Shown here in pieces: positions 1-64,000 of a DNA stretch of 64,000 nt (position 1 is the stretch's first letter; each line of letters begins with the position of its first letter). A program made the position numbers and the translations under genes. Below the pieces are notes generated by a model that saw only the letters and a list, made by a program, of their open reading frames with translations, was not told the origin of the DNA and made no database searches. This DNA comes from Thomasclavelia spiroformis DSM 1552. Its GTDB lineage: Bacteria > Bacillota_I > Bacilli_A > Erysipelotrichales > Coprobacillaceae. The stretch spans positions 124,001-188,000 of the forward strand of contig NZ_CP102275.1 in NCBI RefSeq assembly GCF_025149465.1. Direction: 5' to 3'.

Positions 1-17
1 ATAATTTTACAAAAATT

Positions 18-48
18 ATGTCTAGATAATTTATCTAGACATTTTTTT
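18..48 (+). terminator. Rho-independent terminator of an upstream gene outside the window
   Basis: A perfect 12-bp inverted repeat (ATGTCTAGATAA at 18-29 and its complement at 31-42) is followed by a T-tract, the form of an intrinsic terminator. It would end a plus-strand gene lying left of the window. Confidence 0.8.
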
Positions 49-110
49 ATAGTCTTTAAAAACTAATAAAATCGTGTTAAATTATATGTAATAGTTAAAA
101 GGGGAAGAGT

Positions 111-944
111 ATGAAAAATATAATAAAATTATTATTTATAAGTCTATTAGTTACAGGTTGTGTCAATCAAGAGCAACAAAAAGATATAATTAAAACAAAT
201 ATTTTAAAGCAACAAGAAATATCATATATAACTAATCAAAGAGAGATAAAGTTACCTGAAACAATCAAAGAACCACAAGAACCAATTAATCAAGAACAGG
301 ATTTATCTGTAATTAAAAATAATCATTTAATTGTAATTGATGCGGGACATCAGGCTCATGGAAATAGTGAACAAGAACCAATTGGACCTGGAGCTAGCGA
401 AACAAAAGCAAAAGTAACTACAGGTGCAACAGGGGTTGGTACTGGTAAGTTAGAATCTGTGATTAATTTAGAAGTTGCAATAAAATTACAACAAAAATTA
501 GAAACATCAGGATATCAGGTAAAAATGATTCGAACTAATCAAGATGTTAATATTTCTAATCGTGAAAGAGCGATGATTGCTAACGATAGTAATTGCACCG
601 CTTTTATTAGATTACATTGTAATAGTGCTGATTCTAGTAGTGTTAGTGGAACATTAACAATGGCACCATCCTTAAATAATCCTTATTGTAGTCAAATTGC
701 TAAGGCATCTTATAATTTATCGAAATGTATTGTGGATAATATTTGTAGCCAAACAGGGAGTAGAAATCGTGGCGTGATGATTAGTGATACAATGAGTGGA
801 ATTAATTGGTGCACAGTACCAGTAACAATTGTAGAAATGGGTTTTTTATCTAATTATGAAGAAGATAAATTATTAGGTGAGAGTAGTTATCAAGATAAAA
901 TTGTTGATGGAATAGTAAAAGGAATTAATGCTTATATGGAATGA
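111..944 (+). CDS. N-acetylmuramoyl-L-alanine amidase, lipoprotein (Amidase_3)
   Basis: Predicted zinc amidase that cleaves the amide bond between MurNAc and the L-Ala of the stem peptide, anchored on the outer face of the membrane. The N-terminus is a lipoprotein signal with lipobox LVTGC (Cys17). After a Gln/Glu-rich linker to about residue 70, an Amidase_3 fold runs to the C-terminus: VIDAGH (metal-binding His), the Glu of the KLESVINLEVA segment, LHCNSAD (second zinc His) and VEMGFLSN (catalytic Glu). An aggrgga-like site precedes the ATG. It stands just upstream of an envelope protease. The family is certain; whether it serves cell separation, autolysis or sporulation is not shown. Confidence 0.9.
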   Translation: MKNIIKLLFISLLVTGCVNQEQQKDIIKTNILKQQEISYITNQREIKLPETIKEPQEPINQEQDLSVIKNNHLIVIDAGHQAHGNSEQEPIGPGASETKAKVTTGATGVGTGKLESVINLEVAIKLQQKLETSGYQVKMIRTNQDVNISNRERAMIANDSNCTAFIRLHCNSADSSSVSGTLTMAPSLNNPYCSQIAKASYNLSKCIVDNICSQTGSRNRGVMISDTMSGINWCTVPVTIVEMGFLSNYEEDKLLGESSYQDKIVDGIVKGINAYME

Positions 945-1003
945 TAAATTTTTCTATGTAATCTTAAAATTATATGCTAGAATATATAAAGTGGGGTGAA
1001 AGC

Positions 1004-2452
1004 ATGGAAAAAAATATAGAATCAAGGCCACAACCAAAAAAGGTAATAAAAAAAAGACGAATAAAAGAAATTCTTTTCATCGTTTCAATGATTATTTGTT
1101 TAGGAATTGGCTTTATCTTTGGTTATATAATCAATAATCAAAATAATAATATAATAAAAAGTAGTGGTGATACTACTATTTTAGATGAAGCATATCATAT
1201 CTTAAAAAATGACTGGTATAATCCAAATGATACAAAAGTTAATATTGAAGGTAACTCAATTGCTGCTTTAGTAAGTTCCTTAGAGGATATTCATTCATCA
1301 TACTTTACCTTTGAGGAATCATTAGCATTTAATCAAAGTGTAGATGGTAATTTTGATGGTATAGGGATTGGGTTTATAAGTTTAAATAGTGGGATTCTTG
1401 TTACTGAAGTTTATCCAAATAGTCCGGCTAGTGCCAGCAATATTAAAGTAGGTGACATTATTAATAAAGTTGATAATACTGATATTATAGGTAAAGATAG
1501 CGAAGAAGTAAAAAAACTAGTTCGTGGTGAAGCAGGAACAATAGTTAAATTATCTGGATATCGAAATAATGAAAATTTTGTTGCTGATGTAAAAAGAGGT
1601 AATGTAGAAACGGCAGTAAATGGTGAAATAAGAGAAGAAAATGGAAAAAAATTTGGTTATATTGAAATTACGACATTCGGGTCATCAACCGGTGAAGAAG
1701 TAGAAAATTATTTGGAACAGTTTGTTGATGCAAAAATTAATAATATTGTTTTTGATTTACGAGGTAATGGTGGGGGCTATTTAGTAGCTGCTAATGATGT
1801 GTTAAATTTGTTTGTTGATAAAGGTCAAACAATGTATCAAATGAAAGAAAAAAAAGGTGCTGCTCAAAAAGCTAAGGCATCTGATGGACCAAAATATAAT
1901 TTTCCTAATAGTTATATTTTAGTTGATGGACAGACTGCTTCTGCTTCAGAAGTTGTTGCTGGGGCACTACAGGAACTATGTAATTTTAAATTAGTAGGAA
2001 GCCAGACTTATGGAAAAGGAACTGCTCAAACACAGAAGCAATTAAGTGATGGTTCTGTATTAAAATATACTTATGCTCGTTGGATGTTACCTAGCGGTAA
2101 ATGGATTAATGGTGAGGGATTAACGCCTGATTATTTAGTTGAAAATACTGATATTAGTGAAATTTCAACTAGAGTAATTGAAAATAATTTAAGCTTTGAT
2201 TGTGTCGATAGTAATGTTAAATCACTACAAAAAGGATTAAAGATATTAGGTTATGATTGTAAAAGAGAGGATGGTTATTTTTCAAATGAAACTGTTGCAG
2301 CTTTAAAGCAATTTGAAAGTACCAATAATTTAACAGTTGATGGAATTTATCAAGATCATGATAAAGATATTTTATTAAGTAAATTACTTATTTTTATTGA
2401 TGAACCGGCTAATGATTATCAATATAAAAAATTACTTGAAATTATGAATTAA
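1004..2452 (+). CDS. S41-family C-terminal processing peptidase (CtpA/CtpB-like)
   Basis: Membrane-anchored serine protease of about 482 residues. One transmembrane anchor lies near residues 25-45. It is followed by the S41 N-terminal helical segment, a PDZ domain (about 110-190, with DGIGIGF and SPASASNIKVGD), the protease core with the Ser nucleophile in DGQTASASE and the Lys in YGKGTAQT, and a C-terminal peptidoglycan-binding (PG_binding_1) repeat. Extracytoplasmic CtpB-type enzymes trim regulatory or envelope proteins. The start at 1004 is chosen because GGGGTGA sits just upstream; an in-frame ATG at 974 lacks a site. It lies 60 bp after the amidase and ends at a bidirectional terminator. 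Confidence 0.9.
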   Translation: MEKNIESRPQPKKVIKKRRIKEILFIVSMIICLGIGFIFGYIINNQNNNIIKSSGDTTILDEAYHILKNDWYNPNDTKVNIEGNSIAALVSSLEDIHSSYFTFEESLAFNQSVDGNFDGIGIGFISLNSGILVTEVYPNSPASASNIKVGDIINKVDNTDIIGKDSEEVKKLVRGEAGTIVKLSGYRNNENFVADVKRGNVETAVNGEIREENGKKFGYIEITTFGSSTGEEVENYLEQFVDAKINNIVFDLRGNGGGYLVAANDVLNLFVDKGQTMYQMKEKKGAAQKAKASDGPKYNFPNSYILVDGQTASASEVVAGALQELCNFKLVGSQTYGKGTAQTQKQLSDGSVLKYTYARWMLPSGKWINGEGLTPDYLVENTDISEISTRVIENNLSFDCVDSNVKSLQKGLKILGYDCKREDGYFSNETVAALKQFESTNNLTVDGIYQDHDKDILLSKLLIFIDEPANDYQYKKLLEIMN

Positions 2453-2462
2453 ATATAAAAAC

Positions 2463-2499
2463 AAAACCAGCTAAAACTATTAGTTCAAGCTGGTTTTAT
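2463..2499. terminator. Bidirectional terminator between S41 peptidase and deacetylase
   Basis: AAAACCAGCT (2463-2472) pairs with AGCTGGTTTT (2488-2497). T-tracts on both strands serve the two convergent genes. Confidence 0.85.
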
Positions 2500-2500
2500 T

Positions 2501-3778
2501 TTAACGTATAACATTTTTCAATTCTTTATATTGACTTAAGGTTTCCAACGTTACAAACTGGTAGCCATTTCTATTTAGTTCCTCTAATGCCATCTCTAAT
2601 CCATCTATCGTAAATGTATGAATATCATGTATCAATATTACTGCTCCATCAAATGCTTTGTTTACTATTGTTTCCTTTATTTTACTTGCATTCTTTACTT
2701 TCCAGTCTTCTGTATCTAAATTCCACAGTGCTATCTTCATTCCATTATCTGCTATTACCTGTTTTGCTGTTTCATTCACTGCTCCATATGGTGGTCGGAT
2801 GATTTCTGGTTCATATCCTGTTATTTTGAATATCTCATTTTGTGTATCTACTATCTGTTTTTCTATTCCATTTGCATCAAGTTTTCTGAAATCCGGATGA
2901 TCCCATGAATGACTCCCTATTTCAAATCCTTGTTCATATACTGTTTTTACTATTTCTGGATACTGTTTTACATTCTTCCCTAGCATTAAAAAAGTTGCTC
3001 TTCCGTTATATTTTTCAAACAGTTCTACTGTTCTTATTGTATTGCTTTTATGGGGTCCGTCATCTAATGTTATTGCTATCATTTTTTTATTTGGATCTAT
3101 TTTGGGCTGTGCTGCTGGTTCTTTTACATCTAACGGTGCTTCAGATGGAATATTTTTATTTGCCAGCCTGATCAGTTCTTTATTTTGCTCATAATTTATT
3201 TCTATTTTTTCTTTGTCATTGTTATAAATTATTAGATTTTTTTCCCCGATTTTAAGTTCTGTATGTTCAGGTTCAATTTCAGCTATTCCGTTGATATTTG
3301 CTAATGCTCTTTTATAAGATCTTCTTAGACAGTCATTTACACTAAGCATCTTTTCGTTATTTAAATCATAAGCAAAGCGTTTAGTTTCAGTAGCTGTTTT
3401 TTTATTATCTTCGTTATATCGCTCAACTGTAAATGAAAGATTAAGATACTGGTCAAATACTTTATCAGTTGAATAATCCATATAAATAATATCTTTACTA
3501 TCTTTATTGTTTTTTTGATGATTAAGATATTCTGTGTAGTAATCATTGATAATGCGATTAAGTTTTTTACTTTCGGTTTTTGGATAAAATAGAGAAACAT
3601 ACAGCTTATCACTTTCTTTACTATAATGCATTACTTCTCCAGTATCCTTATTGTCGGTATTATACTGATTATAGGCATCATATTTGTTATTTTTAATAAC
3701 AAACCACCCAATACTAACTATCAGTATTACTGCTATCAGAATTACTATACTTAATATTTTCTTTTTTCTTTGATCCAT
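2501..3778 (-). CDS. Membrane-anchored polysaccharide deacetylase (NodB/CE4)
   Basis: Predicted metal-dependent deacetylase of peptidoglycan or another surface N-acetyl sugar polymer, outside the cell. The N-terminus has a lysine-rich start and one transmembrane helix (about residues 8-27). A DUF3298/DUF4163-like domain follows (about 45-210). The NodB domain occupies the C-terminal half: ITLDDGPH (catalytic Asp and metal Asp), GSHSWDHP (metal His pair), RPPYGA, and the LIHDIH His. No ribosome site precedes the ATG, and a minus-strand TATAAT lies only 18 bases upstream of it, so the mRNA may be nearly leaderless. No other in-frame start keeps the anchor. Confidence 0.9.
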   Translation of the reverse strand: MDQRKKKILSIVILIAVILIVSIGWFVIKNNKYDAYNQYNTDNKDTGEVMHYSKESDKLYVSLFYPKTESKKLNRIINDYYTEYLNHQKNNKDSKDIIYMDYSTDKVFDQYLNLSFTVERYNEDNKKTATETKRFAYDLNNEKMLSVNDCLRRSYKRALANINGIAEIEPEHTELKIGEKNLIIYNNDKEKIEINYEQNKELIRLANKNIPSEAPLDVKEPAAQPKIDPNKKMIAITLDDGPHKSNTIRTVELFEKYNGRATFLMLGKNVKQYPEIVKTVYEQGFEIGSHSWDHPDFRKLDANGIEKQIVDTQNEIFKITGYEPEIIRPPYGAVNETAKQVIADNGMKIALWNLDTEDWKVKNASKIKETIVNKAFDGAVILIHDIHTFTIDGLEMALEELNRNGYQFVTLETLSQYKELKNVIR

Positions 3779-3790
3779 ATTTACTAATTT

Positions 3791-3830
3791 ATAAGATTAT
3801 AGTTATTAAATTTAATTGATATAATCTTAT
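3791..3830 (-). promoter_or_regulatory. Promoter and inverted-repeat operator of the deacetylase gene
   Basis: A perfect 11-bp inverted repeat (ATAAGATTATA at 3791-3801; TATAATCTTAT at 3820-3830; 18-bp spacer) sits just upstream of the deacetylase ATG. Read on the minus strand, the proximal arm contains a TATAAT -10 box (3796-3801). The repeat therefore brackets the core promoter, as a repressor operator would. It could instead be a hairpin followed by Ts on the plus strand. Confidence 0.5.
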
Positions 3831-3951
3831 TTTTTCCTTTCTCCAAAATTCAATAATATTATACATATTAGTATTTAATAATCAATAAATTAAATATAAA
3901 GAATTATTAAAATATTTATAGTTTAGATAAAAAAGTTATATTCACATAACA

Positions 3952-3980
3952 TTGACAAGAGATATAAAATAGATTAAAAT
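3952..3980 (+). promoter_or_regulatory. Sigma-A-type promoter of the CydDC-like operon
   Basis: TTGACA (3952-3957), a 17-bp spacer and TAAAAT (3975-3980) form a near-consensus promoter about 90 bp upstream of the first ABC gene. Confidence 0.75.
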
Positions 3981-3996
3981 ACAAATGTTATATTAA

Positions 3997-4033
3997 TCTA
4001 ACTATTATTTTAAAATATCTGTTAGACATTTTT
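3997..4033 (+). terminator. Attenuator-like hairpin in the CydDC-like operon leader
   Basis: TCTAAC (3997-4002) pairs with GTTAGA (4021-4026), with a smaller ATTTT/AAAAT helix possible inside the loop and five Ts at 4029-4033. It lies between the promoter and the first gene, so it could act as a conditional terminator. The stem is short and AT-rich. Confidence 0.35.
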
Positions 4034-4069
4034 GACTATAAATGAATGAAATGAAGGTGAAAATTATTT

Positions 4070-5821
4070 ATGATGATCAATAAGCGATTAATTAATACAG
4101 TAAAGGAAAGTAAAAAATACATTATCTTAAATGTTATTTTTCAGTGTTTTACGTTATTGGCAAATATTATTATGATGTTTAGCTTAGCAAAATTTATGGA
4201 AAGTGTATTTTTAAAAAATGTAACAGGTGATATTTTTATAAATACACTCATTATTGTATTAATTACAATTATTGTAAGAAGTGGTTTTACAATTTTAGCT
4301 AATCGAATGAGTTTTCAATCATCTAAAATTGTAAAGAAAAAACTTCGACCAATGATTTATGATAAACTACTTAAAATTGGATTATCATACAAAGAACAAA
4401 TTAAAACTTCTGAGGTTGTGCAAGTAGCTGTTGAAGGGGTAGAACAATTAGAAACATATTTTGGAGCATATTTACCACAGTTTTTTTATGCTATGATTGC
4501 CCCAATTACATTATTTATTGTAATAGGATTTATTAATATTGTTGTTGCAAGTATATTATTGATATGTGTGCCACTAATTCCTATCTCGATTGCTGTAGTA
4601 CAAACATGGGCAAAAAAGCTGTTATCTAAATATTGGGGACAATATACATCTTTAGGTGATACATTTCTTGAAAATTTACAGGGACTAACTACTTTAAAGA
4701 TTTATCAAAGTGATGAGTTTAAAAATAATGAAATGAATATTGAAGCTGAGAAATTTAGAAAGATTACAATGAAGGTTTTAATTATGCAGCTTAATTCCAT
4801 TGCGATTATGGATTTAGTTGCTTATGGTGGAGCAGCTTTAGGAATGATTGTCTCTGTTTATTACTATTTAAATGGTCAAATTAATTTATTTGGATGTGTT
4901 TTTATTATTTTGTTATCTGTAGATTTCTTTATTCCAATGCGACAATTAGGTTCATTTTTCCATATTGCAATGAATGGAATGGCAGCAAGTGATAAAATCT
5001 TTAAAATAATAGATTTAAAAGAAAATAATTTATCTACAGATCAATTTCCAATTAATAACTATGATATTAAACTTAATCAGTTGAGTTTTAGTTATGAAGA
5101 AAATAATGATGTTTTATCAAATATTGATATGAATATTTCTAAAGGTGAGTTGATTGGAATTGTAGGTGAAAGCGGAAGTGGGAAATCTACTTTAGCTGCA
5201 ATTTTAACGGGAGGAAATAAAGGTTATCGAGGAAGTGTTAAGGTAGGTAATGTAGATTTAGCTAAGATCAGTGAAAGTAGTCTAATGGAAAATATTACTT
5301 ATATAGGTAATCAAAGTTATTTATTTAAAGGAACTGTTAGAGATAACTTATGTATGGCTAAAAAAGATGCCAGTGATAAAGAATTATGGGATGTTTTAAA
5401 ACAGGTTAATTTGAGTCAGTATTTTAAAGAACAACAAGGACTTGATACTAAATTGTTAGAAAAAGCTAGTAATTTATCAGGTGGACAACGACAAAGATTG
5501 GCTCTTGCTAGAGCATTATTACATGACAGCCTAATTTATATATTTGATGAGGCAACATCAAATATTGATGTTGAAAGTGAAAATGAAATAATTAATCAAA
5601 TATATGAACTTTCTAAGACAAAAACAATTATTATGATTTCACATCGACTGGCAAATGTTGTAAAAGCAAATTGTATATACGCATTAGATAATGGAAAAGT
5701 AATTGAATCAGGAAAGCATGAAGAATTATTAAATAATCATAATATATATTATCGTTTATGGAGTAAACAAAAAGAATTGGAAACATATGGCATAGGAGGG
5801 ATAGATAATGAAGCAGCGTAG
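4070..5821 (+). CDS. cydD: ABC exporter half-transporter, CydD-like
   Basis: Full-length half transporter (583 residues) with six predicted transmembrane helices in the first 310 residues and an ATPase domain after about 335. Walker A GESGSGKST, Q-loop, signature LSGGQRQR, Walker B IYIFDEATS with catalytic Glu, and the H-loop SHRL are all present. The family exports thiols (cysteine, glutathione) or haem in organisms where CydDC has been studied. No cydAB oxidase is in this window. GGTGAAAA precedes ATG 4070; 4073 is also possible. It overlaps the partner gene by 14 bp and almost certainly forms a heterodimer with it. The CydD assignment comes from pairing and general form, so the substrate is open. 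Confidence 0.75.
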   Translation: MMINKRLINTVKESKKYIILNVIFQCFTLLANIIMMFSLAKFMESVFLKNVTGDIFINTLIIVLITIIVRSGFTILANRMSFQSSKIVKKKLRPMIYDKLLKIGLSYKEQIKTSEVVQVAVEGVEQLETYFGAYLPQFFYAMIAPITLFIVIGFINIVVASILLICVPLIPISIAVVQTWAKKLLSKYWGQYTSLGDTFLENLQGLTTLKIYQSDEFKNNEMNIEAEKFRKITMKVLIMQLNSIAIMDLVAYGGAALGMIVSVYYYLNGQINLFGCVFIILLSVDFFIPMRQLGSFFHIAMNGMAASDKIFKIIDLKENNLSTDQFPINNYDIKLNQLSFSYEENNDVLSNIDMNISKGELIGIVGESGSGKSTLAAILTGGNKGYRGSVKVGNVDLAKISESSLMENITYIGNQSYLFKGTVRDNLCMAKKDASDKELWDVLKQVNLSQYFKEQQGLDTKLLEKASNLSGGQRQRLALARALLHDSLIYIFDEATSNIDVESENEIINQIYELSKTKTIIMISHRLANVVKANCIYALDNGKVIESGKHEELLNNHNIYYRLWSKQKELETYGIGGIDNEAA

Positions 5822-7466
5822 TGGATATAAAGTGATGTTATCTCTTATTAAATTAGTAAAGCCACTGACCCTTTATATGATTCTTGCAATATTAATGGGA
5901 TTAATTGGTCATCTTTGTGCTAGTTTTATAACTATTTTAAGTGGTTATGCAATTTTAGATGTTTTAGATTTTAATATTGGAATAAATTTAAGTACTATTT
6001 TTATTATTATTCTTTTATGTGCTTTGTTTCGTGGCGTTTTTCGATACATAGAACAATCATGTAATCACTATATTGCTTTTAAATTATTAGCATTGCTTCG
6101 AGATAAGGTCTTTGTTGCTTTAAGAAAATTGTGTCCTGCTAAATTAGAAGGTCGTGATAAAGGGAATTTAATTGCAGTTATTACCTCTGACATAGAATTA
6201 TTAGAAGTATTTTATGCACATACGATTTCACCAATTGTAATTGCATTATTATTTTCGATAATTATGATTGGTTTTATTGGAAGTTATCATTGGTTATTAG
6301 GATTAATAGCATTTATGGCATATTTGTTTATTGGTCTGATTATTCCTATGATCATTTCTAAGTTAAATGGTAATGATGGTTTAAAATTTAGAACTAAATC
6401 AGGAAATCTTAGTAGCTTTGTATTAGATAGTTTACGTGGATTATCAGAAATTCTACAGTATAATAACAGTCAAAAACGTTTATTAGATATGGATGAATAT
6501 ACTGATGAACTTATTGTAGAAGAAGAAAAAATGAAAATAAATTTTGGTAGAAATACAGCGATAACAAATAGTATTATTTTAATTTTTGATTTTTTAATGT
6601 TATTTATTTCATCTTTATTATATCAAAAAAATATAATTGGTTTTGATGGTGTTTTAATTTCAACATTAACATTATTTTCATCATTTGGTCCGGTTATTGC
6701 TTTAGCTAATCTAGGAAGTACTTTACAAAATACTTTTGCTGCTGGAAATCGAGTTTTAGATATTTTAGAAGAAAAACCAGTTGTAAGTGAAATAACTGGT
6801 AATAAAGAAATTGAATTTTTAAATGCTAAAGCAAAAAATGTTACTTTTTCATATGATGATGAAATCATTTTATCTAATCTATCGTTAAAAATACCTAAAA
6901 ATTCTATTACTGGAATTGTAGGATGTAGTGGTAGTGGAAAATCAACCTTACTTAAATTATTTATGCGTTTTTGGGATGTTAAAGAAGGTAGTATAAAAAT
7001 ATCTGATGAAGATGTTTCTAAAATAAATACAAGTAATCTACGTAATATGGAAAGTTTTGTTAATCAAGAAACACATCTTTTTCATGATAGTATTAAAAAT
7101 AATCTTTTAATTGCAAAGTTAGATGCAAGTGATGAAGAAATTGTTGAAGCATGTAAAAAAGCAGCTATTCATGATTTTATTTTAACGTTACCAAAAGGAT
7201 ATGATACACTAGTAGGTGAATTAGGAGATACATTATCAAGTGGCCAAAAACAAAGAATTGGTTTAGCTAGGGCTTTTTTACATGATGCTCCGTTTATGTT
7301 ATTAGATGAGCCAACTAGTAATTTAGATAGTTTAAATGAAGGAATAATTTTAAAAGCAATTAATGAAGAAAAAGAAGATCGAACAATTGTATTAGTATCA
7401 CATCGCCAATCGACAATGAGAATTGTTGATAATGTCTATTGTGTTGAACACGGGAGGATAAGCTGA
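5808..7466 (+). CDS. cydC: ABC exporter half-transporter, CydC-like
   Basis: Partner of the upstream half transporter: 552 residues, six transmembrane helices, then an ATPase domain. Walker A GCSGSGKST, a serine variant signature LSSGQKQR, Walker B FMLLDEPTS and H-loop SHRQ are visible. A clear AGGAGGG site lies inside the end of the first gene, which points to translational coupling. Its stop overlaps the start of the YgbA-like gene (TGATG), so four genes form one tight operon. CydC versus a generic exporter cannot be settled from motifs alone. Confidence 0.75.
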   Translation: MKQRSGYKVMLSLIKLVKPLTLYMILAILMGLIGHLCASFITILSGYAILDVLDFNIGINLSTIFIIILLCALFRGVFRYIEQSCNHYIAFKLLALLRDKVFVALRKLCPAKLEGRDKGNLIAVITSDIELLEVFYAHTISPIVIALLFSIIMIGFIGSYHWLLGLIAFMAYLFIGLIIPMIISKLNGNDGLKFRTKSGNLSSFVLDSLRGLSEILQYNNSQKRLLDMDEYTDELIVEEEKMKINFGRNTAITNSIILIFDFLMLFISSLLYQKNIIGFDGVLISTLTLFSSFGPVIALANLGSTLQNTFAAGNRVLDILEEKPVVSEITGNKEIEFLNAKAKNVTFSYDDEIILSNLSLKIPKNSITGIVGCSGSGKSTLLKLFMRFWDVKEGSIKISDEDVSKINTSNLRNMESFVNQETHLFHDSIKNNLLIAKLDASDEEIVEACKKAAIHDFILTLPKGYDTLVGELGDTLSSGQKQRIGLARAFLHDAPFMLLDEPTSNLDSLNEGIILKAINEEKEDRTIVLVSHRQSTMRIVDNVYCVEHGRIS

Positions 7467-7789
7467 TGCGGGATAAAATTGTTGAAAAACGTGAAAAAGA
7501 AAAACGGATGATTAAAGAAATGATTAGCTTGTATTGTTGTAAAAAACATCATAGTAGACATTTATGTACAGAGTGTAATGAGCTTTTAAATTATGCTAAT
7601 ATGCGAATCAATAAATGTCCCTTTATGGAAACAAAAACATTTTGTTCTAAATGTAAAGTACATTGTTATAAACCAGATATGCAAAAGAAAATAAAAGAAG
7701 TTATGCGTTTTTCAGGACCAAGAATGCTTTTTTATCATCCTGTTTTAGCATTGCGACATTTTATTGAAAGTAGAAAGCTAACTATATGA
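7466..7789 (+). CDS. YgbA-family protein (nitrous oxide-stimulated promoter family)
   Basis: Small cytosolic protein of 107 residues, rich in Cys and His: YCCKKHH, LCTEC, KCPF and FCSKCKVHC. The ending RFSGPRMLFYHPVLALRH is a hallmark of the YgbA_NO family. In enterobacteria ygbA is NsrR-controlled and linked to growth after nitric oxide stress. The Cys/His pattern suggests metal or Fe-S binding, which is inference. The start overlaps the stop of the ABC gene and the stop overlaps the DUF454 start, so it is translated as part of the exporter operon. Confidence 0.8.
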   Translation: MRDKIVEKREKEKRMIKEMISLYCCKKHHSRHLCTECNELLNYANMRINKCPFMETKTFCSKCKVHCYKPDMQKKIKEVMRFSGPRMLFYHPVLALRHFIESRKLTI

Positions 7790-8166
7790 AAATAAAAAGA
7801 GGATTATTGATTGTCATAGGATGTATTGGTGTAGTGTTTGGGGCAATTGGTGCTATTTTACCTTTGATTCCAGCGTTTCCATTTTTACTTTTAGCTACAA
7901 TCTGTTTTACTAAAAGTTCTAAACGACTAAATGATTGGTTTGTTAGTACTAAGTTATATAAAAGTAATTTAGAGAGTTTTGTAAATGGTAAAGGAATGAC
8001 GTGGAAAACTAAGATTAGAATTATGATATTAGTTACAATCTTAATGACAGTTGGATTTGTTATGATGAATCAAGTAGTTATTGGTCGAATTGTATTAGCG
8101 TTAGTATGGTTGTTCCATATTATTTATTTTACTTTTGGAATTAAAACAATTAAAACGATAAAATAA
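7786..8166 (+). CDS. DUF454 (YbaN-like) inner-membrane protein
   Basis: 126-residue membrane protein of the YbaN/DUF454 family. It opens with the conserved segment GAIGAILPLIPAFPFLLLA, then a basic cytosolic stretch (KSSKRLNDWF...), and closes with two more helices. The family has no defined biochemical role, though members often neighbour haem, iron or respiratory genes. Last gene of the CydDC-like operon, overlapping the preceding gene by 4 bp and followed by a terminator. Confidence 0.8.
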   Translation: MKIKRGLLIVIGCIGVVFGAIGAILPLIPAFPFLLLATICFTKSSKRLNDWFVSTKLYKSNLESFVNGKGMTWKTKIRIMILVTILMTVGFVMMNQVVIGRIVLALVWLFHIIYFTFGIKTIKTIK

Positions 8167-8188
8167 GGATGCATTTTGCATCCTTTTT
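8167..8188 (+). terminator. Terminator of the CydDC-like operon
   Basis: GGATGCA (8167-8173) and TGCATCC (8177-8183) form a 7-bp hairpin followed by five Ts. Confidence 0.85.
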
Positions 8189-8240
8189 ACTTTATAAACA
8201 GCTGACATGGGTATAATTCTTTTAACTTATATGTTTTCTT

Positions 8241-8269
8241 GGTATAATAGAGACGACTTAAAGGAGGCA
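8241..8269 (+). promoter_or_regulatory. Extended -10 promoter and ribosome site of uvrB
   Basis: TGGTATAAT (ending 8248) is an extended -10 element with no good -35 box. AAGGAGG follows about 8 bp before the uvrB ATG. The leader would be about 20 nt. No LexA box was recognised. Confidence 0.55.
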
Positions 8270-8274
8270 AACAA

Positions 8275-10248
8275 ATGCATCAATTTAAATTAGTTTCTCC
8301 CTTTAAACCGATGGGAGATCAAATAGAAGCAATCGATAAATTAGTTGCCGGAGTTAAGGCCGGTAAAAAAGAACAAGTTTTACTTGGAGGAACGGGAACT
8401 GGAAAAACATTTACAGTTTCTAATGTTATTGCTGCTGTTAATAAACCGACGCTTGTTTTAGCTCATAATAAGACTTTGGCAGGTCAATTATATTCTGAAT
8501 TAAAAGAATTTTTTCCTGAAAATCGCGTAGAATATTTTATTTCAAACTTCGATTTTTATCAGCCTGAAGCATATATTCCAGGTAGGGATTTATATATTGA
8601 TAAAAATGCTAAAACTAATTATGAAATAGAGATGCTTAGAAGTGCAGCAATGAATTCATTAATTGAACGTGAAGATGTTATCGTGGTAGCATCAGTAGCA
8701 TCAATATATGGGTTAGGGAACCCTGAACAGTATAAAGAAATGATTTTTGCTTTACGGGTTGGCCAAGATATTGATCGTAAAGAATTACTTACATATTTAG
8801 TTGATCGTCAATATCAACGTAACGATATTGAACAGACAAAGGGAACTTTTAGAGTTCGCGGTGATGTTATTGAAATTGTCCCAGGACATACTGAAAACTG
8901 GTTAATTAGAATTGAATTATTTGGAGATACAGTTGAAAGAATAACCGAGGTTGATCCGTTAACTGGTCATGTTTTAGGAGCCTATAATACTTATACAATT
9001 TATCCAGCATATGGTTATGTCACAAAAAAAGAACAGATTTTAAAAGCTTGTGATACAATTACCAAAGAACTAGAAGAAAGATTAAAAGAATTTAGAGATG
9101 AAACAAAGCTTTTAGAATATGAACGTCTAGATCAACGTACACGTCATGATGTAGAAATGTTAAGAGAAGTAGGAATGTGTCCAGGAATTGAAAACTATTC
9201 ACGACACATTGATGGTCGTAAAGAAGGACAACGTCCTTATACATTAATCGATTATTTTCCTAAAGACTTTTTAATGATTGTTGATGAAAGTCACGTTATG
9301 TTACCACAAGTAAGAGGAATGTATAATGGCGATCGTTCAAGAAAAGAGACATTGGTAGAATACGGTTTTAGATTGCCAAGCGCTTTAGATAATCGTCCGC
9401 TTAGATTTGAAGAATTTGAAAAAATAATTAATCAAGTTATTTATGTATCAGCAACTCCTGGTGATTATGAATTGGAACATGTTAATAATGAAGTAGTTGA
9501 ACAAATTATTCGTCCTACTGGTTTGCTTGATCCTAAAATTGAAGTACGTCCAACTGCAAATCAAATTGATGATATTATTAGTGAAATAAAAATGCGTCAA
9601 GAAAAAAATGAAAGAGTTTTAATTACAACCCTAACTAAACGAATGGCTGAAGACTTAAGTGCTTATTTAAAAGAATTAGGAATTAAAGTAGCATATTTAC
9701 ATAGTGATACAAAAACACTAGAACGAACTGAAATATTAAGAGATTTAAGGATTGGTAAATATGATGTATTAGTAGGAATCAACCTATTAAGAGAAGGTCT
9801 AGATTTACCTGAAGTTAGTCTAGTATGTATTCTAGATGCAGATAAAGAAGGTTTTTTACGTAGTAATCGTTCATTGATTCAAACAATTGGTCGTGCTGCG
9901 CGTAATAGTAATGGGGAAGTTATTATGTACGGTGATAAGATAACAGATTCAATGGCTTATGCCATTGAAGAAACCAATCGACGTCGTAAAATTCAAGATG
10001 CTTATAATAAAGAACATAATATTATTCCAACTACAATTCATAAAGAAATTCGTGATGCTATTCGCGGTCAAGAAGTTATTGATGATGCAGCAAGTTTAGT
10101 CAAGAAAGGGCGTAAGGCTAGTAAGAAGGATAAACAAGCAATGATTCATGAATTAGAAAAACAAATGAAAGATGCTGCTAAAGTGCTTGATTTTGAAAGA
10201 GCAATGGAACTTAGAGATATTATTATGGAGTTACAAGGTGAAAAATAA
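8275..10248 (+). CDS. uvrB: UvrABC system protein B
   Basis: DNA damage recognition helicase of nucleotide excision repair, 657 residues as usual. Walker A GGTGTGKT near residue 40, the beta-hairpin region [12 protein letters not shown], the DEAD-like VDESH, helicase motifs [21 protein letters not shown] and QTIGRAARN, and the C-terminal UVR domain ([20 protein letters not shown]) that contacts UvrC are all seen. Strong AAGGAGG site. First gene of a cluster that continues through a cca-like gene to uvrA. Confidence 0.98.
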
Positions 10249-11593
10249 GTTTAGATTTTGTAATTGTGCAAATAAAATATTTGAAGATATTTATAATCAA
10301 AATGGTCGAGCATTTTTAGTTGGTGGCATAGTTCGGGATATGTTGATGTATGGGCATGTGGATTATCATGATGTTGATGTTGAGGTTTATGGTTTATCAA
10401 TTGAACAATTGGAAAATATTTTGAAGAAATATGGTAATGTAAATTGTATTGGTAAATCATTTGGCATTTTAAAATTGGATGTTTTAGCTAATTACGATTT
10501 TGCGCTTCCTAGAACAGAAATTAAAATTGGTAATAGGCATCAAGATTTTAAAGTAGAAGTAAATAAAGATCTTGACTTAAAAACTGCAGCTTTAAGAAGA
10601 GATTTAACAGTTAATGCACTAATGTATGAAGTTAAGACAGGAAAAATTTATGATTTTTATGGAGGAATTGAAGATTTAAATAAGCGTACTTTAAGAATGG
10701 TTGATAAAAAAACATTTGAAGAAGATCCCCTTAGAGTTTTAAGAGTAGCGCAATTTGCATCAAGATTTGAATTTTTTGTTGAAGCAAAAACAAAAAATAT
10801 TTGTAAAGAAATGGTAAAAAAAGGAATGTTAAAATATTTAAGTAATGAACGAGTGTTTCAAGAATACAACAAGCTCCTTTTAAGTAATCGACCATCAATT
10901 GGCTTATCATTTTTAAAAGATATTAAAGCATTGTACCCATGTCTTGATGTTTTATCATCAACAAAGCAAAGATTAGACTATCACCCTGAAGGTGATGTTT
11001 GGAAACATACTTTATTAGTAACTGATTTAGCAGCTTTATGTCGTCATAAAACTGCTTATCCCCTTGGGTTTATGTGGGGCGCTTTGTTGCATGATATTGG
11101 AAAACCAGTTGTTACAACTAAAGAGGGTCATGCTCCTAAACATAATGAAGCCGGAGTAAAGGTATTTGATGAACAATTAAAGTCTTTGATCGTGGATAAA
11201 AAATTACAAAAGTATATTAAGACAATTATTTATTATCATATGCATTTAATGAATATGGTTAGAAATGGAGCAAAGGATTATAGTTATTTAAGGATTTTAA
11301 AAGGGATTGATGGAATAGTTAAAATTGAAGACTTAATTTTAATTACAAAATGTGATAAACTAGGTAGATATAAAGATGAACATGAAAGTATAAATCATTT
11401 TGATTCAATTATGAAAGAAAAGATGTTTAAGTTAGGAACTAGTTGTAAAAAGGCGATTGTTGGTGGAAATGATTTAAAAAAGCTAGGAATAAAACAAACA
11501 TCTAGATATAAAGAGTTATTAGAATATGCTTATGATTTACAATTAAGAGGTCATGATAAGGCATCGATTTTGAAAATGATAAAAGGTAGGTAG
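10238..11593 (+). CDS. cca: tRNA nucleotidyltransferase / poly(A) polymerase family with HD domain
   Basis: About 452 residues. The nucleotidyltransferase head has FLVGGIVRD and the DVDVEVYG metal-binding Asp pair, then RRDLTVNAL and the RNA-binding segment [16 protein letters not shown]. An HD domain follows ([20 protein letters not shown]). The family adds CCA or A residues to tRNA 3' ends. The start is set at GTG 10238, overlapping the uvrB stop, because GGAG lies 8 bp upstream; upstream in-frame codons lie inside uvrB and encode nothing family-like. Whether it is a full CCA-adding enzyme or an A-adding one cannot be read from motifs alone. Confidence 0.85.
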
Positions 11594-11596
11594 AGT

Positions 11597-14419
11597 ATGA
11601 AAAATGATAAACTAGTTATTAAAGGGGCTAGAGAAAATAATTTAAAGAATATAGATATTGAAATACCTAAAAATAAACTTGTAATTATGACAGGATTATC
11701 GGGTTCTGGGAAAACTTCTTTAGCATTTAATACTATTTATGCAGAAGGACAACGTCGTTATGTTGAATCATTAAGTGCTTATGCAAGACAATTTTTAGGG
11801 AATATGGAAAAACCGGATGTTGATAGTATTGAGGGACTTTCGCCGGCAATAGCAATCGACCAAAAAACAACATCTAATAATCCTCGTTCAACGGTTGGAA
11901 CGGTTACTGAAATATTTGATTATTTAAGATTGTTGTATGCAAGAATCGGTAAGGCATATTGTCCAGAGCATAATACGGTTATTGAATCGCAAACGATTAA
12001 ACAAATGGCAGATATTATTGATCAATATCCAGATGGTAGTAAGTTACAGGTACTAGCACGAGTTGTAAAGAATCAAAAAGGAACGTTTAAGGATTTATTT
12101 GAAGATTTATTAAAAGATGGTTATATTAGAGTTCAAGTTGATGGTGAAGTTAGATTATTGGATGAAGGAATCGAGCTTGATAAAAATAAGAAGCATAATA
12201 TTGATGTAGTTATAGATCGAATTATTAAAAAAGAAGGATATCGTAGTCGTTTGATTGATTCTTTGGAAGTTGGACTTAAATTAACTGGTGGCGAAGTTAT
12301 TGTTGCTAATTTAAGTGATGAAAGTGAAAAATTGTTTTCTGAGCATTTAGCTTGTCCAATTTGTGGTTTTAGTGTTCCTAAATTAGAACCACGTCTATTT
12401 TCTTTTAATAACCCATTAGGAGCTTGTCATGATTGTCGTGGTTTAGGTGTTAAAAATGAAGTTGATGTTGATTTATTGATTCCTGATTGGAATTTAAGTA
12501 TTAATCAAGGAGGAATTAGATATTTTAAAACATCAGTAGGTACGGATCGAATTGAATGGCAAAGGTTTTTGATCTTGTGTAAAACATATAATATAGATTT
12601 AGATAAACCGTTAAAAGATTTTTCTAAAAAAGAATTGAAGATAATTTTAGAAGGTTCTAATAAACCAATAACATATGAAATTATATCTAGTAGTGGAAAT
12701 GTTTCTAAAACAACTAAACCAATTGAAGGAGTAAAAACATTAATTGAAAGAAGATTTGAAGAAACAACCTCATCATGGTCTAAGGAATGGTATGCTTCAT
12801 TTATGGCAGAACATACTTGTCCTACATGTAAAGGAAGAAGATTAAATGACCAAGTTTTAAGTGTACGGGTTGGAGGATTAAATATTAGTGAATTTACTGA
12901 CATGTCAATTCAAAAAGCATTAGAATTTGTTGAAGAATTAAAATTGAACGAATATGAAAGTAAAATTGCTCATTTAGTTTTAAAAGAGATTAAAGATCGT
13001 TTAGGATTTTTAAATGATGTAGGATTAGGATATTTAACACTCTCAAGAAAAGCTGGAGGATTATCTGGTGGAGAAGCTCAACGTATCCGTTTAGCGACAC
13101 AAATTGGTTCAAGATTAACCGGTGTTTTATATGTATTAGATGAACCTTCAATTGGGTTACATCAACGTGATAATGATAAATTGATTGCGACTTTACAAAA
13201 TATTCGTGATTTAGGTAATAGTGTTTTAGTCGTTGAACATGATGAAGATACAATGCGTGCAAGTGATTTTATTGTTGATATTGGCCCTGGTGCTGGTGTC
13301 CATGGTGGTAAGGTCATTGTTGCTGGAACTCCTGAAGAAGTAATGGCATGTAAAGAATCAATTACAGGACAATATTTATCGGGACGATTAAAAATAGATG
13401 TTCCTAAAAAACGTCGTAAAGGAAACGGCAATTATATTTGGATCAAAGGAGCTAAAGAAAATAATTTAAAAAATATAAATGTAAAATTTCCACTTGGCTG
13501 TATGTGTGTTGTTACAGGAGTTTCTGGTAGTGGAAAGAGTACTTTAGTAAATGAAATTATGGGTAAAGCAATGATGGCAAAAATCTATCATTCTAAAGAA
13601 AAACCTGGTAAACATAAAGAAATATTAGGTTTAGAAAATATTGATAAAGTTATTGAAGTTAGCCAAGATCCAATTGGAAGAACACCACGTTCTAATCCGG
13701 TTACATATACTGGAGTATTTGATGATATTCGTGATTTATTTGCACAAACTAATGAGGCTAAAATGCGCGGTTATGATAAAGGCCGTTTTAGTTTTAATGT
13801 TAAAGGTGGCCGTTGTGAAGCGTGTCAAGGTGATGGTCTAAAGCGTATTTCAATGCATTTTTTACCTGATGTCTATGTGCCATGCCAAGAATGTGGTGGA
13901 AAAAGATATAATGAAGAAACTTTACAAGTAACATATAAAGATAAAAATATATATGATGTTTTAGAAATGACAATAGAAGAAGCGGTAGAATTTTTTGATA
14001 ATTTACCGAGAATAAAAAATAAATTACAAACTTTAAAAGATGTTGGTTTAGGTTATATTAAATTAGGACAAAGTGCGACTACTCTTTCTGGAGGAGAGGC
14101 GCAAAGAGTTAAATTAGCTAGTGAATTGCAAAAAAAAGCAACTGGCAAAACAGTATACATTTTAGATGAGCCAACAACAGGATTACATAGTGATGATGTA
14201 TCGAGATTGATTACAGTTTTACAGAGAATTGTAGAACAAGGTGATACAGTTATAATTATCGAACATAATTTAGATGTAATTAAAGTGGCTGATTATATTA
14301 TTGATTTAGGACCTGAAGGTGGCGATGGTGGTGGAAAAGTCGTTATATCAGGAACACCTGAAAAAGTTGCGGCTTGTAAAGAAAGCTATACAGGAAGTTT
14401 TTTAAGAAAGATGTTGTAG
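11597..14419 (+). CDS. uvrA: UvrABC system protein A
   Basis: ATPase that loads UvrB on damaged DNA, 940 residues. Two ABC-type ATPase halves (Walker A GLSGSGKTS near 30 and GVSGSGKST near 640; signatures LSGGEAQR twice; Walker B VLDEPS and ILDEPT) and two zinc modules (CPICGF...CHDC near 250 and the GGRCEACQGDG...CQECGG region near 740) are intact. AGGTAGAG precedes the ATG, 3 bp after the cca-like stop. Confidence 0.98.
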   Translation: MKNDKLVIKGARENNLKNIDIEIPKNKLVIMTGLSGSGKTSLAFNTIYAEGQRRYVESLSAYARQFLGNMEKPDVDSIEGLSPAIAIDQKTTSNNPRSTVGTVTEIFDYLRLLYARIGKAYCPEHNTVIESQTIKQMADIIDQYPDGSKLQVLARVVKNQKGTFKDLFEDLLKDGYIRVQVDGEVRLLDEGIELDKNKKHNIDVVIDRIIKKEGYRSRLIDSLEVGLKLTGGEVIVANLSDESEKLFSEHLACPICGFSVPKLEPRLFSFNNPLGACHDCRGLGVKNEVDVDLLIPDWNLSINQGGIRYFKTSVGTDRIEWQRFLILCKTYNIDLDKPLKDFSKKELKIILEGSNKPITYEIISSSGNVSKTTKPIEGVKTLIERRFEETTSSWSKEWYASFMAEHTCPTCKGRRLNDQVLSVRVGGLNISEFTDMSIQKALEFVEELKLNEYESKIAHLVLKEIKDRLGFLNDVGLGYLTLSRKAGGLSGGEAQRIRLATQIGSRLTGVLYVLDEPSIGLHQRDNDKLIATLQNIRDLGNSVLVVEHDEDTMRASDFIVDIGPGAGVHGGKVIVAGTPEEVMACKESITGQYLSGRLKIDVPKKRRKGNGNYIWIKGAKENNLKNINVKFPLGCMCVVTGVSGSGKSTLVNEIMGKAMMAKIYHSKEKPGKHKEILGLENIDKVIEVSQDPIGRTPRSNPVTYTGVFDDIRDLFAQTNEAKMRGYDKGRFSFNVKGGRCEACQGDGLKRISMHFLPDVYVPCQECGGKRYNEETLQVTYKDKNIYDVLEMTIEEAVEFFDNLPRIKNKLQTLKDVGLGYIKLGQSATTLSGGEAQRVKLASELQKKATGKTVYILDEPTTGLHSDDVSRLITVLQRIVEQGDTVIIIEHNLDVIKVADYIIDLGPEGGDGGGKVVISGTPEKVAACKESYTGSFLRKML

Positions 14420-14431
14420 GAGGGTATAAAT

Positions 14432-15367
14432 ATGCCAAAGTCAATTACCATTGGAGAGATATTAAATAAGGAGCAGTATGTTCAAGTTACTGGAAATGAG
14501 GATGCCTTAAAAAGACCAATATATGTTGCAGAAATAAATCGTCCAGGATTTGAATTAGCCGGTTTTTTTAAACATAGTGATTTTCGTAGAATAATTATAT
14601 TTGGTGACAAAGAATCAGCATTTATTAGTGAAATGTCTGAAGCTAGACAACGTGAAATATTTCCATTTTTAGTTAATGATGAGGTACCATGTATTATTAT
14701 TGCAAAAGGAAATGAATGTCCACCAATTTTGATGGAAATAGCTAAAGAAAGAGAATTTCCAATCTTTGTAACTGAAGTATCTACCGGAAGAGTTTCAATT
14801 GAATTAACTAGTATTCTTGATGAAGCTTTAGCTCCAGAAACATTAATTCATGGTGTATTTTTAAATATTTATGGTAAAGGGGTTATTATTAAAGGCGATA
14901 GTGGAATCGGTAAATCAGAGATTGCGTTGGAGTTAGTTAAAAGAGGTCATTTACTAGTGGCTGATGATGCTGTAGAGTTGTATCATTTAGGACAAAGCAT
15001 TGTTGGTAAAGCCCCAGAAGTATTAACTAATCTATTAGAGATTCGTGGAATTGGTGTTATTGATGTTTCAAAGATGTTTGGAATTAGTTCAATTTTAGAT
15101 AAAGATAAAGTGGATTTGATTATACAATTAGATCGTTGGGTACCTTCTCGTGAATATACTCGTGTAGGAGTAGAAGAAAATGATTCAACTGAAGAAATTT
15201 TAGGAGTGAAAATTCCAAAGATTGTTGTTCCTGTTTCAAGTGGTCGTAGTATGTCAGTGATTATTGAAGCGGCTGTAATGAATATGCGATTACGTGAATA
15301 TGGTGTAGATTCTAGTAAAGAGTTTGTTGAACGTATTTTAAAGAATATTGATAAAAATAAGGAGTAG
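14432..15367 (+). CDS. hprK: HPr kinase/phosphorylase
   Basis: Bifunctional Ser46 kinase/phosphorylase of HPr, central to catabolite repression in Bacillota. 311 residues: an N-terminal HprK domain with the conserved SEMS..R.. pocket, Walker A GDSGIGKSE near residue 152, the capping loop VADDAVEL, and the C-terminal signature LEIRGIGVIDV. AGGAGGG site, 12 bp after uvrA. The order uvrA-hprK-lgt is common in low-GC Gram-positives. Confidence 0.97.
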   Translation: MPKSITIGEILNKEQYVQVTGNEDALKRPIYVAEINRPGFELAGFFKHSDFRRIIIFGDKESAFISEMSEARQREIFPFLVNDEVPCIIIAKGNECPPILMEIAKEREFPIFVTEVSTGRVSIELTSILDEALAPETLIHGVFLNIYGKGVIIKGDSGIGKSEIALELVKRGHLLVADDAVELYHLGQSIVGKAPEVLTNLLEIRGIGVIDVSKMFGISSILDKDKVDLIIQLDRWVPSREYTRVGVEENDSTEEILGVKIPKIVVPVSSGRSMSVIIEAAVMNMRLREYGVDSSKEFVERILKNIDKNKE

Positions 15368-15370
15368 AAT

Positions 15371-16186
15371 ATGACTTTTTTTCCCGATAGTAAAACATTT
15401 TTACAAATTGGAAGTCTTTCAATTGCCTGGTATGCTATCTTAATTATAACAGGTGCGTTTATTGCTTATAAAATAGGTCAACATAATTTTAAAAAGATTG
15501 GTTACAATAAAGATATTTTATCTGATTATTTTTTTGGATTATTGATAATTGGAATAATTGGAGCAAGAATTTGGTATGTAATTTTTATGTGGGATGAATT
15601 ATATGCTAGTAACCCAATTGAAATTATTATGTTTAGACATGGTGGCTTAGCGATTCAAGGAGGAATAATAACGGGGTTAATTTTTAGCTGGTGGTATTTT
15701 AAAAAGCATAATATTGATTTTTTAGTCGCTGGAGATGCAATTATGCCAGGTGTATTAATTGCTCAAGCATTAGGGCGATGGGGAAATTTTTTCAATCAAG
15801 AAGCTTATGGCGGTGTCGTTAGCTTAGATTTCCTTCAATCACTGCATTTACCTCAGTTTATAATTGATGGTATGTATATTAATGGTACATATTATCATCC
15901 TACATTTTTGTATGAATCGATTGCTAATGTTATTGGTTTTTTAGTGATTTATTTTGTTATTCGTAAAATTCAAACTAAGCAAGGTGAACAGTTCTTTAGT
16001 TATTTTATTTGGTATGGAATTTTTAGATTTTTTATTGAAGGATTGAGAACTGATAGTTTGTATTTTATGGGATTAAGAACTGCACAATTAGTATCGCTTG
16101 TTTTTGTGGTTGTTGGTATTTTTGGATATATTTATTGTAAGAAATATGGCAAACTAGTGATTAAATCAGTTGATAATGATATTTAA
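15371..16186 (+). CDS. lgt: Prolipoprotein diacylglyceryl transferase
   Basis: Membrane enzyme that moves diacylglycerol from phosphatidylglycerol to the lipobox cysteine, supplying the anchors of lipoproteins such as those encoded at 111 and 16370. 271 residues with seven predicted helices, the RHGGLAIQGGI motif, GRWGNFFNQEAYG signature and HPTFLYES. Follows hprK by 3 bp. Confidence 0.97.
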   Translation: MTFFPDSKTFLQIGSLSIAWYAILIITGAFIAYKIGQHNFKKIGYNKDILSDYFFGLLIIGIIGARIWYVIFMWDELYASNPIEIIMFRHGGLAIQGGIITGLIFSWWYFKKHNIDFLVAGDAIMPGVLIAQALGRWGNFFNQEAYGGVVSLDFLQSLHLPQFIIDGMYINGTYYHPTFLYESIANVIGFLVIYFVIRKIQTKQGEQFFSYFIWYGIFRFFIEGLRTDSLYFMGLRTAQLVSLVFVVVGIFGYIYCKKYGKLVIKSVDNDI

Positions 16187-16213
16187 AGAAAATGATAAAG
16201 ATTTATTATATTT

Positions 16214-16246
16214 TAGATGCTATGCTAGATAGCATCTATTTTTTAT
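16214..16246 (+). terminator. Terminator after lgt
   Basis: TAGATGCTAT (16214-16223) pairs with ATAGCATCTA (16229-16238), followed by a run of Ts. Ends the uvrB-to-lgt unit. Confidence 0.9.
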
Positions 16247-16369
16247 ATTATTTATTAGTTTGTAGCTAAGTAGTTTATTTTTATTCAAGATTATATAGAT
16301 TGATTTTTATATATTACATGATAATATGTAAGTAAGGAAAGCATTTTAAAAAAAGAGGTGAGGTGAGAA

Positions 16370-16960
16370 ATGAAAAAAATAAATAAAATTTGTATTGTCA
16401 TGTTGCTTTTAACTTTATGCTGTGCATGTGGTAGGCCTCGTGGATTAAGTAGTAGAATTGGTCGTCATGTTAATTGTGAATCTGAATTAGGAGATTTTTC
16501 AAAATATCTAAAACTAGATAAACTTTCAACTACTGAGGATGGTAAATGTGAATGTAATAAAATAAGAGTCAATTTCCAAACAATTGGTATAACTTGTGGT
16601 AATATGTTTACAGTAACTAGTGAGGGAACAGACCTATATACCACTTATAGAATGATTAATGCTACAGCTACTTTGAAAGATACTATTGAATATGGAAGAT
16701 ATACTGTTAATATAAAATATTATTTATATGAAGATATATCAATCATTGATAGTGAAGAAACTAAAGAAGTAGAAATTTCTGGTTTGGCAGCCCAATATAA
16801 TATAAAAATTGATGATAAGTATCTAAGTGGGCTGGAACATGGTTTTGACTTAGATAAAAGATATGATAATTTTGATGAATTGCCTAAAGAGTATTTAGAA
16901 AAAATGAATTTATTAATAACTGAACAACTTGATACTTATACTAATCTTAAAACTATCTAA
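16370..16960 (+). CDS. Putative lipoprotein of unknown function
   Basis: 196 residues. The N-terminus is a lipoprotein signal (KKINKICIVMLLLTLCCACG) with Cys at 17, 18 and 20; the lipidated one is uncertain. The mature part is hydrophilic with two further Cys pairs (CE, CECN) and beta-rich segments, and no motif I recognise. GAGGTGAGGTG stands before the ATG. It is a stand-alone gene between terminators at the edge of the accessory patch. Function unknown. Confidence 0.75.
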   Translation: MKKINKICIVMLLLTLCCACGRPRGLSSRIGRHVNCESELGDFSKYLKLDKLSTTEDGKCECNKIRVNFQTIGITCGNMFTVTSEGTDLYTTYRMINATATLKDTIEYGRYTVNIKYYLYEDISIIDSEETKEVEISGLAAQYNIKIDDKYLSGLEHGFDLDKRYDNFDELPKEYLEKMNLLITEQLDTYTNLKTI

Positions 16961-16997
16961 TAATATTTTTGAAAAATTGATATTAAATAATAAAAAA

Positions 16998-17049
16998 AAG
17001 TAGTAAAATCACGCCAGTATTAATGGATATAGATTTATCTACTTCTTTT
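16998..17049. terminator. Terminator-like hairpin after the lipoprotein gene
   Basis: AAGTAGTAAAATC (16998-17010) pairs with GATTTATCTACTT (17032-17044) with two mismatches. A T-rich stretch follows on the plus strand and an A-rich (minus-strand T) run lies on the other side. Confidence 0.6.
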
Positions 17050-17062
17050 ATTATAAAAATAA

Positions 17063-17182
17063 TTATTTTAATTGATTCAAAATATTTAAAGCGTAGTCTT
17101 TAGCATTTTTTAAATCATTTTGATCTGGATGCAATAATGCTTTATCAAAATTATCAAGACTAACTTTTAAGTTCTTATCTTC
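17063..17182. repeat. 120-bp direct repeat, left copy
   Basis: By direct reading, 17063-17182 is identical base for base to 19550-19669. The right copy is the 3' end of the intact flavodoxin gene. The two copies flank the ATPase-TOPRIM pair. Confidence 0.95.
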
Positions 17183-17263
17183 ATTTATTGGTTTGAAATC
17201 TGGAGTAGCTAAGTATTTTAGATAAACATCTATTATTGATGGTATTAAATCAATAAAGAAATT
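17063..17263 (-). pseudogene. 3' gene fragment with a flavodoxin C-terminus
   Basis: Read on the minus strand, an open stretch ends with the same 38-odd residues and stop codon as the intact flavodoxin (from EDKNLKVSLDNF to the end). The preceding roughly 25 residues (FIDLIPSIIDVYLKYLATP region) differ from the intact protein, and an in-frame TAA cuts it off at about 17260. No start codon or ribosome site exists. It is the tail of a second, diverged or chimeric gene, or debris of a recombination event. The 5' segment was not recognised. Confidence 0.75.
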
Positions 17264-17410
17264 TTATCAAATATATAAGTAAGACAATTTTTTACACTTT
17301 ATTTGTATGAATAGTTGTATAATTGAATTGTATAAAAAAATAAAATAGTATAATAATACTGTTTTGAAATTAATTTGTATAGCCAAGGATTAATAAATAT
17401 TATAAGCTTA

Positions 17411-17427
17411 CCGTAATTTTTTTACGG
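17411..17427 (+). other. Short hairpin upstream of the ATPase gene
   Basis: CCGTAA (17411-17416) and TTACGG (17422-17427) flank a T-only loop. It stands 59 bp before the ATPase start and could be a leader hairpin or weak terminator. The rest of 17264-17485 is AT-rich with no gene seen. Confidence 0.35.
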
Positions 17428-17485
17428 ATATTATTGAAAAATAAAAATAAACACGTTATTATTTAGAAAAGAGAAGGTGTTGATT

Positions 17486-18589
17486 ATGTTAGTAAGGTTT
17501 GAAGTTGAAAATTTTAAAAATTTTGAAAATAAAATAATATTGGATTTATCAAAAACAAAAGGATATGAGTTTAAAGAAAATCTAATTAAAGATGGAATTG
17601 TTCGTAGTGGAGTAATTTTCGGAAAAAATGCTGCAGGAAAATCGAATATTGGATATGCAATATTTGATATTGTAAATCATTTAACTGATAAACAGAAAAA
17701 TTTAAGCGAAATATATCCATATAGTAATTTAAATTCTGAAATAAAAAAAGTATCTTTTAATTATTTGTTTCAGTTTGATGGGAAAAAAGTGAATTATAAA
17801 TATTCAAAACTTGATCCTGAAGAATTGTATGAGGAAACTTTGATAATTGATGGTAATACTGTTATTGAATATGATTATCTAAATAATAAAGGATTTTGTA
17901 CTTTAAAAGGAACAGAAAATTTAAATATTATCATTGATAATAATAAATTATCGTTTGTAAAATATATTAATAATAATTCGGTTTTAAAAAATGATGAAAC
18001 TAATAATATTTTTAGAAAGTTTATCGAATTTGTTGATAATATGTTACTATTTTATTCGCTTGATTATAATCGATATATTGGATATACAGTTGGAAGTGAA
18101 TCGATATCTGATGCAATTGTAAAAAGAAAAAAATTAGAAGACTTTCAACATTTTTTAAATAGACTTGATATCAGTTGTGAACTTTTTTCAAGGGAAGTTA
18201 ATGGTAAAAATCAAATATTTGTTAAATATAGAAATGGTGAGGCTAATTTTTATTCTGTTGCTTCAGCTGGAACAAGAGCATTAGCATTATTTTATTACTG
18301 GTTAATAAATGCAAGTAGTGCATCATTTATATTTATGGATGAATTTGATGCATATTATCATTATGAATTATCTCAAGAAGTAGTTAATGAAATTATTGAT
18401 AAAACAGATGCCCAAGTTATATTCACTTCTCATAATACAAATTTAATGAATAATAACGTATTTAGACCAGATTGTCTATTTATTCTTCAAAATAATGGAA
18501 TTAGAGCAATGTGTGATTTAACTGAAAAAGAATTAAGGAAAGCTCATAATCTTCAAAAAATGTATAAAGCCGGTGCTTTTGATGAATAA
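17486..18589 (+). CDS. AAA_15/AAA_21-type ATPase, RloA/AbiLi-like (putative phage defence)
   Basis: 367-residue ABC/SMC-like ATPase. It opens with the FEVENFKNF strand typical of RecF/OLD-like ATPases. Walker A GKNAAGKS is at 46-53; a long insertion follows; SAGTRALALFYYWL resembles the signature region; Walker B FIFMDEFD has Asp285 and Glu286; the H-loop is TSHNT (His316). Such ATPases pair with TOPRIM nucleases in AbiL, PARIS and related defence systems. The start at ATG 17486 fits GAGAAGG 6 bp upstream; a GTG at 17477 is the alternative. It overlaps the TOPRIM gene by 8 bp. The ATPase class is secure, the defence role is inferred from pairing and context. Confidence 0.8.
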   Translation: MLVRFEVENFKNFENKIILDLSKTKGYEFKENLIKDGIVRSGVIFGKNAAGKSNIGYAIFDIVNHLTDKQKNLSEIYPYSNLNSEIKKVSFNYLFQFDGKKVNYKYSKLDPEELYEETLIIDGNTVIEYDYLNNKGFCTLKGTENLNIIIDNNKLSFVKYINNNSVLKNDETNNIFRKFIEFVDNMLLFYSLDYNRYIGYTVGSESISDAIVKRKKLEDFQHFLNRLDISCELFSREVNGKNQIFVKYRNGEANFYSVASAGTRALALFYYWLINASSASFIFMDEFDAYYHYELSQEVVNEIIDKTDAQVIFTSHNTNLMNNNVFRPDCLFILQNNGIRAMCDLTEKELRKAHNLQKMYKAGAFDE

Positions 18590-19472
18590 TAGTATTAAAA
18601 CAAAAATTGCATTTATTATTGAAGGTGTTAAAGCTGAACCAATGGTGATAAGAAATTTACAAAATAAATTTTTTAGTAAAGTTGAAATTGAGGCCATTAT
18701 GTTACCTGCCTGTACTAATGTCTATACGATTTGGAAAAGGTTATGTGATGATGATGGTGAAACAGATGTTATTGAACTTGTTAAGGAATTAAGCAGTGAA
18801 CAGAATACTAAAAGAGTAGATCAAATAAATTCTATTGATTTTAGAAGTTTGAATAAGGATGACTTTTCTGAAATATATTTATTCTTTGATTATGATGGTC
18901 ATAATAATAATTTGCCTAGTGATTGTAATCCTAATGAAATCATGAAAAAAATGCTTGAAACCTTTGATAATGAAACTGAAAATGGAAAAATGTATATAAG
19001 TTATCCAATGATAGAAGCTATTAAGCATTTTAATGTACAGGAGATTTGTAATGATGCTGGAGAATGTTTTTCAAAAATTAATATTGGTAGACAATATAAG
19101 GCACTTGTTGCAAAATGTACTATACGAGATAATTTAAATCATTTTGATATTAGTGATTGGAAATTTGCATTAAAAAAATATGTAAATTCAATATATTGTT
19201 TATTTAATTTACAAATGAAGTTGTCAAGAAAAGAATATATAAAAAAGATTACACCACAAACAATTTTTGAAAAACAATTAAGCGAATATATAAATGACTA
19301 TGAATGTGTAATGATATTAAGTGCCTTCCCAGAGTTTTTATTAGATTATTTTAAATTAGAAATATTGGAAGGTTATGTTAATTGTATAGGATTACTTGAC
19401 AATAATCATGTTGAGTGTTGTAAAAAAATTGAGAGTATAAAAAATAAAGTATTAACAGGAATTGGTAATTAA
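18582..19472 (+). CDS. TOPRIM-domain protein, RloB/AbiLii or AriB-like (putative effector nuclease)
   Basis: 296 residues. The TOPRIM pattern is visible: a beta strand ending in the acidic IIEGVKAEP (Glu14), then YLFFDYDGH with the DxD pair (Asp103, Asp105), and the following segment YISYPMIEAIKHF common to RloB/DUF4435-like proteins. TOPRIM effectors cut DNA or RNA, and in PARIS the partner (AriB) is released by the ATPase. ATG 18582 lies inside the end of the ATPase gene, so the two are co-translated. Codon use is very AT-rich, like the neighbours. Assignment to AbiL versus PARIS is open. Confidence 0.75.
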   Translation: MNNSIKTKIAFIIEGVKAEPMVIRNLQNKFFSKVEIEAIMLPACTNVYTIWKRLCDDDGETDVIELVKELSSEQNTKRVDQINSIDFRSLNKDDFSEIYLFFDYDGHNNNLPSDCNPNEIMKKMLETFDNETENGKMYISYPMIEAIKHFNVQEICNDAGECFSKINIGRQYKALVAKCTIRDNLNHFDISDWKFALKKYVNSIYCLFNLQMKLSRKEYIKKITPQTIFEKQLSEYINDYECVMILSAFPEFLLDYFKLEILEGYVNCIGLLDNNHVECCKKIESIKNKVLTGIGN

Positions 19473-19499
19473 ATAAGATTATAAAAAAGTGGAAAAAAA

Positions 19500-19546
19500 T
19501 AAAGATTAAACATTATTGATAAATCAATGATATTTAATCTTTTTTA
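19500..19546. terminator. Bidirectional terminator between TOPRIM gene and flavodoxin gene
   Basis: AAAGATTAAACATTATTGAT (19501-19520) pairs with ATCAATGATATTTAATCTTT (19523-19542) with few mismatches. Ts follow on the plus strand and As precede it, so it can serve both convergent genes. Confidence 0.8.
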
Positions 19547-19549
19547 TAT

Positions 19550-19669
19550 TTATTTTAATTGATTCAAAATATTTAAAGCGTAGTCTTTAGCATTTTTTAA
19601 ATCATTTTGATCTGGATGCAATAATGCTTTATCAAAATTATCAAGACTAACTTTTAAGTTCTTATCTTC
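19550..19669. repeat. 120-bp direct repeat, right copy (inside flavodoxin gene)
   Basis: Identical to 17063-17182. Here it forms the stop codon and last 38-odd codons of the intact flavodoxin gene. Confidence 0.95.
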
Positions 19670-20059
19670 TGGATGTTCATGAATCATTTTAATATAGCGC
19701 TCACGGACAGTTAGTGGCATTTTGCCTTGACAGAAATAATGACCTAAAATTTGATTACTTGAATCAACAAAACTATCAAAACGATTAGCTAATTTATCAT
19801 AATATTCTTGACTATCACCAAATCCAGCAGTTGCAAAAAAAGCAATCTTTTTATTTTTAAGTGTTTTAAGAATATTTTGAATTTTTATACTACAATTTCC
19901 TTTATCAACCCATGTTCCTAAAAAAATCAAATCAGCTTCTTCAATTTTTTGACTATCTTTAAAACATACTATTTCTTCATTTTGACAAGCTTCTTGAATG
20001 CTTAAAGCAACTTTTTCAGTATTTCCTGTACAGCTATCAAAGATAATTGCAATTTTCAT
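19550..20059 (-). CDS. Flavodoxin family protein
   Basis: About 169 residues with the flavodoxin fold. FMN phosphate loop DSCTGNTEKVA near the N-terminus, the W-loop LGTWVDKG, and ATAGFGDSQEYY for the second FMN loop are seen. As the last gene of the glycyl radical enzyme operon it is a plausible electron donor for the radical-SAM activase, which needs a one-electron reductant. The start at 20059 is chosen because AGAGGT stands just upstream; an in-frame ATG at 20122 would overlap nanE by 47 bp and add a tail with no family match. The terminal 120 bp are duplicated at 17063. Confidence 0.85.
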   Translation of the reverse strand: MKIAIIFDSCTGNTEKVALSIQEACQNEEIVCFKDSQKIEEADLIFLGTWVDKGNCSIKIQNILKTLKNKKIAFFATAGFGDSQEYYDKLANRFDSFVDSSNQILGHYFCQGKMPLTVRERYIKMIHEHPEDKNLKVSLDNFDKALLHPDQNDLKNAKDYALNILNQLK

Positions 20060-20075
20060 TTTCTTTACCTCTAAA

Positions 20076-20828
20076 TTAATGTTTAGCTTTTTCAGCATCA
20101 CGCCAATTATTTTGATAGCCACTTAATAAATCAACAAATCTTTTTGCAGTTAAATGAGGTCTTGTAATGGCACTACCTACCACAACGCTATGAGCTCCTA
20201 AGAAAATACACTTCATCGCATCTTCTGGAGTATATAAATGACCTTCCATCATTACATATGCTTGATCACCTAATTCACGACACATTCTAGCAAACATACG
20301 ATAATCAGGTCCTTCAATATTAGCAGTTTCTTTTGTATAACCATATAAAGTAGGAGCAACGATATCTGCGCCATTTTCAACAGCATGATGTGCTTCTTCT
20401 AAGTTAGATACATCAGCAAAAATAATTGCTTCAGGGATTTCTTGTTTAACTTTTTTTATTAATTCACAAGCCGGGGTTCCATCATGATTAATTTGTGATG
20501 TACAATCTAATGCAATAATTTCTGCTCCAGCTTCAAAAACAGCTTTCGCTTCTTTTATTGTTGGAGTAATAAATACATCTGTATCTTCATACCAAACTTT
20601 CCATAGTCCAATCATTGGTAAATCAGGAACAGCTTTTTTGATAGCTTTAATTTGTTCAGGAGAATTGGCTCTAATACCTACAGCTCCTGCCCATTTTGCA
20701 GCTTCTGCCATTTTTATAACCATGTCATCAGTGTAAATAGGATCATCATGTTGTACTTGACAAGATACAATTAATCCACCTTTCATACTTTCAATAATTT
20801 TTCTTTTTCTTTCGTCTGTTGTTTTCAT
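20076..20828 (-). CDS. nanE: N-acylglucosamine-6-phosphate 2-epimerase family (NanE)
   Basis: Predicted TIM-barrel epimerase interconverting ManNAc-6-P and GlcNAc-6-P, 250 residues (slightly long; usual about 230). Seen are GGLIVSCQ, the IRAN motif after beta-2, the GLWK segment bearing the catalytic Lys, IIALDCT, FADVSN, and the MEGH/GSAITRP phosphate-binding end. GGAGG site. No nanA, nanK or nagA/B gene accompanies it. Instead it sits inside a glycyl radical enzyme operon, which suggests that the operon's substrate or product is a related 6-phosphosugar, or that it has a different epimerase substrate. Confidence 0.85.
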   Translation of the reverse strand: MKTTDERKRKIIESMKGGLIVSCQVQHDDPIYTDDMVIKMAEAAKWAGAVGIRANSPEQIKAIKKAVPDLPMIGLWKVWYEDTDVFITPTIKEAKAVFEAGAEIIALDCTSQINHDGTPACELIKKVKQEIPEAIIFADVSNLEEAHHAVENGADIVAPTLYGYTKETANIEGPDYRMFARMCRELGDQAYVMMEGHLYTPEDAMKCIFLGAHSVVVGSAITRPHLTAKRFVDLLSGYQNNWRDAEKAKH

Positions 20829-20856
20829 GTTATTTCCTCCATTTATTTAATAATTA

Positions 20857-21633
20857 CTATATTTCTTTATTGTTACATACAATATAGTTACCAGGTAATT
20901 CGATATCTGTTTCAAATTCATTAACATATACACTGTTAAATTCATTACTATTTGCCCATGTACAAATAGCTCTAATATTAAACTTTGATGAATCAATCAG
21001 TAAATAGTTATTTAGACATCGCTTCATAATTTCTTTTTTAACTGCACCAATTGCAAATTCAAAAATATATACTTCACCATTTTCTAAGTTTACACCATTA
21101 GTACTAAAAAATGCATGATCAAAATTAAATTGTTTAATCATTTCCAATGTCAAAGCCCCATAAGACATATCATAACTCTTCTTAAACATACCGCCTAATA
21201 AAAAGATATCTCCTTTAAAACTATTAGGTAGTTTTCGAATTAAATAAGTACTTGGTGTTACGATTTTAATCTGTTTATCAATAATATGAGGTAACAAATA
21301 GACTGGTGTAGTTCCAGAATCAATATAAATACAATCACCATTTTTAATTCTTTGTGCTGCTTTTTTACAAATACGTTGTTTTTCTTCAATGTATAGTGAT
21401 TCTTTATCAATTACTGGAGCTTCATTAAAACTTGATAAAGTTAAATTAGCTACATCTTTAGCAACCGCGCCACCTCTTTCGCGTTTAATCAAACCTAGAT
21501 TTTCTAATTCAATCAAATCTCTCATAATCGATGATCTAGAAACATCAAATTCTTCCATCAGTTGTTTAACTGTTACAAAAGTCTGTTCCTTCAACAAATT
21601 TAAAATACGATACATTCTTTCTTTAGATAACAT
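20857..21633 (-). CDS. DeoR-family transcriptional regulator
   Basis: 258 residues. An N-terminal DeoR winged helix (about 1-55, with VTVKQLMEEFDVSRSSIMRDL as recognition region) is followed by the DeoR sensor domain, which resembles sugar isomerases: CIYIDSGTTP as phosphate-binding loop and FFSTNGV. These regulators usually respond to a phosphorylated sugar. It is embedded between the activase and nanE genes, so it most likely controls this operon. ATTAATCA repeats upstream of the operon promoter are candidate binding sites. Confidence 0.85.
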   Translation of the reverse strand: MLSKERMYRILNLLKEQTFVTVKQLMEEFDVSRSSIMRDLIELENLGLIKRERGGAVAKDVANLTLSSFNEAPVIDKESLYIEEKQRICKKAAQRIKNGDCIYIDSGTTPVYLLPHIIDKQIKIVTPSTYLIRKLPNSFKGDIFLLGGMFKKSYDMSYGALTLEMIKQFNFDHAFFSTNGVNLENGEVYIFEFAIGAVKKEIMKRCLNNYLLIDSSKFNIRAICTWANSNEFNSVYVNEFETDIELPGNYIVCNNKEI

Positions 21634-21645
21634 GACTAAATATTT

Positions 21646-22542
21646 TTATCCTCCTATTTTAATATGCATTCCTTTATCATTACCATATTGAATATATTTT
21701 TTTAAAGTTTCTTTTTTTAACATTTTTTCATTTTCTAAATAATATTGTTTATTCATCTGTTTCCATTTATTTTTTCCAAGTGTGTGGTAGGGAAGTAGAT
21801 TGATATTAGTAATATTTAATTTGTAAGCTAAATCAATAATTGACTGTAGTGTTTTTTCATCATTATTAAAATAAGGAATAACAGGTACTCGGATAATTAC
21901 TTTTTCAGGACATGTATTAGCAAGAAATCTTAAGTTATTAAATATGAGTTGTGGATTTCCGCCAATAACGTCTTTGATTTTTTGATAGTTTAAATGTTTA
22001 ATATCAAATAAAAATAAATCAAGATAGGGCAAAGCCTGTTTTAAATATTCTAATGAATAATTACCGGTTGTTTCAATTGCAATATGTAAATCTTGTTTTT
22101 TTAATTCTTTGATTAATTTCATCATTGCAATAAATTGAACAAATGGCTCACCACCAGAAATAGTAATCCCGCCATTACTATTATCGAAATAATCTTTATC
22201 TTTCATTACTTCATCTACAATAGTATTGATTGATAGCTCTTTTCCCGCAAATGTAAGAGCTTGTGTTAAACAACTTTCACTACACTTTTTACAATAAATA
22301 CATTTCAAACGATCATATAAAAACTTTTTATCAAAACTGATAGCTTTTTGTTTACAGACATTTACACATTTTTTACATTTTATACATTTACGCAAATCAT
22401 ACATTAACGTTGGTTTAATCGACCAACTTTCAGGATTAGCACACCAAGGACAGTGAAGATTACAACCTTTTAAAAAGATCGTAGTGCGAATCCCTGGTCC
22501 ATCATGAGTAGCAAATTTTTCAATATTGAAAACATTAATCAT
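21646..22542 (-). CDS. Glycyl radical enzyme activase (radical SAM)
   Basis: 298 residues. The radical-SAM cysteines CNLHCPWC (Cys27, 31, 34) sit after the DGPGIRTTIFLKG segment typical of GRE activases. Two ferredoxin-type clusters follow (CIKCKKCVNVC and CIYCKKCSESC), then the SAM-binding SGGEPF motif and ETTGN. It installs the glycyl radical on the enzyme encoded just upstream, whose stop it overlaps by 8 bp. The two extra clusters place it with activases of the diol-dehydratase/PflD group, not with pyruvate formate-lyase activase, which lacks them. Confidence 0.93.
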   Translation of the reverse strand: MINVFNIEKFATHDGPGIRTTIFLKGCNLHCPWCANPESWSIKPTLMYDLRKCIKCKKCVNVCKQKAISFDKKFLYDRLKCIYCKKCSESCLTQALTFAGKELSINTIVDEVMKDKDYFDNSNGGITISGGEPFVQFIAMMKLIKELKKQDLHIAIETTGNYSLEYLKQALPYLDLFLFDIKHLNYQKIKDVIGGNPQLIFNNLRFLANTCPEKVIIRVPVIPYFNNDEKTLQSIIDLAYKLNITNINLLPYHTLGKNKWKQMNKQYYLENEKMLKKETLKKYIQYGNDKGMHIKIGG

Positions 22543-24805
22543 AAAGCACCCTGCTTAATAACTCGGCTTGAATATCAGGTGTTAAATTAACAAACACAGC
22601 ACTATAACCAGCTACTCGAACGATTAAATCAGGATAATTTTCAGGATGCTTTTGTGCATCTTCTAAAACACCATGATCAACGCAAGTTACCATTAGTTGG
22701 CAACCCCCTTTTTTAAAGTAAGTATCAAATAGTATTTTAACTTTTTCTTTATCCTCGTGCATCATTCTAGGAGTAAATTTCATGTTTTGTACACTGCCAC
22801 CATGATATTTTGCATTAAATTTAGCTAATGAATTTAAACAGGCAGTAGGTCCATTTTTTGCTGCACCACCTTGAGGGTTATTTGCGGGATTCATATATAT
22901 TCCTTTTTTTCTACCATCTAAAGATGCATCTGTTTGATGACCCCAATCAGTGTTTGTTTGATTATTAGAGATTACGATTAAATAATAATCCATGTGATTA
23001 TCTATCCCTCTTTGTCTGATTCCTTTAGCGACATATTCATATAAATCAATTGCCATTTCATCGCATTCTTTGTGGTCATTACCATATTTAGGAAGATTTA
23101 AAATATCTTTTTGAATCTTTTCATAGCCAACATAATTATGTAATGCAGCTTGGTTTAGTTGTTCTAATGTATATTTTTTTTGATCATATACTAAAGTTTT
23201 TATCGCATATAAAGCATCTGATGAATTAATATTACCATATGTTTCATTTGTGCCACCTAAAATTTCAACACCACCATCAAGTAATGATTTTTCACGATTA
23301 ATACAATCATCCATTAAAATTGATGTAAATAGAAATGATACTTCTTGATTCATGACTTTATAACTATGAAGCTGTGCTTCTACACTTAAATCAAAATAAT
23401 AATCTAGTAGTTTTTTATACTGATTATAAAAATCGTCAAAAGTTTTCATTTCACTTAATAGCTTAACTTTAATTGGACCAGCTTTATAAATATGATCTAT
23501 TGGATCATATCCTTGATTAAGTGCTAATTGCATAATTTTTACAAGATTTAATAATGTATTTGGAGTTCCGACACTTTTACCTTGGATAACAAACTCACCA
23601 CAGCCAAAGGGAACATATTGTTCAGCTTTTTTTCGATCAATATTCATTGCATATTCAACTGCTGGAATATTTACTTCATCATTATAAAGAGTAGGATAAG
23701 TAGCTCCTGAAGCAATACATTCATAGGCTAGATCTTTAATATCTTCGGGAGTGTTTTTATATAGACGTAATGTAAATTGAGGTTCTACATATCTTGTATC
23801 TTTACATACTTTTAAACAAAGACGGGTAAACATATCACAAGCTTCTTCATTTTCTCTTCCAGCGCCACCAACGATAATTCGGCCATTAACAGTTGTCCGT
23901 CTATTTTCAATCATTAACCATAATGATTTTATATAACGATAGGCTTCTTCTTCATTAATAATATGATTATCAAGATCATGTTTTAAATAGGGACCTAAAA
24001 CAATATCCATTCTTCCATAGTTGATAACCACAGCACATAAAGCATAAATCCAAAATAGTTGTAATGCTTGATGAAATGTTTTTGGTTTATTTTCTTTAAT
24101 ATAATCTAAGCTATTATACATTAATGTTAATTCGCTTTTACGCTTGATATTAGTTGTTCTTTCAATGGCTTCATTAACTAGCTCTTTTTGTCTTTCGATT
24201 ACATTTTTTAATAATATCATAGCATCAATTGATGCTTTAATAAATTCATTTTGATTTTTTTCTTTAAGTAAATCAATAATTCCATTTATTCCTAATTTCA
24301 TTAATTTTTGATAATCCAACATCATTCCAGAAAGTCTAGCAGTAGCCATAAATGGGTATTTACAATCAATAAATCTACCAGTTGTAGTATCATTTAAAAT
24401 ATCTTGACAATATAATGCTTTGACATCATGTTCTTGCCAAAAATCATATAAAACATCAATTCTTGTTTTTTGCTTTTCAGTGTCCAATAATTCTTTAAAT
24501 TCTCTTAGTTTATGAAATACACAATAATGACCTACGCCACCAACACTTGTGACACAACCAAAGCCAATTGGCAAAAAATCTAAACGTCCAGCAATTAAAT
24601 CAGTTTCTTCAATTGATCTAAATAAAGTTGGATAAATTACTTTTAAACAATTGATTTCTCTTCTTGCCTTATCTAAATTAGCACTTTCTTGATAAGCTTT
24701 TGTATAAGCTTCCATGATTTCTAATTGTTCAAATGGTGATTTTTCACAAGGAATTTTAATGCTTACTTCACAATTCTGTACACCATCAATATTAATCTTA
24801 GCCAT
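22535..24805 (-). CDS. Glycyl radical enzyme of unassigned subfamily (PFL2/dehydratase group)
   Basis: 756 residues, the size of the dehydratase/lyase class. Thiyl-radical Cys402 lies in FGCGEFV with Glu404 two residues on, in place of the adjacent Cys-Cys of pyruvate formate-lyase and unlike the GCVE I know from choline lyase and diol dehydratases. VEPQFTLRLY and YPTLYNDE are the usual core motifs. The glycyl loop RVAGYSA carries Gly733. It is therefore a working GRE that breaks a C-O, C-N or C-C bond, not pyruvate formate-lyase. Substrate is unknown; the NanE neighbour and DeoR regulator hint at a phosphosugar. First gene of a five-gene minus-strand operon. Confidence 0.88.
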   Translation of the reverse strand: MAKINIDGVQNCEVSIKIPCEKSPFEQLEIMEAYTKAYQESANLDKARREINCLKVIYPTLFRSIEETDLIAGRLDFLPIGFGCVTSVGGVGHYCVFHKLREFKELLDTEKQKTRIDVLYDFWQEHDVKALYCQDILNDTTTGRFIDCKYPFMATARLSGMMLDYQKLMKLGINGIIDLLKEKNQNEFIKASIDAMILLKNVIERQKELVNEAIERTTNIKRKSELTLMYNSLDYIKENKPKTFHQALQLFWIYALCAVVINYGRMDIVLGPYLKHDLDNHIINEEEAYRYIKSLWLMIENRRTTVNGRIIVGGAGRENEEACDMFTRLCLKVCKDTRYVEPQFTLRLYKNTPEDIKDLAYECIASGATYPTLYNDEVNIPAVEYAMNIDRKKAEQYVPFGCGEFVIQGKSVGTPNTLLNLVKIMQLALNQGYDPIDHIYKAGPIKVKLLSEMKTFDDFYNQYKKLLDYYFDLSVEAQLHSYKVMNQEVSFLFTSILMDDCINREKSLLDGGVEILGGTNETYGNINSSDALYAIKTLVYDQKKYTLEQLNQAALHNYVGYEKIQKDILNLPKYGNDHKECDEMAIDLYEYVAKGIRQRGIDNHMDYYLIVISNNQTNTDWGHQTDASLDGRKKGIYMNPANNPQGGAAKNGPTACLNSLAKFNAKYHGGSVQNMKFTPRMMHEDKEKVKILFDTYFKKGGCQLMVTCVDHGVLEDAQKHPENYPDLIVRVAGYSAVFVNLTPDIQAELLSRVLYD

Positions 24806-24869
24806 ATTTTTTCTCCTTAACTTAAAATTTGTAACAAACCAAATAAAATAATAAATGCTATCTAATTAA

Positions 24870-24898
24870 AATATAACACTGCATTATATCAAGGTCAA
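24870..24898 (-). promoter_or_regulatory. Promoter of the glycyl radical enzyme operon
   Basis: On the minus strand TTGACC (24893-24898), a 17-bp spacer and TATATT (24870-24875) lie about 65 bp upstream of the GRE start. AAGGAG precedes the ATG. Confidence 0.65.
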
Positions 24899-24902
24899 TA
24901 AA

Positions 24903-24955
24903 AATAATCAAAATTAATCATTATTATTCATAATTAATCAAAATATATGATTAGA
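24903..24955. promoter_or_regulatory. Repeated ATTAATCA sites, candidate regulator-binding region
   Basis: ATTAATCA occurs at 24913-24920 and 24933-24940 (20-bp period, two helical turns). A variant AATAATCA is at 24903-24910 and an inverted TGATTAGA at 24948-24955. They lie directly upstream of the -35 box of the GRE operon, between it and trxB. Candidate operator for the DeoR protein; the AT-rich context lowers confidence. Confidence 0.4.
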
Positions 24956-25032
24956 TATTAAAATAATAAAGCAAAATAGTTATATGATAATCAATCGTAT
25001 GGTATACTATAGACAAAGCAAGGAGTGATAAA

Positions 25033-25947
25033 ATGAATGATTTAATTATAATTGGTGCTGGTCCAGCTGGGCTTAGTGCTTGTCTATATGCTTCAAGAGC
25101 AGGTTTAAATGTATTAATGTTGGATAGTGGAGCACCTGGGGGAAAATTAAACGTCAGTGCTGAAATTGAGAATTGGCCAGGTCAAAAAAAGAAAACTGGT
25201 CCGGAATTAGCTTATGAAATGTATGAACATGCATTATCATTTGGTGGTCAACAGGTATTTGGTGAAGTAACTAAGATTATTGATCACGAAGATTATAAAG
25301 AAGTTGTAACTACTGATAATACATACCAAGCTAAAGCTGTATTGATTGCAACGGGGACAAAAGAAAGAAAAATGCAAATACCGATGGAAGATGAGTTAAC
25401 TGGTCATGGAGTTTCATATTGTGCTGTATGTGATGGTCCATTTTTCAAAGATGAAGAAGTTGCAGTAATTGGTGGTGGAAATTCAGCTTTAGAAGAAGCT
25501 GTTTATTTAACAAAATTTGTAAGTAAAGTGCATTTAATTGTTCGTCGTGATGTATTTAGAGCGGATAAGATTATTCAAGATCATGTTTATGCTAATGAAA
25601 AAATAGAGATTCATTTTTTAAAGAAACCACATCATTTAATTGAAAAAGATGGTAAAGTAGATAAATTAGCTTTAGAAGATAGTAAAACAGGAGAAATTAG
25701 TGAACTAGCAGTTAAAGGTGTTTTTCCATTTGTGGGATTAGATCCAATAACTAATTTTGTATCAGACTTAGGTATTTGCGATGAACATGGCTATATTATC
25801 ACTGATGAAACGATGAAAACAAAAGTACCTGGGATTTATGCAGCTGGTGATGTTCGTCAAAAAATATTAAGACAAGTTGTAACTGCTGCTAATGATGGAG
25901 CAGTTGCAGGACAACAGATTGCTCATTATTTGGAAAGTAAAGCTTAG
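25033..25947 (+). CDS. trxB: Thioredoxin-disulfide reductase
   Basis: 304-residue flavoenzyme that reduces thioredoxin. FAD motif GAGPAGL at the N-terminus, redox pair CAVC near residue 133, nucleotide-binding GGGNSALEEA near 152, and the FAD-binding end AAGDVR are intact. AAGGAGTG site, and an extended -10 TGGTATACT ends at 25008. The gene is divergent from the GRE operon. Confidence 0.95.
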   Translation: MNDLIIIGAGPAGLSACLYASRAGLNVLMLDSGAPGGKLNVSAEIENWPGQKKKTGPELAYEMYEHALSFGGQQVFGEVTKIIDHEDYKEVVTTDNTYQAKAVLIATGTKERKMQIPMEDELTGHGVSYCAVCDGPFFKDEEVAVIGGGNSALEEAVYLTKFVSKVHLIVRRDVFRADKIIQDHVYANEKIEIHFLKKPHHLIEKDGKVDKLALEDSKTGEISELAVKGVFPFVGLDPITNFVSDLGICDEHGYIITDETMKTKVPGIYAAGDVRQKILRQVVTAANDGAVAGQQIAHYLESKA

Positions 25948-26099
25948 TGGATTTTATCCATTAAGTTTTTATTATAATATTTTTAGTTAAATATTGTAAT
26001 AATATAAATGTAGTAAAGACTTGAGAAAATATATAAAATAACGTACACTTATCGTTGTAAATTTGATAAAATGTAATTGTAGAAAGTGAAGTGAGAATT

Positions 26100-26948
26100 A
26101 TGGATCAAGTTGAAGTTGTAATTGTAACAGGAATGTCTGGGGCAGGAAAAACTAGTGCGATGGCATGTTTTGAAAACTTAGCATTTCGTTGTATAGATAA
26201 TTATCCAGTACCATTATTAACTGAGTTTGCTGAATTAGTTCAAGATAATTCACAGTATCAAAGAGTTGCTATGGCAGTAAGTCTTGAAGATGCTTTAAAA
26301 GCAATTAGGTTATTAAATAATTTAGATTGGATCAATTTAACTGTAGTATTTTTAGATTGTGATGATGAAACATTAGTTAAAAGATATAAACAAACAAGAA
26401 GATCACATCCATTGTTGATTTCTAATAAAGCTTCTTCATTACTTGAAGCAATTGAATTTGAAAGACGTTTAGCTGAACCGATTTCTAGATTAGCTAATAT
26501 ATATATAGATACTACTAAATTAAAGGGAGCAAGATTTCAAGATTTATTAGAAGATTATTTTAATAAAGGGAAATTAGATCCTTTTAGAATTACATTTGTA
26601 TCTTTTGGTTATAAACATGGTGTTCCTAAAGATGCTGATTTATTGCTTGATGTTCGTTTTTTACCTAATCCGTTTTATATTGAAGAGTTAAGACAATTAA
26701 CTGGAAATGATCAAGCTGTTTATGATTATGTCATGGAAAAAGAAGAAACAAAGATTTTTGTGGAAAAGACAACTGAGTTTCTTGATTATTTATTAAAGGA
26801 ATATGAAAAAGAAGGTAAAATGCATTTAGTTATTGGAATCGGATGTACGGGTGGACAACATCGTTCAGTAACTTTAACAAATTATTTTGCAGATTATTAT
26901 AGTCAATATTATCAAGTACATCGTTTGCATCGTGATGCTGATCATTAG
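26100..26948 (+). CDS. rapZ: RapZ-family nucleotide-binding protein (YvcJ)
   Basis: 282 residues. Walker A GMSGAGKTS, FLDCDDETLVKRYKQTRRSHPL, DVRFLPNPF and the C-terminal GIGCTGGQHRSV are the RapZ/YvcJ signatures. In enterobacteria RapZ controls glmS through small RNAs; in Bacillota YvcJ is a nucleotide-binding protein of less clear role. GAAGTGAG before ATG 26100 decides the start over GTG 26091. Forms a unit with whiA 8 bp downstream; yvcK, normally between them in Bacillus, is absent. Confidence 0.95.
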   Translation: MDQVEVVIVTGMSGAGKTSAMACFENLAFRCIDNYPVPLLTEFAELVQDNSQYQRVAMAVSLEDALKAIRLLNNLDWINLTVVFLDCDDETLVKRYKQTRRSHPLLISNKASSLLEAIEFERRLAEPISRLANIYIDTTKLKGARFQDLLEDYFNKGKLDPFRITFVSFGYKHGVPKDADLLLDVRFLPNPFYIEELRQLTGNDQAVYDYVMEKEETKIFVEKTTEFLDYLLKEYEKEGKMHLVIGIGCTGGQHRSVTLTNYFADYYSQYYQVHRLHRDADH

Positions 26949-26956
26949 GAGTAGTT

Positions 26957-27904
26957 ATGGTATCTTTTTCTAGAGTAGTAAAAGAAGATGTTGTTTTTAA
27001 TGATTTTGAATCATGTTGTCAAAGAGCAATGTTATGTGCAATAATCAAAATCAATGGAACGCTTTCATTATCTAGTTATGGTCTTTCTTTAACGATTAGA
27101 ACAGAAAATGCTAAAATAGCATCTAAAATTCATAAAATGTTGAAAGATGAATATGATCCACAAATTGAATTTATTGTTTCACGTAAAATGAAGTTAAAGA
27201 AAAATAATGTTTATATTTTAAAGGTTACAAAAGCTAGAGAAATTTTAGATGATCTGTCATTAATGGATGGACTTGGATTTCATATTATTCCTGATAAAAA
27301 GATTTTTCAAAAAGAATGCTGTATTAGAGCATATTTAGCTGGAGCATTTTTAGCTTGTGGCAGTGTTAATAATCCAGAGACTTCTAATTATCATTTAGAA
27401 ATGAGTTTTGCAGAAGAGGAATATGCCAATTTTATTGCACAGTTGATGAATAATTTTGAATTGAATGCAAAAATAATTAAAAGAAGAAATAGATATGTTG
27501 TTTATTTAAAATCGTCAGAGAAAATAGGTGATTTTTTAAGGGCAATGGGAGCAAGTAGATCGGTTATGAATTTTGAAAGTACACGTATTGATCGAAATAT
27601 GTCTAATACAGTAAATCGTTGGAATAATTGTGATATTGCAAATGAAATTAAGTCACTTGCTAGTGCTAATAAACAAATTGATGACATCAATATAGTTGAT
27701 ATGTTTATGGGATTAGAAATGCTTGATGAAAAAACTCGTTCAGTAGCGTTGATTAGAAGAAAATATCCCGAAATGTCTTTAAATGAATTAGCTCAAGTTT
27801 ATTATGAAGAAACGGGACAAACTATTAGTAAATCAGGGTTGCATCATCGCTTTAAAAAAATTAGTGATGAAGCTAAAAGATTAATTCAAATGGAGAATGA
27901 ATGA
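26957..27904 (+). CDS. whiA: WhiA, DNA-binding sporulation/cell-division regulator
   Basis: 315 residues: an N-terminal degenerate LAGLIDADG-type domain (AYLAGAFLACGSVNNP near residue 130), a linker, and a C-terminal helix-turn-helix (MSLNELAQVYYEETGQTISKS...). In Bacillus WhiA affects division and chromosome segregation; in Streptomyces it controls sporulation septation. GGAG site after rapZ. Confidence 0.95.
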   Translation: MVSFSRVVKEDVVFNDFESCCQRAMLCAIIKINGTLSLSSYGLSLTIRTENAKIASKIHKMLKDEYDPQIEFIVSRKMKLKKNNVYILKVTKAREILDDLSLMDGLGFHIIPDKKIFQKECCIRAYLAGAFLACGSVNNPETSNYHLEMSFAEEEYANFIAQLMNNFELNAKIIKRRNRYVVYLKSSEKIGDFLRAMGASRSVMNFESTRIDRNMSNTVNRWNNCDIANEIKSLASANKQIDDINIVDMFMGLEMLDEKTRSVALIRRKYPEMSLNELAQVYYEETGQTISKSGLHHRFKKISDEAKRLIQMENE

Positions 27905-27905
27905 G

Positions 27906-28118
27906 ATGGATAAAATTGAAATGAGATTTGGGCAAAGAGTTAAAGAATTGCGTTTGAAACAAAATATTTCACAAGAAGAATTAGCATTTCGTTGTGGTTT
28001 ATCAAAGAATTATATTTCTGATGTTGAAAGAGGAACGAGAAATATTTCTTTGAAATCGATAGAAAAAATAGCAGATGGTTTAGCTATTAGAATTAAAGAA
28101 TTATTTGAATTTAAATAA
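27906..28118 (+). CDS. Small XRE-family transcriptional regulator
   Basis: 70 residues, nearly all helix-turn-helix: RFGQRVKELRLKQNISQEEL, then GLSKNYISDVERGTRN. It resembles C-protein/SinR-type single-domain regulators. ATG 27906 follows GGAG with 10-bp spacing; ATG 27897 is too close to that site. It starts two bases after the whiA stop, so it is translated with the rapZ-whiA unit. Target unknown. Confidence 0.85.
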   Translation: MDKIEMRFGQRVKELRLKQNISQEELAFRCGLSKNYISDVERGTRNISLKSIEKIADGLAIRIKELFEFK

Positions 28119-28130
28119 GGAGTTGATGTC

Positions 28131-28409
28131 ATGGGATTTTATTATGCTGTTTTAGTAATTTTATTTATTATTGTTATCCTGAGTCTAATTTTAAATTTAC
28201 TTACTAGTCCAATTGTATGGTTGATTATTATTATATTAATAATCTGGTCATCAATTAAAAAATATATGTATAAAAAAAGAATTGAAGAATTTAATAAAGA
28301 ATTCGAAGAAAAAGTTGAAGAAACAAAAAAGGCCTATTATCAAGATACATATGATTATCAAGATGATGATATAATTGATGTTGACTATAAAGAATATGAT
28401 GATAAATAA
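28131..28409 (+). CDS. Small membrane protein of unknown function
   Basis: 92 residues. Two adjacent hydrophobic helices (about 4-25 and 28-45) are followed by a basic patch (KKYMYKKR), a charged helix and a very acidic tail (DYQDDDIIDVDYKEYDD). AAGGAGTTG site. No family recognised. It ends the rapZ operon before a terminator. Confidence 0.7.
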   Translation: MGFYYAVLVILFIIVILSLILNLLTSPIVWLIIIILIIWSSIKKYMYKKRIEEFNKEFEEKVEETKKAYYQDTYDYQDDDIIDVDYKEYDDK

Positions 28410-28414
28410 AAATA

Positions 28415-28454
28415 AAAACAAGTAGTTAGCCTGTAAGGTAACTGCTTGTTTTTT
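28415..28454 (+). terminator. Terminator of the rapZ-whiA operon
   Basis: AAAACAAGTAGTTA (28415-28428) pairs with TAACTGCTTGTTTT (28439-28452), one mismatch, followed by Ts. Confidence 0.85.
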
Positions 28455-28499
28455 AAATAGCGGATATGTTAATATATAGGATAGAATATAGGTGAAGAT

Positions 28500-29042
28500 A
28501 TGAAGAAAATAAAAGAGATAATAGTGGTAGAAGGGAAAAGCGATACAGCTTTATTAAAAGAATTATTTGAAGTAGATACAATTGAAACCCATGGCTTAGC
28601 ACTAGATAAAAAAACATTAGGATTAATTAAAGAGGCTAATAAAACTAGAGGCGCCATTGTTTTGACAGATCCAGATTTTCCTGGAAAAAAAATACGAGAT
28701 CAAATTCAAGCAGTTGTTCCTAATTGCAAACATGCCTTTGTTTCTAAAAAAGATGCTACTGGTAAAAAGAAGTTAGGGATTGCTGAAGCTAATAAAGAAG
28801 CAGTTGTATTAGCTTTAGAAAATGTGGTTAGTTTTGATGTTGATAATCAAAGTATTACATGGCATGAGTTTATTGATTTAGATATTATTGGAAATAAACA
28901 GCGAAGATTATTAGTATATAATTTATTTAATCTAGGCTATGGAAATGTTAAGACTTTATTTAAAAGGTTAAATATGGTTGGAATTAGTAAAGAAGATGTT
29001 TTAAAAAAATTAGATGAACATAAAGAAAGAGTGAATGGTTAA
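28500..29042 (+). CDS. rnmV: Ribonuclease M5
   Basis: 180-residue TOPRIM nuclease that matures 5S rRNA. IIVVEGKSD holds the conserved Glu, LTDPDFPGKKIR the DxD, and AFVSKKDAT is typical. AGGTGA site. Overlaps rsmA by one base, as in Bacillus where rnmV-ksgA are joined. Confidence 0.95.
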   Translation: MKKIKEIIVVEGKSDTALLKELFEVDTIETHGLALDKKTLGLIKEANKTRGAIVLTDPDFPGKKIRDQIQAVVPNCKHAFVSKKDATGKKKLGIAEANKEAVVLALENVVSFDVDNQSITWHEFIDLDIIGNKQRRLLVYNLFNLGYGNVKTLFKRLNMVGISKEDVLKKLDEHKERVNG

Positions 29043-29848
29043 TGAAAGATATAGCGACACTTAGTACGACCAAGTATATATTAGATAAGTATAATTTAAA
29101 TGCGCTAAAAAAATATGGACAAAATTTTTTGATTGATATAAATGTGGTAAACAAAATCATCAAAGAAACAAGAATCGATAAAGATGTGGCAGTTATTGAA
29201 GTTGGACCAGGAATTGGAGCTCTAACACAAATGCTATCACGCTATGGTGGAAAAGTAATTAGTTTTGAAATTGATGAAAGATTTAGACCGGTATATGATG
29301 AGTTTTTAATTGCTGACAATCTTGAAATCATTTTTGGCGATTTTATGAAACAAGAGATAAATAAAATTGTAGTTGATTTAAAAAAAACATATTCAAAAGT
29401 GTATTTGGTGGCTAATTTACCGTACTATATTACTACAGCAATAATTGAAAAAGTTATTTTAAGTGATTGTAATATTGATCAATTGATTGTAATGGTACAA
29501 AAAGAAGTTGCTTTGAAAATGACTAGTGATTATAAAAATCCATTATTATTAATGATTAAAGATATGGGAAAAGTTGAGTATTTGTTTACTGTTAATAAAA
29601 ATGTGTTTTTACCTGCTCCGCATGTTGATTCTGCAATTATAAAAATAGTATTAACTAAAAAGCCGAATTTAAAACTATATGATATATTGAATGTTTGTTT
29701 TAAACAACGACGAAAAACAATTTATAATAATTTAAAAAAAGAATATAGTAATGCATTGGAGATATTAGAAAAATGTAAAATTGATACAAAAAAAAGAAGT
29801 GAAGAATTATCGTTAAATGATTTTAAAAATATCACTGATATGATTTAA
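29042..29848 (+). CDS. rsmA: 16S rRNA dimethyladenosine transferase (KsgA)
   Basis: 268 residues. It methylates the two adjacent adenosines of helix 45 in 16S rRNA. QNFLID, the SAM motif IEVGPGIGALT, EIDERFRP, and the catalytic NLPYYITT are seen. The C-terminal domain has FKQRRKTIYNNLK. The rnmV-rsmA-yabG-ispE order matches Bacillus. Confidence 0.96.
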   Translation: MKDIATLSTTKYILDKYNLNALKKYGQNFLIDINVVNKIIKETRIDKDVAVIEVGPGIGALTQMLSRYGGKVISFEIDERFRPVYDEFLIADNLEIIFGDFMKQEINKIVVDLKKTYSKVYLVANLPYYITTAIIEKVILSDCNIDQLIVMVQKEVALKMTSDYKNPLLLMIKDMGKVEYLFTVNKNVFLPAPHVDSAIIKIVLTKKPNLKLYDILNVCFKQRRKTIYNNLKKEYSNALEILEKCKIDTKKRSEELSLNDFKNITDMI

Positions 29849-29874
29849 ATGCATATAATAAAGTGGTGATATTG

Positions 29875-30618
29875 ATGAAAATTGGCGACATAGTGAGTCG
29901 AAAAAAATATGGTAAAGATATTTATTTTAAAATTATTGATATTAAAGATGATATTTATTATTTAAAAGGAATTGAGTATCGATTAGTTGCTGATAGTGAA
30001 GAAAGTGATTTAGAATTAAGTGATTTTAGTAGTGAAAAAAGTGATATTGTAGTAGAAAATAAACCATGTTTAAAAGGTAGTGTCTTGCATATTGATGGTG
30101 ATAAAGATTATTTGAAGATGTGTCTAGATAAATATAAAGAATTTAATATAACGGTATATGGTTATTATATGGAAGAAAGTGAAATAAAAGATAAAATCAT
30201 TCCATTATTAGAAAAACATCGTCCTGATTTATTAGTTATTACCGGACATGATGCGATGAAAAAAAATAGTGATCGTAAAAACATTAATAGTTACTTGCAT
30301 ACTAAAGATTTTGTTGAAGCAATTAGAAAAGCAAGACTTTATCAAGATGATAAAGATAGCCTAATTATTTTTGCAGGAGCATGTCAGTCATATTATGAAT
30401 TATTATTAGCTAGTGGGGCGAATTTTGCTTCAAGTCCAAGTCGAAAAAATATCCATGCATTAGATCCTGTTTTTATTGTTAGTCAAATTGCCAATGCCAG
30501 TATTAAAAATTATGTTGATTTAGAAAAAATTGTAGCTAAGACTTCTAACAAGCATTTAGGTATTGGAGGAATAGATACACGCGGAGTCGCAAGAAAAATT
30601 TATCCAACAAGTAGGTGA
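29875..30618 (+). CDS. yabG: Sporulation protease YabG
   Basis: 247 residues. In Bacillus and Clostridioides YabG is a sporulation-specific cysteine protease acting on coat and cortex proteins. The KOW-like start KIGDIVSRKKYGKDI and the FAGACQSYYELLLASGANF block with SSPSRKNIHALDP match the family. ATG 29875 follows GTGGTGA; the in-frame ATG at 29863 lacks a site. Its presence indicates that the organism belongs to a spore-forming line. Confidence 0.9.
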   Translation: MKIGDIVSRKKYGKDIYFKIIDIKDDIYYLKGIEYRLVADSEESDLELSDFSSEKSDIVVENKPCLKGSVLHIDGDKDYLKMCLDKYKEFNITVYGYYMEESEIKDKIIPLLEKHRPDLLVITGHDAMKKNSDRKNINSYLHTKDFVEAIRKARLYQDDKDSLIIFAGACQSYYELLLASGANFASSPSRKNIHALDPVFIVSQIANASIKNYVDLEKIVAKTSNKHLGIGGIDTRGVARKIYPTSR

Positions 30619-30622
30619 AATA

Positions 30623-31471
30623 ATGAAAGTAAAAGCATATGCAAAAATTAATTTAGCATTAGATGTTGTAAGAAAAAGAGAAGATGGTTATCATGAATTA
30701 GAAATGGTCATAGCACCAATTACTTTACATGATTTGATTTATATTAATACGATTGAAAGTGGGATTATAATTGAAACAAATAGTAAAGTAATGCCAACTG
30801 ATAAACGAAATATCATGTATAAAGTTGTAGCTTTGATAAAAGAAAGATATGGAATCAAAAAAGGTGTTAAAATATATGTTTATAAGCATATTCCAACTCA
30901 AGCAGGTTTAGCTGGTGGTAGTGCTGATGGGGCTGCAGTTATTAAAGCAATGAATAAGTTGTTTTATTTAAATTTGACTGAAGAACAAATGGCTACTTTA
31001 GGAAAAGAAGTTGGAGCGGATATTCCTTTTTGTGTATATCAAAAAATGGCTCTTGTTAGTGGAATTGGAGAAAAATTAGAGTTTATTGATTATCTTTTTG
31101 AATGTAAGGTATTATTAGTTAAACCAAAAAAAGGTGTTTCAACTAAAAAGTCTTTTAATAGTCTAGATTTAAATAAAGCGATTCATCAAGATTGTAGGTT
31201 AATGGTTAAAGGAATTTATGAAGATGATTATCAAACAGTAATTGATAATTTACAAAATACGTTAGAAGAACCATCAATTAAGATGGTTCCTGAAATTAAT
31301 GATATTAAACAAGCTATGTTAGAAATTGGTTTTGATGGAGCTTTAATGTCAGGAAGTGGGTCTTGTGTTTTTGGTCTTACAAGAGATGATAAAATTTTAG
31401 AAAAAGGTTTTAAATATTTTAAGGGAAAATATTATTTTGTTCGAAAAACAGAAATTTTAAATGAAAGATAA
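30623..31471 (+). CDS. ispE: 4-diphosphocytidyl-2-C-methyl-D-erythritol kinase
   Basis: 282-residue GHMP kinase of the MEP isoprenoid pathway. AYAKINLALDV, the ATP loop PTQAGLAGGSADGAA and the C-terminal LMSGSGSCVFGL are clear. AGGTGA site, 4 bp after yabG. Shows that isoprenoids are made by the non-mevalonate route. Confidence 0.96.
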   Translation: MKVKAYAKINLALDVVRKREDGYHELEMVIAPITLHDLIYINTIESGIIIETNSKVMPTDKRNIMYKVVALIKERYGIKKGVKIYVYKHIPTQAGLAGGSADGAAVIKAMNKLFYLNLTEEQMATLGKEVGADIPFCVYQKMALVSGIGEKLEFIDYLFECKVLLVKPKKGVSTKKSFNSLDLNKAIHQDCRLMVKGIYEDDYQTVIDNLQNTLEEPSIKMVPEINDIKQAMLEIGFDGALMSGSGSCVFGLTRDDKILEKGFKYFKGKYYFVRKTEILNER

Positions 31472-31488
31472 ATAGGATAATTTGAAGT

Positions 31489-31526
31489 AAACAGTTGATG
31501 TCATATATTTGAATTAACTGTTTTTA
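31489..31526 (+). terminator. Terminator after ispE
   Basis: AACAGTT (31490-31496) pairs with AACTGTT (31516-31522), followed by Ts. Confidence 0.7.
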
Positions 31527-31642
31527 TTTTTATAACTTACTTATTAAAGCGATTTCTTTTCAATATAAAAGCATTTTTTGTATATTTTTCCTTTAATAAA
31601 TGTTAAATATTTGATATTATGTTGTTGTTAAGAGGTGTTAAA

Positions 31643-33022
31643 ATGAAAACTTATGCGGTAGTGATGGCAGCTGGTAAAGGAACCAGAATGAAATCAGATA
31701 AGCCTAAAGTTGTTCATGAGGTTTTATATAAACCGATGATCAATCATATTGTTGATGAATTAAAACAACTAGGTGTAGATGAGATTTATGTGATTTTAGG
31801 ACATAAAGCGAAAGAAGTTGAAAAGTTGTTAGATGATGTAAATATTGTTTATCAACGAGAGCAACTGGGAACAGGACATGCATTGATGCAATGTAAAGAT
31901 GTATTAGCTAATAAGTCTGGTACAACAGTTGTTTTAAATGGAGATGCTCCATTAATTACTAAAGAAACATTAAAAAATCTAATTGACTATCATAATGATA
32001 ATCAATTAATGGGTACAATTATGACTTGTGATTGTGACTTGGATAAAAAATTTGGTCGAGTAATTAGAGAAAGTGATCAGGTTAAGGGAATTGTTGAGTT
32101 TAAAGATTGTACACCAGAGCAAGTTAAAATTAGTGAGATGAATTGTGGAGAATATTGCTTTGATAATGAAGCATTATTTAAAGCATTAGAAAAGGTAACT
32201 AATAACAATGCTCAAAATGAATATTATATTACAGATGTTATTGAAATCATGAATAATGATAATTTAAAAGTTGGTGGTTATAAAATTGCTGATTTAGCCG
32301 AAGTTGGTGGAATCAATGATCGTGTGGAATTAGCAGAAGCTACTAAAGCATTACAACTTAAAGTGAATAAAAAACATTTATTAAATGGGGTAAATATTAT
32401 TGATATCAATAATACTTATATTGGTGTAGATGTTAAAATTGCTCCAGATACGACAATTGAACCAGGTTGTGTAATCAAAGGTAAATCTAGTATAGGTGCT
32501 AATTGTCATATTGGGCCATACTGTGAATTTGAAAATGTTGAAATCAAAGATAATGTAGAAATTAAATTTTCAGTAATTAGTGATTCAGTTATTGAAAATG
32601 GAGTAGATATTGGACCGTTTGCACGTTTAAGAACTAATTGCCATATTTTAGATAATGTGCATATTGGTAACTTTGTAGAAATGAAAAAAACAGTTTTTGG
32701 AAATGGCAGCAAAGCCGCTCATTTGACTTATGTAGGTGATGCGACCGTAGGAAGTAATGTAAATATGGGATGTGGAACAATTACTTCAAATTATGATGGT
32801 AAAAATAAATTCCAAACAATTATCAATGATAATGCTTTTATTGGTTGTAATAGTAACTTAATTGCACCGGTAACAGTTGGAGCTAATGCTTATGTAGCGG
32901 CAGGTTCAACAGTTACAGATGATGTTAATGATGAAGCATTTGCAATTGCTCGTGCGCGTCAAGTTAATAAAGAAGGATATGCTAAAGTATTAGAAGAAAA
33001 AAGAAATAAAAAAGGAAAATAG
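31643..33022 (+). CDS. glmU: Bifunctional GlmU: UDP-GlcNAc pyrophosphorylase / GlcN-1-P acetyltransferase
   Basis: 459 residues. The N-terminal uridyltransferase has AAGKGTRMKSDKPKV and QREQLGTGHA; the C-terminal half is a left-handed beta-helix with the acetyltransferase motifs (HIGNFVEMKK, HLTYVGDA). It makes UDP-GlcNAc for the wall. Start 31643 is set by GAGGTG just upstream; the in-frame ATG at 31619 has no site. The pair glmU-prs is conserved in Bacillota. Confidence 0.97.
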   Translation: MKTYAVVMAAGKGTRMKSDKPKVVHEVLYKPMINHIVDELKQLGVDEIYVILGHKAKEVEKLLDDVNIVYQREQLGTGHALMQCKDVLANKSGTTVVLNGDAPLITKETLKNLIDYHNDNQLMGTIMTCDCDLDKKFGRVIRESDQVKGIVEFKDCTPEQVKISEMNCGEYCFDNEALFKALEKVTNNNAQNEYYITDVIEIMNNDNLKVGGYKIADLAEVGGINDRVELAEATKALQLKVNKKHLLNGVNIIDINNTYIGVDVKIAPDTTIEPGCVIKGKSSIGANCHIGPYCEFENVEIKDNVEIKFSVISDSVIENGVDIGPFARLRTNCHILDNVHIGNFVEMKKTVFGNGSKAAHLTYVGDATVGSNVNMGCGTITSNYDGKNKFQTIINDNAFIGCNSNLIAPVTVGANAYVAAGSTVTDDVNDEAFAIARARQVNKEGYAKVLEEKRNKKGK

Positions 33023-33031
33023 GAGAAAAAA

Positions 33032-33988
33032 ATGAAAAATAAGATAACTGTATTTGCACTATCAGCTAGTGAAGAATTGGCAAAAGATATTGCAAAAGAA
33101 TTAGGAACTAATGTAGGTAAAAGTAAAGTACATCATTTTGCAGATGGAGAAATTTTAGTTGAAATTGGAGAATCAGTACGTGGTAAAGATGTATATATTG
33201 TACAATCTACAAGTAATCCTGTTACTGAAAATCTAATGGAAATCTTAGTTTTAGCAGATGCTTTGAAAAGAGCTTCAGCTAAAGAAATTACAGCAATTAT
33301 TCCTTATTTTGGATATGCTCGTCAAGATCGTAAAGCTAAACCTAGACAGCCAATTACTTCTAAGTTAATAGCAGATTTATTGACCGTAGCTGGAATTAAT
33401 CGCGTTGTTACAGTTGATTTACATGCTGCACAAATTCAAGGTTTCTTTGATATTCCAGTAGATGAAATGCAAGCATTACCGCTTATTTCGAATTACTTTA
33501 AGAAAAAGAATATCAGTGATATTTGTGTAGTTTCTCCTGATCATGGTGGTGCTACTAGAGCTCGTAAATTAGCAGTTGCTTTAGATGCTCCTGTAGCGAT
33601 TATCGATAAAAGAAGACCTAAACCTAATGTTGCTGAAATAATGGGTGTATTAGGTGATGTTGAAGGTAAGAATTGTATTATGGTTGATGATATGATTGAT
33701 ACAGGTGGTACAATTGTTGCTGGAATTGAAATGTTAAAAGAAAAAGGTGCTAAATCAGTTCATGTTGCTTGTACACATCCAGTATTTTCTGGACCAGCAG
33801 TAGAAAGATTACAAAATTCTTCTGCTGATGAAGTAGTTGTAACTGATACAATTAAGTTACCAGAAGAAAAAATGTTCCCTAAATTGAAGATTGTTACAGT
33901 TGCAGTATTGCTTGCTAGAACAATTGAAAATATTGAAAATTGTGAACCTGTTTCTAATGTGTTTGAAATGTTTGATTTTGATAAATAA
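33032..33988 (+). CDS. prs: Ribose-phosphate pyrophosphokinase
   Basis: 318 residues, PRPP synthase. YFGYARQDRKAKPRQPIT (ATP flexible loop), DLHAAQIQGFFDIPVD and the PRPP-binding DDMIDTGGTIV are intact. AGGAG site, 9 bp after glmU. Confidence 0.97.
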   Translation: MKNKITVFALSASEELAKDIAKELGTNVGKSKVHHFADGEILVEIGESVRGKDVYIVQSTSNPVTENLMEILVLADALKRASAKEITAIIPYFGYARQDRKAKPRQPITSKLIADLLTVAGINRVVTVDLHAAQIQGFFDIPVDEMQALPLISNYFKKKNISDICVVSPDHGGATRARKLAVALDAPVAIIDKRRPKPNVAEIMGVLGDVEGKNCIMVDDMIDTGGTIVAGIEMLKEKGAKSVHVACTHPVFSGPAVERLQNSSADEVVVTDTIKLPEEKMFPKLKIVTVAVLLARTIENIENCEPVSNVFEMFDFDK

Positions 33989-33998
33989 TATGAATAAA

Positions 33999-34024
33999 AC
34001 GGTAAGTTTACTTACCGCTTTTTG
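33999..34024 (+). terminator. Terminator after prs
   Basis: GGTAAG (34001-34006) and CTTACC (34011-34016) form a hairpin followed by GC and Ts. Confidence 0.75.
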
Positions 34025-34177
34025 TATAAATATCTTTTTATTGGAAATAATATATTTGATATTTTTTTACAAGAGTACTTAATATTCATGATAAAATTTA
34101 TCTTTTGTCTAAATTTGTAGGCTGAAAAATAGAGTAAAAAGATATGTGTAGTAAAAAAATGTTGATTTTAACTAGAT

Positions 34178-34242
34178 ATTTCATTTGTTATTGGTATTTA
34201 TTTTTTTAGATATTTGACAAATGAAATTGATTTTGTTAAGAT
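34178..34242 (+). promoter_or_regulatory. tatD promoter with overlapping inverted repeat
   Basis: TTGACA (34214-34219), 17-bp spacer and TAAGAT (34237-34242) form a strong promoter. A perfect 11-bp inverted repeat, ATTTCATTTGT (34178-34188) and ACAAATGAAAT (34217-34227), overlaps the -35 box and could be an operator. The rest of 34025-34177 is AT-rich with nothing recognised. Confidence 0.65.
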
Positions 34243-34260
34243 ACAGCCGAGGTGAAATTT

Positions 34261-35019
34261 ATGTACTTTGATACTCATTGTCATTTAAATAGTGAAGATT
34301 TATATGAAGATCACGATATGTTTATTCAAAATGCTTTAAACAACGAGGTTACAAATATGGTTGTTGTAGGCTATGATTTAGAATCATCAAAAATTGCAAT
34401 CGAGTTAGCTAAACAATACGAGTTTATATATGCTGCAGTTGGCATTGGACCTAATGATTGCAAAAACACAACGAAAGAACAAATAAACATTATCGATAAG
34501 TACTTAGAAGATCCTTGCGTTGTAGCACTTGGTGAAATCGGTCTTGATTATTATTGGGATACTGTCAGTAAAGAAAAGCAGTTAGAGGTTTTTCAATGGC
34601 AAATGGATTTAGCCAAGAAACATGATAAACCTGTTATTATTCATTGTCGAGATGCTTATGAAGATACTTATGAAGTGCTAAAACAAAATGGACATCGTGG
34701 AATTATGCATTGTTATAGTGGTTCTGTAGAAATGGCAAAAAGGTTTGTTGAGCTAGGTTTCTACATTTCTTTAGCTGGACCAGTGACATTTAAGAATGCA
34801 AGAGTTCCCAAAGATGTGGCAGCAAATATTAACATTGAAAATTTATTAATTGAAACTGACTGTCCTTATTTAACACCTCATCCATTTAGAGGAAAGTTAA
34901 ATGAGCCTGCAAATGTTGTGTATATTGCCCAGGAAATAGCTAAGCTAAAGAACATGGAGATAGAAAACGTTGCAAGTAAGACAACGTTTAATGCCAAAAA
35001 TATTTTTGGTATTAAATAG
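34261..35019 (+). CDS. tatD: TatD-family metal-dependent DNase
   Basis: About 252 residues. Metal-binding DTHCHL, GEIGLDYYWD, IIHCRD, HCYSG and ETDCPYLTPHP are the family motifs. Members are 3'-5' exonucleases or D-tyrosyl-like hydrolases in repair. GAGGTGA sits 6 bp before ATG 34261, favoured over GTG 34252. Pairs with the downstream wall gene, as tatD-yabE do in Bacillus. Confidence 0.93.
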   Translation: MYFDTHCHLNSEDLYEDHDMFIQNALNNEVTNMVVVGYDLESSKIAIELAKQYEFIYAAVGIGPNDCKNTTKEQINIIDKYLEDPCVVALGEIGLDYYWDTVSKEKQLEVFQWQMDLAKKHDKPVIIHCRDAYEDTYEVLKQNGHRGIMHCYSGSVEMAKRFVELGFYISLAGPVTFKNARVPKDVAANINIENLLIETDCPYLTPHPFRGKLNEPANVVYIAQEIAKLKNMEIENVASKTTFNAKNIFGIK

Positions 35020-35030
35020 GAGGAAAATTA

Positions 35031-35960
35031 ATGAAAAAAATTAAAGAGGCTGTTATTAATGCTGACCCCTGTATGAAGGGGTTGGTTGTAGTGATGATTG
35101 CCTATGTTGGAATTGTAGCAACGACTTTAAATACCGGTGCTGCAAACCAAATTGATAACTATGTTGAAACTATTGATGTTAAGGTTCAAGATGGTGAACA
35201 AGCGCAGAAGGATTATTTAGTAAGACAAGCTGCAGTGTCTAATGTATTAGACGATTTGGAAATTTCTTTAAATCCACAGGATTTATTAAATCAAGATTTA
35301 AACTATGTTGTAAATGATGGTGATTTAATTCAAATAACTAGAATTAATGAAGCAAATATAGATGAAGTTAATACAATAGCATCTAATACAGTTAATACTA
35401 GTGGATTAGAATTATTTACAACTAAAGTTACGCAACAAGGACAAGAAGGAAAAGTAAAAAATACTTATCGTGTAACTTATCATAATGGTAAAGAATCTAA
35501 ACGAGAATTGGTTAATAGTGAGGTAATAATACCTGCTAGTGATACGATAATTGAAACCGGAAAAGTTCAACCTGGGGCTTATTTTACTGGTAAGTTAACA
35601 ACATACGGTGGAGATTGTGTTGGAGGAAATGGAACATCATCAACAGGAATCAAATTAAGTCCGATTACTGGTGTTCAAGGGTCTAATAGTCCAAAGTTAA
35701 CATATAATGGACGTTCGTATTATTGTTTAGCAGCAGATCCATCTATTCCGTTTGGAACAATTATTGAAATCACTAATCATAATTTAAGTATTGAATCAAC
35801 TGCATATGGTATTGTTGTAGACCGTGGAGGGGCAATTAAAGGAAATAAGATTGATATATTTAATGGAACTGAAGCTGGTAAGTATTTTACTGGTGGTACT
35901 TCTAATAATACTCAATTTAAAATTGTTTCTGTAGGTAACGGTAAGAACTTTTGGAAATAA
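35031..35960 (+). CDS. YabE-like protein: DUF348, G5-like and 3D domains (peptidoglycan turnover)
   Basis: 309 residues, exported. One N-terminal membrane helix (about 18-36), a ubiquitin-like DUF348 segment (about 48-95), a G5-like beta segment (about 130-175), and a C-terminal 3D domain: YFTGKLTTYGG, AADPSIPFGTIIEI, and DRGGAIKGNKIDIF with the conserved Asp residues. In Bacillus YabE and related proteins act as lytic transglycosylase-like muralytic enzymes. AGGAGG site, 11 bp after tatD. Confidence 0.88.
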   Translation: MKKIKEAVINADPCMKGLVVVMIAYVGIVATTLNTGAANQIDNYVETIDVKVQDGEQAQKDYLVRQAAVSNVLDDLEISLNPQDLLNQDLNYVVNDGDLIQITRINEANIDEVNTIASNTVNTSGLELFTTKVTQQGQEGKVKNTYRVTYHNGKESKRELVNSEVIIPASDTIIETGKVQPGAYFTGKLTTYGGDCVGGNGTSSTGIKLSPITGVQGSNSPKLTYNGRSYYCLAADPSIPFGTIIEITNHNLSIESTAYGIVVDRGGAIKGNKIDIFNGTEAGKYFTGGTSNNTQFKIVSVGNGKNFWK

Positions 35961-35965
35961 ATAAA

Positions 35966-36003
35966 AAAAGTCAGGTGAAATAGTATTTTTGCCTGTCTTT
36001 TTT
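35966..36003 (+). terminator. Terminator after the YabE-like gene
   Basis: AAAGTCAGG (about 35967-35975) pairs with CCTGTCTTT (about 35991-35999), one mismatch, followed by Ts. Confidence 0.8.
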
Positions 36004-36093
36004 ATTTAATGTGAATATTTATTTAACAATCACATAATTATACGAAATTTTATTTATAAAATCTTATTTAAATTGAAGAGAGGATTTAATAAA

Positions 36094-36597
36094 ATGGGAA
36101 AAATAAAAAAATTTTTTAGTAAACCAGTGTTTACATTAGTATGCTATGTTATGGCAATATTAACAATTATCTACTTGTTTTACACAGTCAAATTAGCGAA
36201 TGATACTGTAGAAATGTATATAACTCAAGGAACATTAAGTTGGTCAGCAAATTTTTTAGAAATTATTTCATTTTTTATAAGTAATTGTGCAAGTTATATA
36301 TTTTATAGTTTTGCTTTTATTTTCTTTGGCCGTGTAATTGATGGTGTAAGAATAAAAGATAATTCAAAAGAAGAAACTCAAGAAGAAATTGATGAAGAAG
36401 TAAAAGAAGAAATTAGTGAAGAAAATGCAGAAAAAAAAGCTGATAACGAAGAAGCTGGTGAAAAGATAATTGAAAAAAATGTAAACGATGATGAAAAATC
36501 AACAGATAAAATTATTGAAGAAAATATAGTTGAAGAAGTTGATAACAAAGAAATTGATGAAAAAATAACAGATGTAGCTAATGAAGATAAAAATTAA
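36094..36597 (+). CDS. Two-helix membrane protein with long acidic tail
   Basis: 167 residues. Helices at about 12-32 and 50-78 precede a cytosolic tail of about 85 residues made almost wholly of Glu, Lys, Asp, Asn and Ile, with a loose EEI/EKI repeat likely to form a charged coiled coil. The ATG at 36094 follows GAGAGG; a TTG at 36073 is less likely. No family recognised. It stands alone between two terminators. Confidence 0.7.
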   Translation: MGKIKKFFSKPVFTLVCYVMAILTIIYLFYTVKLANDTVEMYITQGTLSWSANFLEIISFFISNCASYIFYSFAFIFFGRVIDGVRIKDNSKEETQEEIDEEVKEEISEENAEKKADNEEAGEKIIEKNVNDDEKSTDKIIEENIVEEVDNKEIDEKITDVANEDKN

Positions 36598-36611
36598 AAT
36601 AATAAACAGTT

Positions 36612-36641
36612 ATTCTCTTGTTGTAAAACAAGAGTTTTTTT
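36612..36641 (+). terminator. Terminator after the acidic-tail membrane protein
   Basis: CTCTTG (36615-36620) and CAAGAG (36629-36634) are followed by seven Ts. Confidence 0.85.
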
Positions 36642-36715
36642 GATTGTAGGGGGATAATTGTTTTAAAAATAATAAATTTGTAGTACAATAGATTAGGATT
36701 AAGGAGGGATATGTA

Positions 36716-38578
36716 ATGTATGATGTAATTGTAGTTGGTGGTGGTCATGCGGGAATTGAGGCAGCATTGGCGCCAGCTAGAATGAAACAAAAAACAGTTT
36801 TAATAACTGCAAATTTTGATAATGTTGGAAGCCTTCCTTGTAATACCTCAATTGGAGGGCCGGCTAAAGGAATAATTGTCCGTGAAATTGATGCTTTAGG
36901 TGGACAAATGGCAAAAACAGCTGATGAGACATATTTACAAATGAAAATGTTAAATACTGCTAAAGGTCCAGGGGTACAATCTTTAAGAGCTCAAGCTGAT
37001 AAAAAAGCTTATCCTAGATATATGCAGGCAGTTTTGAAAAAACAAGATAATTTAGATATTATTGAAGGTATGGTAGAGGATTTAATGGTTGAAGATAACT
37101 GTGTAAAAGGGGTTATTTTGGCTAATGGTCAAGAAATTATTGGAAAAACTGTGATTTTAACAACAGGAACATATTTAAAAGCAGAAATATTATGTGGTGA
37201 TCAAAAGCATGCTAGTGGTCCTGATGATCAAGAAGAGTGTAAATATTTATCAACACGTTTAAAGGAGTTAGGATTACGAATTCAACGTTTAAAAACAGGG
37301 ACTCCTCCTAGAGTGGAGATAAATAGTGTTGATTATTCTAAAACAAGTTTACAGCCTGGTAGTGATGCAAAGTTAGCATTTAGTTATCAAACAAATAAGT
37401 TTATTCCAATAGATGAGCAAGTACCTTGTTATTTAACATATACAAATGAAAAAACGCATAAAATAATAAAAGAAAATTTGCATCGTTCAAGTATGTATGG
37501 TGGTTATGTTAGTGGGGTTGGACCTCGATATTGTCCATCAATAGAAGATAAAATTGTTAAGTTTTCTGATAAACCACAACATCAAATCTTTTTAGAACCA
37601 GAGTCTAAGGAAATGAATACTATTTATGTTCAAGGTTTTTCAACATCATTACCACATGATGTTCAAGAAGAAATGATTAGAACGATTCCAGGACTTGAAC
37701 ATTGTAAAATCTTGAAATATGCCTATGCTATTGAATATGATGCAATTGATCCATTACAACTTTGGCCATCATTAGAAACAAAAATCATTAAAAACTTATT
37801 TACAGCAGGTCAAATTAATGGAACAAGCGGTTATGAAGAAGCGGCTAGTCAAGGATTGATTGCGGGTATTAATGCAACGTTAAAAAATCAAAATAAAGAA
37901 CCATTAATTTTAAAACGTGATGAAGCATATATTGGTGTTATGATAGATGATTTGGTAACAAAAGGAACAGAAGAACCGTATCGTATGTTGACTAGTAGAG
38001 CTGAATATCGTCTATTAATTCGTCATGATAATGCTGATGAAAGATTAATGAAATATGGTCATGATGTTGGTTTGATTAGTGATGATATTTATCAGCAATA
38101 TTTAAATAAAATGTCTAATATTTTTAATGAAATCGCTCGCCTTGATACAATTAGATTTACGCCAAAGCATCCAATTAATGATGTATTGGAACAATTAGGT
38201 TCAACACGATTAAATGAAGGAATTAGTGCTAAGGAGTTAATTAAAAGACCGGAACTTGATTATGAAAAGATTTTACCATTTATAGATGCACCTGATTTAA
38301 ATGAAGAGGAAAGAAAAAGAATTACTATTTTAATTAAATATAAGGGTTATATTGATAAGGCAATGCGTCAAGCTGAAAAACAAAAGAAAATGGAAGAAAA
38401 GAAAATTCCTGAAGATGTTGATTATAATGAAATTAGTAATTTAGCTTTAGAAGCAAAACAAAAACTAAGTAGTATTCGTCCTTTGACAATTGGTCAAGCA
38501 TCAAGAATTTCAGGAATAAATCCTGCTGATATTTCAGTATTATTAATTTATTTGAAACAAAAGTATAATGAGGAATAA
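36716..38578 (+). CDS. mnmG: tRNA uridine-5-carboxymethylaminomethyl modification enzyme MnmG (GidA)
   Basis: 620-residue FAD enzyme that, with MnmE, modifies U34 of several tRNAs. FAD motif VVGGGHAGIEAAL, GCNTS-type SLPCNTSIGGPAKG, the LKTGTPPR motif, GYVSGVGPRYCPSIEDK and the C-terminal RPLTIGQASRISG are intact. AGGAGGG site. MnmE is not in the window. First gene of mnmG-rsmG-noc. Confidence 0.97.
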   Translation: MYDVIVVGGGHAGIEAALAPARMKQKTVLITANFDNVGSLPCNTSIGGPAKGIIVREIDALGGQMAKTADETYLQMKMLNTAKGPGVQSLRAQADKKAYPRYMQAVLKKQDNLDIIEGMVEDLMVEDNCVKGVILANGQEIIGKTVILTTGTYLKAEILCGDQKHASGPDDQEECKYLSTRLKELGLRIQRLKTGTPPRVEINSVDYSKTSLQPGSDAKLAFSYQTNKFIPIDEQVPCYLTYTNEKTHKIIKENLHRSSMYGGYVSGVGPRYCPSIEDKIVKFSDKPQHQIFLEPESKEMNTIYVQGFSTSLPHDVQEEMIRTIPGLEHCKILKYAYAIEYDAIDPLQLWPSLETKIIKNLFTAGQINGTSGYEEAASQGLIAGINATLKNQNKEPLILKRDEAYIGVMIDDLVTKGTEEPYRMLTSRAEYRLLIRHDNADERLMKYGHDVGLISDDIYQQYLNKMSNIFNEIARLDTIRFTPKHPINDVLEQLGSTRLNEGISAKELIKRPELDYEKILPFIDAPDLNEEERKRITILIKYKGYIDKAMRQAEKQKKMEEKKIPEDVDYNEISNLALEAKQKLSSIRPLTIGQASRISGINPADISVLLIYLKQKYNEE

Positions 38579-38581
38579 TTT

Positions 38582-39283
38582 ATGTCTAAAGAAGAATTTA
38601 TTGAATTATTGAAAAATAAAGGAATTATACTAAGTGATAAACAAATTGAGCAATTTGATAAATATTTTAAGTTATTAGTTGAATGGAATGAGAAAATGAA
38701 TTTAACGGCTATAACTGATGAAGAAAGTGTTTATTTAAAACATTTTTATGATTCAATTACAATTGCTTTTGATTTTGAATTTGCTAGTCAAAGTATTGTT
38801 GATGTAGGTGCTGGAGCCGGATTTCCGAGCATTCCTTTGAAAATAATTTATCCTGATTTGAAAGTGACAATTGTTGATTCACTTACAAAAAGAATTACTT
38901 TTTTAAACCATTTATTTGGAGCTTTAGAATTAACTAATTGTAAAGCAATTAGTGCTAGAGCTGAAGAATATGCTAAAGAAAATCGTGAAAAATGTGATGT
39001 TGTAATGGCAAGAGCAGTTGCTAGATTAAATATATTAGATGAACTTTGTTTACCGCTTGTTAAAGTAGGAGGATATTTTTTATCATTAAAAGGACTTAAA
39101 GCAGATGAGGAATTAAATGAAGCTAAAAAAGGTATTGGGATTTTAGGGGGAAAAGTAGGGAGTGTAAATGATTTTACTTTAACTAATGATAATCATCGAA
39201 GTAATATTATTATAAAGAAAGTAAAAGCAACACCTAATAAATATCCCCGCATGTTCGCTAAAATTAAAAAACAACCATTGTAG
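38582..39283 (+). CDS. rsmG: 16S rRNA (guanine527-N7)-methyltransferase
   Basis: 233 residues. FDKYFKLLVEWNEKMNLTAI, the SAM motif VDVGAGAGFPSIPLKI and MARAVARL are characteristic. Starts 4 bp after mnmG. Confidence 0.95.
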   Translation: MSKEEFIELLKNKGIILSDKQIEQFDKYFKLLVEWNEKMNLTAITDEESVYLKHFYDSITIAFDFEFASQSIVDVGAGAGFPSIPLKIIYPDLKVTIVDSLTKRITFLNHLFGALELTNCKAISARAEEYAKENREKCDVVMARAVARLNILDELCLPLVKVGGYFLSLKGLKADEELNEAKKGIGILGGKVGSVNDFTLTNDNHRSNIIIKKVKATPNKYPRMFAKIKKQPL

Positions 39284-39291
39284 GAGAGAAT

Positions 39292-40059
39292 ATGTTAGAG
39301 AAAGTATATAAACAAATTGATATAAATAAAATTGAAGCAAATGAAAATCAACCTCGCAAAGTATTTGATGATGAAAAAATTGAAGAATTAGCAACTTCAA
39401 TTAAAGAAAATGGATTGATTCAACCAATAATTGTTCGTAAATATAATCGTAATTACCAAATAATTGCTGGTGAAAGACGTTTTCGAGCATGTAAGCTAGC
39501 GGGTTTGAAAACAATTCCTTGTGTAATTAAAGATATTGATGATAAACAAGTTGATACATATGCAATTATTGAAAATATCCAACGTGAAAACTTATCACCA
39601 ATAGAAGAAGCTAGTGCATATAAGACATTGATTGATACATATAATATGAATCAAACTGAACTAGCAAATAAAGTTGGAAAAAAACAGTCAACGATTGCTA
39701 ATAAGTTAAGACTATTAAAATTATCGGATGATGTAAAATATGCTTTAAAAGCTAAACAAATTACAGAACGTCATGCTCGCGCAATGTTATCTTTGGATGA
39801 ACAAAAACAACAAGAAGTATTAAAAGAAGTCTTAAAAAAATCATTAAATGTAAAACAAACTGAAACATTGATTAATAAACCAGTTAAAACTAAGGAAAAA
39901 CCTAAAAAGGTAACAACTAAAATATCAAAAAACTTCAAAATTGCGATGAATACAATTAATCAGGCAATTGATTTGATTCAAAAATCTGGTATAGATGTTA
40001 CAAGTGAAACACAAGAAGCAGACGAAGAATATGTAATCACATTAAAAGTAAAAAAATAA
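39292..40059 (+). CDS. noc: ParB/Spo0J paralogue, Noc-like
   Basis: 255 residues. ParB core: NQPRKVFDDEKIEELATSI, the CTP-binding GERRFRACKLAG box, IENIQRENLSPIEEA, and a helix-turn-helix (NQTELANKVGKKQSTIANKL). A charged linker and a short dimerisation end follow. Position after rsmG is that of Noc, the nucleoid occlusion factor. However the protein begins directly at the ParB core and lacks the roughly 30-residue N-terminal amphipathic membrane-targeting segment of Bacillus Noc. A second ParB lies at 54664 with parA. AGGAGAG site. Confidence 0.82.
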   Translation: MLEKVYKQIDINKIEANENQPRKVFDDEKIEELATSIKENGLIQPIIVRKYNRNYQIIAGERRFRACKLAGLKTIPCVIKDIDDKQVDTYAIIENIQRENLSPIEEASAYKTLIDTYNMNQTELANKVGKKQSTIANKLRLLKLSDDVKYALKAKQITERHARAMLSLDEQKQQEVLKEVLKKSLNVKQTETLINKPVKTKEKPKKVTTKISKNFKIAMNTINQAIDLIQKSGIDVTSETQEADEEYVITLKVKK

Positions 40060-40060
40060 G

Positions 40061-40091
40061 GATGTAATAATTCAAGTATTACATCTTTTTT
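40061..40091. terminator. Bidirectional terminator between noc and the MerR gene
   Basis: GATGTAAT (40061-40068) and ATTACATC (40078-40085) with Ts after; it separates two convergent genes. Confidence 0.85.
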
Positions 40092-40092
40092 C

Positions 40093-40902
40093 TTATTCAT
40101 CAATTTCCATGGTGATACGAGTAAGATAATTATCTTTTGATGCTTCACAAACATCAAAAAGAATATATTCTTCATATGCAAACTTACCTAATTTAATATT
40201 ATGTTCTTTAGCGTAATCTAGCATACGAAGATATGAATCATATAATTTATCATAACTACCATGATGATAACCACATAAATAATGACCAGCTTTTTTTATA
40301 AATGTATGTTTAGTAATATTATTAGAAGTAGTAAATAAGTAAGAATAGTTATAAATCTGATTATTATAAATATTATCAATTTCTATCATCACTCCGACAA
40401 ATTCACCTGTAATGATATGATTGTTTTCGATAAATGATGTGTATTCATTCATAAAGTTAGAAAAATCTTTAGAAGATGAATTTTCTGAGTTGGCAGATAG
40501 TAATAATTTTGTTTCATCTAAGTATTCGATTTTTATTTCATTATAGTTAGCATTTAAAGCATCGCTAGTAAGTGTTTTGAAATTTTTTAACATTTCATGA
40601 ATTTGTTGTAGTTCATTGATATATTCAATTAATTTATGTTCTTGTTGATTTAATAATTCTAAAAATAATTGCGGATTTCTTTTATCTAAATATGTTTTAA
40701 TATCTTTTAATGACATTCCTAGTTTTTTTAGGGCCATAATTACTTTAAAAGTGTCATATTGATGATAAGAATAATAACGATAACCTTTTTCGTTAACATA
40801 AATTGGTTTAAATAAATCAATTTCATCATAATGAAAAAGAACATGTTTTTCAATGCCACATATTTTAGCAAATGTTCCACAAGTTAATAATTTTTCTTTC
40901 AT
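40093..40902 (-). CDS. MerR-family regulator with effector-binding domain (BmrR type)
   Basis: 269 residues. The N-terminal MerR winged helix ([20 protein letters not shown], then [29 protein letters not shown]) is followed by a coiled-coil dimerisation helix (about 80-110) and a C-terminal GyrI/BmrR-like domain of about 150 residues expected to bind hydrophobic drugs. It is divergent from an ABC exporter, and a 23-bp palindrome lies between them. Together these point to drug-responsive control of the exporter. AAGGGGG precedes the ATG. Confidence 0.85.
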
Positions 40903-40913
40903 TTAAATCCCCC

Positions 40914-40944
40914 TTGACTATAAGGTAACCTTATAGTCTATTAT
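40914..40944 (+). promoter_or_regulatory. MerR-type operator-promoter (19-bp spacer) for the ABC exporter
   Basis: TTGACT (40914-40919) and TATTAT (40939-40944) are 19 bp apart, the long spacer typical of MerR-activated promoters. A perfect palindrome, GACTATAAGGT-A-ACCTTATAGTC (40916-40938), fills the spacer. Confidence 0.8.
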
Positions 40945-40968
40945 AAAATAGACCATCTGATAATACAA
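40940..40968 (-). promoter_or_regulatory. Divergent promoter of the MerR gene
   Basis: On the minus strand TTGTAT (40963-40968), 17 bp, TATAAT (40940-40945). The start site would fall inside the palindrome, so the regulator would likely repress itself. Confidence 0.6.
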
Positions 40969-40974
40969 TTAAAA

Positions 40975-41015
40975 GACTAACTAAAGGATTATGAAATATA
41001 AGTTAGTCAATTTTT
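40975..41015 (+). terminator. Attenuator-like hairpin in the exporter leader
   Basis: GACTAACT (40975-40982) pairs perfectly with AGTTAGTC (41001-41008), followed by AA and five Ts. It lies between the MerR-type promoter and the exporter genes, so read-through must be possible; hence a conditional terminator is proposed. Confidence 0.5.
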
Positions 41016-41026
41016 GTGTAAAATAA
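40991..41026 (+). CDS. Putative 11-codon leader peptide
   Basis: ATG to TAA encoding MKYKLVNFCVK, with AAAGGA close upstream (spacing is short). Its codons run through the 3' arm and T-tract of the attenuator hairpin, so a ribosome on it would open the hairpin. This is the arrangement of leader-peptide attenuation, as known for bmrB-bmrCD in Bacillus. It could be a chance ORF. Confidence 0.35.
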   Translation: MKYKLVNFCVK

Positions 41027-41116
41027 TAAAGATATTTGTTTATTAAAAGAGATTAGTTGAATATTTAAATAAAATATTCAAGCTACAGTAAACAATTGTA
41101 TTTAAATTAGAGGAAA

Positions 41117-41152
41117 GGAGTGAAGTATGATATTTTAGTCCAATTATCATAC
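41117..41152 (+). promoter_or_regulatory. Strong ribosome site plus 3-codon ORF inside a hairpin
   Basis: GGAG (41117-41120) stands 6 bp before ATG ATA TTT TAG (41127-41138). GTATGATA (41125-41132) pairs with TATCATAC (41145-41152), so the mini-ORF is enclosed in an 8-bp hairpin. The mini-ORF is in frame with the ABC gene at 41160; only the TAG separates them. Confidence 0.6.
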
Positions 41153-41159
41153 AAGGGGA

Positions 41160-42899
41160 ATGAAATTAATATTAAGATATTTAAAGAGATATAAATTATT
41201 ATTCTTTTTTAATGTATTATCTGTATTTGGATTTATTTTAGTAGAATTAGGAATTCCAACGATTGTAGCGACCATGATTGATACAGGTGTTGCTAATAAA
41301 GATGTAAATTTTATTTATATGATGGGAGGCTGCATAGCTTTAGTTTCATTTATTGGAGTTGGAGGAACAATTGCCCTAGGATACTGCTGTGCTAAAATTT
41401 CTACAGCGATAACTCATGATATTCGAAATGATATTTTTATAAAAGCTCAACAGTTTACTGCAAGTGAATTTAATAAAATTGGAATATCTTCAATGATTAC
41501 AAGAACTAATAATGATGCTTTTCAAATACAACAATTTGTTAATGTATTGCTAAGAACTGCGTTAATGACACCAATTATGTTTATTTTTAGTTTTATTATG
41601 ACAGCAAGAGCTTCGCTTCCATTATCATATATTATTGCTGCAACGATTCCATTAATTATTTTAGGGGTTGTTTTTGTTGCTAAAGTAACGAAACCAATAT
41701 CTGAAAATCAGCAGAAATCGTTAGATGATCTAAATCGAATTTCAAGAGAAAATCTAAGTGGGATTAGAGTTATTAGGGCATTTAATAATGATGATTATGA
41801 ACAAAAACGTTTTAATAAAACAAATGATGCGTTTACTACTTTTTCTAAGAAATTGTTTAAAATTATGTCAATGACACAACCAATATTTTTTATGTTGATG
41901 AATATTGCTGGTTTATCAATCTATTGGGTAGCATCTCATTTAATTTCGACTGGTTCTTTAGAGATTGGACAATTAGTGGCTTTTATGGATTATTTATTTC
42001 ATGCGATGTTTTCAATCATGTTATTTTGTACCGTATTTATGATGTACCCTCGAGCTGAAGTATCTGCAAAAAGAATTGAAGCAGTTTTCAATTTAGATCC
42101 ATTAGTAAAAAATACGATTCAAGATAATGTTGTGGATGATGAAACTACAATTGAATTTGACCATGTGACTTTTGTGTATCCAGATGGAGAGGAACCTGTT
42201 TTATCAGATGTTACATTTAAGGCTAAAAAAGGTGAAATGGTTGCATTTATTGGTAGTACTGGTTCTGGAAAAAGTACCTTGGTTAATCTTATTCCAAGAT
42301 TTTATGATGTAACAAGTGGAAGCATAAAGATAAATAATCAAGATATTCGAAATTATGATCTTTTAAAATTACGTGATATGTTAGGAGTAATTCCTCAAAA
42401 AGCTATTTTGTTTAGTGGTAGTATCGCAGAAAATATTAGATTTGGGAAAAAAGATGCAACTATGGAAGAAATTGAACATGCAGCTAAAATTGCTCAAGCA
42501 TATTCGTTTATTATGGAAAAAGAACATGGTTTTGATGAAGAAATTAGTGAGGGAGCAACAAATGTATCAGGTGGACAAAAACAACGTTTAAGTATTGCTA
42601 GAGCATTAGTACGTAAAGCTCCAATTTATATTTTTGATGATTCCTTTTCAGCTTTGGATTTTAAAACTGATGCAACTTTAAGACATGAGTTAAAAAAGGA
42701 ATTAAAGGATTCAATCATGTTAGTAATTGCGCAAAGAATATCTAGTATTATGGAAGCAGATCAAATTATTGTATTAAATGAAGGAAAAGTAGTGGGACAT
42801 GGAAAACATCATCAATTGTTAAAAGAATGTAGTATTTATCGTGAAATTGCAATTTCTCAATTAAGTGAAGAGGAGTTAGGTTATGAAAAAGAAGCGTAA
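41160..42899 (+). CDS. Heterodimeric ABC exporter subunit A (degenerate ATPase site)
   Basis: 579 residues: six transmembrane helices (about 15-300), then an ATPase domain. Walker A GSTGSGKST, signature VSGGQKQR, D-loop SALD. Walker B reads IYIFDDS, so the catalytic Glu is Asp, and the H-loop His is replaced in IAQRIS. This is the degenerate half known from heterodimeric exporters such as BmrC/D, LmrC/D and TM287/288. The ATG has AAGGGGA only one base upstream, too close for good initiation, while a strong site serves the mini-ORF 33 bp before. Overlaps its partner by 17 bp. Confidence 0.88.
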   Translation: MKLILRYLKRYKLLFFFNVLSVFGFILVELGIPTIVATMIDTGVANKDVNFIYMMGGCIALVSFIGVGGTIALGYCCAKISTAITHDIRNDIFIKAQQFTASEFNKIGISSMITRTNNDAFQIQQFVNVLLRTALMTPIMFIFSFIMTARASLPLSYIIAATIPLIILGVVFVAKVTKPISENQQKSLDDLNRISRENLSGIRVIRAFNNDDYEQKRFNKTNDAFTTFSKKLFKIMSMTQPIFFMLMNIAGLSIYWVASHLISTGSLEIGQLVAFMDYLFHAMFSIMLFCTVFMMYPRAEVSAKRIEAVFNLDPLVKNTIQDNVVDDETTIEFDHVTFVYPDGEEPVLSDVTFKAKKGEMVAFIGSTGSGKSTLVNLIPRFYDVTSGSIKINNQDIRNYDLLKLRDMLGVIPQKAILFSGSIAENIRFGKKDATMEEIEHAAKIAQAYSFIMEKEHGFDEEISEGATNVSGGQKQRLSIARALVRKAPIYIFDDSFSALDFKTDATLRHELKKELKDSIMLVIAQRISSIMEADQIIVLNEGKVVGHGKHHQLLKECSIYREIAISQLSEEELGYEKEA

Positions 42900-44658
42900 T
42901 TTGAAAAAGACAGTAAGTGGCTTAATGCCTTTTATCAAACCATATAAATGGAATTTTGTAATTGCAATTTTAATGATCCTGGTTTTTAATATTACGATTG
43001 TTCTTGCACCTACTTTTGAAGGAATGATTACAACTCAATTAGCTAGTGATATTGCTAAAAGTAGTGGTCTAAGTAATATAAATATTAATTTTAATGCAGT
43101 TTTAAAAATTATTATTTTATTATTTATAATTTATATTTTTAAAACAGTATCTCAGATGATATCGGTAGTCTTTCTTACAAATGGGATCCAACATTCAATG
43201 GAAGATTTACGTAATGCTTTGCAAAATAAAATTCGTAAATTACCAGTAAGATATTTTGATAATCATCATTTTGGAGATGTATTGAGTAGAATAACTAATG
43301 ATGTTGATGCTGTATCTAATGCTTTGCAACAAAGTTTTACCCAAATTATAAGCGGAATTTTAATGGTAACATTAGCACTTACAATGATGTATATTATTAA
43401 TCCTAAAATGGCAATTGTAGGAACAATGATTATTCCACTATCTTTAATAATTACAAGAATTGTTGTAGGAAAAAGTCAAAAGTTATTTAAAAGTCAACAA
43501 GATACGTTAGGTAAACTTAATAGTACAATTACAGAAATGTATACAGGTTATAATGAAATTCTTTTATATAATCAACAAGATGAAGCTATTGATAAATTTA
43601 AAGAAATAAATAAAGATTTAAAAACTAATGCTTTTAAAGCACAGTTTGTTTCATCAACAATAGCACCTTTAAATTCGCTTGTAACTTATTTAGCGATTGG
43701 AACAGTTGCAGTAATTGGAACAGCCGAAGTAATTACTGGAACATTTTTAGTTGGACAATTACAAGCATTTATTCGCTATATTTGGCAAATTAATGATCCA
43801 TTATCACAAATATCTAATTTATCAGCTCAAATCCAAGCAGCTTTTGCAGCATTAAGTAGAATTGTCGAATTATTGGAAGAACAAGAAGAAATACCTGAAG
43901 CTTCACCTGCAAAACATATTGAAAATGTTCAAGGTAATGTTCAATTTGAACATGTACAATTTGGTTATTATGAAGAGAATTTAATGAAAGATTTAAATGT
44001 TAATGTAAAAAGTGGTCAAATGGTAGCAATCGTAGGACCAACCGGTGCTGGGAAAACAACTATTATTAATTTATTATTACGTTTTTATGATGTTAAAGGC
44101 GGTAGTATTAAAATTGATGGTGTTGATATTCGTGATTTACCAAGAGAAGAATTACGTTCGATGTTTGGGATGGTATTACAAGATACGTGGTTATATTCTG
44201 GTAGTATTTATGATAACATTCGTTATGGGCGTTTAAATGCTCGTAAAGATGAAATAATTCAAGCTGCAAAAATGGCTAATGTTCATCATTTTATCAGAAC
44301 ATTACCAGGAGGTTATGATTTTCATATTAATGAAGAAGCTAATAATATTTCTCAGGGTGAAAAACAGTTATTGACTATTGCTAGAGCTATATTAAAAAAT
44401 CCACAAATTTTAATTCTTGATGAAGCAACATCATCAGTCGATACAAGATTAGAAAAAATGCTTCAAGATGCGATGCAAAAAGTAATGCAAGGAAGAACTA
44501 GTTTTGTTATTGCCCATCGTCTATCGACGATTAAAAGTGCGGATTTAATTTTAGTTATTAATAATGGTGATATTGTGGAACAAGGAACACATGAAGAATT
44601 ATTAGCTAAAAAAGGTGAATATGAAAAGTTATATAATTCACAATTTGCTAAAAATTAA
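42883..44658 (+). CDS. Heterodimeric ABC exporter subunit B (catalytic ATPase site)
   Basis: 591 residues. The ATPase domain has Walker A GPTGAGKTT, Walker B LILDEATS with the catalytic Glu, and H-loop AHRLS, while its signature is the variant ISQGEKQ. The pattern complements the degenerate partner, giving one active and one inactive site in the dimer. GAGGAG precedes the ATG. Likely multidrug exporter, inferred from the MerR/BmrR-type regulator. Confidence 0.9.
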   Translation: MKKKRNLKKTVSGLMPFIKPYKWNFVIAILMILVFNITIVLAPTFEGMITTQLASDIAKSSGLSNININFNAVLKIIILLFIIYIFKTVSQMISVVFLTNGIQHSMEDLRNALQNKIRKLPVRYFDNHHFGDVLSRITNDVDAVSNALQQSFTQIISGILMVTLALTMMYIINPKMAIVGTMIIPLSLIITRIVVGKSQKLFKSQQDTLGKLNSTITEMYTGYNEILLYNQQDEAIDKFKEINKDLKTNAFKAQFVSSTIAPLNSLVTYLAIGTVAVIGTAEVITGTFLVGQLQAFIRYIWQINDPLSQISNLSAQIQAAFAALSRIVELLEEQEEIPEASPAKHIENVQGNVQFEHVQFGYYEENLMKDLNVNVKSGQMVAIVGPTGAGKTTIINLLLRFYDVKGGSIKIDGVDIRDLPREELRSMFGMVLQDTWLYSGSIYDNIRYGRLNARKDEIIQAAKMANVHHFIRTLPGGYDFHINEEANNISQGEKQLLTIARAILKNPQILILDEATSSVDTRLEKMLQDAMQKVMQGRTSFVIAHRLSTIKSADLILVINNGDIVEQGTHEELLAKKGEYEKLYNSQFAKN

Positions 44659-44683
44659 AGTAAGCAAAATTGCTTACTTTTTT
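44659..44683 (+). terminator. Terminator of the exporter operon
   Basis: AGTAAGCA (44659-44666) and TGCTTACT (44671-44678) followed by Ts. Confidence 0.9.
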
Positions 44684-44721
44684 GATTTATGATAGATATG
44701 AATAAAAGTGTGGGAGAGATT

Positions 44722-45255
44722 ATGTATCAGGATGTAGAAATAAGATTAAAAAAGAAAAATAAAATATTGTTTTCTTTTGATAGTGCATGTTTACAAGAAT
44801 TGATTGCTTTGATGGAAATCCAAAATAAAAGAGTATTAGTTTTATGGGCGTTTGAATGTGTTTTAAAGCCATTAGAAATTTTTGAACAACAGTATCCAAA
44901 TGAACTTAGACCAAGAAATGCATATGATATGTGCCAACAATGGGCTAGTGGAATGATAAAAATGCCAATAGCTAAAAAAGCAATTTTAGATTGTCATCGT
45001 GTATGTAAAGAAATAGATGATATATATTATATTTCTTTATGTCATGCTATTGGACAAGGATTATCTACAGTTCATGCAAGAAAACATGCAATGGGACTAG
45101 CTTTTTATGAATTAAGTGCAATTGTTTATAAAAATCGTGACAATTATCAAGAAGAAGTCAATAATAAGATTAAGTATTATTTAGATAGATTGTTTTATTA
45201 TCAAGATAATATAGATAAGATAGAACGAAAATGGGCACAATTTTTGCTAAAATAA
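44722..45255 (+). CDS. Imm5-like putative immunity protein
   Basis: 177 residues, all helical in appearance. RPRNAYDMCQQWASGMIKMP, AILDCHRVCKEI and the ending CHAIGQGLSTVHARKHAMG resemble the Imm5-like putative immunity family; I recall the pattern but cannot confirm by search. Members occur near or without toxins. No toxin gene is visible here. The start 44722 is chosen for GGGAGAG 5 bp upstream; ATG 44689 lies in the terminator region of the previous operon. Confidence 0.6.
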   Translation: MYQDVEIRLKKKNKILFSFDSACLQELIALMEIQNKRVLVLWAFECVLKPLEIFEQQYPNELRPRNAYDMCQQWASGMIKMPIAKKAILDCHRVCKEIDDIYYISLCHAIGQGLSTVHARKHAMGLAFYELSAIVYKNRDNYQEEVNNKIKYYLDRLFYYQDNIDKIERKWAQFLLK

Positions 45256-45280
45256 AAAGATTGCACAAACAATCTTTTTA
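45254..45280. terminator. Bidirectional terminator between Imm5-like gene and dut
   Basis: AAAAAGATTG (45254-45263) and CAATCTTTTT (45270-45279). Confidence 0.85.
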
Positions 45281-45790
45281 TTTGTTTGTAGAACCAAAAC
45301 CACCATTACGTTGATCAGTTGTATCATCATCTTCAACAAGACCAAAAGGCATGAATATACCTTGAGCAAAACCTTGTCCAGCATTTAATTCTACAGTTTT
45401 ATTTTCATTACTATCATTTGTAATTTTAATAAAAATATGGCCTTCATTATCACTATTAAAATAGTCACTATCAATTATCCCTACAGTATTATTTAATTGA
45501 AGACGATATTTAAATCCTAATCCACTTCTTGGAAAAATAGCTAAAAACCATCCTTCATTAATTTTAACTCTAATTCCAGTAGGAATATTGATGGTTTCTT
45601 GAGGTTTTAATGTAAAATTAATTGGAGTATAAAAATCATATCCAGCAGAACCAATAGTTGCTCTTTTAGGAAGCTTGATTGTTTCATATATGTTTTCAAT
45701 TTGAGATTCATCATAATTATCAAGAGTATTTTTAAAGTCGTTAATAAATTGTTCTTTTGATATTTTTAGAAATTTTGCTATTGTTTGCAT
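45278..45790 (-). CDS. dut: dUTP diphosphatase (trimeric dUTPase)
   Basis: 170 residues. The five dUTPase motifs are present: AGYDFYTP, PRSGLGFK, NTVGIIDSDY, an altered motif 4 (GQGFAQGIFMP) and the C-terminal RNGGFGSTNK. An N-terminal extension of about 40 residues (KFLKISKEQFINDF) precedes the core. It hydrolyses dUTP to dUMP and protects DNA from uracil. AGGAG site. The extension and isolated setting resemble phage or mobile-element dUTPases, which is inference. Confidence 0.92.
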   Translation of the reverse strand: MQTIAKFLKISKEQFINDFKNTLDNYDESQIENIYETIKLPKRATIGSAGYDFYTPINFTLKPQETINIPTGIRVKINEGWFLAIFPRSGLGFKYRLQLNNTVGIIDSDYFNSDNEGHIFIKITNDSNENKTVELNAGQGFAQGIFMPFGLVEDDDTTDQRNGGFGSTNK

Positions 45791-45899
45791 AGTATCTCCT
45801 TTTTTATATTTTTTAGATTATTATACACTAAATAAAAAAAATTAAAAGAATTTAGTATTTTTAATGAAAAAAAGTTATAATTATAAAAAAGGAGGACAA

Positions 45900-46748
45900 A
45901 TGATGAAAAAGGTTATAAATGTATTTTTAACTATAATAATGGCTTGTGTTGTGGTATTGCTAGTAATTAGTTTATCAATTCGAACAATATCAACTAAAAC
46001 AATTAGTAATGCATTTTTTGAAGAAGAAGTAAGTAATAATATGAAAGAAGTTTTAGCGAACACTTTTCCTGATGTAAGTAGTGAAAATATTGATGTACTG
46101 GAAAATGTAATAAAGGATAATGAAGCTATAAATGAAGTAGCAAATGATTTATTGAATCATATTAGTGATTCAATTAGTAGTGGTAATAAAGTCGATAGTG
46201 AAACAATATTAAATGAAATATCAGTTGCTATAGATCAAAATGTCCCTGTAATAGAAGAAGCACTAGGAAAAGATATTCCTGAAGAACAAATAAAAGAAAT
46301 TCAAAATAAATTAACTGATGAAGATAGTAACTTAAAAAATCAAATCGATCAAACAGTTGATAAAATAGAAAATATGGATTCTTCGGCTAAACAAGTTATT
46401 AAAACATATGATGCGTTGAATAATAACGTAACAAAGATATTATGTATTATAAGTTTAGTTGTGATTATTGTGTTACTTGGAATTATTAACAAGTCATTTT
46501 TTAAGTGGTCATTGTTTTCAGGAATTTCATTAATTGTATCAGGAGTTATTGTGGGAGTGATAGTACCAATGATAGTTAATGTAGTAGAGGTCGCTATTGG
46601 TCAAAGAATTTTAGGTACAACGATAGATATAGCAGTCAATAGTTTGAATATAGCGGGGATTATTTGTGCTGTTATAGGTATAGTATTAATTATTGTATAT
46701 GCTATTTTAAATCGTCGATATCGTACATATGATAGACAATATTATTAA
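45900..46748 (+). CDS. Membrane protein of unknown function
   Basis: 283 residues. One N-terminal helix (about 5-27), an extracytoplasmic, Asn/Glu/Asp-rich helical region (about 35-175) and three helices near the C-terminus (about 182-200, 208-240, 250-275). AAGGAGG stands right before the ATG pair at 45900/45903. No family recognised; the layout recalls small envelope stress or sensor-like proteins but nothing firmer can be said. Confidence 0.7.
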   Translation: MMKKVINVFLTIIMACVVVLLVISLSIRTISTKTISNAFFEEEVSNNMKEVLANTFPDVSSENIDVLENVIKDNEAINEVANDLLNHISDSISSGNKVDSETILNEISVAIDQNVPVIEEALGKDIPEEQIKEIQNKLTDEDSNLKNQIDQTVDKIENMDSSAKQVIKTYDALNNNVTKILCIISLVVIIVLLGIINKSFFKWSLFSGISLIVSGVIVGVIVPMIVNVVEVAIGQRILGTTIDIAVNSLNIAGIICAVIGIVLIIVYAILNRRYRTYDRQYY

Positions 46749-46760
46749 AATATATAAAGA

Positions 46761-46790
46761 AAAGATAACCGAGTTATGGGTTATCTTTTT
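46761..46790 (+). terminator. Terminator after the 45900 gene
   Basis: AAAGATAACC (46761-46770) and GGTTATCTTT (46779-46788) followed by Ts. Confidence 0.9.
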
Positions 46791-46862
46791 AAATTAAAAA
46801 ATAAATTTTTATTTATCAAACACTCAACTTTAATATATTATTTTTCTAATATTCAAGTTCTT

Positions 46863-47827
46863 TTAATATTTTTCAGCTTCTGGTTTATACTCAGCTTGCG
46901 CTGAAACATAAAGAATTGTGTTGCTGATATGAATTTTTGCTATATAAAGTGTTTTGTTTTCTACTGAATAAAACTCATGAACTATTCCGTGAGAGTCTTT
47001 AATCTCTTCGTTTGATATAGGAAGTGTCATACTATTAAATAATACACTATCACTTTCTATTGTATCTATAACAACAAAATCTATTTTGATATTATCATCG
47101 TTAAATGAGTATGCTTCTTTAAGCATAGAACCTACTTTTCAATTCTGGCTTAGTTTAGTCGATGTATCATTAGCTGTATAACCAGCAGCATCAACGATTT
47201 CTATGAATTGATCTGTTTTTATGAGACGAATACCTGGAAACAGTTTTATTAACAAAAAGTACCACCTAACAATATCAAAACAACCAAAATTCTTAAAGCC
47301 AGATTTCGATTATTCTTGTTCGTTTTATTGGAGTTGATATGTTCTTCAGGTGGAAGAATTTCCTTTTCTTTCATTTCACCTTTGTGCCGTATCTTACAAG
47401 TGAGTGCCCGAGCGCCAGATAGGAAAAATCCGATTGTGATAAATATTGTTCCAGAGGCAAGAAAAGGTACTAAATTTTTAATACTTGGTGTTAAAATATC
47501 GGTTGAACTTTCTGGTTCACTAGGATTGTACTTTATTTTGATTTTATCGTACAGTTTCATTGCTTTACTTCTATTTTAGAGTTTATTTCTGTCAACTTCG
47601 TATTGATAGGTAATATCATAATTGACATGACGATTATGATGAGTACCCGAATACTCACTTAAAATATCGCTAATAAGCAGTTGCGGAAATCCAGTCTTTT
47701 TGATTATGTTCATTTATGTAGTTGTAAATACCTTCACCGATCATTTGAATACCAAGAATTAATACAATAATTCCCATTATTCTAAAGATTATTGTAAAAA
47801 TTGTTCCTTTTTTTATAATTATGCCAT
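46863..47827 (-). pseudogene. Decayed DUF3592-type membrane protein gene
   Basis: Pieces of one gene can be joined across the minus strand: start at 47827, a helix (FRIMGIIVLILGI), NQKDWISATAY, YDITYQYEVD, IKIKYNPSEPESS (typical of DUF3592), a second helix, a lysine-rich linker, a third helix, then a soluble end to 46863. Lesions seen: frameshift just after the start codon, frameshift near 47672-47676, in-frame TAA at 47576-47578, frameshift near 47261-47267, and in-frame TGA at 47139-47141. About 320 residues in the ancestor. It begins 4 bp after the intact gene upstream, so both were one operon. Confidence 0.8.
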
Positions 47828-47830
47828 TTT

Positions 47831-48751
47831 TTAACTTTTTGCTGCTTCTATTCTGTCTTTTAATATATTCACTTCATATTCATGAATTTGTTGCTCGTAT
47901 TGAAATTCATGTTTTTCCCCTTTATTATCGATAAATTCAAAATAGAAGTAATAATTTCTGTGTAATGAACCGTTACCGTAACTTCGGTGTTTTACAACTC
48001 TTTTAACCTTTCGACGGTCTGCAATTTCACTATATTTGTAGTACCGTCCGTTAAATGGAGTTGTTCGACAGTAAAAACTATTATTTTTGATTTTAATTTG
48101 AAAAAATAAGTAATAATTAAACAGAAATAAAGCAATGATAATAACTATTATAATACTTGGAATAATAATAAAATTAAAACTAATTTCTTTGATTAAAAAA
48201 GCATCAATGAAAGCAACTACAGCAAGTATTATCATACCAAACGTAATTCTTGTTTTGCCAAAAACTTTACCGTCAATCAAATAATCTTCTTTTTCTTTTA
48301 GGGTGTTTGTCTTGATACTTTGTGTCTTAGTGTTTGCTCGTTTAATTAAATAAGCAACGCCTTTTTTATCATTATAGAAGAACTGGAAACGAATCATTTT
48401 TTTGTTATAAAGTGCAATATTACAATATTCACCTTGTCCACCATTTTGAGATCTACCGGAGTTGATCCATGCTTTTTCAATATCGTCATAAGTATAATAC
48501 TTTCCGTTATTGATGCTTGTTTGATAATAAAAGCCCTCATCAAAAATCAGCACTTTATAAAATAAAAGACGGTATATTGCAAGTATAAAAACAAGTACCA
48601 TCAATGTAGTAAAAATTTCTGCAAATATGACTGCTTTGTTGTTTGTTTTGTACAGCCATAGTGTAAGTAGGCAAAATAAGCCAGACATTAAAAATGTCAA
48701 AATTACAGGTGTTTTACCACTTTCTATTTTATATTTCCATGCTTTATCCAA
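47831..48751 (-). CDS. Internally duplicated membrane protein, PH-like domains
   Basis: About 306 residues. Two similar halves each have a pair of transmembrane helices followed by a beta-rich segment: FDEGFYYQTSINNGKYYTYD in the first and NSFYCRTTPFNGRYYKYSEI in the second. The beta segments resemble bacterial PH-like domains. The TTG at 48751 is favoured because GGGGGGA lies 7 bp upstream; a TTG seven codons earlier would read through that site. No function recognised. Followed at once by a decayed DUF3592-type gene. Confidence 0.65.
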   Translation of the reverse strand: MDKAWKYKIESGKTPVILTFLMSGLFCLLTLWLYKTNNKAVIFAEIFTTLMVLVFILAIYRLLFYKVLIFDEGFYYQTSINNGKYYTYDDIEKAWINSGRSQNGGQGEYCNIALYNKKMIRFQFFYNDKKGVAYLIKRANTKTQSIKTNTLKEKEDYLIDGKVFGKTRITFGMIILAVVAFIDAFLIKEISFNFIIIPSIIIVIIIALFLFNYYLFFQIKIKNNSFYCRTTPFNGRYYKYSEIADRRKVKRVVKHRSYGNGSLHRNYYFYFEFIDNKGEKHEFQYEQQIHEYEVNILKDRIEAAKS

Positions 48752-49346
48752 ATTAAATCCCCCCGAATACAACTCTTTTGTATCAATTATAATTTATTGT
48801 ATCTCTTTGTTTTGATAAATTCTATATTTTTACTTAAAATAATTTTTTCTTGATAGCTCAATTAATTGATCATTTTTGGATCAGGGGTAAGATGATGTAA
48901 TATTGTGTAAATGGATAAGATTAACAGGTTACAATAATTTCTTATTTTCAATGATTTTGTAGGACAGGATTAAATCTTTATGAAGTGATATAACTACTTA
49001 CAAAATTTATATTATATTTTTTATAAAAAATGGAATAAAAAATTTTTTATTAATTATGGTGTATTAAATTTGATTTATCATAATATACTTGTTAAAATTC
49101 TAAGCGTTAAATGAGTTTAGCGTTAAAGAATTGCTTTTTTTTGAGATATTTAGGAAAAAGCAACATCTTAAAATAAAGGTTTTTTGTAAAATAACCATCT
49201 TAAATTTTTTATTTACTAATTTTCTAAAAATAAAGAAATTTAGCGTAATATCGGTTATAATTTAGAAATGTTTGGTGTAGTAATTAAGCATTTGATTTTA
49301 AATTTGATATTATATAAACAATAATTTTGTAGGAGGGAAAGTGTGT
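48752..49346. other. 595-bp AT-rich intergenic region upstream of nrdD
   Basis: No gene seen. It holds two direct copies of AGCGTTAAA (49103-49111 and 49119-49127, 16-bp period) and a partial third (AGCGTAA at 49242-49248). TCTTAAA also recurs around 49170-49205. No match to the NrdR box was recognised. AGGAGGG at 49331 serves nrdD. Confidence 0.5.
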
Positions 49347-51506
49347 ATGAAGGTAATTAAAAGAGATGGACAAAAAGTTGATTTTGATGCATCAAAAATT
49401 GAAAATGCAATCTTAAAAGCGATGAAATGTGGTAGCGGAATTGTTGATACCAAATGTGCTCATGATATTGCTGTTGAAATTGAAAAATGGCATGAGTTTG
49501 ATGGAAATAATATTTCAATTTATCGTATTGAAGGACAAGTTTTTGAAAAGTTAATTGAAAAAGGACAAATTTTAACAGCTAAGGCATATGAGGGTTATCG
49601 TAAGGTAAGAGAATTTCAACGTGAAACTAATACAATCGATAATGAAATTTATGGAATTGTTAATCAAACTAATAAGGAAGCAATGGAAGAAAACTCTAAT
49701 AAAGATGCTACTGTTTTAGCAACTCAAAGAGATTTGATTGCAGGTGAATTTTCTAGAGATTATTGTCGTAGATTGTTGTTGCCTCCAAAGATTGTTCAAG
49801 CTCATGATGATGGAATTATTCATTTTCATGATATGGATTATTATATTCAAAAGATGCATAATTGCGATTTAGTTAATTTAAAGGATATGTTTGCTAAAGG
49901 AACAGTAATTAATGATAAATTAATTGAAACACCTAAATCATTGCAAACAGCTTGTACAGTTGCAACACAAATTGTACAACAAGTTGCAAATGGTCAATAT
50001 GGTGGACAAACGATTTCATTAGCTCATTTATCTCCATATGTAAGATTAAGCTATGAAAAGCATCAACGTAATGTTCGTCGAGAAGGTCAATTAGTAGGAA
50101 TAGATTATACTCAAGAACAAATTGATAAAATTGCTAATGCAAGATTAAAAGATGAAATTAAAGCGGGAATTCAAACAATTCAGTATCAAATTAATACATT
50201 CTCTACTACAAATGGACAAGCACCATTTTTATCAGTATTTATGTATTTAAGAGAAGAGCCTGAATATATTAAAGAAACAGCAATGTTAATTGAAGAAACA
50301 TTAAGACAAAGATATGTTGGAATGAAGAATCCAGTTGGTGCATATGTAACACCAGCATTTCCTAAATTACTTTATGTATTGGATGATAATAATGTACCTC
50401 AAGATAGTGAATATCGTTATTTAACAGATTTAGCTGTAAAATGTGTTTCTAAACGAATGATGCCTGATTTTATTTCTGCTAAAATTATGAGAGAAAATTA
50501 TGAAGGTGAAGTATTCCCATGTATGGGATGTCGTAGCTTCTTATCACCTTGGAAAGATGAAAATGGCGAATATAAATGGTATGGTCGTTTTAATCAAGGG
50601 GTCGTAACATTAAATTTAGCTGATGCGGGATTATCTGCGAACCATAATCTTGAAGTTTTTTGGAAAATTTTAGATGAAAGACTTGAATTATGTAAAGAAG
50701 CATTATTATTAAGACATGAAAGTTTAAAAGGAACAGTCGGTGATGTTAGTCCAATTCACTGGCGTTATGGGGCATTAGCTCGTTTAAAATCAGGTGAAAC
50801 AATTGATAAGTTATTAGAAAATGGATATTCAACAATTTCTTTAGGTTATATTGGATTATATGAATGTGTTGTTGCTTTAATTGGTAGTACGCATACTTCT
50901 AAAGAAGGTAATGAACTAGCAACAAAGATCATGGAACGTTTAAGAGAAGCTTGTGATAGTTGGAAAAAAGAAACAGGACTTGGATTTGGTTTATATGGAA
51001 CGCCAGCTGAATCAACTACATATACTTTTGCAAAAGCATTGAAAAAACGTTTTGGAATTGTAGAGGGAATTACAGATAAAGATTATTTAACTAATTCTTA
51101 TCATGTTAATGTTAGAGAACATATTGATGCCTTTGATAAACTTGGAATAGAAGCAAAATTCCAAAAACTTTCATCAGGTGGAGCAATTAGTTATGTTGAA
51201 GTTACAAATATGTCTGAAAATTTAGATGCTCTTAGTGAATTGATTGATTATATGTATGAAACTATTCAATATGCAGAAATTAATACAAAATCTGATTATT
51301 GCCAAGAATGTGGTTATGATGGTGAAATTTTATTAGATGAAAATCGTGAATGGTATTGTCCAAATTGTGGTAACAGAAATCATAAAACTTTAAATGTATG
51401 TCGTCGTACTTGCGGGTATTTAGGTGATAATTTCTGGAATCAAGGAAGAACTCAAGAAATAGCTGAACGTTTTGTTCATTTAGATAATCACTTGTTAGGT
51501 GAGTAG
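49347..51506 (+). CDS. nrdD: Anaerobic (class III) ribonucleoside-triphosphate reductase
   Basis: About 719 residues. An N-terminal ATP-cone (VIKRDGQKVDFDASKIENAI) gives allosteric control. The catalytic barrel and a C-terminal zinc site (CQECGYDG and CPNCGNRN) are followed by the glycyl radical loop RTCGYLGD. It makes dNTPs without oxygen. ATG 49347 lies 10 bp after AGGAGG and is preferred over the GTG at 49341. Paired with nrdG. Confidence 0.97.
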   Translation: MKVIKRDGQKVDFDASKIENAILKAMKCGSGIVDTKCAHDIAVEIEKWHEFDGNNISIYRIEGQVFEKLIEKGQILTAKAYEGYRKVREFQRETNTIDNEIYGIVNQTNKEAMEENSNKDATVLATQRDLIAGEFSRDYCRRLLLPPKIVQAHDDGIIHFHDMDYYIQKMHNCDLVNLKDMFAKGTVINDKLIETPKSLQTACTVATQIVQQVANGQYGGQTISLAHLSPYVRLSYEKHQRNVRREGQLVGIDYTQEQIDKIANARLKDEIKAGIQTIQYQINTFSTTNGQAPFLSVFMYLREEPEYIKETAMLIEETLRQRYVGMKNPVGAYVTPAFPKLLYVLDDNNVPQDSEYRYLTDLAVKCVSKRMMPDFISAKIMRENYEGEVFPCMGCRSFLSPWKDENGEYKWYGRFNQGVVTLNLADAGLSANHNLEVFWKILDERLELCKEALLLRHESLKGTVGDVSPIHWRYGALARLKSGETIDKLLENGYSTISLGYIGLYECVVALIGSTHTSKEGNELATKIMERLREACDSWKKETGLGFGLYGTPAESTTYTFAKALKKRFGIVEGITDKDYLTNSYHVNVREHIDAFDKLGIEAKFQKLSSGGAISYVEVTNMSENLDALSELIDYMYETIQYAEINTKSDYCQECGYDGEILLDENREWYCPNCGNRNHKTLNVCRRTCGYLGDNFWNQGRTQEIAERFVHLDNHLLGE

Positions 51507-51508
51507 TA

Positions 51509-52021
51509 ATGAGATATGCACAAATTAGAAAAACAGATATAGCAAATGGTGAAGGTATAAGGGTTTCTTTATATGTTCAAGGATGTCACCGTCATTGTTT
51601 TAATTGTTTTAATCAAGAAACATGGGATTTTTGTGGTGGTGAAGAATTTGATGTTGATATTGAAAATACTTTGATTGATTTAATTAAACGTCCACATATT
51701 TCTGGGTTAACAGTTCTTGGTGGAGAACCGTTAGAGTTAGAAAATAGAAATGATGTTTTTAGATTATTAAAACGAGTTAAAGAATGCTGTAAAGATAAAA
51801 CAATCTGGCTTTATTCAGCTTTTCTGTATGAAGATATTAAGAATTTTGATGTTGATATATTATCTTATGTAGATGTATTAGTTGATGGTCCATTTGTAGA
51901 TGGATTAAAGGATCGTAAGCTTAGGTTTAGAGGTTCATCTAATCAAAGGATTATTGATGTACCAAAATCTTTAGAAAATGATAAGATTGTTTTATATGCA
52001 GATAGTAGATTTTATAAATAA
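51509..52021 (+). CDS. nrdG: Anaerobic ribonucleotide reductase activating protein
   Basis: 170-residue radical-SAM activase. CHRHCFNC is the CX3CX2C cluster motif near residue 26; VLGGEPL is the SAM-binding motif. It has no extra ferredoxin domain, unlike the GRE activase at 21646. Starts 3 bp after nrdD. Confidence 0.96.
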   Translation: MRYAQIRKTDIANGEGIRVSLYVQGCHRHCFNCFNQETWDFCGGEEFDVDIENTLIDLIKRPHISGLTVLGGEPLELENRNDVFRLLKRVKECCKDKTIWLYSAFLYEDIKNFDVDILSYVDVLVDGPFVDGLKDRKLRFRGSSNQRIIDVPKSLENDKIVLYADSRFYK

Positions 52022-52059
52022 TTGATTAAAGACTGCTGTAATTAAAATAACAAAATATT

Positions 52060-52097
52060 ACCAGAAGTAAGATAAATATATCTTCTTCTGGTTTTTA
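52060..52097 (+). terminator. Terminator after nrdG
   Basis: ACCAGAAG (52060-52067) pairs with CTTCTGGT (52085-52092), extendable inward (AAGATA/TATCTT), followed by Ts. Confidence 0.9.
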
Positions 52098-52115
52098 ATT
52101 ATAGAAAAAGTATTC

Positions 52116-52144
52116 TTGAACCTAGATTTTTAAGAGTATATAAT
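52116..52144 (+). promoter_or_regulatory. Promoter of the candidate small RNA
   Basis: TTGAAC (52116-52121), 17-bp spacer, consensus TATAAT (52139-52144). Start site expected near 52151. No coding sequence or ribosome site follows at once. Confidence 0.75.
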
Positions 52145-52150
52145 ATAGAT

Positions 52151-52266
52151 GTTAATCATAGCTATAGTTAAAGAATCAAACGAAATTTTTCGTTTGATGA
52201 TTTGATTAGATGTTTTTAATCTCTTTAGCTATTATAGCTTTAGTAGGCGAATTTACGCCTTTTTCT
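52151..52266 (+). ncRNA. Candidate structured small RNA or cis-regulatory RNA
   Basis: A promoter leads into about 115 nt that can fold as a three-way junction. P1: 52160-52174 with 52222-52239 (AGCTATA...AAAGA with TCTTTAGC...TATAGCT, one bulge). P2: perfect 11-bp hairpin ATCAAACGAAA/TTTCGTTTGAT at 52175-52198. P3: GATTA/TAATC at 52204-52221. An intrinsic terminator follows: AGGCG (52245-52249), CGCCT (52256-52260), Ts to 52265. No open frame with a ribosome site spans it. It lies between nrdG and pssA, 150 bp before pssA, so a trans-acting RNA is as likely as a riboswitch. No known family was recognised. Confidence 0.55.
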
Positions 52267-52417
52267 TTTATAAGTCTTTTTATGATATACGTTGTTTTAA
52301 AAGTATTTTTAGTTATTATAAAAGGTTTATTTAAAAGACAAAATTTATATTAATGTACATTATTAGCTAAATATATGCTATACTATTTTTGTCAAAAAAA
52401 TTATAGGGAGTAGAAAA
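52267..52417 (+). promoter_or_regulatory. Leader region of pssA
   Basis: AT-rich spacer with a TATACT -10 candidate at 52379-52384 and a poor -35 box. GGGAG precedes the pssA ATG. Nothing else seen. Confidence 0.4.
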
Positions 52418-53032
52418 ATGATCGGTTATTATAGTTATACGGTTATTCTTACATATTTGTCGTTAGTGTTTGCAATGGCAGGAATTCATTTGTCATTTAA
52501 TGGAATGTACCAGTGGGCATTTATATGTTTAATAATGTGTGGTATTTGTGATACATTTGATGGAATGGTAGCTCGTAGCAAGAAAAATCGCACTGATGAA
52601 GAAAAGCGCTTTGGAATTCAAATTGATTCATTATGTGATTTAGTTGCTTTTGGAGTTTTTCCAGCTATTCTAGGATATAATGTAGGTTTAAGTTCAATTG
52701 GATGGCTAGCAATAGAGATTTTTTATGTTTTAGCAGCTGTTATAAGATTAGCTTATTTTAATGTTAAAGAAGAAACTAGGCAACAAGAAACAGATGAAAA
52801 AAGAAAGTATTATCAAGGATTACCTGTAACAACTTCTTCTTTTATTTTGCCATTAGCTTATGCATTTAGATATGTTATTTTTGAATTATCATATTTATAT
52901 GGGGCATTGATGTTAATTACAGGAATTTTATTTATTGTTGATTTTAAAGTACCTAAGGTTCAATCAAAAGGATTAGTGGCTTTAGGAATACTTGTTATTA
53001 TAGAGTTGATTCAGATTGTGGTGATGAAATGA
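52418..53032 (+). CDS. pssA: CDP-diacylglycerol-serine O-phosphatidyltransferase
   Basis: 204-residue membrane enzyme that makes phosphatidylserine. The CDP-alcohol motif is CDTFDGMVARSKKN...GIQIDSLCDLV, and about six helices are predicted. Overlaps psd by 4 bp (ATGA), so the two steps to phosphatidylethanolamine are co-translated. Confidence 0.93.
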   Translation: MIGYYSYTVILTYLSLVFAMAGIHLSFNGMYQWAFICLIMCGICDTFDGMVARSKKNRTDEEKRFGIQIDSLCDLVAFGVFPAILGYNVGLSSIGWLAIEIFYVLAAVIRLAYFNVKEETRQQETDEKRKYYQGLPVTTSSFILPLAYAFRYVIFELSYLYGALMLITGILFIVDFKVPKVQSKGLVALGILVIIELIQIVVMK

Positions 53033-53904
53033 TAGTTGTTGATCGCTTGGGAAATGTTATAACTAATGGTGAAAAACAAAATAATTTGTTGGAAAAACTT
53101 TATGGTACAGTTATTGGCAGATGTGTTTTAAAAATTCTTGTTTGTCGGTTTGTTAGTAACATTGGCGGCTGGTATATGAATTCTAGTTTGTCTAAACATA
53201 TGATAAAATCGTTTATTGAAGAAAATAAAATTGATATGTCGCAGTATATTGATAAGAAATTTACAAGTTATAATGATTTTTTTACGCGTAAGATAATCGA
53301 AGGAAAACGTCCTTTTTTAGTGAATGATAATGTGTTAATTAGTCCTGCGGATTCTAAATTATCATGTTATCGAATAGATGATGATAGTTGTTTTCTGATA
53401 AAGAATACATTATATTCTTTATCAGATTTATTGAATAATGATATATTGGCTAAGGAATATTTAAATGGCTATTGTTTGATTTTTAGATTGAGTGTAGATG
53501 ATTATCATCGCTATAGTTATATTGATGATGGAAAAATTGTTGAAAGTAAATATATACCGGGTGAATTTCATACGGTTAATCCTATAGCCAATGATTATTA
53601 TCCAATTTATAAGCGTAATAGTCGTAATTATACTATTATTGAATCAAAGAATTTTGGAAAGCTGATTCAAATGGAAGTTGGAGCCATGATGGTTGGTAAA
53701 ATTGTGAATTATGACAAAAAATATTGTCATAAAGGTGAAGAAAAGGGATATTTTGAATTTGGTGGATCTACAGTAATTATTTTATTTAAAGATAATCAAG
53801 TGATTATTGATGATGATATTATTAAAAATACAAATGAAGATAAAGAAACTGTGGTAAAATTAGGTGAAACTATAGGTAAGAAGTACTCAAGGGAGGTTAA
53901 ATAA
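53029..53904 (+). CDS. psd: Phosphatidylserine decarboxylase proenzyme
   Basis: 291 residues. FRLSVDDYHRY holds the catalytic Asp-His, HTVNP a core motif, and FGGSTVIILF the self-cleavage site, here GGST in place of the common LGST, where Ser becomes the pyruvoyl group. Decarboxylates phosphatidylserine to phosphatidylethanolamine. Overlaps pssA and abuts parA. Confidence 0.92.
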   Translation: MIVVDRLGNVITNGEKQNNLLEKLYGTVIGRCVLKILVCRFVSNIGGWYMNSSLSKHMIKSFIEENKIDMSQYIDKKFTSYNDFFTRKIIEGKRPFLVNDNVLISPADSKLSCYRIDDDSCFLIKNTLYSLSDLLNNDILAKEYLNGYCLIFRLSVDDYHRYSYIDDGKIVESKYIPGEFHTVNPIANDYYPIYKRNSRNYTIIESKNFGKLIQMEVGAMMVGKIVNYDKKYCHKGEEKGYFEFGGSTVIILFKDNQVIIDDDIIKNTNEDKETVVKLGETIGKKYSREVK

Positions 53905-54674
53905 TGACAAAAATAATTGCAATCACAAATCAAAAAGGCGGAGTTGGAAAAACAACTACTAGTATTAATTTAGCAGCGGCACTTGCAAAAGCTAAAAATA
54001 GGGTACTTCTAGTTGATATGGATCCCCAAGCTAATGCTACACAAGGTATTGGAATTGATCGTGATAATATTGAATTGTCAACATATAATATTATTGTTGA
54101 AGAATGTGAGATGAAAGATGTAATTGTTCCTTCATATATTGCTAAGTTAGATGTTGCTCCTGGGAGTATTGATTTAGCAGGTGCTGATTTAGAGTTAGCA
54201 AATATAAAAAGAGGGCGTGAACAGCGTTTAAAAAAAGCAATAGATCAAATAAAAGATGATTATAATTATATAATTATTGATTGCCCTCCAGCATTAGGGT
54301 TATTAAATACTAATGCTCTTACTGCTTGTGATTCAGTTTTAATTCCAGTGCAATGTGAGTATTATGCATTAGAGGGATTAACACAGTTATTAAATACAAT
54401 TTTATTAACACAAAGTGTTTTTAATCCACGTTTGACAATAGAAGGTATTTTATTGACAATGTTAGATCAACGAACTAATCTTGGAGTTGAAGTTTCCCAA
54501 GAAGTTCGTAAATATTTTAAGGAAAAGGTTTATAAAACTGCAATTCCAAGAAATATTAAATTATCTGAAGCACCATCAGAAGGATTGGCTATTTTTGATT
54601 ATGATAATAATTCAGAAGGTGCCAGAGCATATCGAGATTTTGCAAAGGAAGTGTGTAAACGTAATGCCAAGTAA
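53904..54674 (+). CDS. parA: Chromosome partitioning ATPase ParA (Soj)
   Basis: 256 residues. The deviant Walker A KGGVGKTTTSINLA, VDMDPQANAT and IDCPPALGLL are intact. It works with ParB on parS-bound chromosomes and can regulate DnaA. AGGGAGG site inside the psd end. parA starts on the last base of psd, an unusual link of a lipid operon to parAB. Confidence 0.96.
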   Translation: MTKIIAITNQKGGVGKTTTSINLAAALAKAKNRVLLVDMDPQANATQGIGIDRDNIELSTYNIIVEECEMKDVIVPSYIAKLDVAPGSIDLAGADLELANIKRGREQRLKKAIDQIKDDYNYIIIDCPPALGLLNTNALTACDSVLIPVQCEYYALEGLTQLLNTILLTQSVFNPRLTIEGILLTMLDQRTNLGVEVSQEVRKYFKEKVYKTAIPRNIKLSEAPSEGLAIFDYDNNSEGARAYRDFAKEVCKRNAK

Positions 54675-55578
54675 TACAAAAAAAAGTACGGCTACAAAAA
54701 AGAGCAGTACAGTTAAAAATAAAAAATTAGGTAAAGGACTAGATGCTATTTTTGGTGGTGATATTTCTGCGTTAATTGATGACATTGAAAAAAATACACC
54801 AGAAACAAAGCACATTAATATTTCTTTAGATGAAATTCGTCCAAATCCTTATCAGCCACGTAAGTTGTTTGATGAAGAAAAATTAGAAGAATTAGCTATA
54901 TCAATTAAAGAACATGGGATTTTTCAACCAGTTATTTTAAAATCATCTATCCAAGGCTATGAGATTGTAGCCGGTGAAAGAAGATGTCGTGCTGCTAAAA
55001 AGGCTGGTTTAAGTACTGTTCCAGCAATCATCGTTGATTTTACTGATGATCAAATGATGGAAATAGCATTGTTAGAAAATATTCAAAGAGAAGATTTAAA
55101 TTCAATTGAAGAAGCGAAAGCTTATTTATCGATGATGGATAAATTAGGACTTACTCAAGAACAGCTAGCAAAAAGAATTGGTAAATCACGAAGCTATATT
55201 GCTAATACGCTTAGATTGTTACAGTTACCTGAGATGATTCAAAATTATGTATTAGAGGGAAAAATGTCAATGGGGCATGCTCGTTGTTTAATAACATTAC
55301 CAAAAGAAAAAGCTGAGGCTCTTGCTAAACGTTGTATCGATGAAGGACTATCTGTTCGAGACGTAGAAAATGTGGTTAAAGGAATTGAGTTAGGAAATAG
55401 TCGTAAAGAACGTCCTAAAGTGATAAAATCTAAAGAATTGGTTTATGTTGAAGGGTTATTAAGAAAGAAGTTTAGAACAAAAATTAAAGTTGATGAAAAT
55501 ACTTTAACAATAAAATATACTGATACTAAAGATTTAAATCGTATTTTGGAATTAATGGGTGTAATTGAAGAAAGCTAG
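54664..55578 (+). CDS. parB: Chromosome partitioning protein ParB (Spo0J)
   Basis: 304 residues from ATG 54664, which overlaps parA by 11 bp. A Lys/Ser/Thr-rich tail and KKLGKGLDAIFGG (the ParA-contact start) lead to the ParB core: RPNPYQPRKLFDEEKL, CTP-binding GERRCRAAKKAG, ENIQREDLNSIEEA, and the helix-turn-helix LTQEQLAKRIGKSRSYIANTL. No parS site was recognised in the window. Confidence 0.95.
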   Translation: MPSNTKKSTATKKSSTVKNKKLGKGLDAIFGGDISALIDDIEKNTPETKHINISLDEIRPNPYQPRKLFDEEKLEELAISIKEHGIFQPVILKSSIQGYEIVAGERRCRAAKKAGLSTVPAIIVDFTDDQMMEIALLENIQREDLNSIEEAKAYLSMMDKLGLTQEQLAKRIGKSRSYIANTLRLLQLPEMIQNYVLEGKMSMGHARCLITLPKEKAEALAKRCIDEGLSVRDVENVVKGIELGNSRKERPKVIKSKELVYVEGLLRKKFRTKIKVDENTLTIKYTDTKDLNRILELMGVIEES

Positions 55579-55594
55579 GTTACTAGCTTTTTAT
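55571..55594 (+). terminator. Terminator overlapping the parB stop codon
   Basis: AAAGCTAG (55571-55578, including the TAG stop) and CTAGCTTT (55583-55590) followed by Ts. Confidence 0.85.
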
Positions 55595-55615
55595 ATGTTT
55601 ATAGAAAATAAAAAA

Positions 55616-55642
55616 GGCGCAACGTGGAGAGGGAGTTGCGCC
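55616..55642. other. GC-rich hairpin between parB and the yybS-like gene
   Basis: GGCGCAAC (55616-55623) and GTTGCGCC (55635-55642) enclose a purine-rich loop GTGGAGAGGGA. The stem is unusually GC-rich for this genome. A T-tract is lacking, so it is not a plain terminator. Confidence 0.6.
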
Positions 55643-55742
55643 ATTTAATATTATAATGGCTAAATTTTTATAATCCATACAATGAGTATCCTAAATAGTA
55701 GAAATAGTCCTTTTTTAATAAAATTTAGAGTATATCTAATAA

Positions 55743-55771
55743 TTGAACATACAATATTAATATGTTATTAT
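55743..55771 (+). promoter_or_regulatory. Promoter of the yybS-like gene
   Basis: TTGAAC (55743-55748), 17 bp, TATTAT (55766-55771). It overlaps an upstream in-frame ATG at 55762 and so confirms the start at 55804. Confidence 0.7.
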
Positions 55772-55803
55772 TTGATAAATGTTTATTATTTTATGGAGGA
55801 AAT

Positions 55804-56376
55804 ATGAGTGGAAATAAAGTCAAAATAATGTCACAGGGGGCTATGTTGGCATCATTATTTGGTGTTTTAGGACTGATAAATATATATACTGGAAGTATTT
55901 TTGATATTATTTTTTCATATATAATGGTCTTGGCTCTTGCGTATTATGCATATTTATATGATTATAAAGCCGCTTTAAGTGTACTGGTAGTAACATTTGT
56001 TGTGCTTTTTTTAGTAGGAGAAATGTTTTTTGCTTTGTATGCTAGTATCACTTTAATTCTTGGGGTTTTTTATGGGTATTGTTTGCATAATAATAAAAGT
56101 AAACGTTTTTCTAAATATGGTCTAATAGTTGTATCCGCACTAAAAAATTTTATTATTTTCTTTTTGATGGGCGGACTTTTAGGAATTGATGTTTATAAAG
56201 AAGGATTAGAGATATATCGTGATATAATGAATGTTATTCCTTGGTTAAAAAATATTGTTACGCCAGAAATTGGTTTTGCATTATTGTGGATATTTATGTT
56301 TGTATGTGAATCATATGTAATTAGATCATACTTTGATATTATTATCGGTAAATTAAGTAAACGAAATAAATGTTAG
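55804..56376 (+). CDS. YybS-like (DUF2232) membrane protein
   Basis: 190 residues with five or six hydrophobic helices and short loops. GGAGG lies before ATG 55804. Sequence motifs are weak, but the position before gdpP-rplI-dnaB is that of yybS in Bacillus, and the size fits a short member of DUF2232. Function of the family is unknown. Confidence 0.6.
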   Translation: MSGNKVKIMSQGAMLASLFGVLGLINIYTGSIFDIIFSYIMVLALAYYAYLYDYKAALSVLVVTFVVLFLVGEMFFALYASITLILGVFYGYCLHNNKSKRFSKYGLIVVSALKNFIIFFLMGGLLGIDVYKEGLEIYRDIMNVIPWLKNIVTPEIGFALLWIFMFVCESYVIRSYFDIIIGKLSKRNKC

Positions 56377-56414
56377 TATAGTTTATAAAATTCTGTTTTA
56401 AGTAGTGACTATGT

Positions 56415-56420
56415 TATAAT
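56415..56420 (+). promoter_or_regulatory. Extended -10 box of gdpP
   Basis: TGTTATAAT ends at 56420 and covers an in-frame ATG at 56419, so that ATG cannot be the translation start. The -35 is weak. Confidence 0.6.
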
Positions 56421-56445
56421 GAAGTTATTAAGGGTGGTGAGTGTA

Positions 56446-58407
56446 ATGACGGTAAAGATGTCGAGGCTAAAAAATATTGTTATAGTTTTATTGTTATGTG
56501 AAATTGTTTTAGCAATATTAGGACATATTTTTATATCTAGTAGTACTTCTTTAACATTATTAATATATATATTTGTTAAAAATATAATAATTATTAGTAT
56601 TATATTTTATGCTATTAGCATTATTAAAGATAATAATATGAGTGTTAGTGATGTTTTAGGTGATGAGGCTAAAAATGCACTTATTTTTGGAGGAATTGGA
56701 TTAGTTAAATATGATGAAAATAGAAATGTTGTATGGGTAAGTGATTTGCTTCATGAGATGGATATAAATATTATTGGTAAAAAATTATTGGAATGGCAAC
56801 CGTTATTGGCATCATTATTTGAAGATGATGATATAAAGATTATAGATATTAATTCACGTAAATTTGAGGCGTATAATAGCAAAGAAAGTCGAATACTTTA
56901 TTTAAAAGATGTTAGTGATTATGTAGGAGTAGCTAAAGAATTTGAAGATCAACAGATATGTGTAGCTTATATAACGATTGATAATTATGAAGAATCAATT
57001 GAACTAGCAGATGAACAAAGTGCTGCTTCAATTCAATCGGTATCAAGACAAACTATGCTTGATTGGGCTAAGGAAAATGGTGTAATCTTAAAAAGATATA
57101 AAAGCGATGGTTATATCGCAATATTTAATGAACGTACTTATCGAAAACAAGTAGAAGATAAATTTGTTTTACTAGATACTTTTAGAGAAAAAAGTGAAGA
57201 ATTAGGACAAGTTATGACTTTATCAATTGGAATTGGGCGAGGTAGTAATATTTTACGTGAACTTGATGAATTAGCATTTTCAGCTTTATCATTATGTTAT
57301 TCACGTGGCGGTGATCAAGTTACTGTAAAATCAAATGATGAGCCAATTCGTTATTTTGGTGGAGATAGTGAAAGTTTTGAAAAATCTAGTATGATTAGAG
57401 CTAGAGTTATTGCGCAAACATTAGCTGGCTTGATAAAGCAAGCTGATAATATCTTTATCATGGGGCATAAACAATCTGATTTTGATTCATTTGGGGCTTC
57501 AATTGCAATGTATGCATTATGTAGAGCCTATGATAAAAAAGCGTATATTATTATAAATTATGATTCACTAGAAGAAAAAACGGCAGTAGTTGCAAAGAAT
57601 TTAATGGATGATGAAAGATATCGAGATGTGTTTATTTCAGCTGGTTATGTTCATGAGGTAGTATCACCAAAAAGTTTATTAGTTGCAGTTGATAATCATA
57701 AGCCATCACTTGCAATTGATGAAAATATTTTAGATATTGTTAATAATAAGGTTGTCATTGATCATCATCGTCGTGGGGAAGAATTTATCGATTTACCACT
57801 TTTAACTTATTTAGAGCCGGCAGCCTCATCTACTGTAGAGTTAATTGTAGAACTTTTTGAATATCAAAAAGAAGAAATTAGTGTAACTGAACGTGAAGCA
57901 ACGATCATGTATACGGGAATGTTGATAGATACTAATTATTTTAGGACTAGAGTAGGAACAAGAACATTTCAAGCTGCGGCTAAATTAAAAGAATTACAGG
58001 CAAATGTAGGAGAAGCATATAAGTATTTAGAAGATGATTATGATACTACATTGACAAAATTATCAATTACGCAAACGGCTTATAAATATGGAAAAGATAT
58101 CTTGATTGCTTTTGGAAAGGCAGATAAAATATATAGTAGAACATTATTGGCAAAAGCTGGTAATGAGTTATTAGGAATTAGTGGTGTAAAGGCAGTTTTT
58201 ATTGTAGGAAAAACTGGGAAGGATGAAGTATCAATTAGTTCTAGAAGTACCCGTGATATAAATGTTCAATTAATTATGGAAAAATTAGGTGGTGGAGGTC
58301 ATTTTTCAATGGCAGCTTGTCAATTGAAAAATGAAACTGTTACAGGTGCCATTAATTTATTAGAAGAAGCGATTAATAATTATTTAGATGAAAGGAAGAG
58401 TGAATAA
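56446..58407 (+). CDS. gdpP: Cyclic-di-AMP phosphodiesterase GdpP
   Basis: About 653 residues. Two N-terminal helices (about 8-60), a degenerate PAS-like segment, a degenerate GGDEF domain (about 165-290, CYSRGGDQ), then the DHH domain (HKQSDFDSFGASIAM, AVDNHKPS, IDHHRRGEEF) and DHHA1 domain (GGGGHFSMAA). It cleaves c-di-AMP and so affects wall and potassium balance. GGTGGTGAG precedes ATG 56446. Overlaps rplI by one base. Confidence 0.94.
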   Translation: MTVKMSRLKNIVIVLLLCEIVLAILGHIFISSSTSLTLLIYIFVKNIIIISIIFYAISIIKDNNMSVSDVLGDEAKNALIFGGIGLVKYDENRNVVWVSDLLHEMDINIIGKKLLEWQPLLASLFEDDDIKIIDINSRKFEAYNSKESRILYLKDVSDYVGVAKEFEDQQICVAYITIDNYEESIELADEQSAASIQSVSRQTMLDWAKENGVILKRYKSDGYIAIFNERTYRKQVEDKFVLLDTFREKSEELGQVMTLSIGIGRGSNILRELDELAFSALSLCYSRGGDQVTVKSNDEPIRYFGGDSESFEKSSMIRARVIAQTLAGLIKQADNIFIMGHKQSDFDSFGASIAMYALCRAYDKKAYIIINYDSLEEKTAVVAKNLMDDERYRDVFISAGYVHEVVSPKSLLVAVDNHKPSLAIDENILDIVNNKVVIDHHRRGEEFIDLPLLTYLEPAASSTVELIVELFEYQKEEISVTEREATIMYTGMLIDTNYFRTRVGTRTFQAAAKLKELQANVGEAYKYLEDDYDTTLTKLSITQTAYKYGKDILIAFGKADKIYSRTLLAKAGNELLGISGVKAVFIVGKTGKDEVSISSRSTRDINVQLIMEKLGGGGHFSMAACQLKNETVTGAINLLEEAINNYLDERKSE

Positions 58408-58853
58408 TGAAAGTTATTTTATTACAAGATGTTAAGAAATTAGGGAAAAAAGGAGATACTGTAAAAGTTGCTGATGGTTATGGGCAAAACTTTTTGATTA
58501 AAAATAAATTAGCTGTTTTGGAAACAGATACAAGTCGTAAAATTGTAGAAAATGAAAAGGAAAAAGCTCATCAAGTTGATTTAGAAAATCAAGCTAAGGC
58601 TAAAGAATTAGCTAAAAGAATTGAGGAAATTACTCTTGAATTTACTTTAAAATCTGGAAAAGATGGAAAGACGTTTGGAAGCATTTCAACTAAACAAGTA
58701 GTAGAGAAGTTAAGAGATGAGTACGATATTAAAATAGATAAAAGAAAGTTTATTGACGGACATCCAATTGGAGGACTTGGTTATACAAAATTAAAAGTTG
58801 ATTTATATAAAGGAATAGTTGCAACAATTAATGTTCATTTAAAAGAACAATAG
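58407..58853 (+). CDS. rplI: 50S ribosomal protein L9
   Basis: 148 residues. MKVILLQDVKKLGKKGDTVKVADGY N-terminal domain, a long linker helix and the C-terminal domain with FGSISTKQV are typical. Joined to gdpP and dnaB as in Bacillus. Confidence 0.97.
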   Translation: MKVILLQDVKKLGKKGDTVKVADGYGQNFLIKNKLAVLETDTSRKIVENEKEKAHQVDLENQAKAKELAKRIEEITLEFTLKSGKDGKTFGSISTKQVVEKLRDEYDIKIDKRKFIDGHPIGGLGYTKLKVDLYKGIVATINVHLKEQ

Positions 58854-58862
58854 GAGAATATT

Positions 58863-60239
58863 ATGACAACTCGTAAATATCCTCATGATATAGAGGCAGA
58901 AAGATCATTGTTAGGAGCAATGTTAATATCAAAAGATATATGTATTGATATCTTAAATAAAACAGTAGAAGATGATTTTTATGATATTAATCATCAAAAT
59001 ATTTTTAAAGCAATGGCTGCTATCAATGAAGATGGTATGCCTGTAGATGTTACCACGGTAACATCTTATCTTATGGATCATAATCAATTAGATAAAATTG
59101 GTGGCGTTGATTATTTATTCCGTTTAAGTGAATCTGTTCCAACTGTTGCTCATAGTGAATATTATTTAAAGATATTACATGATAAAGCAATTTTAAGAAG
59201 AATTATTAGGGAAACGACAAGAATTGCTGAAAGTGCATATGATGATGTTGATAATATCGATGCTTTTATAGATGAAACCGAAAGAACTATTCTTCAAGTA
59301 ACACAAGATCGAAGTGCCGGAGAGTTTAGAGAAATTCGTAGTGTTATTAAAAGCGTGACAGATCGTTTAAATATGTTACAAAAAATTGATGGGAATATTT
59401 CAGGGGTTAGATCAGGATTTCGTGATCTTGATAAAATAACTTCAGGTTTTCAAAAAGGTGATTTAATTATTTTAGCAGCTCGTCCAGCGATGGGGAAAAC
59501 AGCTTTTGCACTGAATATCGCTCATAATGCCGCATATAAATCTAAAGAACCGGTAGCTATATTTTCATTGGAAATGCCAGCTGAACAATTAGTACAGCGT
59601 ATTATTTGTTCAATGGGAAGTATCGAAGGGGCCTCAATGCGTACAGGTGAAGTTTTAAAAACTAATGCCAATAAATATTATGCAGCGGCTGAACGTGTAT
59701 CTAAATGTAATTTGTATATAGATGATAGTCCAGGGATTAAAATTAATGATATTGTTGCTAAAAGTAGAAAATTAAAATCAGAACATGGATTAAAAATGAT
59801 TGTAATCGATTATTTACAGTTGATTACTTCATCATCTAAAAATCGTGAAAATAGACAACAAGAAGTTTCTGAAATTTCAAGAACACTAAAAGCATTAGCC
59901 AGAGAGTTAGAAGTACCTGTTATTTCGTTATCACAGTTATCGCGTTCAGTTGAACAACGACCTAATAAACGTCCAATGATGTCGGATTTAAGAGAATCTG
60001 GAGCAATTGAACAGGATGCAGACATCGTTTCTTTTATTTATCGTGAAGATTATTATAAAAATAATGAAGATAATAAAACTGAAGAAACTGGTTTAACTGA
60101 AATAATTATTGCGAAACATCGTAATGGTGCAACTGGTGAAGTTAATTTGGCGTTTGAAAAAAATTATAGCCGTTTTTCTGATTTAGCTCATATTGGACCT
60201 GATGGTACTAGTGATGGAATAAGAGATATTAGAAGCTAA
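58863..60239 (+). CDS. dnaB: Replicative DNA helicase DnaB (DnaC in Bacillus)
   Basis: 458 residues. The N-terminal helical domain ([14 protein letters not shown]) and the RecA-like core with Walker [29 protein letters not shown] and the arginine-finger region [10 protein letters not shown] are seen. No intein. AGGAG site after rplI. Confidence 0.97.
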
Positions 60240-60258
60240 AGAAAGGATAAGTTTAATA

Positions 60259-60849
60259 ATGTATCATCAATATCGTGGAGGTTGGTTAGAAGTAATTTGT
60301 GGATGTATGTTTTCTGGTAAAACAGAAGAGCTAATTCGTAGAATAAATGTTTTAAGTTATGCTAAAAAAAATATCGTCGTATTTAAACCAAAGGTTGATA
60401 ATCGTTATTCAGATACAGAAATTGTATCTCATTCAGGATCTCGAGTACCTTGTAAGATTGTTGAAAAAGCGCAAGATATTTTAAAATTAGTCAATGATGA
60501 TGTTGAAGTTGTAGCAATTGATGAAATTCAGTTTTTTGATAAAGATATTGTAGATGTATGTGAATATTTAGCTGATAAAGGCATAAGAGTAATAGTGGCA
60601 GGTTTGGATAAAGATTTTAGAGGTGAATCTTTTGGAGTGATGCCAGAGTTGCTTACTCGAGCAGAGTTTGTTACTAAATTAACGGCTGTTTGTGCTAAAT
60701 GTGGAGCTCCTGCAACTAGAACTCAAAGATTAGTCGATGGAAAACCGGCTTCTTTTGAAGATCCTGTTGTATTAATTGGAGCTGTTGAGCATTATGAACC
60801 TCGATGTCGACACTGTCATGAGGTACGCAATCGACCTAATAAGTTTTAA
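60259..60849 (+). CDS. tdk: Thymidine kinase
   Basis: 196 residues, class II kinase. Walker [30 protein letters not shown], and the zinc ligands CAKCGAPA...CRHCHE. Salvages thymidine to dTMP. Follows dnaB by 19 bp with a GAAAGGA site. Confidence 0.96.
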
Positions 60850-60859
60850 TATAAAAATA

Positions 60860-60888
60860 AAGACAAGTTACATTAGTAACTTGTCTTC
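60860..60888 (+). terminator. Terminator after tdk
   Basis: Perfect 12-bp stem AAGACAAGTTAC (60860-60871) and GTAACTTGTCTT (60876-60887). The T-tract is short. Downstream, 60906-60930 holds a purine-rich run and a small GTAG/CTAC hairpin before the prfA leader. Confidence 0.8.
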
Positions 60889-61087
60889 TATATTCTATGA
60901 TTAAAGGGAGGGGTAGTTTTCTACTACACCTATATAATAAAATGGTTAGGTGAACTCAATGTGAACTATAATTAATATGAATAAATTTTTATTTAAATGT
61001 TAAATAATTGTGTTGAAATCAAGTAAAATATATTTTGCTTATTTTTTATGTTTATTATATAATATGAGAGGTTTGGAGGTATAAATC

Positions 61088-62164
61088 ATGAATGAAAGTA
61101 TGTTAGAACGTTTAAAAACAATGGAAAACAGATATGAAGAATTAGGACATATGCTGATGGATCCTGATATTGGTAGTGATATTAAAAAGATGACAGATGT
61201 AACAAAAGAACAAGCATCATTACAAGCAGCATATGATTTATATCAAGAGTATAAAGAAATTGAAAATGGAATTGAAGAAGCTAAAGAACTAGCTAAAGAA
61301 CATGATCCTGAGATTAAAGAAATGGCTAAAATGGAACTAGCTGAATTGGAAGAAAAATTACCTGATGTTATTAAAAAATTAGAAATTGAATTAATTCCAA
61401 AAGATCCTAATGATAATAAAGATGTAATTATGGAAATTCGTGGTGCAGCCGGTGGTGATGAAGGAAATATTTTTGCTGGTGATTTATATCGTATGTATGT
61501 AAAATATGCAGAATCACAAGGATGGAAAGTTGAAGTTATGGAAGCCATTGATGCTGAAGCTGGAGGATATTCTTTAATTTCTTTTATGGTTAAAGGTGAA
61601 GGGGTCTATGGAAAATTAAAGTTTGAATCTGGATCACACCGTGTTCAACGTGTACCTAAAACAGAAACGCAGGGAAGAGTACACACTTCTACAGCAACAG
61701 TTTTAGTTATGCCTGAAGTAGAAGAAGTAGATGTAGAAATTAATAAAAATGATTTAAGAATTGATACTTATCGTGCTAGTGGTGCTGGTGGACAGCATAT
61801 TAATAAAACTGATTCAGCGGTAAGAATTACGCATATTCCAACTGGGATTGTTGCAGCAAGTCAAGATGGTCGTTCACAACATGATAATAAGGATAAGGCA
61901 ATGAAAGCTTTGATCGCAAGAATCTATGATTATTATCAACAACAACAAGATCAACAAGTTGAAAGTGAAAGAAAAAGTAAAGTTGGAACTGGAGATCGTG
62001 CTGAAAAGATTAGAACATATAATTATCCACAAAATCGTGTAACTGATCATCGTATTGGATTAACAATTCAACAATTAGATCGAATTATTGAAGGTAAATT
62101 GGATGATATTATTACAGCGTTAATTAATGAAGATCAACGTTTAAAATTGGAAGGACAAAATTAA
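61088..62164 (+). CDS. prfA: Peptide chain release factor 1
   Basis: 358 residues. Decodes UAA/UAG. The GGQ motif lies in GAGGQHINKTDSAVRITH near residue 232, and the codon-recognition region has the RF1-type pattern. GGAGG site. Overlaps prmC by one base, its modifying enzyme. Confidence 0.97.
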   Translation: MNESMLERLKTMENRYEELGHMLMDPDIGSDIKKMTDVTKEQASLQAAYDLYQEYKEIENGIEEAKELAKEHDPEIKEMAKMELAELEEKLPDVIKKLEIELIPKDPNDNKDVIMEIRGAAGGDEGNIFAGDLYRMYVKYAESQGWKVEVMEAIDAEAGGYSLISFMVKGEGVYGKLKFESGSHRVQRVPKTETQGRVHTSTATVLVMPEVEEVDVEINKNDLRIDTYRASGAGGQHINKTDSAVRITHIPTGIVAASQDGRSQHDNKDKAMKALIARIYDYYQQQQDQQVESERKSKVGTGDRAEKIRTYNYPQNRVTDHRIGLTIQQLDRIIEGKLDDIITALINEDQRLKLEGQN

Positions 62165-63021
62165 TGACAACTGTAAAAGAGTTAATTAAACAAGCTGAAA
62201 GTCGTTTGGATGATAGTAATAAGGATGTAAATGCTGCAAAAGTTTTGTTTTATCATTTAGCCAATAAAGAACCACATGAACTTTATTTGATGTATGATGA
62301 AGAAGTTGATAAAGAATTAGAAAAGCAGTTTTTAATGGGAATGGAAGAATACTATAATGGTAGACCGATTCAATATATTAAAGGAGTAGAAACATTTTTT
62401 GGACGTGATTTCAAAGTAAATGAAAATGTTTTAATTCCTCGTTATGAAACAGAAGAATTAGTTGAAAATATTTTATATCGTATCGATGATTATTTTTCAG
62501 GTTATAAAAATATTACATTGTGTGATGTTGGAACAGGTAGTGGAGCAATTGCAATAAGTTTAGCTTTAGAAGAACCTAAATTAAAAGTCTATGCTACAGA
62601 TATTTCTGATTTAGCACTTACTGTTGCAAAGGAAAATGCTAATAATTTAAAAGCAGATGTTGAATTTTTAGTTGGGGATATGTTACAGCCTTTAATTGAG
62701 AAAAATCTTAAAGTAGATATATTTGTTTCTAATCCACCTTATATACCTCAAGAACAAGAAATAGAAGCTGTTGTTAAAGATAATGAACCGCATGTGGCAT
62801 TATTTGGTGGAAATGACGGATTGTATTTTTATCGTAAGATTTTTGAAAGGGTAAATGAGTTATTGAACGAACGCGCATTGTTAGCTTTTGAAATGGGCTT
62901 CGATCAAAGAGAACTGATGGAAGAAGCGTTGCAAAAATATTTTCCTAATGATCCGTATGAAATTATTAAAGATATAAACGGCAAAGACCGTATGTTATTT
63001 ATTTATCGGAATTTAAAGTAA
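62164..63021 (+). CDS. prmC: Release factor glutamine methyltransferase
   Basis: 285 residues. Methylates the Gln of the GGQ loop in release factors. SAM motif DVGTGSGAIAISLA and the catalytic NPPYIP are intact, with the N-terminal helical domain (YHLANKEPHELYL). Translationally coupled to prfA. Confidence 0.96.
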   Translation: MTTVKELIKQAESRLDDSNKDVNAAKVLFYHLANKEPHELYLMYDEEVDKELEKQFLMGMEEYYNGRPIQYIKGVETFFGRDFKVNENVLIPRYETEELVENILYRIDDYFSGYKNITLCDVGTGSGAIAISLALEEPKLKVYATDISDLALTVAKENANNLKADVEFLVGDMLQPLIEKNLKVDIFVSNPPYIPQEQEIEAVVKDNEPHVALFGGNDGLYFYRKIFERVNELLNERALLAFEMGFDQRELMEEALQKYFPNDPYEIIKDINGKDRMLFIYRNLK

Positions 63022-63163
63022 GAAACAAATAAATATGAAAACATTCATTGTGTTAATAAGCTCTATGGATGTTTTTATTATGAAGTAAATACCACATGCT
63101 ATGTGCGTGTTAAGTGTTAGTTTTAATATTATAAAAAATTTCCAATGATATTTATTGGCGTTA

Positions 63164-63215
63164 TAAAATCTGATAGGGACTTGAAATTTTTGTTTCAAGT
63201 CCCTATCAGATTTTA
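63164..63215. repeat. Perfect 23-bp inverted repeat (long hairpin)
   Basis: Arms 63164-63186 and 63193-63215 are perfect complements around a 6-base loop. Core of the arm: CTGATAGGGACTTGAAA. It stands 142 bp after prmC, without genes on either side. Too long for an ordinary terminator. The rest of 63022-63629 shows no gene; a weaker hairpin with Ts lies at about 63566-63600. Confidence 0.9.
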
Positions 63216-63629
63216 AAAAGCACCTTTATTCCCATTTAATTTTATAATACCTATTTATTTAAATTATCTTGTTAAGCTTTTAATAATTATTAAAAAGTTA
63301 AAATAGATATATTATAATATAGTTGTATTAAGTAATTTTTTAGATGTCAAAAGTAGGTTTAAATTTTAATAATTTAAATACAAATACATAATATTATTAT
63401 ATAAAGTAGAGTTTACTATAAATTTAAGATATACTGAGTTATTTTTAATAGAGAAGATGTAAATGAATTTTAAAATTTATATAGGAAAGAATGACTGAAT
63501 ATTTAATATTAAAAAGTTATTGGATAAGAGATAGGAAAGGAAATAATGGTAACTTTAAAGAGGAAAAAATATTGTAATATAGATAGATAATATTTTTTTG
63601 TTTAAAGTTACTTTATAAGGGTAAGAAAA

Positions 63630-64000
63630 TTGGAAAGTTTTGAAACGCAACGATTATTAATAAGAGAATTACAAATGTCTGATGCAATGAGATTAAGTGA
63701 ATATCGAAATAAAAAGGAAGTGGCTTTTTATCAATCTTGGTGGCATTATCCATATAATAAAGCTGTTAAAAGAATAGAATATTGTATAAAACATCCTTTT
63801 GAAGGAAAAAGAGGGACATATCAACTAGGAGTGGTATTAAAAGAGACAGGGTGTTTGATAGGTGATTATTTTTTTGAAGTTATTGAACCTAGTTCAATAA
63901 CTATCGGTTATACTTTTGATAGTGATTATTGGCATCATGGTTATGCAACAGAGTCGTTAAGAGCATTATTAACAATTTTAAAAGATGAATATTATTTTGA
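63630..64000 (+). CDS. GNAT acetyltransferase (RimJ/RimL type), cut by window end
   Basis: The frame is open from TTG 63630 to the window end (about 123 codons). FETQRLLIRELQMSDA is the usual start of RimJ/RimL-like enzymes, followed by YQLGVVLKETGCLIGDY and the acetyl-CoA region IGYTFDSDYWHHGYATES. AAGGGTAAG precedes the TTG; no ATG is better placed. It acetylates a protein N-terminus or small amine; the substrate is unknown. 3' end missing. Confidence 0.8.
   Translation, partial: MESFETQRLLIRELQMSDAMRLSEYRNKKEVAFYQSWWHYPYNKAVKRIEYCIKHPFEGKRGTYQLGVVLKETGCLIGDYFFEVIEPSSITIGYTFDSDYWHHGYATESLRALLTILKDEYYF

Follow-up and report, generated by a model that had tools for sequence, protein, structure and literature searches.

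A putative antisense RNA in the transposase gene ends of IS4-family insertion sequences and its solo remnant between nrdG and pssA of Thomasclavelia spiroformis DSM 1552

Introduction

In IS10, IS30 and IS200, transposase expression is lowered by antisense RNAs (PMC8450116). The one of IS30, RNA-C (Arini et al. 1997), is described as complementary to a part of the coding region at a distance from the start codon (PMC12323649, PMC8450116), and its action is reported to be confined to cis (PMC12323649). In gut metatranscriptomes, transposase genes show an enrichment of antisense transcription (PMC4555090). In the IS4 family, the IS4 subgroup is marked by a YREK motif, ends of the form -AATR--------WTW and target duplications of 10-13 bp; the word antisense is absent from the review of this family (PMC2266710).

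The window, i.e. the whole stretch of DNA analysed here, comprises 64,000 nt of Thomasclavelia spiroformis DSM 1552, a member of the Thomasclavelia group with a complete genome of 2.53 Mb. The element copy at 52116-52266 of the window is referred to as the solo copy. A sequence-only reading had taken it for a candidate novel structured RNA in the gap between nrdG and pssA. The RNA gene appears to be present, but its owner was misjudged, as it is antisense to the C-terminus of an IS transposase. Homology, the transposase relic and the conservation of promoter, fold and terminator across the family were computed. In the reading that we favour (probability about 0.72), the RNA is an IS-encoded antisense regulator of transposase, and the solo copy is a remnant that keeps promoter, fold and terminator.

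Results

Promoter, fold and terminator of the solo copy

In the solo copy a promoter-like pair is followed by a folded region and then by a terminator (Table 1). The promoter, earlier described as near-consensus, is present with a 10/12 match. Such matches abound in this AT-rich DNA (7 found locally, 10.7 expected from shuffles) and the match alone is therefore unremarkable; the predicted promoter is backed by homology to the IS promoter rather than by the match itself. The predicted transcript 52150-52266 folds at -34.8 kcal/mol, compared with -17.6 +/- 3.1 kcal/mol in shuffles (z -5.50), and neither here nor for 52116-52270 (z -3.99) was any shuffle equally good. Two terminator-like sites were found in 1.5 kb against 0.3 expected. 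The fold is real and beyond chance (z -4.0 to -5.5). Two details of the sequence-only reading needed correction. The P2 hairpin, described there as a perfect 11-bp stem, has 10 bp, and the region, said to hold no ORF, is overlapped at its end by a hydrophobic 47-aa ORF (52210-52353, plus strand) that covers the 3′ half of the RNA on the strand opposite to the transposase relic. This ORF is probably a chance occurrence; as a small protein or type I toxin it was rejected, since it has no ribosome site and runs opposite to the relic.

Table 1. Features in and around the solo copy (positions in the window)
Feature	Position	Strand	Basis or remark
Decayed outer (inverted-repeat side) IS end, aligned to CAATGTCATTAAGTTAAG	52042..52059		Alignment; exact IS border of low confidence
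IS-derived hairpin ACCAGAAG..CTTCTGGT with T tract	52060..52096		Sequence; alignment to IS
Antisense promoter, -35 TTGAAC, 17 nt, -10 TATAAT	52116..52144	+	Counterpart of IS TTGAAA-17-TATAAT
Predicted antisense RNA, ~115 nt	52150..52266	+	Fold z -5.50; covariance model R1
Transposase C-terminus relic, one frame	52152..52307	-	Translation compared with live transposase
5′ arms of P0 (52160-52164, 5 bp) and P1 (52165-52174, 10 bp)	52160..52174	+	Fold; P0 pairs with 52235-52239, P1 with 52222-52231
P2 hairpin, 10 bp, 4-nt loop	52175..52198	+	Fold
P3 hairpin, 7 bp, 4-nt loop	52204..52221	+	Fold
3′ arms of P1 (52222-52231) and P0 (52235-52239)	52222..52239	+	Fold
Intrinsic terminator of antisense RNA	52245..52265	+	AGGCG-AATTTA-CGCCT-TTTTC
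-10 of conserved native pssA promoter, outside IS relic	52379..52384	+	TATACT, kept in relatives without the element

Origin from the end of an IS4-family element

In a family-wide DNA search, the stretch 52105-52176 was found again at two other sites of the same genome and in other genomes. These sites are the 3′ ends of an insertion sequence encoding a 460-aa transposase, of which two intact copies lie elsewhere in the genome that carries the solo copy. On direct alignment, 52042-52289 matched IS positions 28-305 with 65% identity (E 5e-20). The transposase copies L044 and L031 scored 165.4 and 160.4 bits against NF033592 (cut-off 115), and the transposase also matches DDE_Tnp_1. A YREK motif, YNMRWGEETSFRELK, was located by inspection in the L044 transposase. 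At both ends of the copy L046, CAATGTCATTAAGTTAAG fits the -AATR--------WTW pattern, and no clear target duplication of 10-13 bp was seen there. By its sequence the parent element fits the IS4 subgroup of the IS4 family (PMC2266710).

The solo element is not an intact IS: only the last ~50 transposase codons are left, with two internal stops (52206-52208 and 52176-52178) and the natural stop retained at 52152-52154. The minus-strand translation of the relic is NTFKTTYIIKRLIKEKGVNSPTKAIIAKEIKNI*SNHQTKNFV*FFNYSYD*, to be compared with NFTRSVHIIREFLRKKGGKNPPVEHLIAKEILPIRPGRKYKRHVRPKTVVYFNYRYN* in the live copy; apart from the natural stop codon, the relic is disrupted by the two stops and short in-frame deletions. 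Judged on homology, what survives in the solo element is the 3′ end of an insertion sequence of the IS4 family.

Another broken copy in the same genome (G000:C1:2490055-2492974; L096, L142) scores 89.5 bits: its transposase is full of stops, but the promoter, fold and terminator of the antisense RNA can still be made out. A search of phage DNA gave no match to the element. Matches of 28 nt in two other genomes (G002, G007) did not extend beyond the P2 hairpin; their flanks are unrelated, and they were put down to chance.

The nrdG-pssA locus in relatives

The element is missing upstream of pssA in T. cocleata, T. saccharogumia, VE202-01 and a fourth close relative. In all four, nrdG has its own terminator and is followed by pssA with a conserved promoter; in T. 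spiroformis the TATACT box of that promoter stands downstream of the solo-copy terminator. The native nrdG terminator of the relatives (AAAACTACC..GGTAGTTTT) is replaced here by the IS-derived hairpin terminator at 52060-52096, whose counterpart in the live IS comes after the transposase gene. Since relatives without the element keep both the nrdG terminator and the pssA promoter, the solo element is lineage-specific and not a pssA riboswitch. The proposal that it is native to the gap accordingly gives way to that of a transposon end.

Other arrangements were seen before pssA. In three relatives (L008, L009 and L010) the gap has another promoter-like TATAAT stretch, ~150 nt long, with no match to the element, and in L014 a ~190-nt repeat that includes a hairpin (GGACAGGC..GCCTGTCC) lies in tandem copies directly upstream of the gene.

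The antisense block in live elements

The comparison covered 22 live elements, no two of them 90% or more alike, whose transposases fall to as little as 31% identity. In the live IS, the promoter adjoining the transposase stop codon points back into the gene. A -10 box (at least 5 of 6 positions) is placed 6-11 nt before the stop codon in 16 of the 22 elements, where 2.1 were expected, and in 15 of the 22 the antisense-strand terminator within the coding end beats synonymous codon permutations (p 0.05 or less). The -10 box itself stands outside the transposase reading frame. The mean z of the antisense fold against synonymous shuffles is -2.07. The long-range P0/P1 pairing has 10-17 expected pairs compared with ~1-4 in synonymous shuffles in 11 of the 13 elements tested, nine of these 11 with p 0.03 or less. 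The 3′ arm of P1 is made by the codons ATA GCT AAA of the LIAKEI motif, and these are identical in 8/9 elements listed. As the RNA overlaps coding sequence, its conservation is partly protein-driven, and synonymous shuffles are the only control for this. Among the live elements tested, L068, L069, L080 and L082 are without parts of the promoter, fold and terminator set.

The antisense terminator lies ~127 nt into the gene in the closer clade and ~87 nt in, at the position of P3, in a distant clade (L055, L089-L094). In the distant IS4 relatives L055, L072 and L089-L094 the RNA would end ~40 nt earlier, a strong terminator standing in place of P3; this is terminator turnover within the coding sequence.

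Covariation and strand

In an alignment of 12 sequences, 87.8% of cells pair on the antisense strand and 79.5% on the sense strand. Double changes occur in 11 cells, while shuffles gave 4.0 and slid controls never more than 7. Compensatory changes, for which a covariance check among relatives had been suggested, are thus present. They stem from P3 and the terminator; P1, being nearly invariant, yields no covariation itself. Wobble pairs number 42 cells on the antisense strand and 18 on the sense strand, and from this distribution the structure is shown, as far as the alignment goes, to belong to the antisense strand. With 19 mixed sequences RNAalifold gave almost no structure because of register shifts, and the 12-sequence set served better.

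The RNA family and its range

A covariance model (R1) built from 12 live elements, with the solo copy left out, finds the solo copy with 58.6 bits (E 7.7e-11) over 52143-52270. Members were found in 28/295 genomes and 18 genera of the order Erysipelotrichales. No Rfam 15 family reached its gathering score in the window or in five IS loci, and relaxed thresholds gave chance microRNA-type matches only; the comparison with Rfam proposed earlier thus ended without a family. The earlier suggestion of a structured small RNA that stands by itself, with a promoter and a terminator of its own, is supported, as are the lack of an Rfam match and the compensatory changes among relatives.

Relatives outside the order were drawn from Lactobacillales, Paenibacillus, another family of the class (G327) and E. 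coli IS4. Promoter and terminator were absent from IS1675 and from the E. faecalis, Paenibacillus, G327 and E. coli IS4 relatives, so the feature seems confined to elements of the order; attempts to extend the family beyond it, to IS1675, E. faecalis, Paenibacillus and E. coli IS4, found no members. In the open-licence literature no paper on an antisense RNA of IS1675 was found, and a description elsewhere is possible. The predicted IS-borne antisense RNA is apparently an undescribed family of a known kind, with the solo copy as its remnant.

Discussion

A model for the antisense RNA

Transcription, pairing and repression are the steps that we infer. The promoter beside the transposase stop codon would fire backwards into the transposase gene and give an RNA of ~115-140 nt, antisense to the last ~45 transposase codons. 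This RNA would fold into a closing stem with two hairpins and end at the terminator within the coding sequence. Most likely it pairs with the 3′ part of the transposase mRNA, leading to a block in elongation or to exposure to RNase III. Head-on transcription could be an additional or alternative way of holding transposase expression down. Repression of this kind is suggested here by analogy, because the antisense RNAs of IS10, IS30 and IS200 act in that direction. If still transcribed, the solo copy could work in trans against both intact copies; a pairing energy of -67.7 kcal/mol is predicted for its RNA with the live transposase mRNA (shuffles, -37.7 +/- 4.1). Such a trans role is argued against by the reported cis-only action of RNA-C, the nearest analogue.

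Alternative explanations

A riboswitch or attenuator in the pssA leader was suggested by the succession of promoter, junction, terminator and pssA, and it is very improbable: the element has homology to IS ends, it is not conserved in the pssA upstream regions of close relatives as the leader of a gene set would be, and pssA has its own conserved promoter beyond the terminator. The structure might instead act in the transposase mRNA or as DNA, the antisense RNA being incidental. The sense strand too folds better than synonymous shuffles (mean z -1.44), but it is on the antisense strand that the -10 box and the T tracts are conserved and that wobble pairs are in excess, which leaves this explanation improbable, though less so than the riboswitch.

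Two further explanations concern the solo copy only, and both accept the IS antisense RNA family. There is an even chance that it is a dead relic: an IS end that broke recently, does nothing at present and owes its fold to a divergent live parent, with decay to follow. Further relics of this IS family are frequent, many of them having lost promoter, stem or terminator, and relatives have no copy at nrdG-pssA. Against this, the solo copy has the best fold of 11 relics (z -5.8; the rest -2.8 to +1.1), and promoter, fold energy and P1 were all kept in 1.5% of runs simulating neutral decay to two stops; these comparisons are biased, as the site was picked for its promising appearance, and the species is represented by one genome. 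Both internal stop codons also fall within perfect stems. The exceptional preservation and the strong predicted pairing would suit an RNA that the host kept as a trans silencer of the intact copies, or for another target, and small RNAs of an IS can become separated from its transposase, as seen with ssr9 of ISPpu9 (PMC8450116). This possibility is rather unlikely, given that it is based on one genome of the species, that IS30 RNA-C acts in cis (PMC12323649) and that ~65% identity to the live copies means many mismatches. Doubtful, and more so, is a host-kept immunity RNA in which a fragment of a dead IS silences living relatives in trans, within an undescribed family of at least 18 genera. 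We give a function of the solo copy about one chance in three: it is unusually well preserved, and its RNA is possibly still made and able to pair with the live IS mRNA.

Significance

The ends of IS4-family transposase genes seem to contain an apparently undescribed structured antisense RNA family, one stretch of DNA encoding a protein on one strand and a folded RNA with terminator on the other. It offers testable cases of transposon self-control from the 3′ end of the mRNA and of an antisense RNA outliving its transposon. Orphan structured intergenic RNAs may turn out to be relics of an IS, a point to examine before any other.

Comparison with known systems

The host element of the putative RNA is of the IS4 family, IS4 subgroup (PMC2266710; NF033592), although E. 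coli IS4 itself is without the antisense promoter and terminator. RNA-OUT of IS10 and art200 of IS200 are likewise short IS-encoded antisense RNAs that limit transposase, but they cover the translation start, whereas the RNA here covers the last ~45 codons. ISPpu9 also has small RNAs of its own, Asr9 and Ssr9, and ssr9 occurs apart from its transposase, as the solo copy does (PMC8450116); Asr9, however, pairs with the 5′ UTR and raises translation, in a different IS (PMC8450116). Nearest in layout is RNA-C, an IS-encoded antisense RNA that lowers transposase translation and whose place is in the coding part of the transposase gene, clear of the start codon. It belongs to an element of the IS30 family and no Rfam link between the two RNAs was found; the RNA described here would start at the stop codon, form a three-way junction and end at a terminator within the coding sequence. 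By analogy with these systems, the best reading is that of an IS-encoded antisense regulator of transposase which resembles IS30 RNA-C and forms a separate family.
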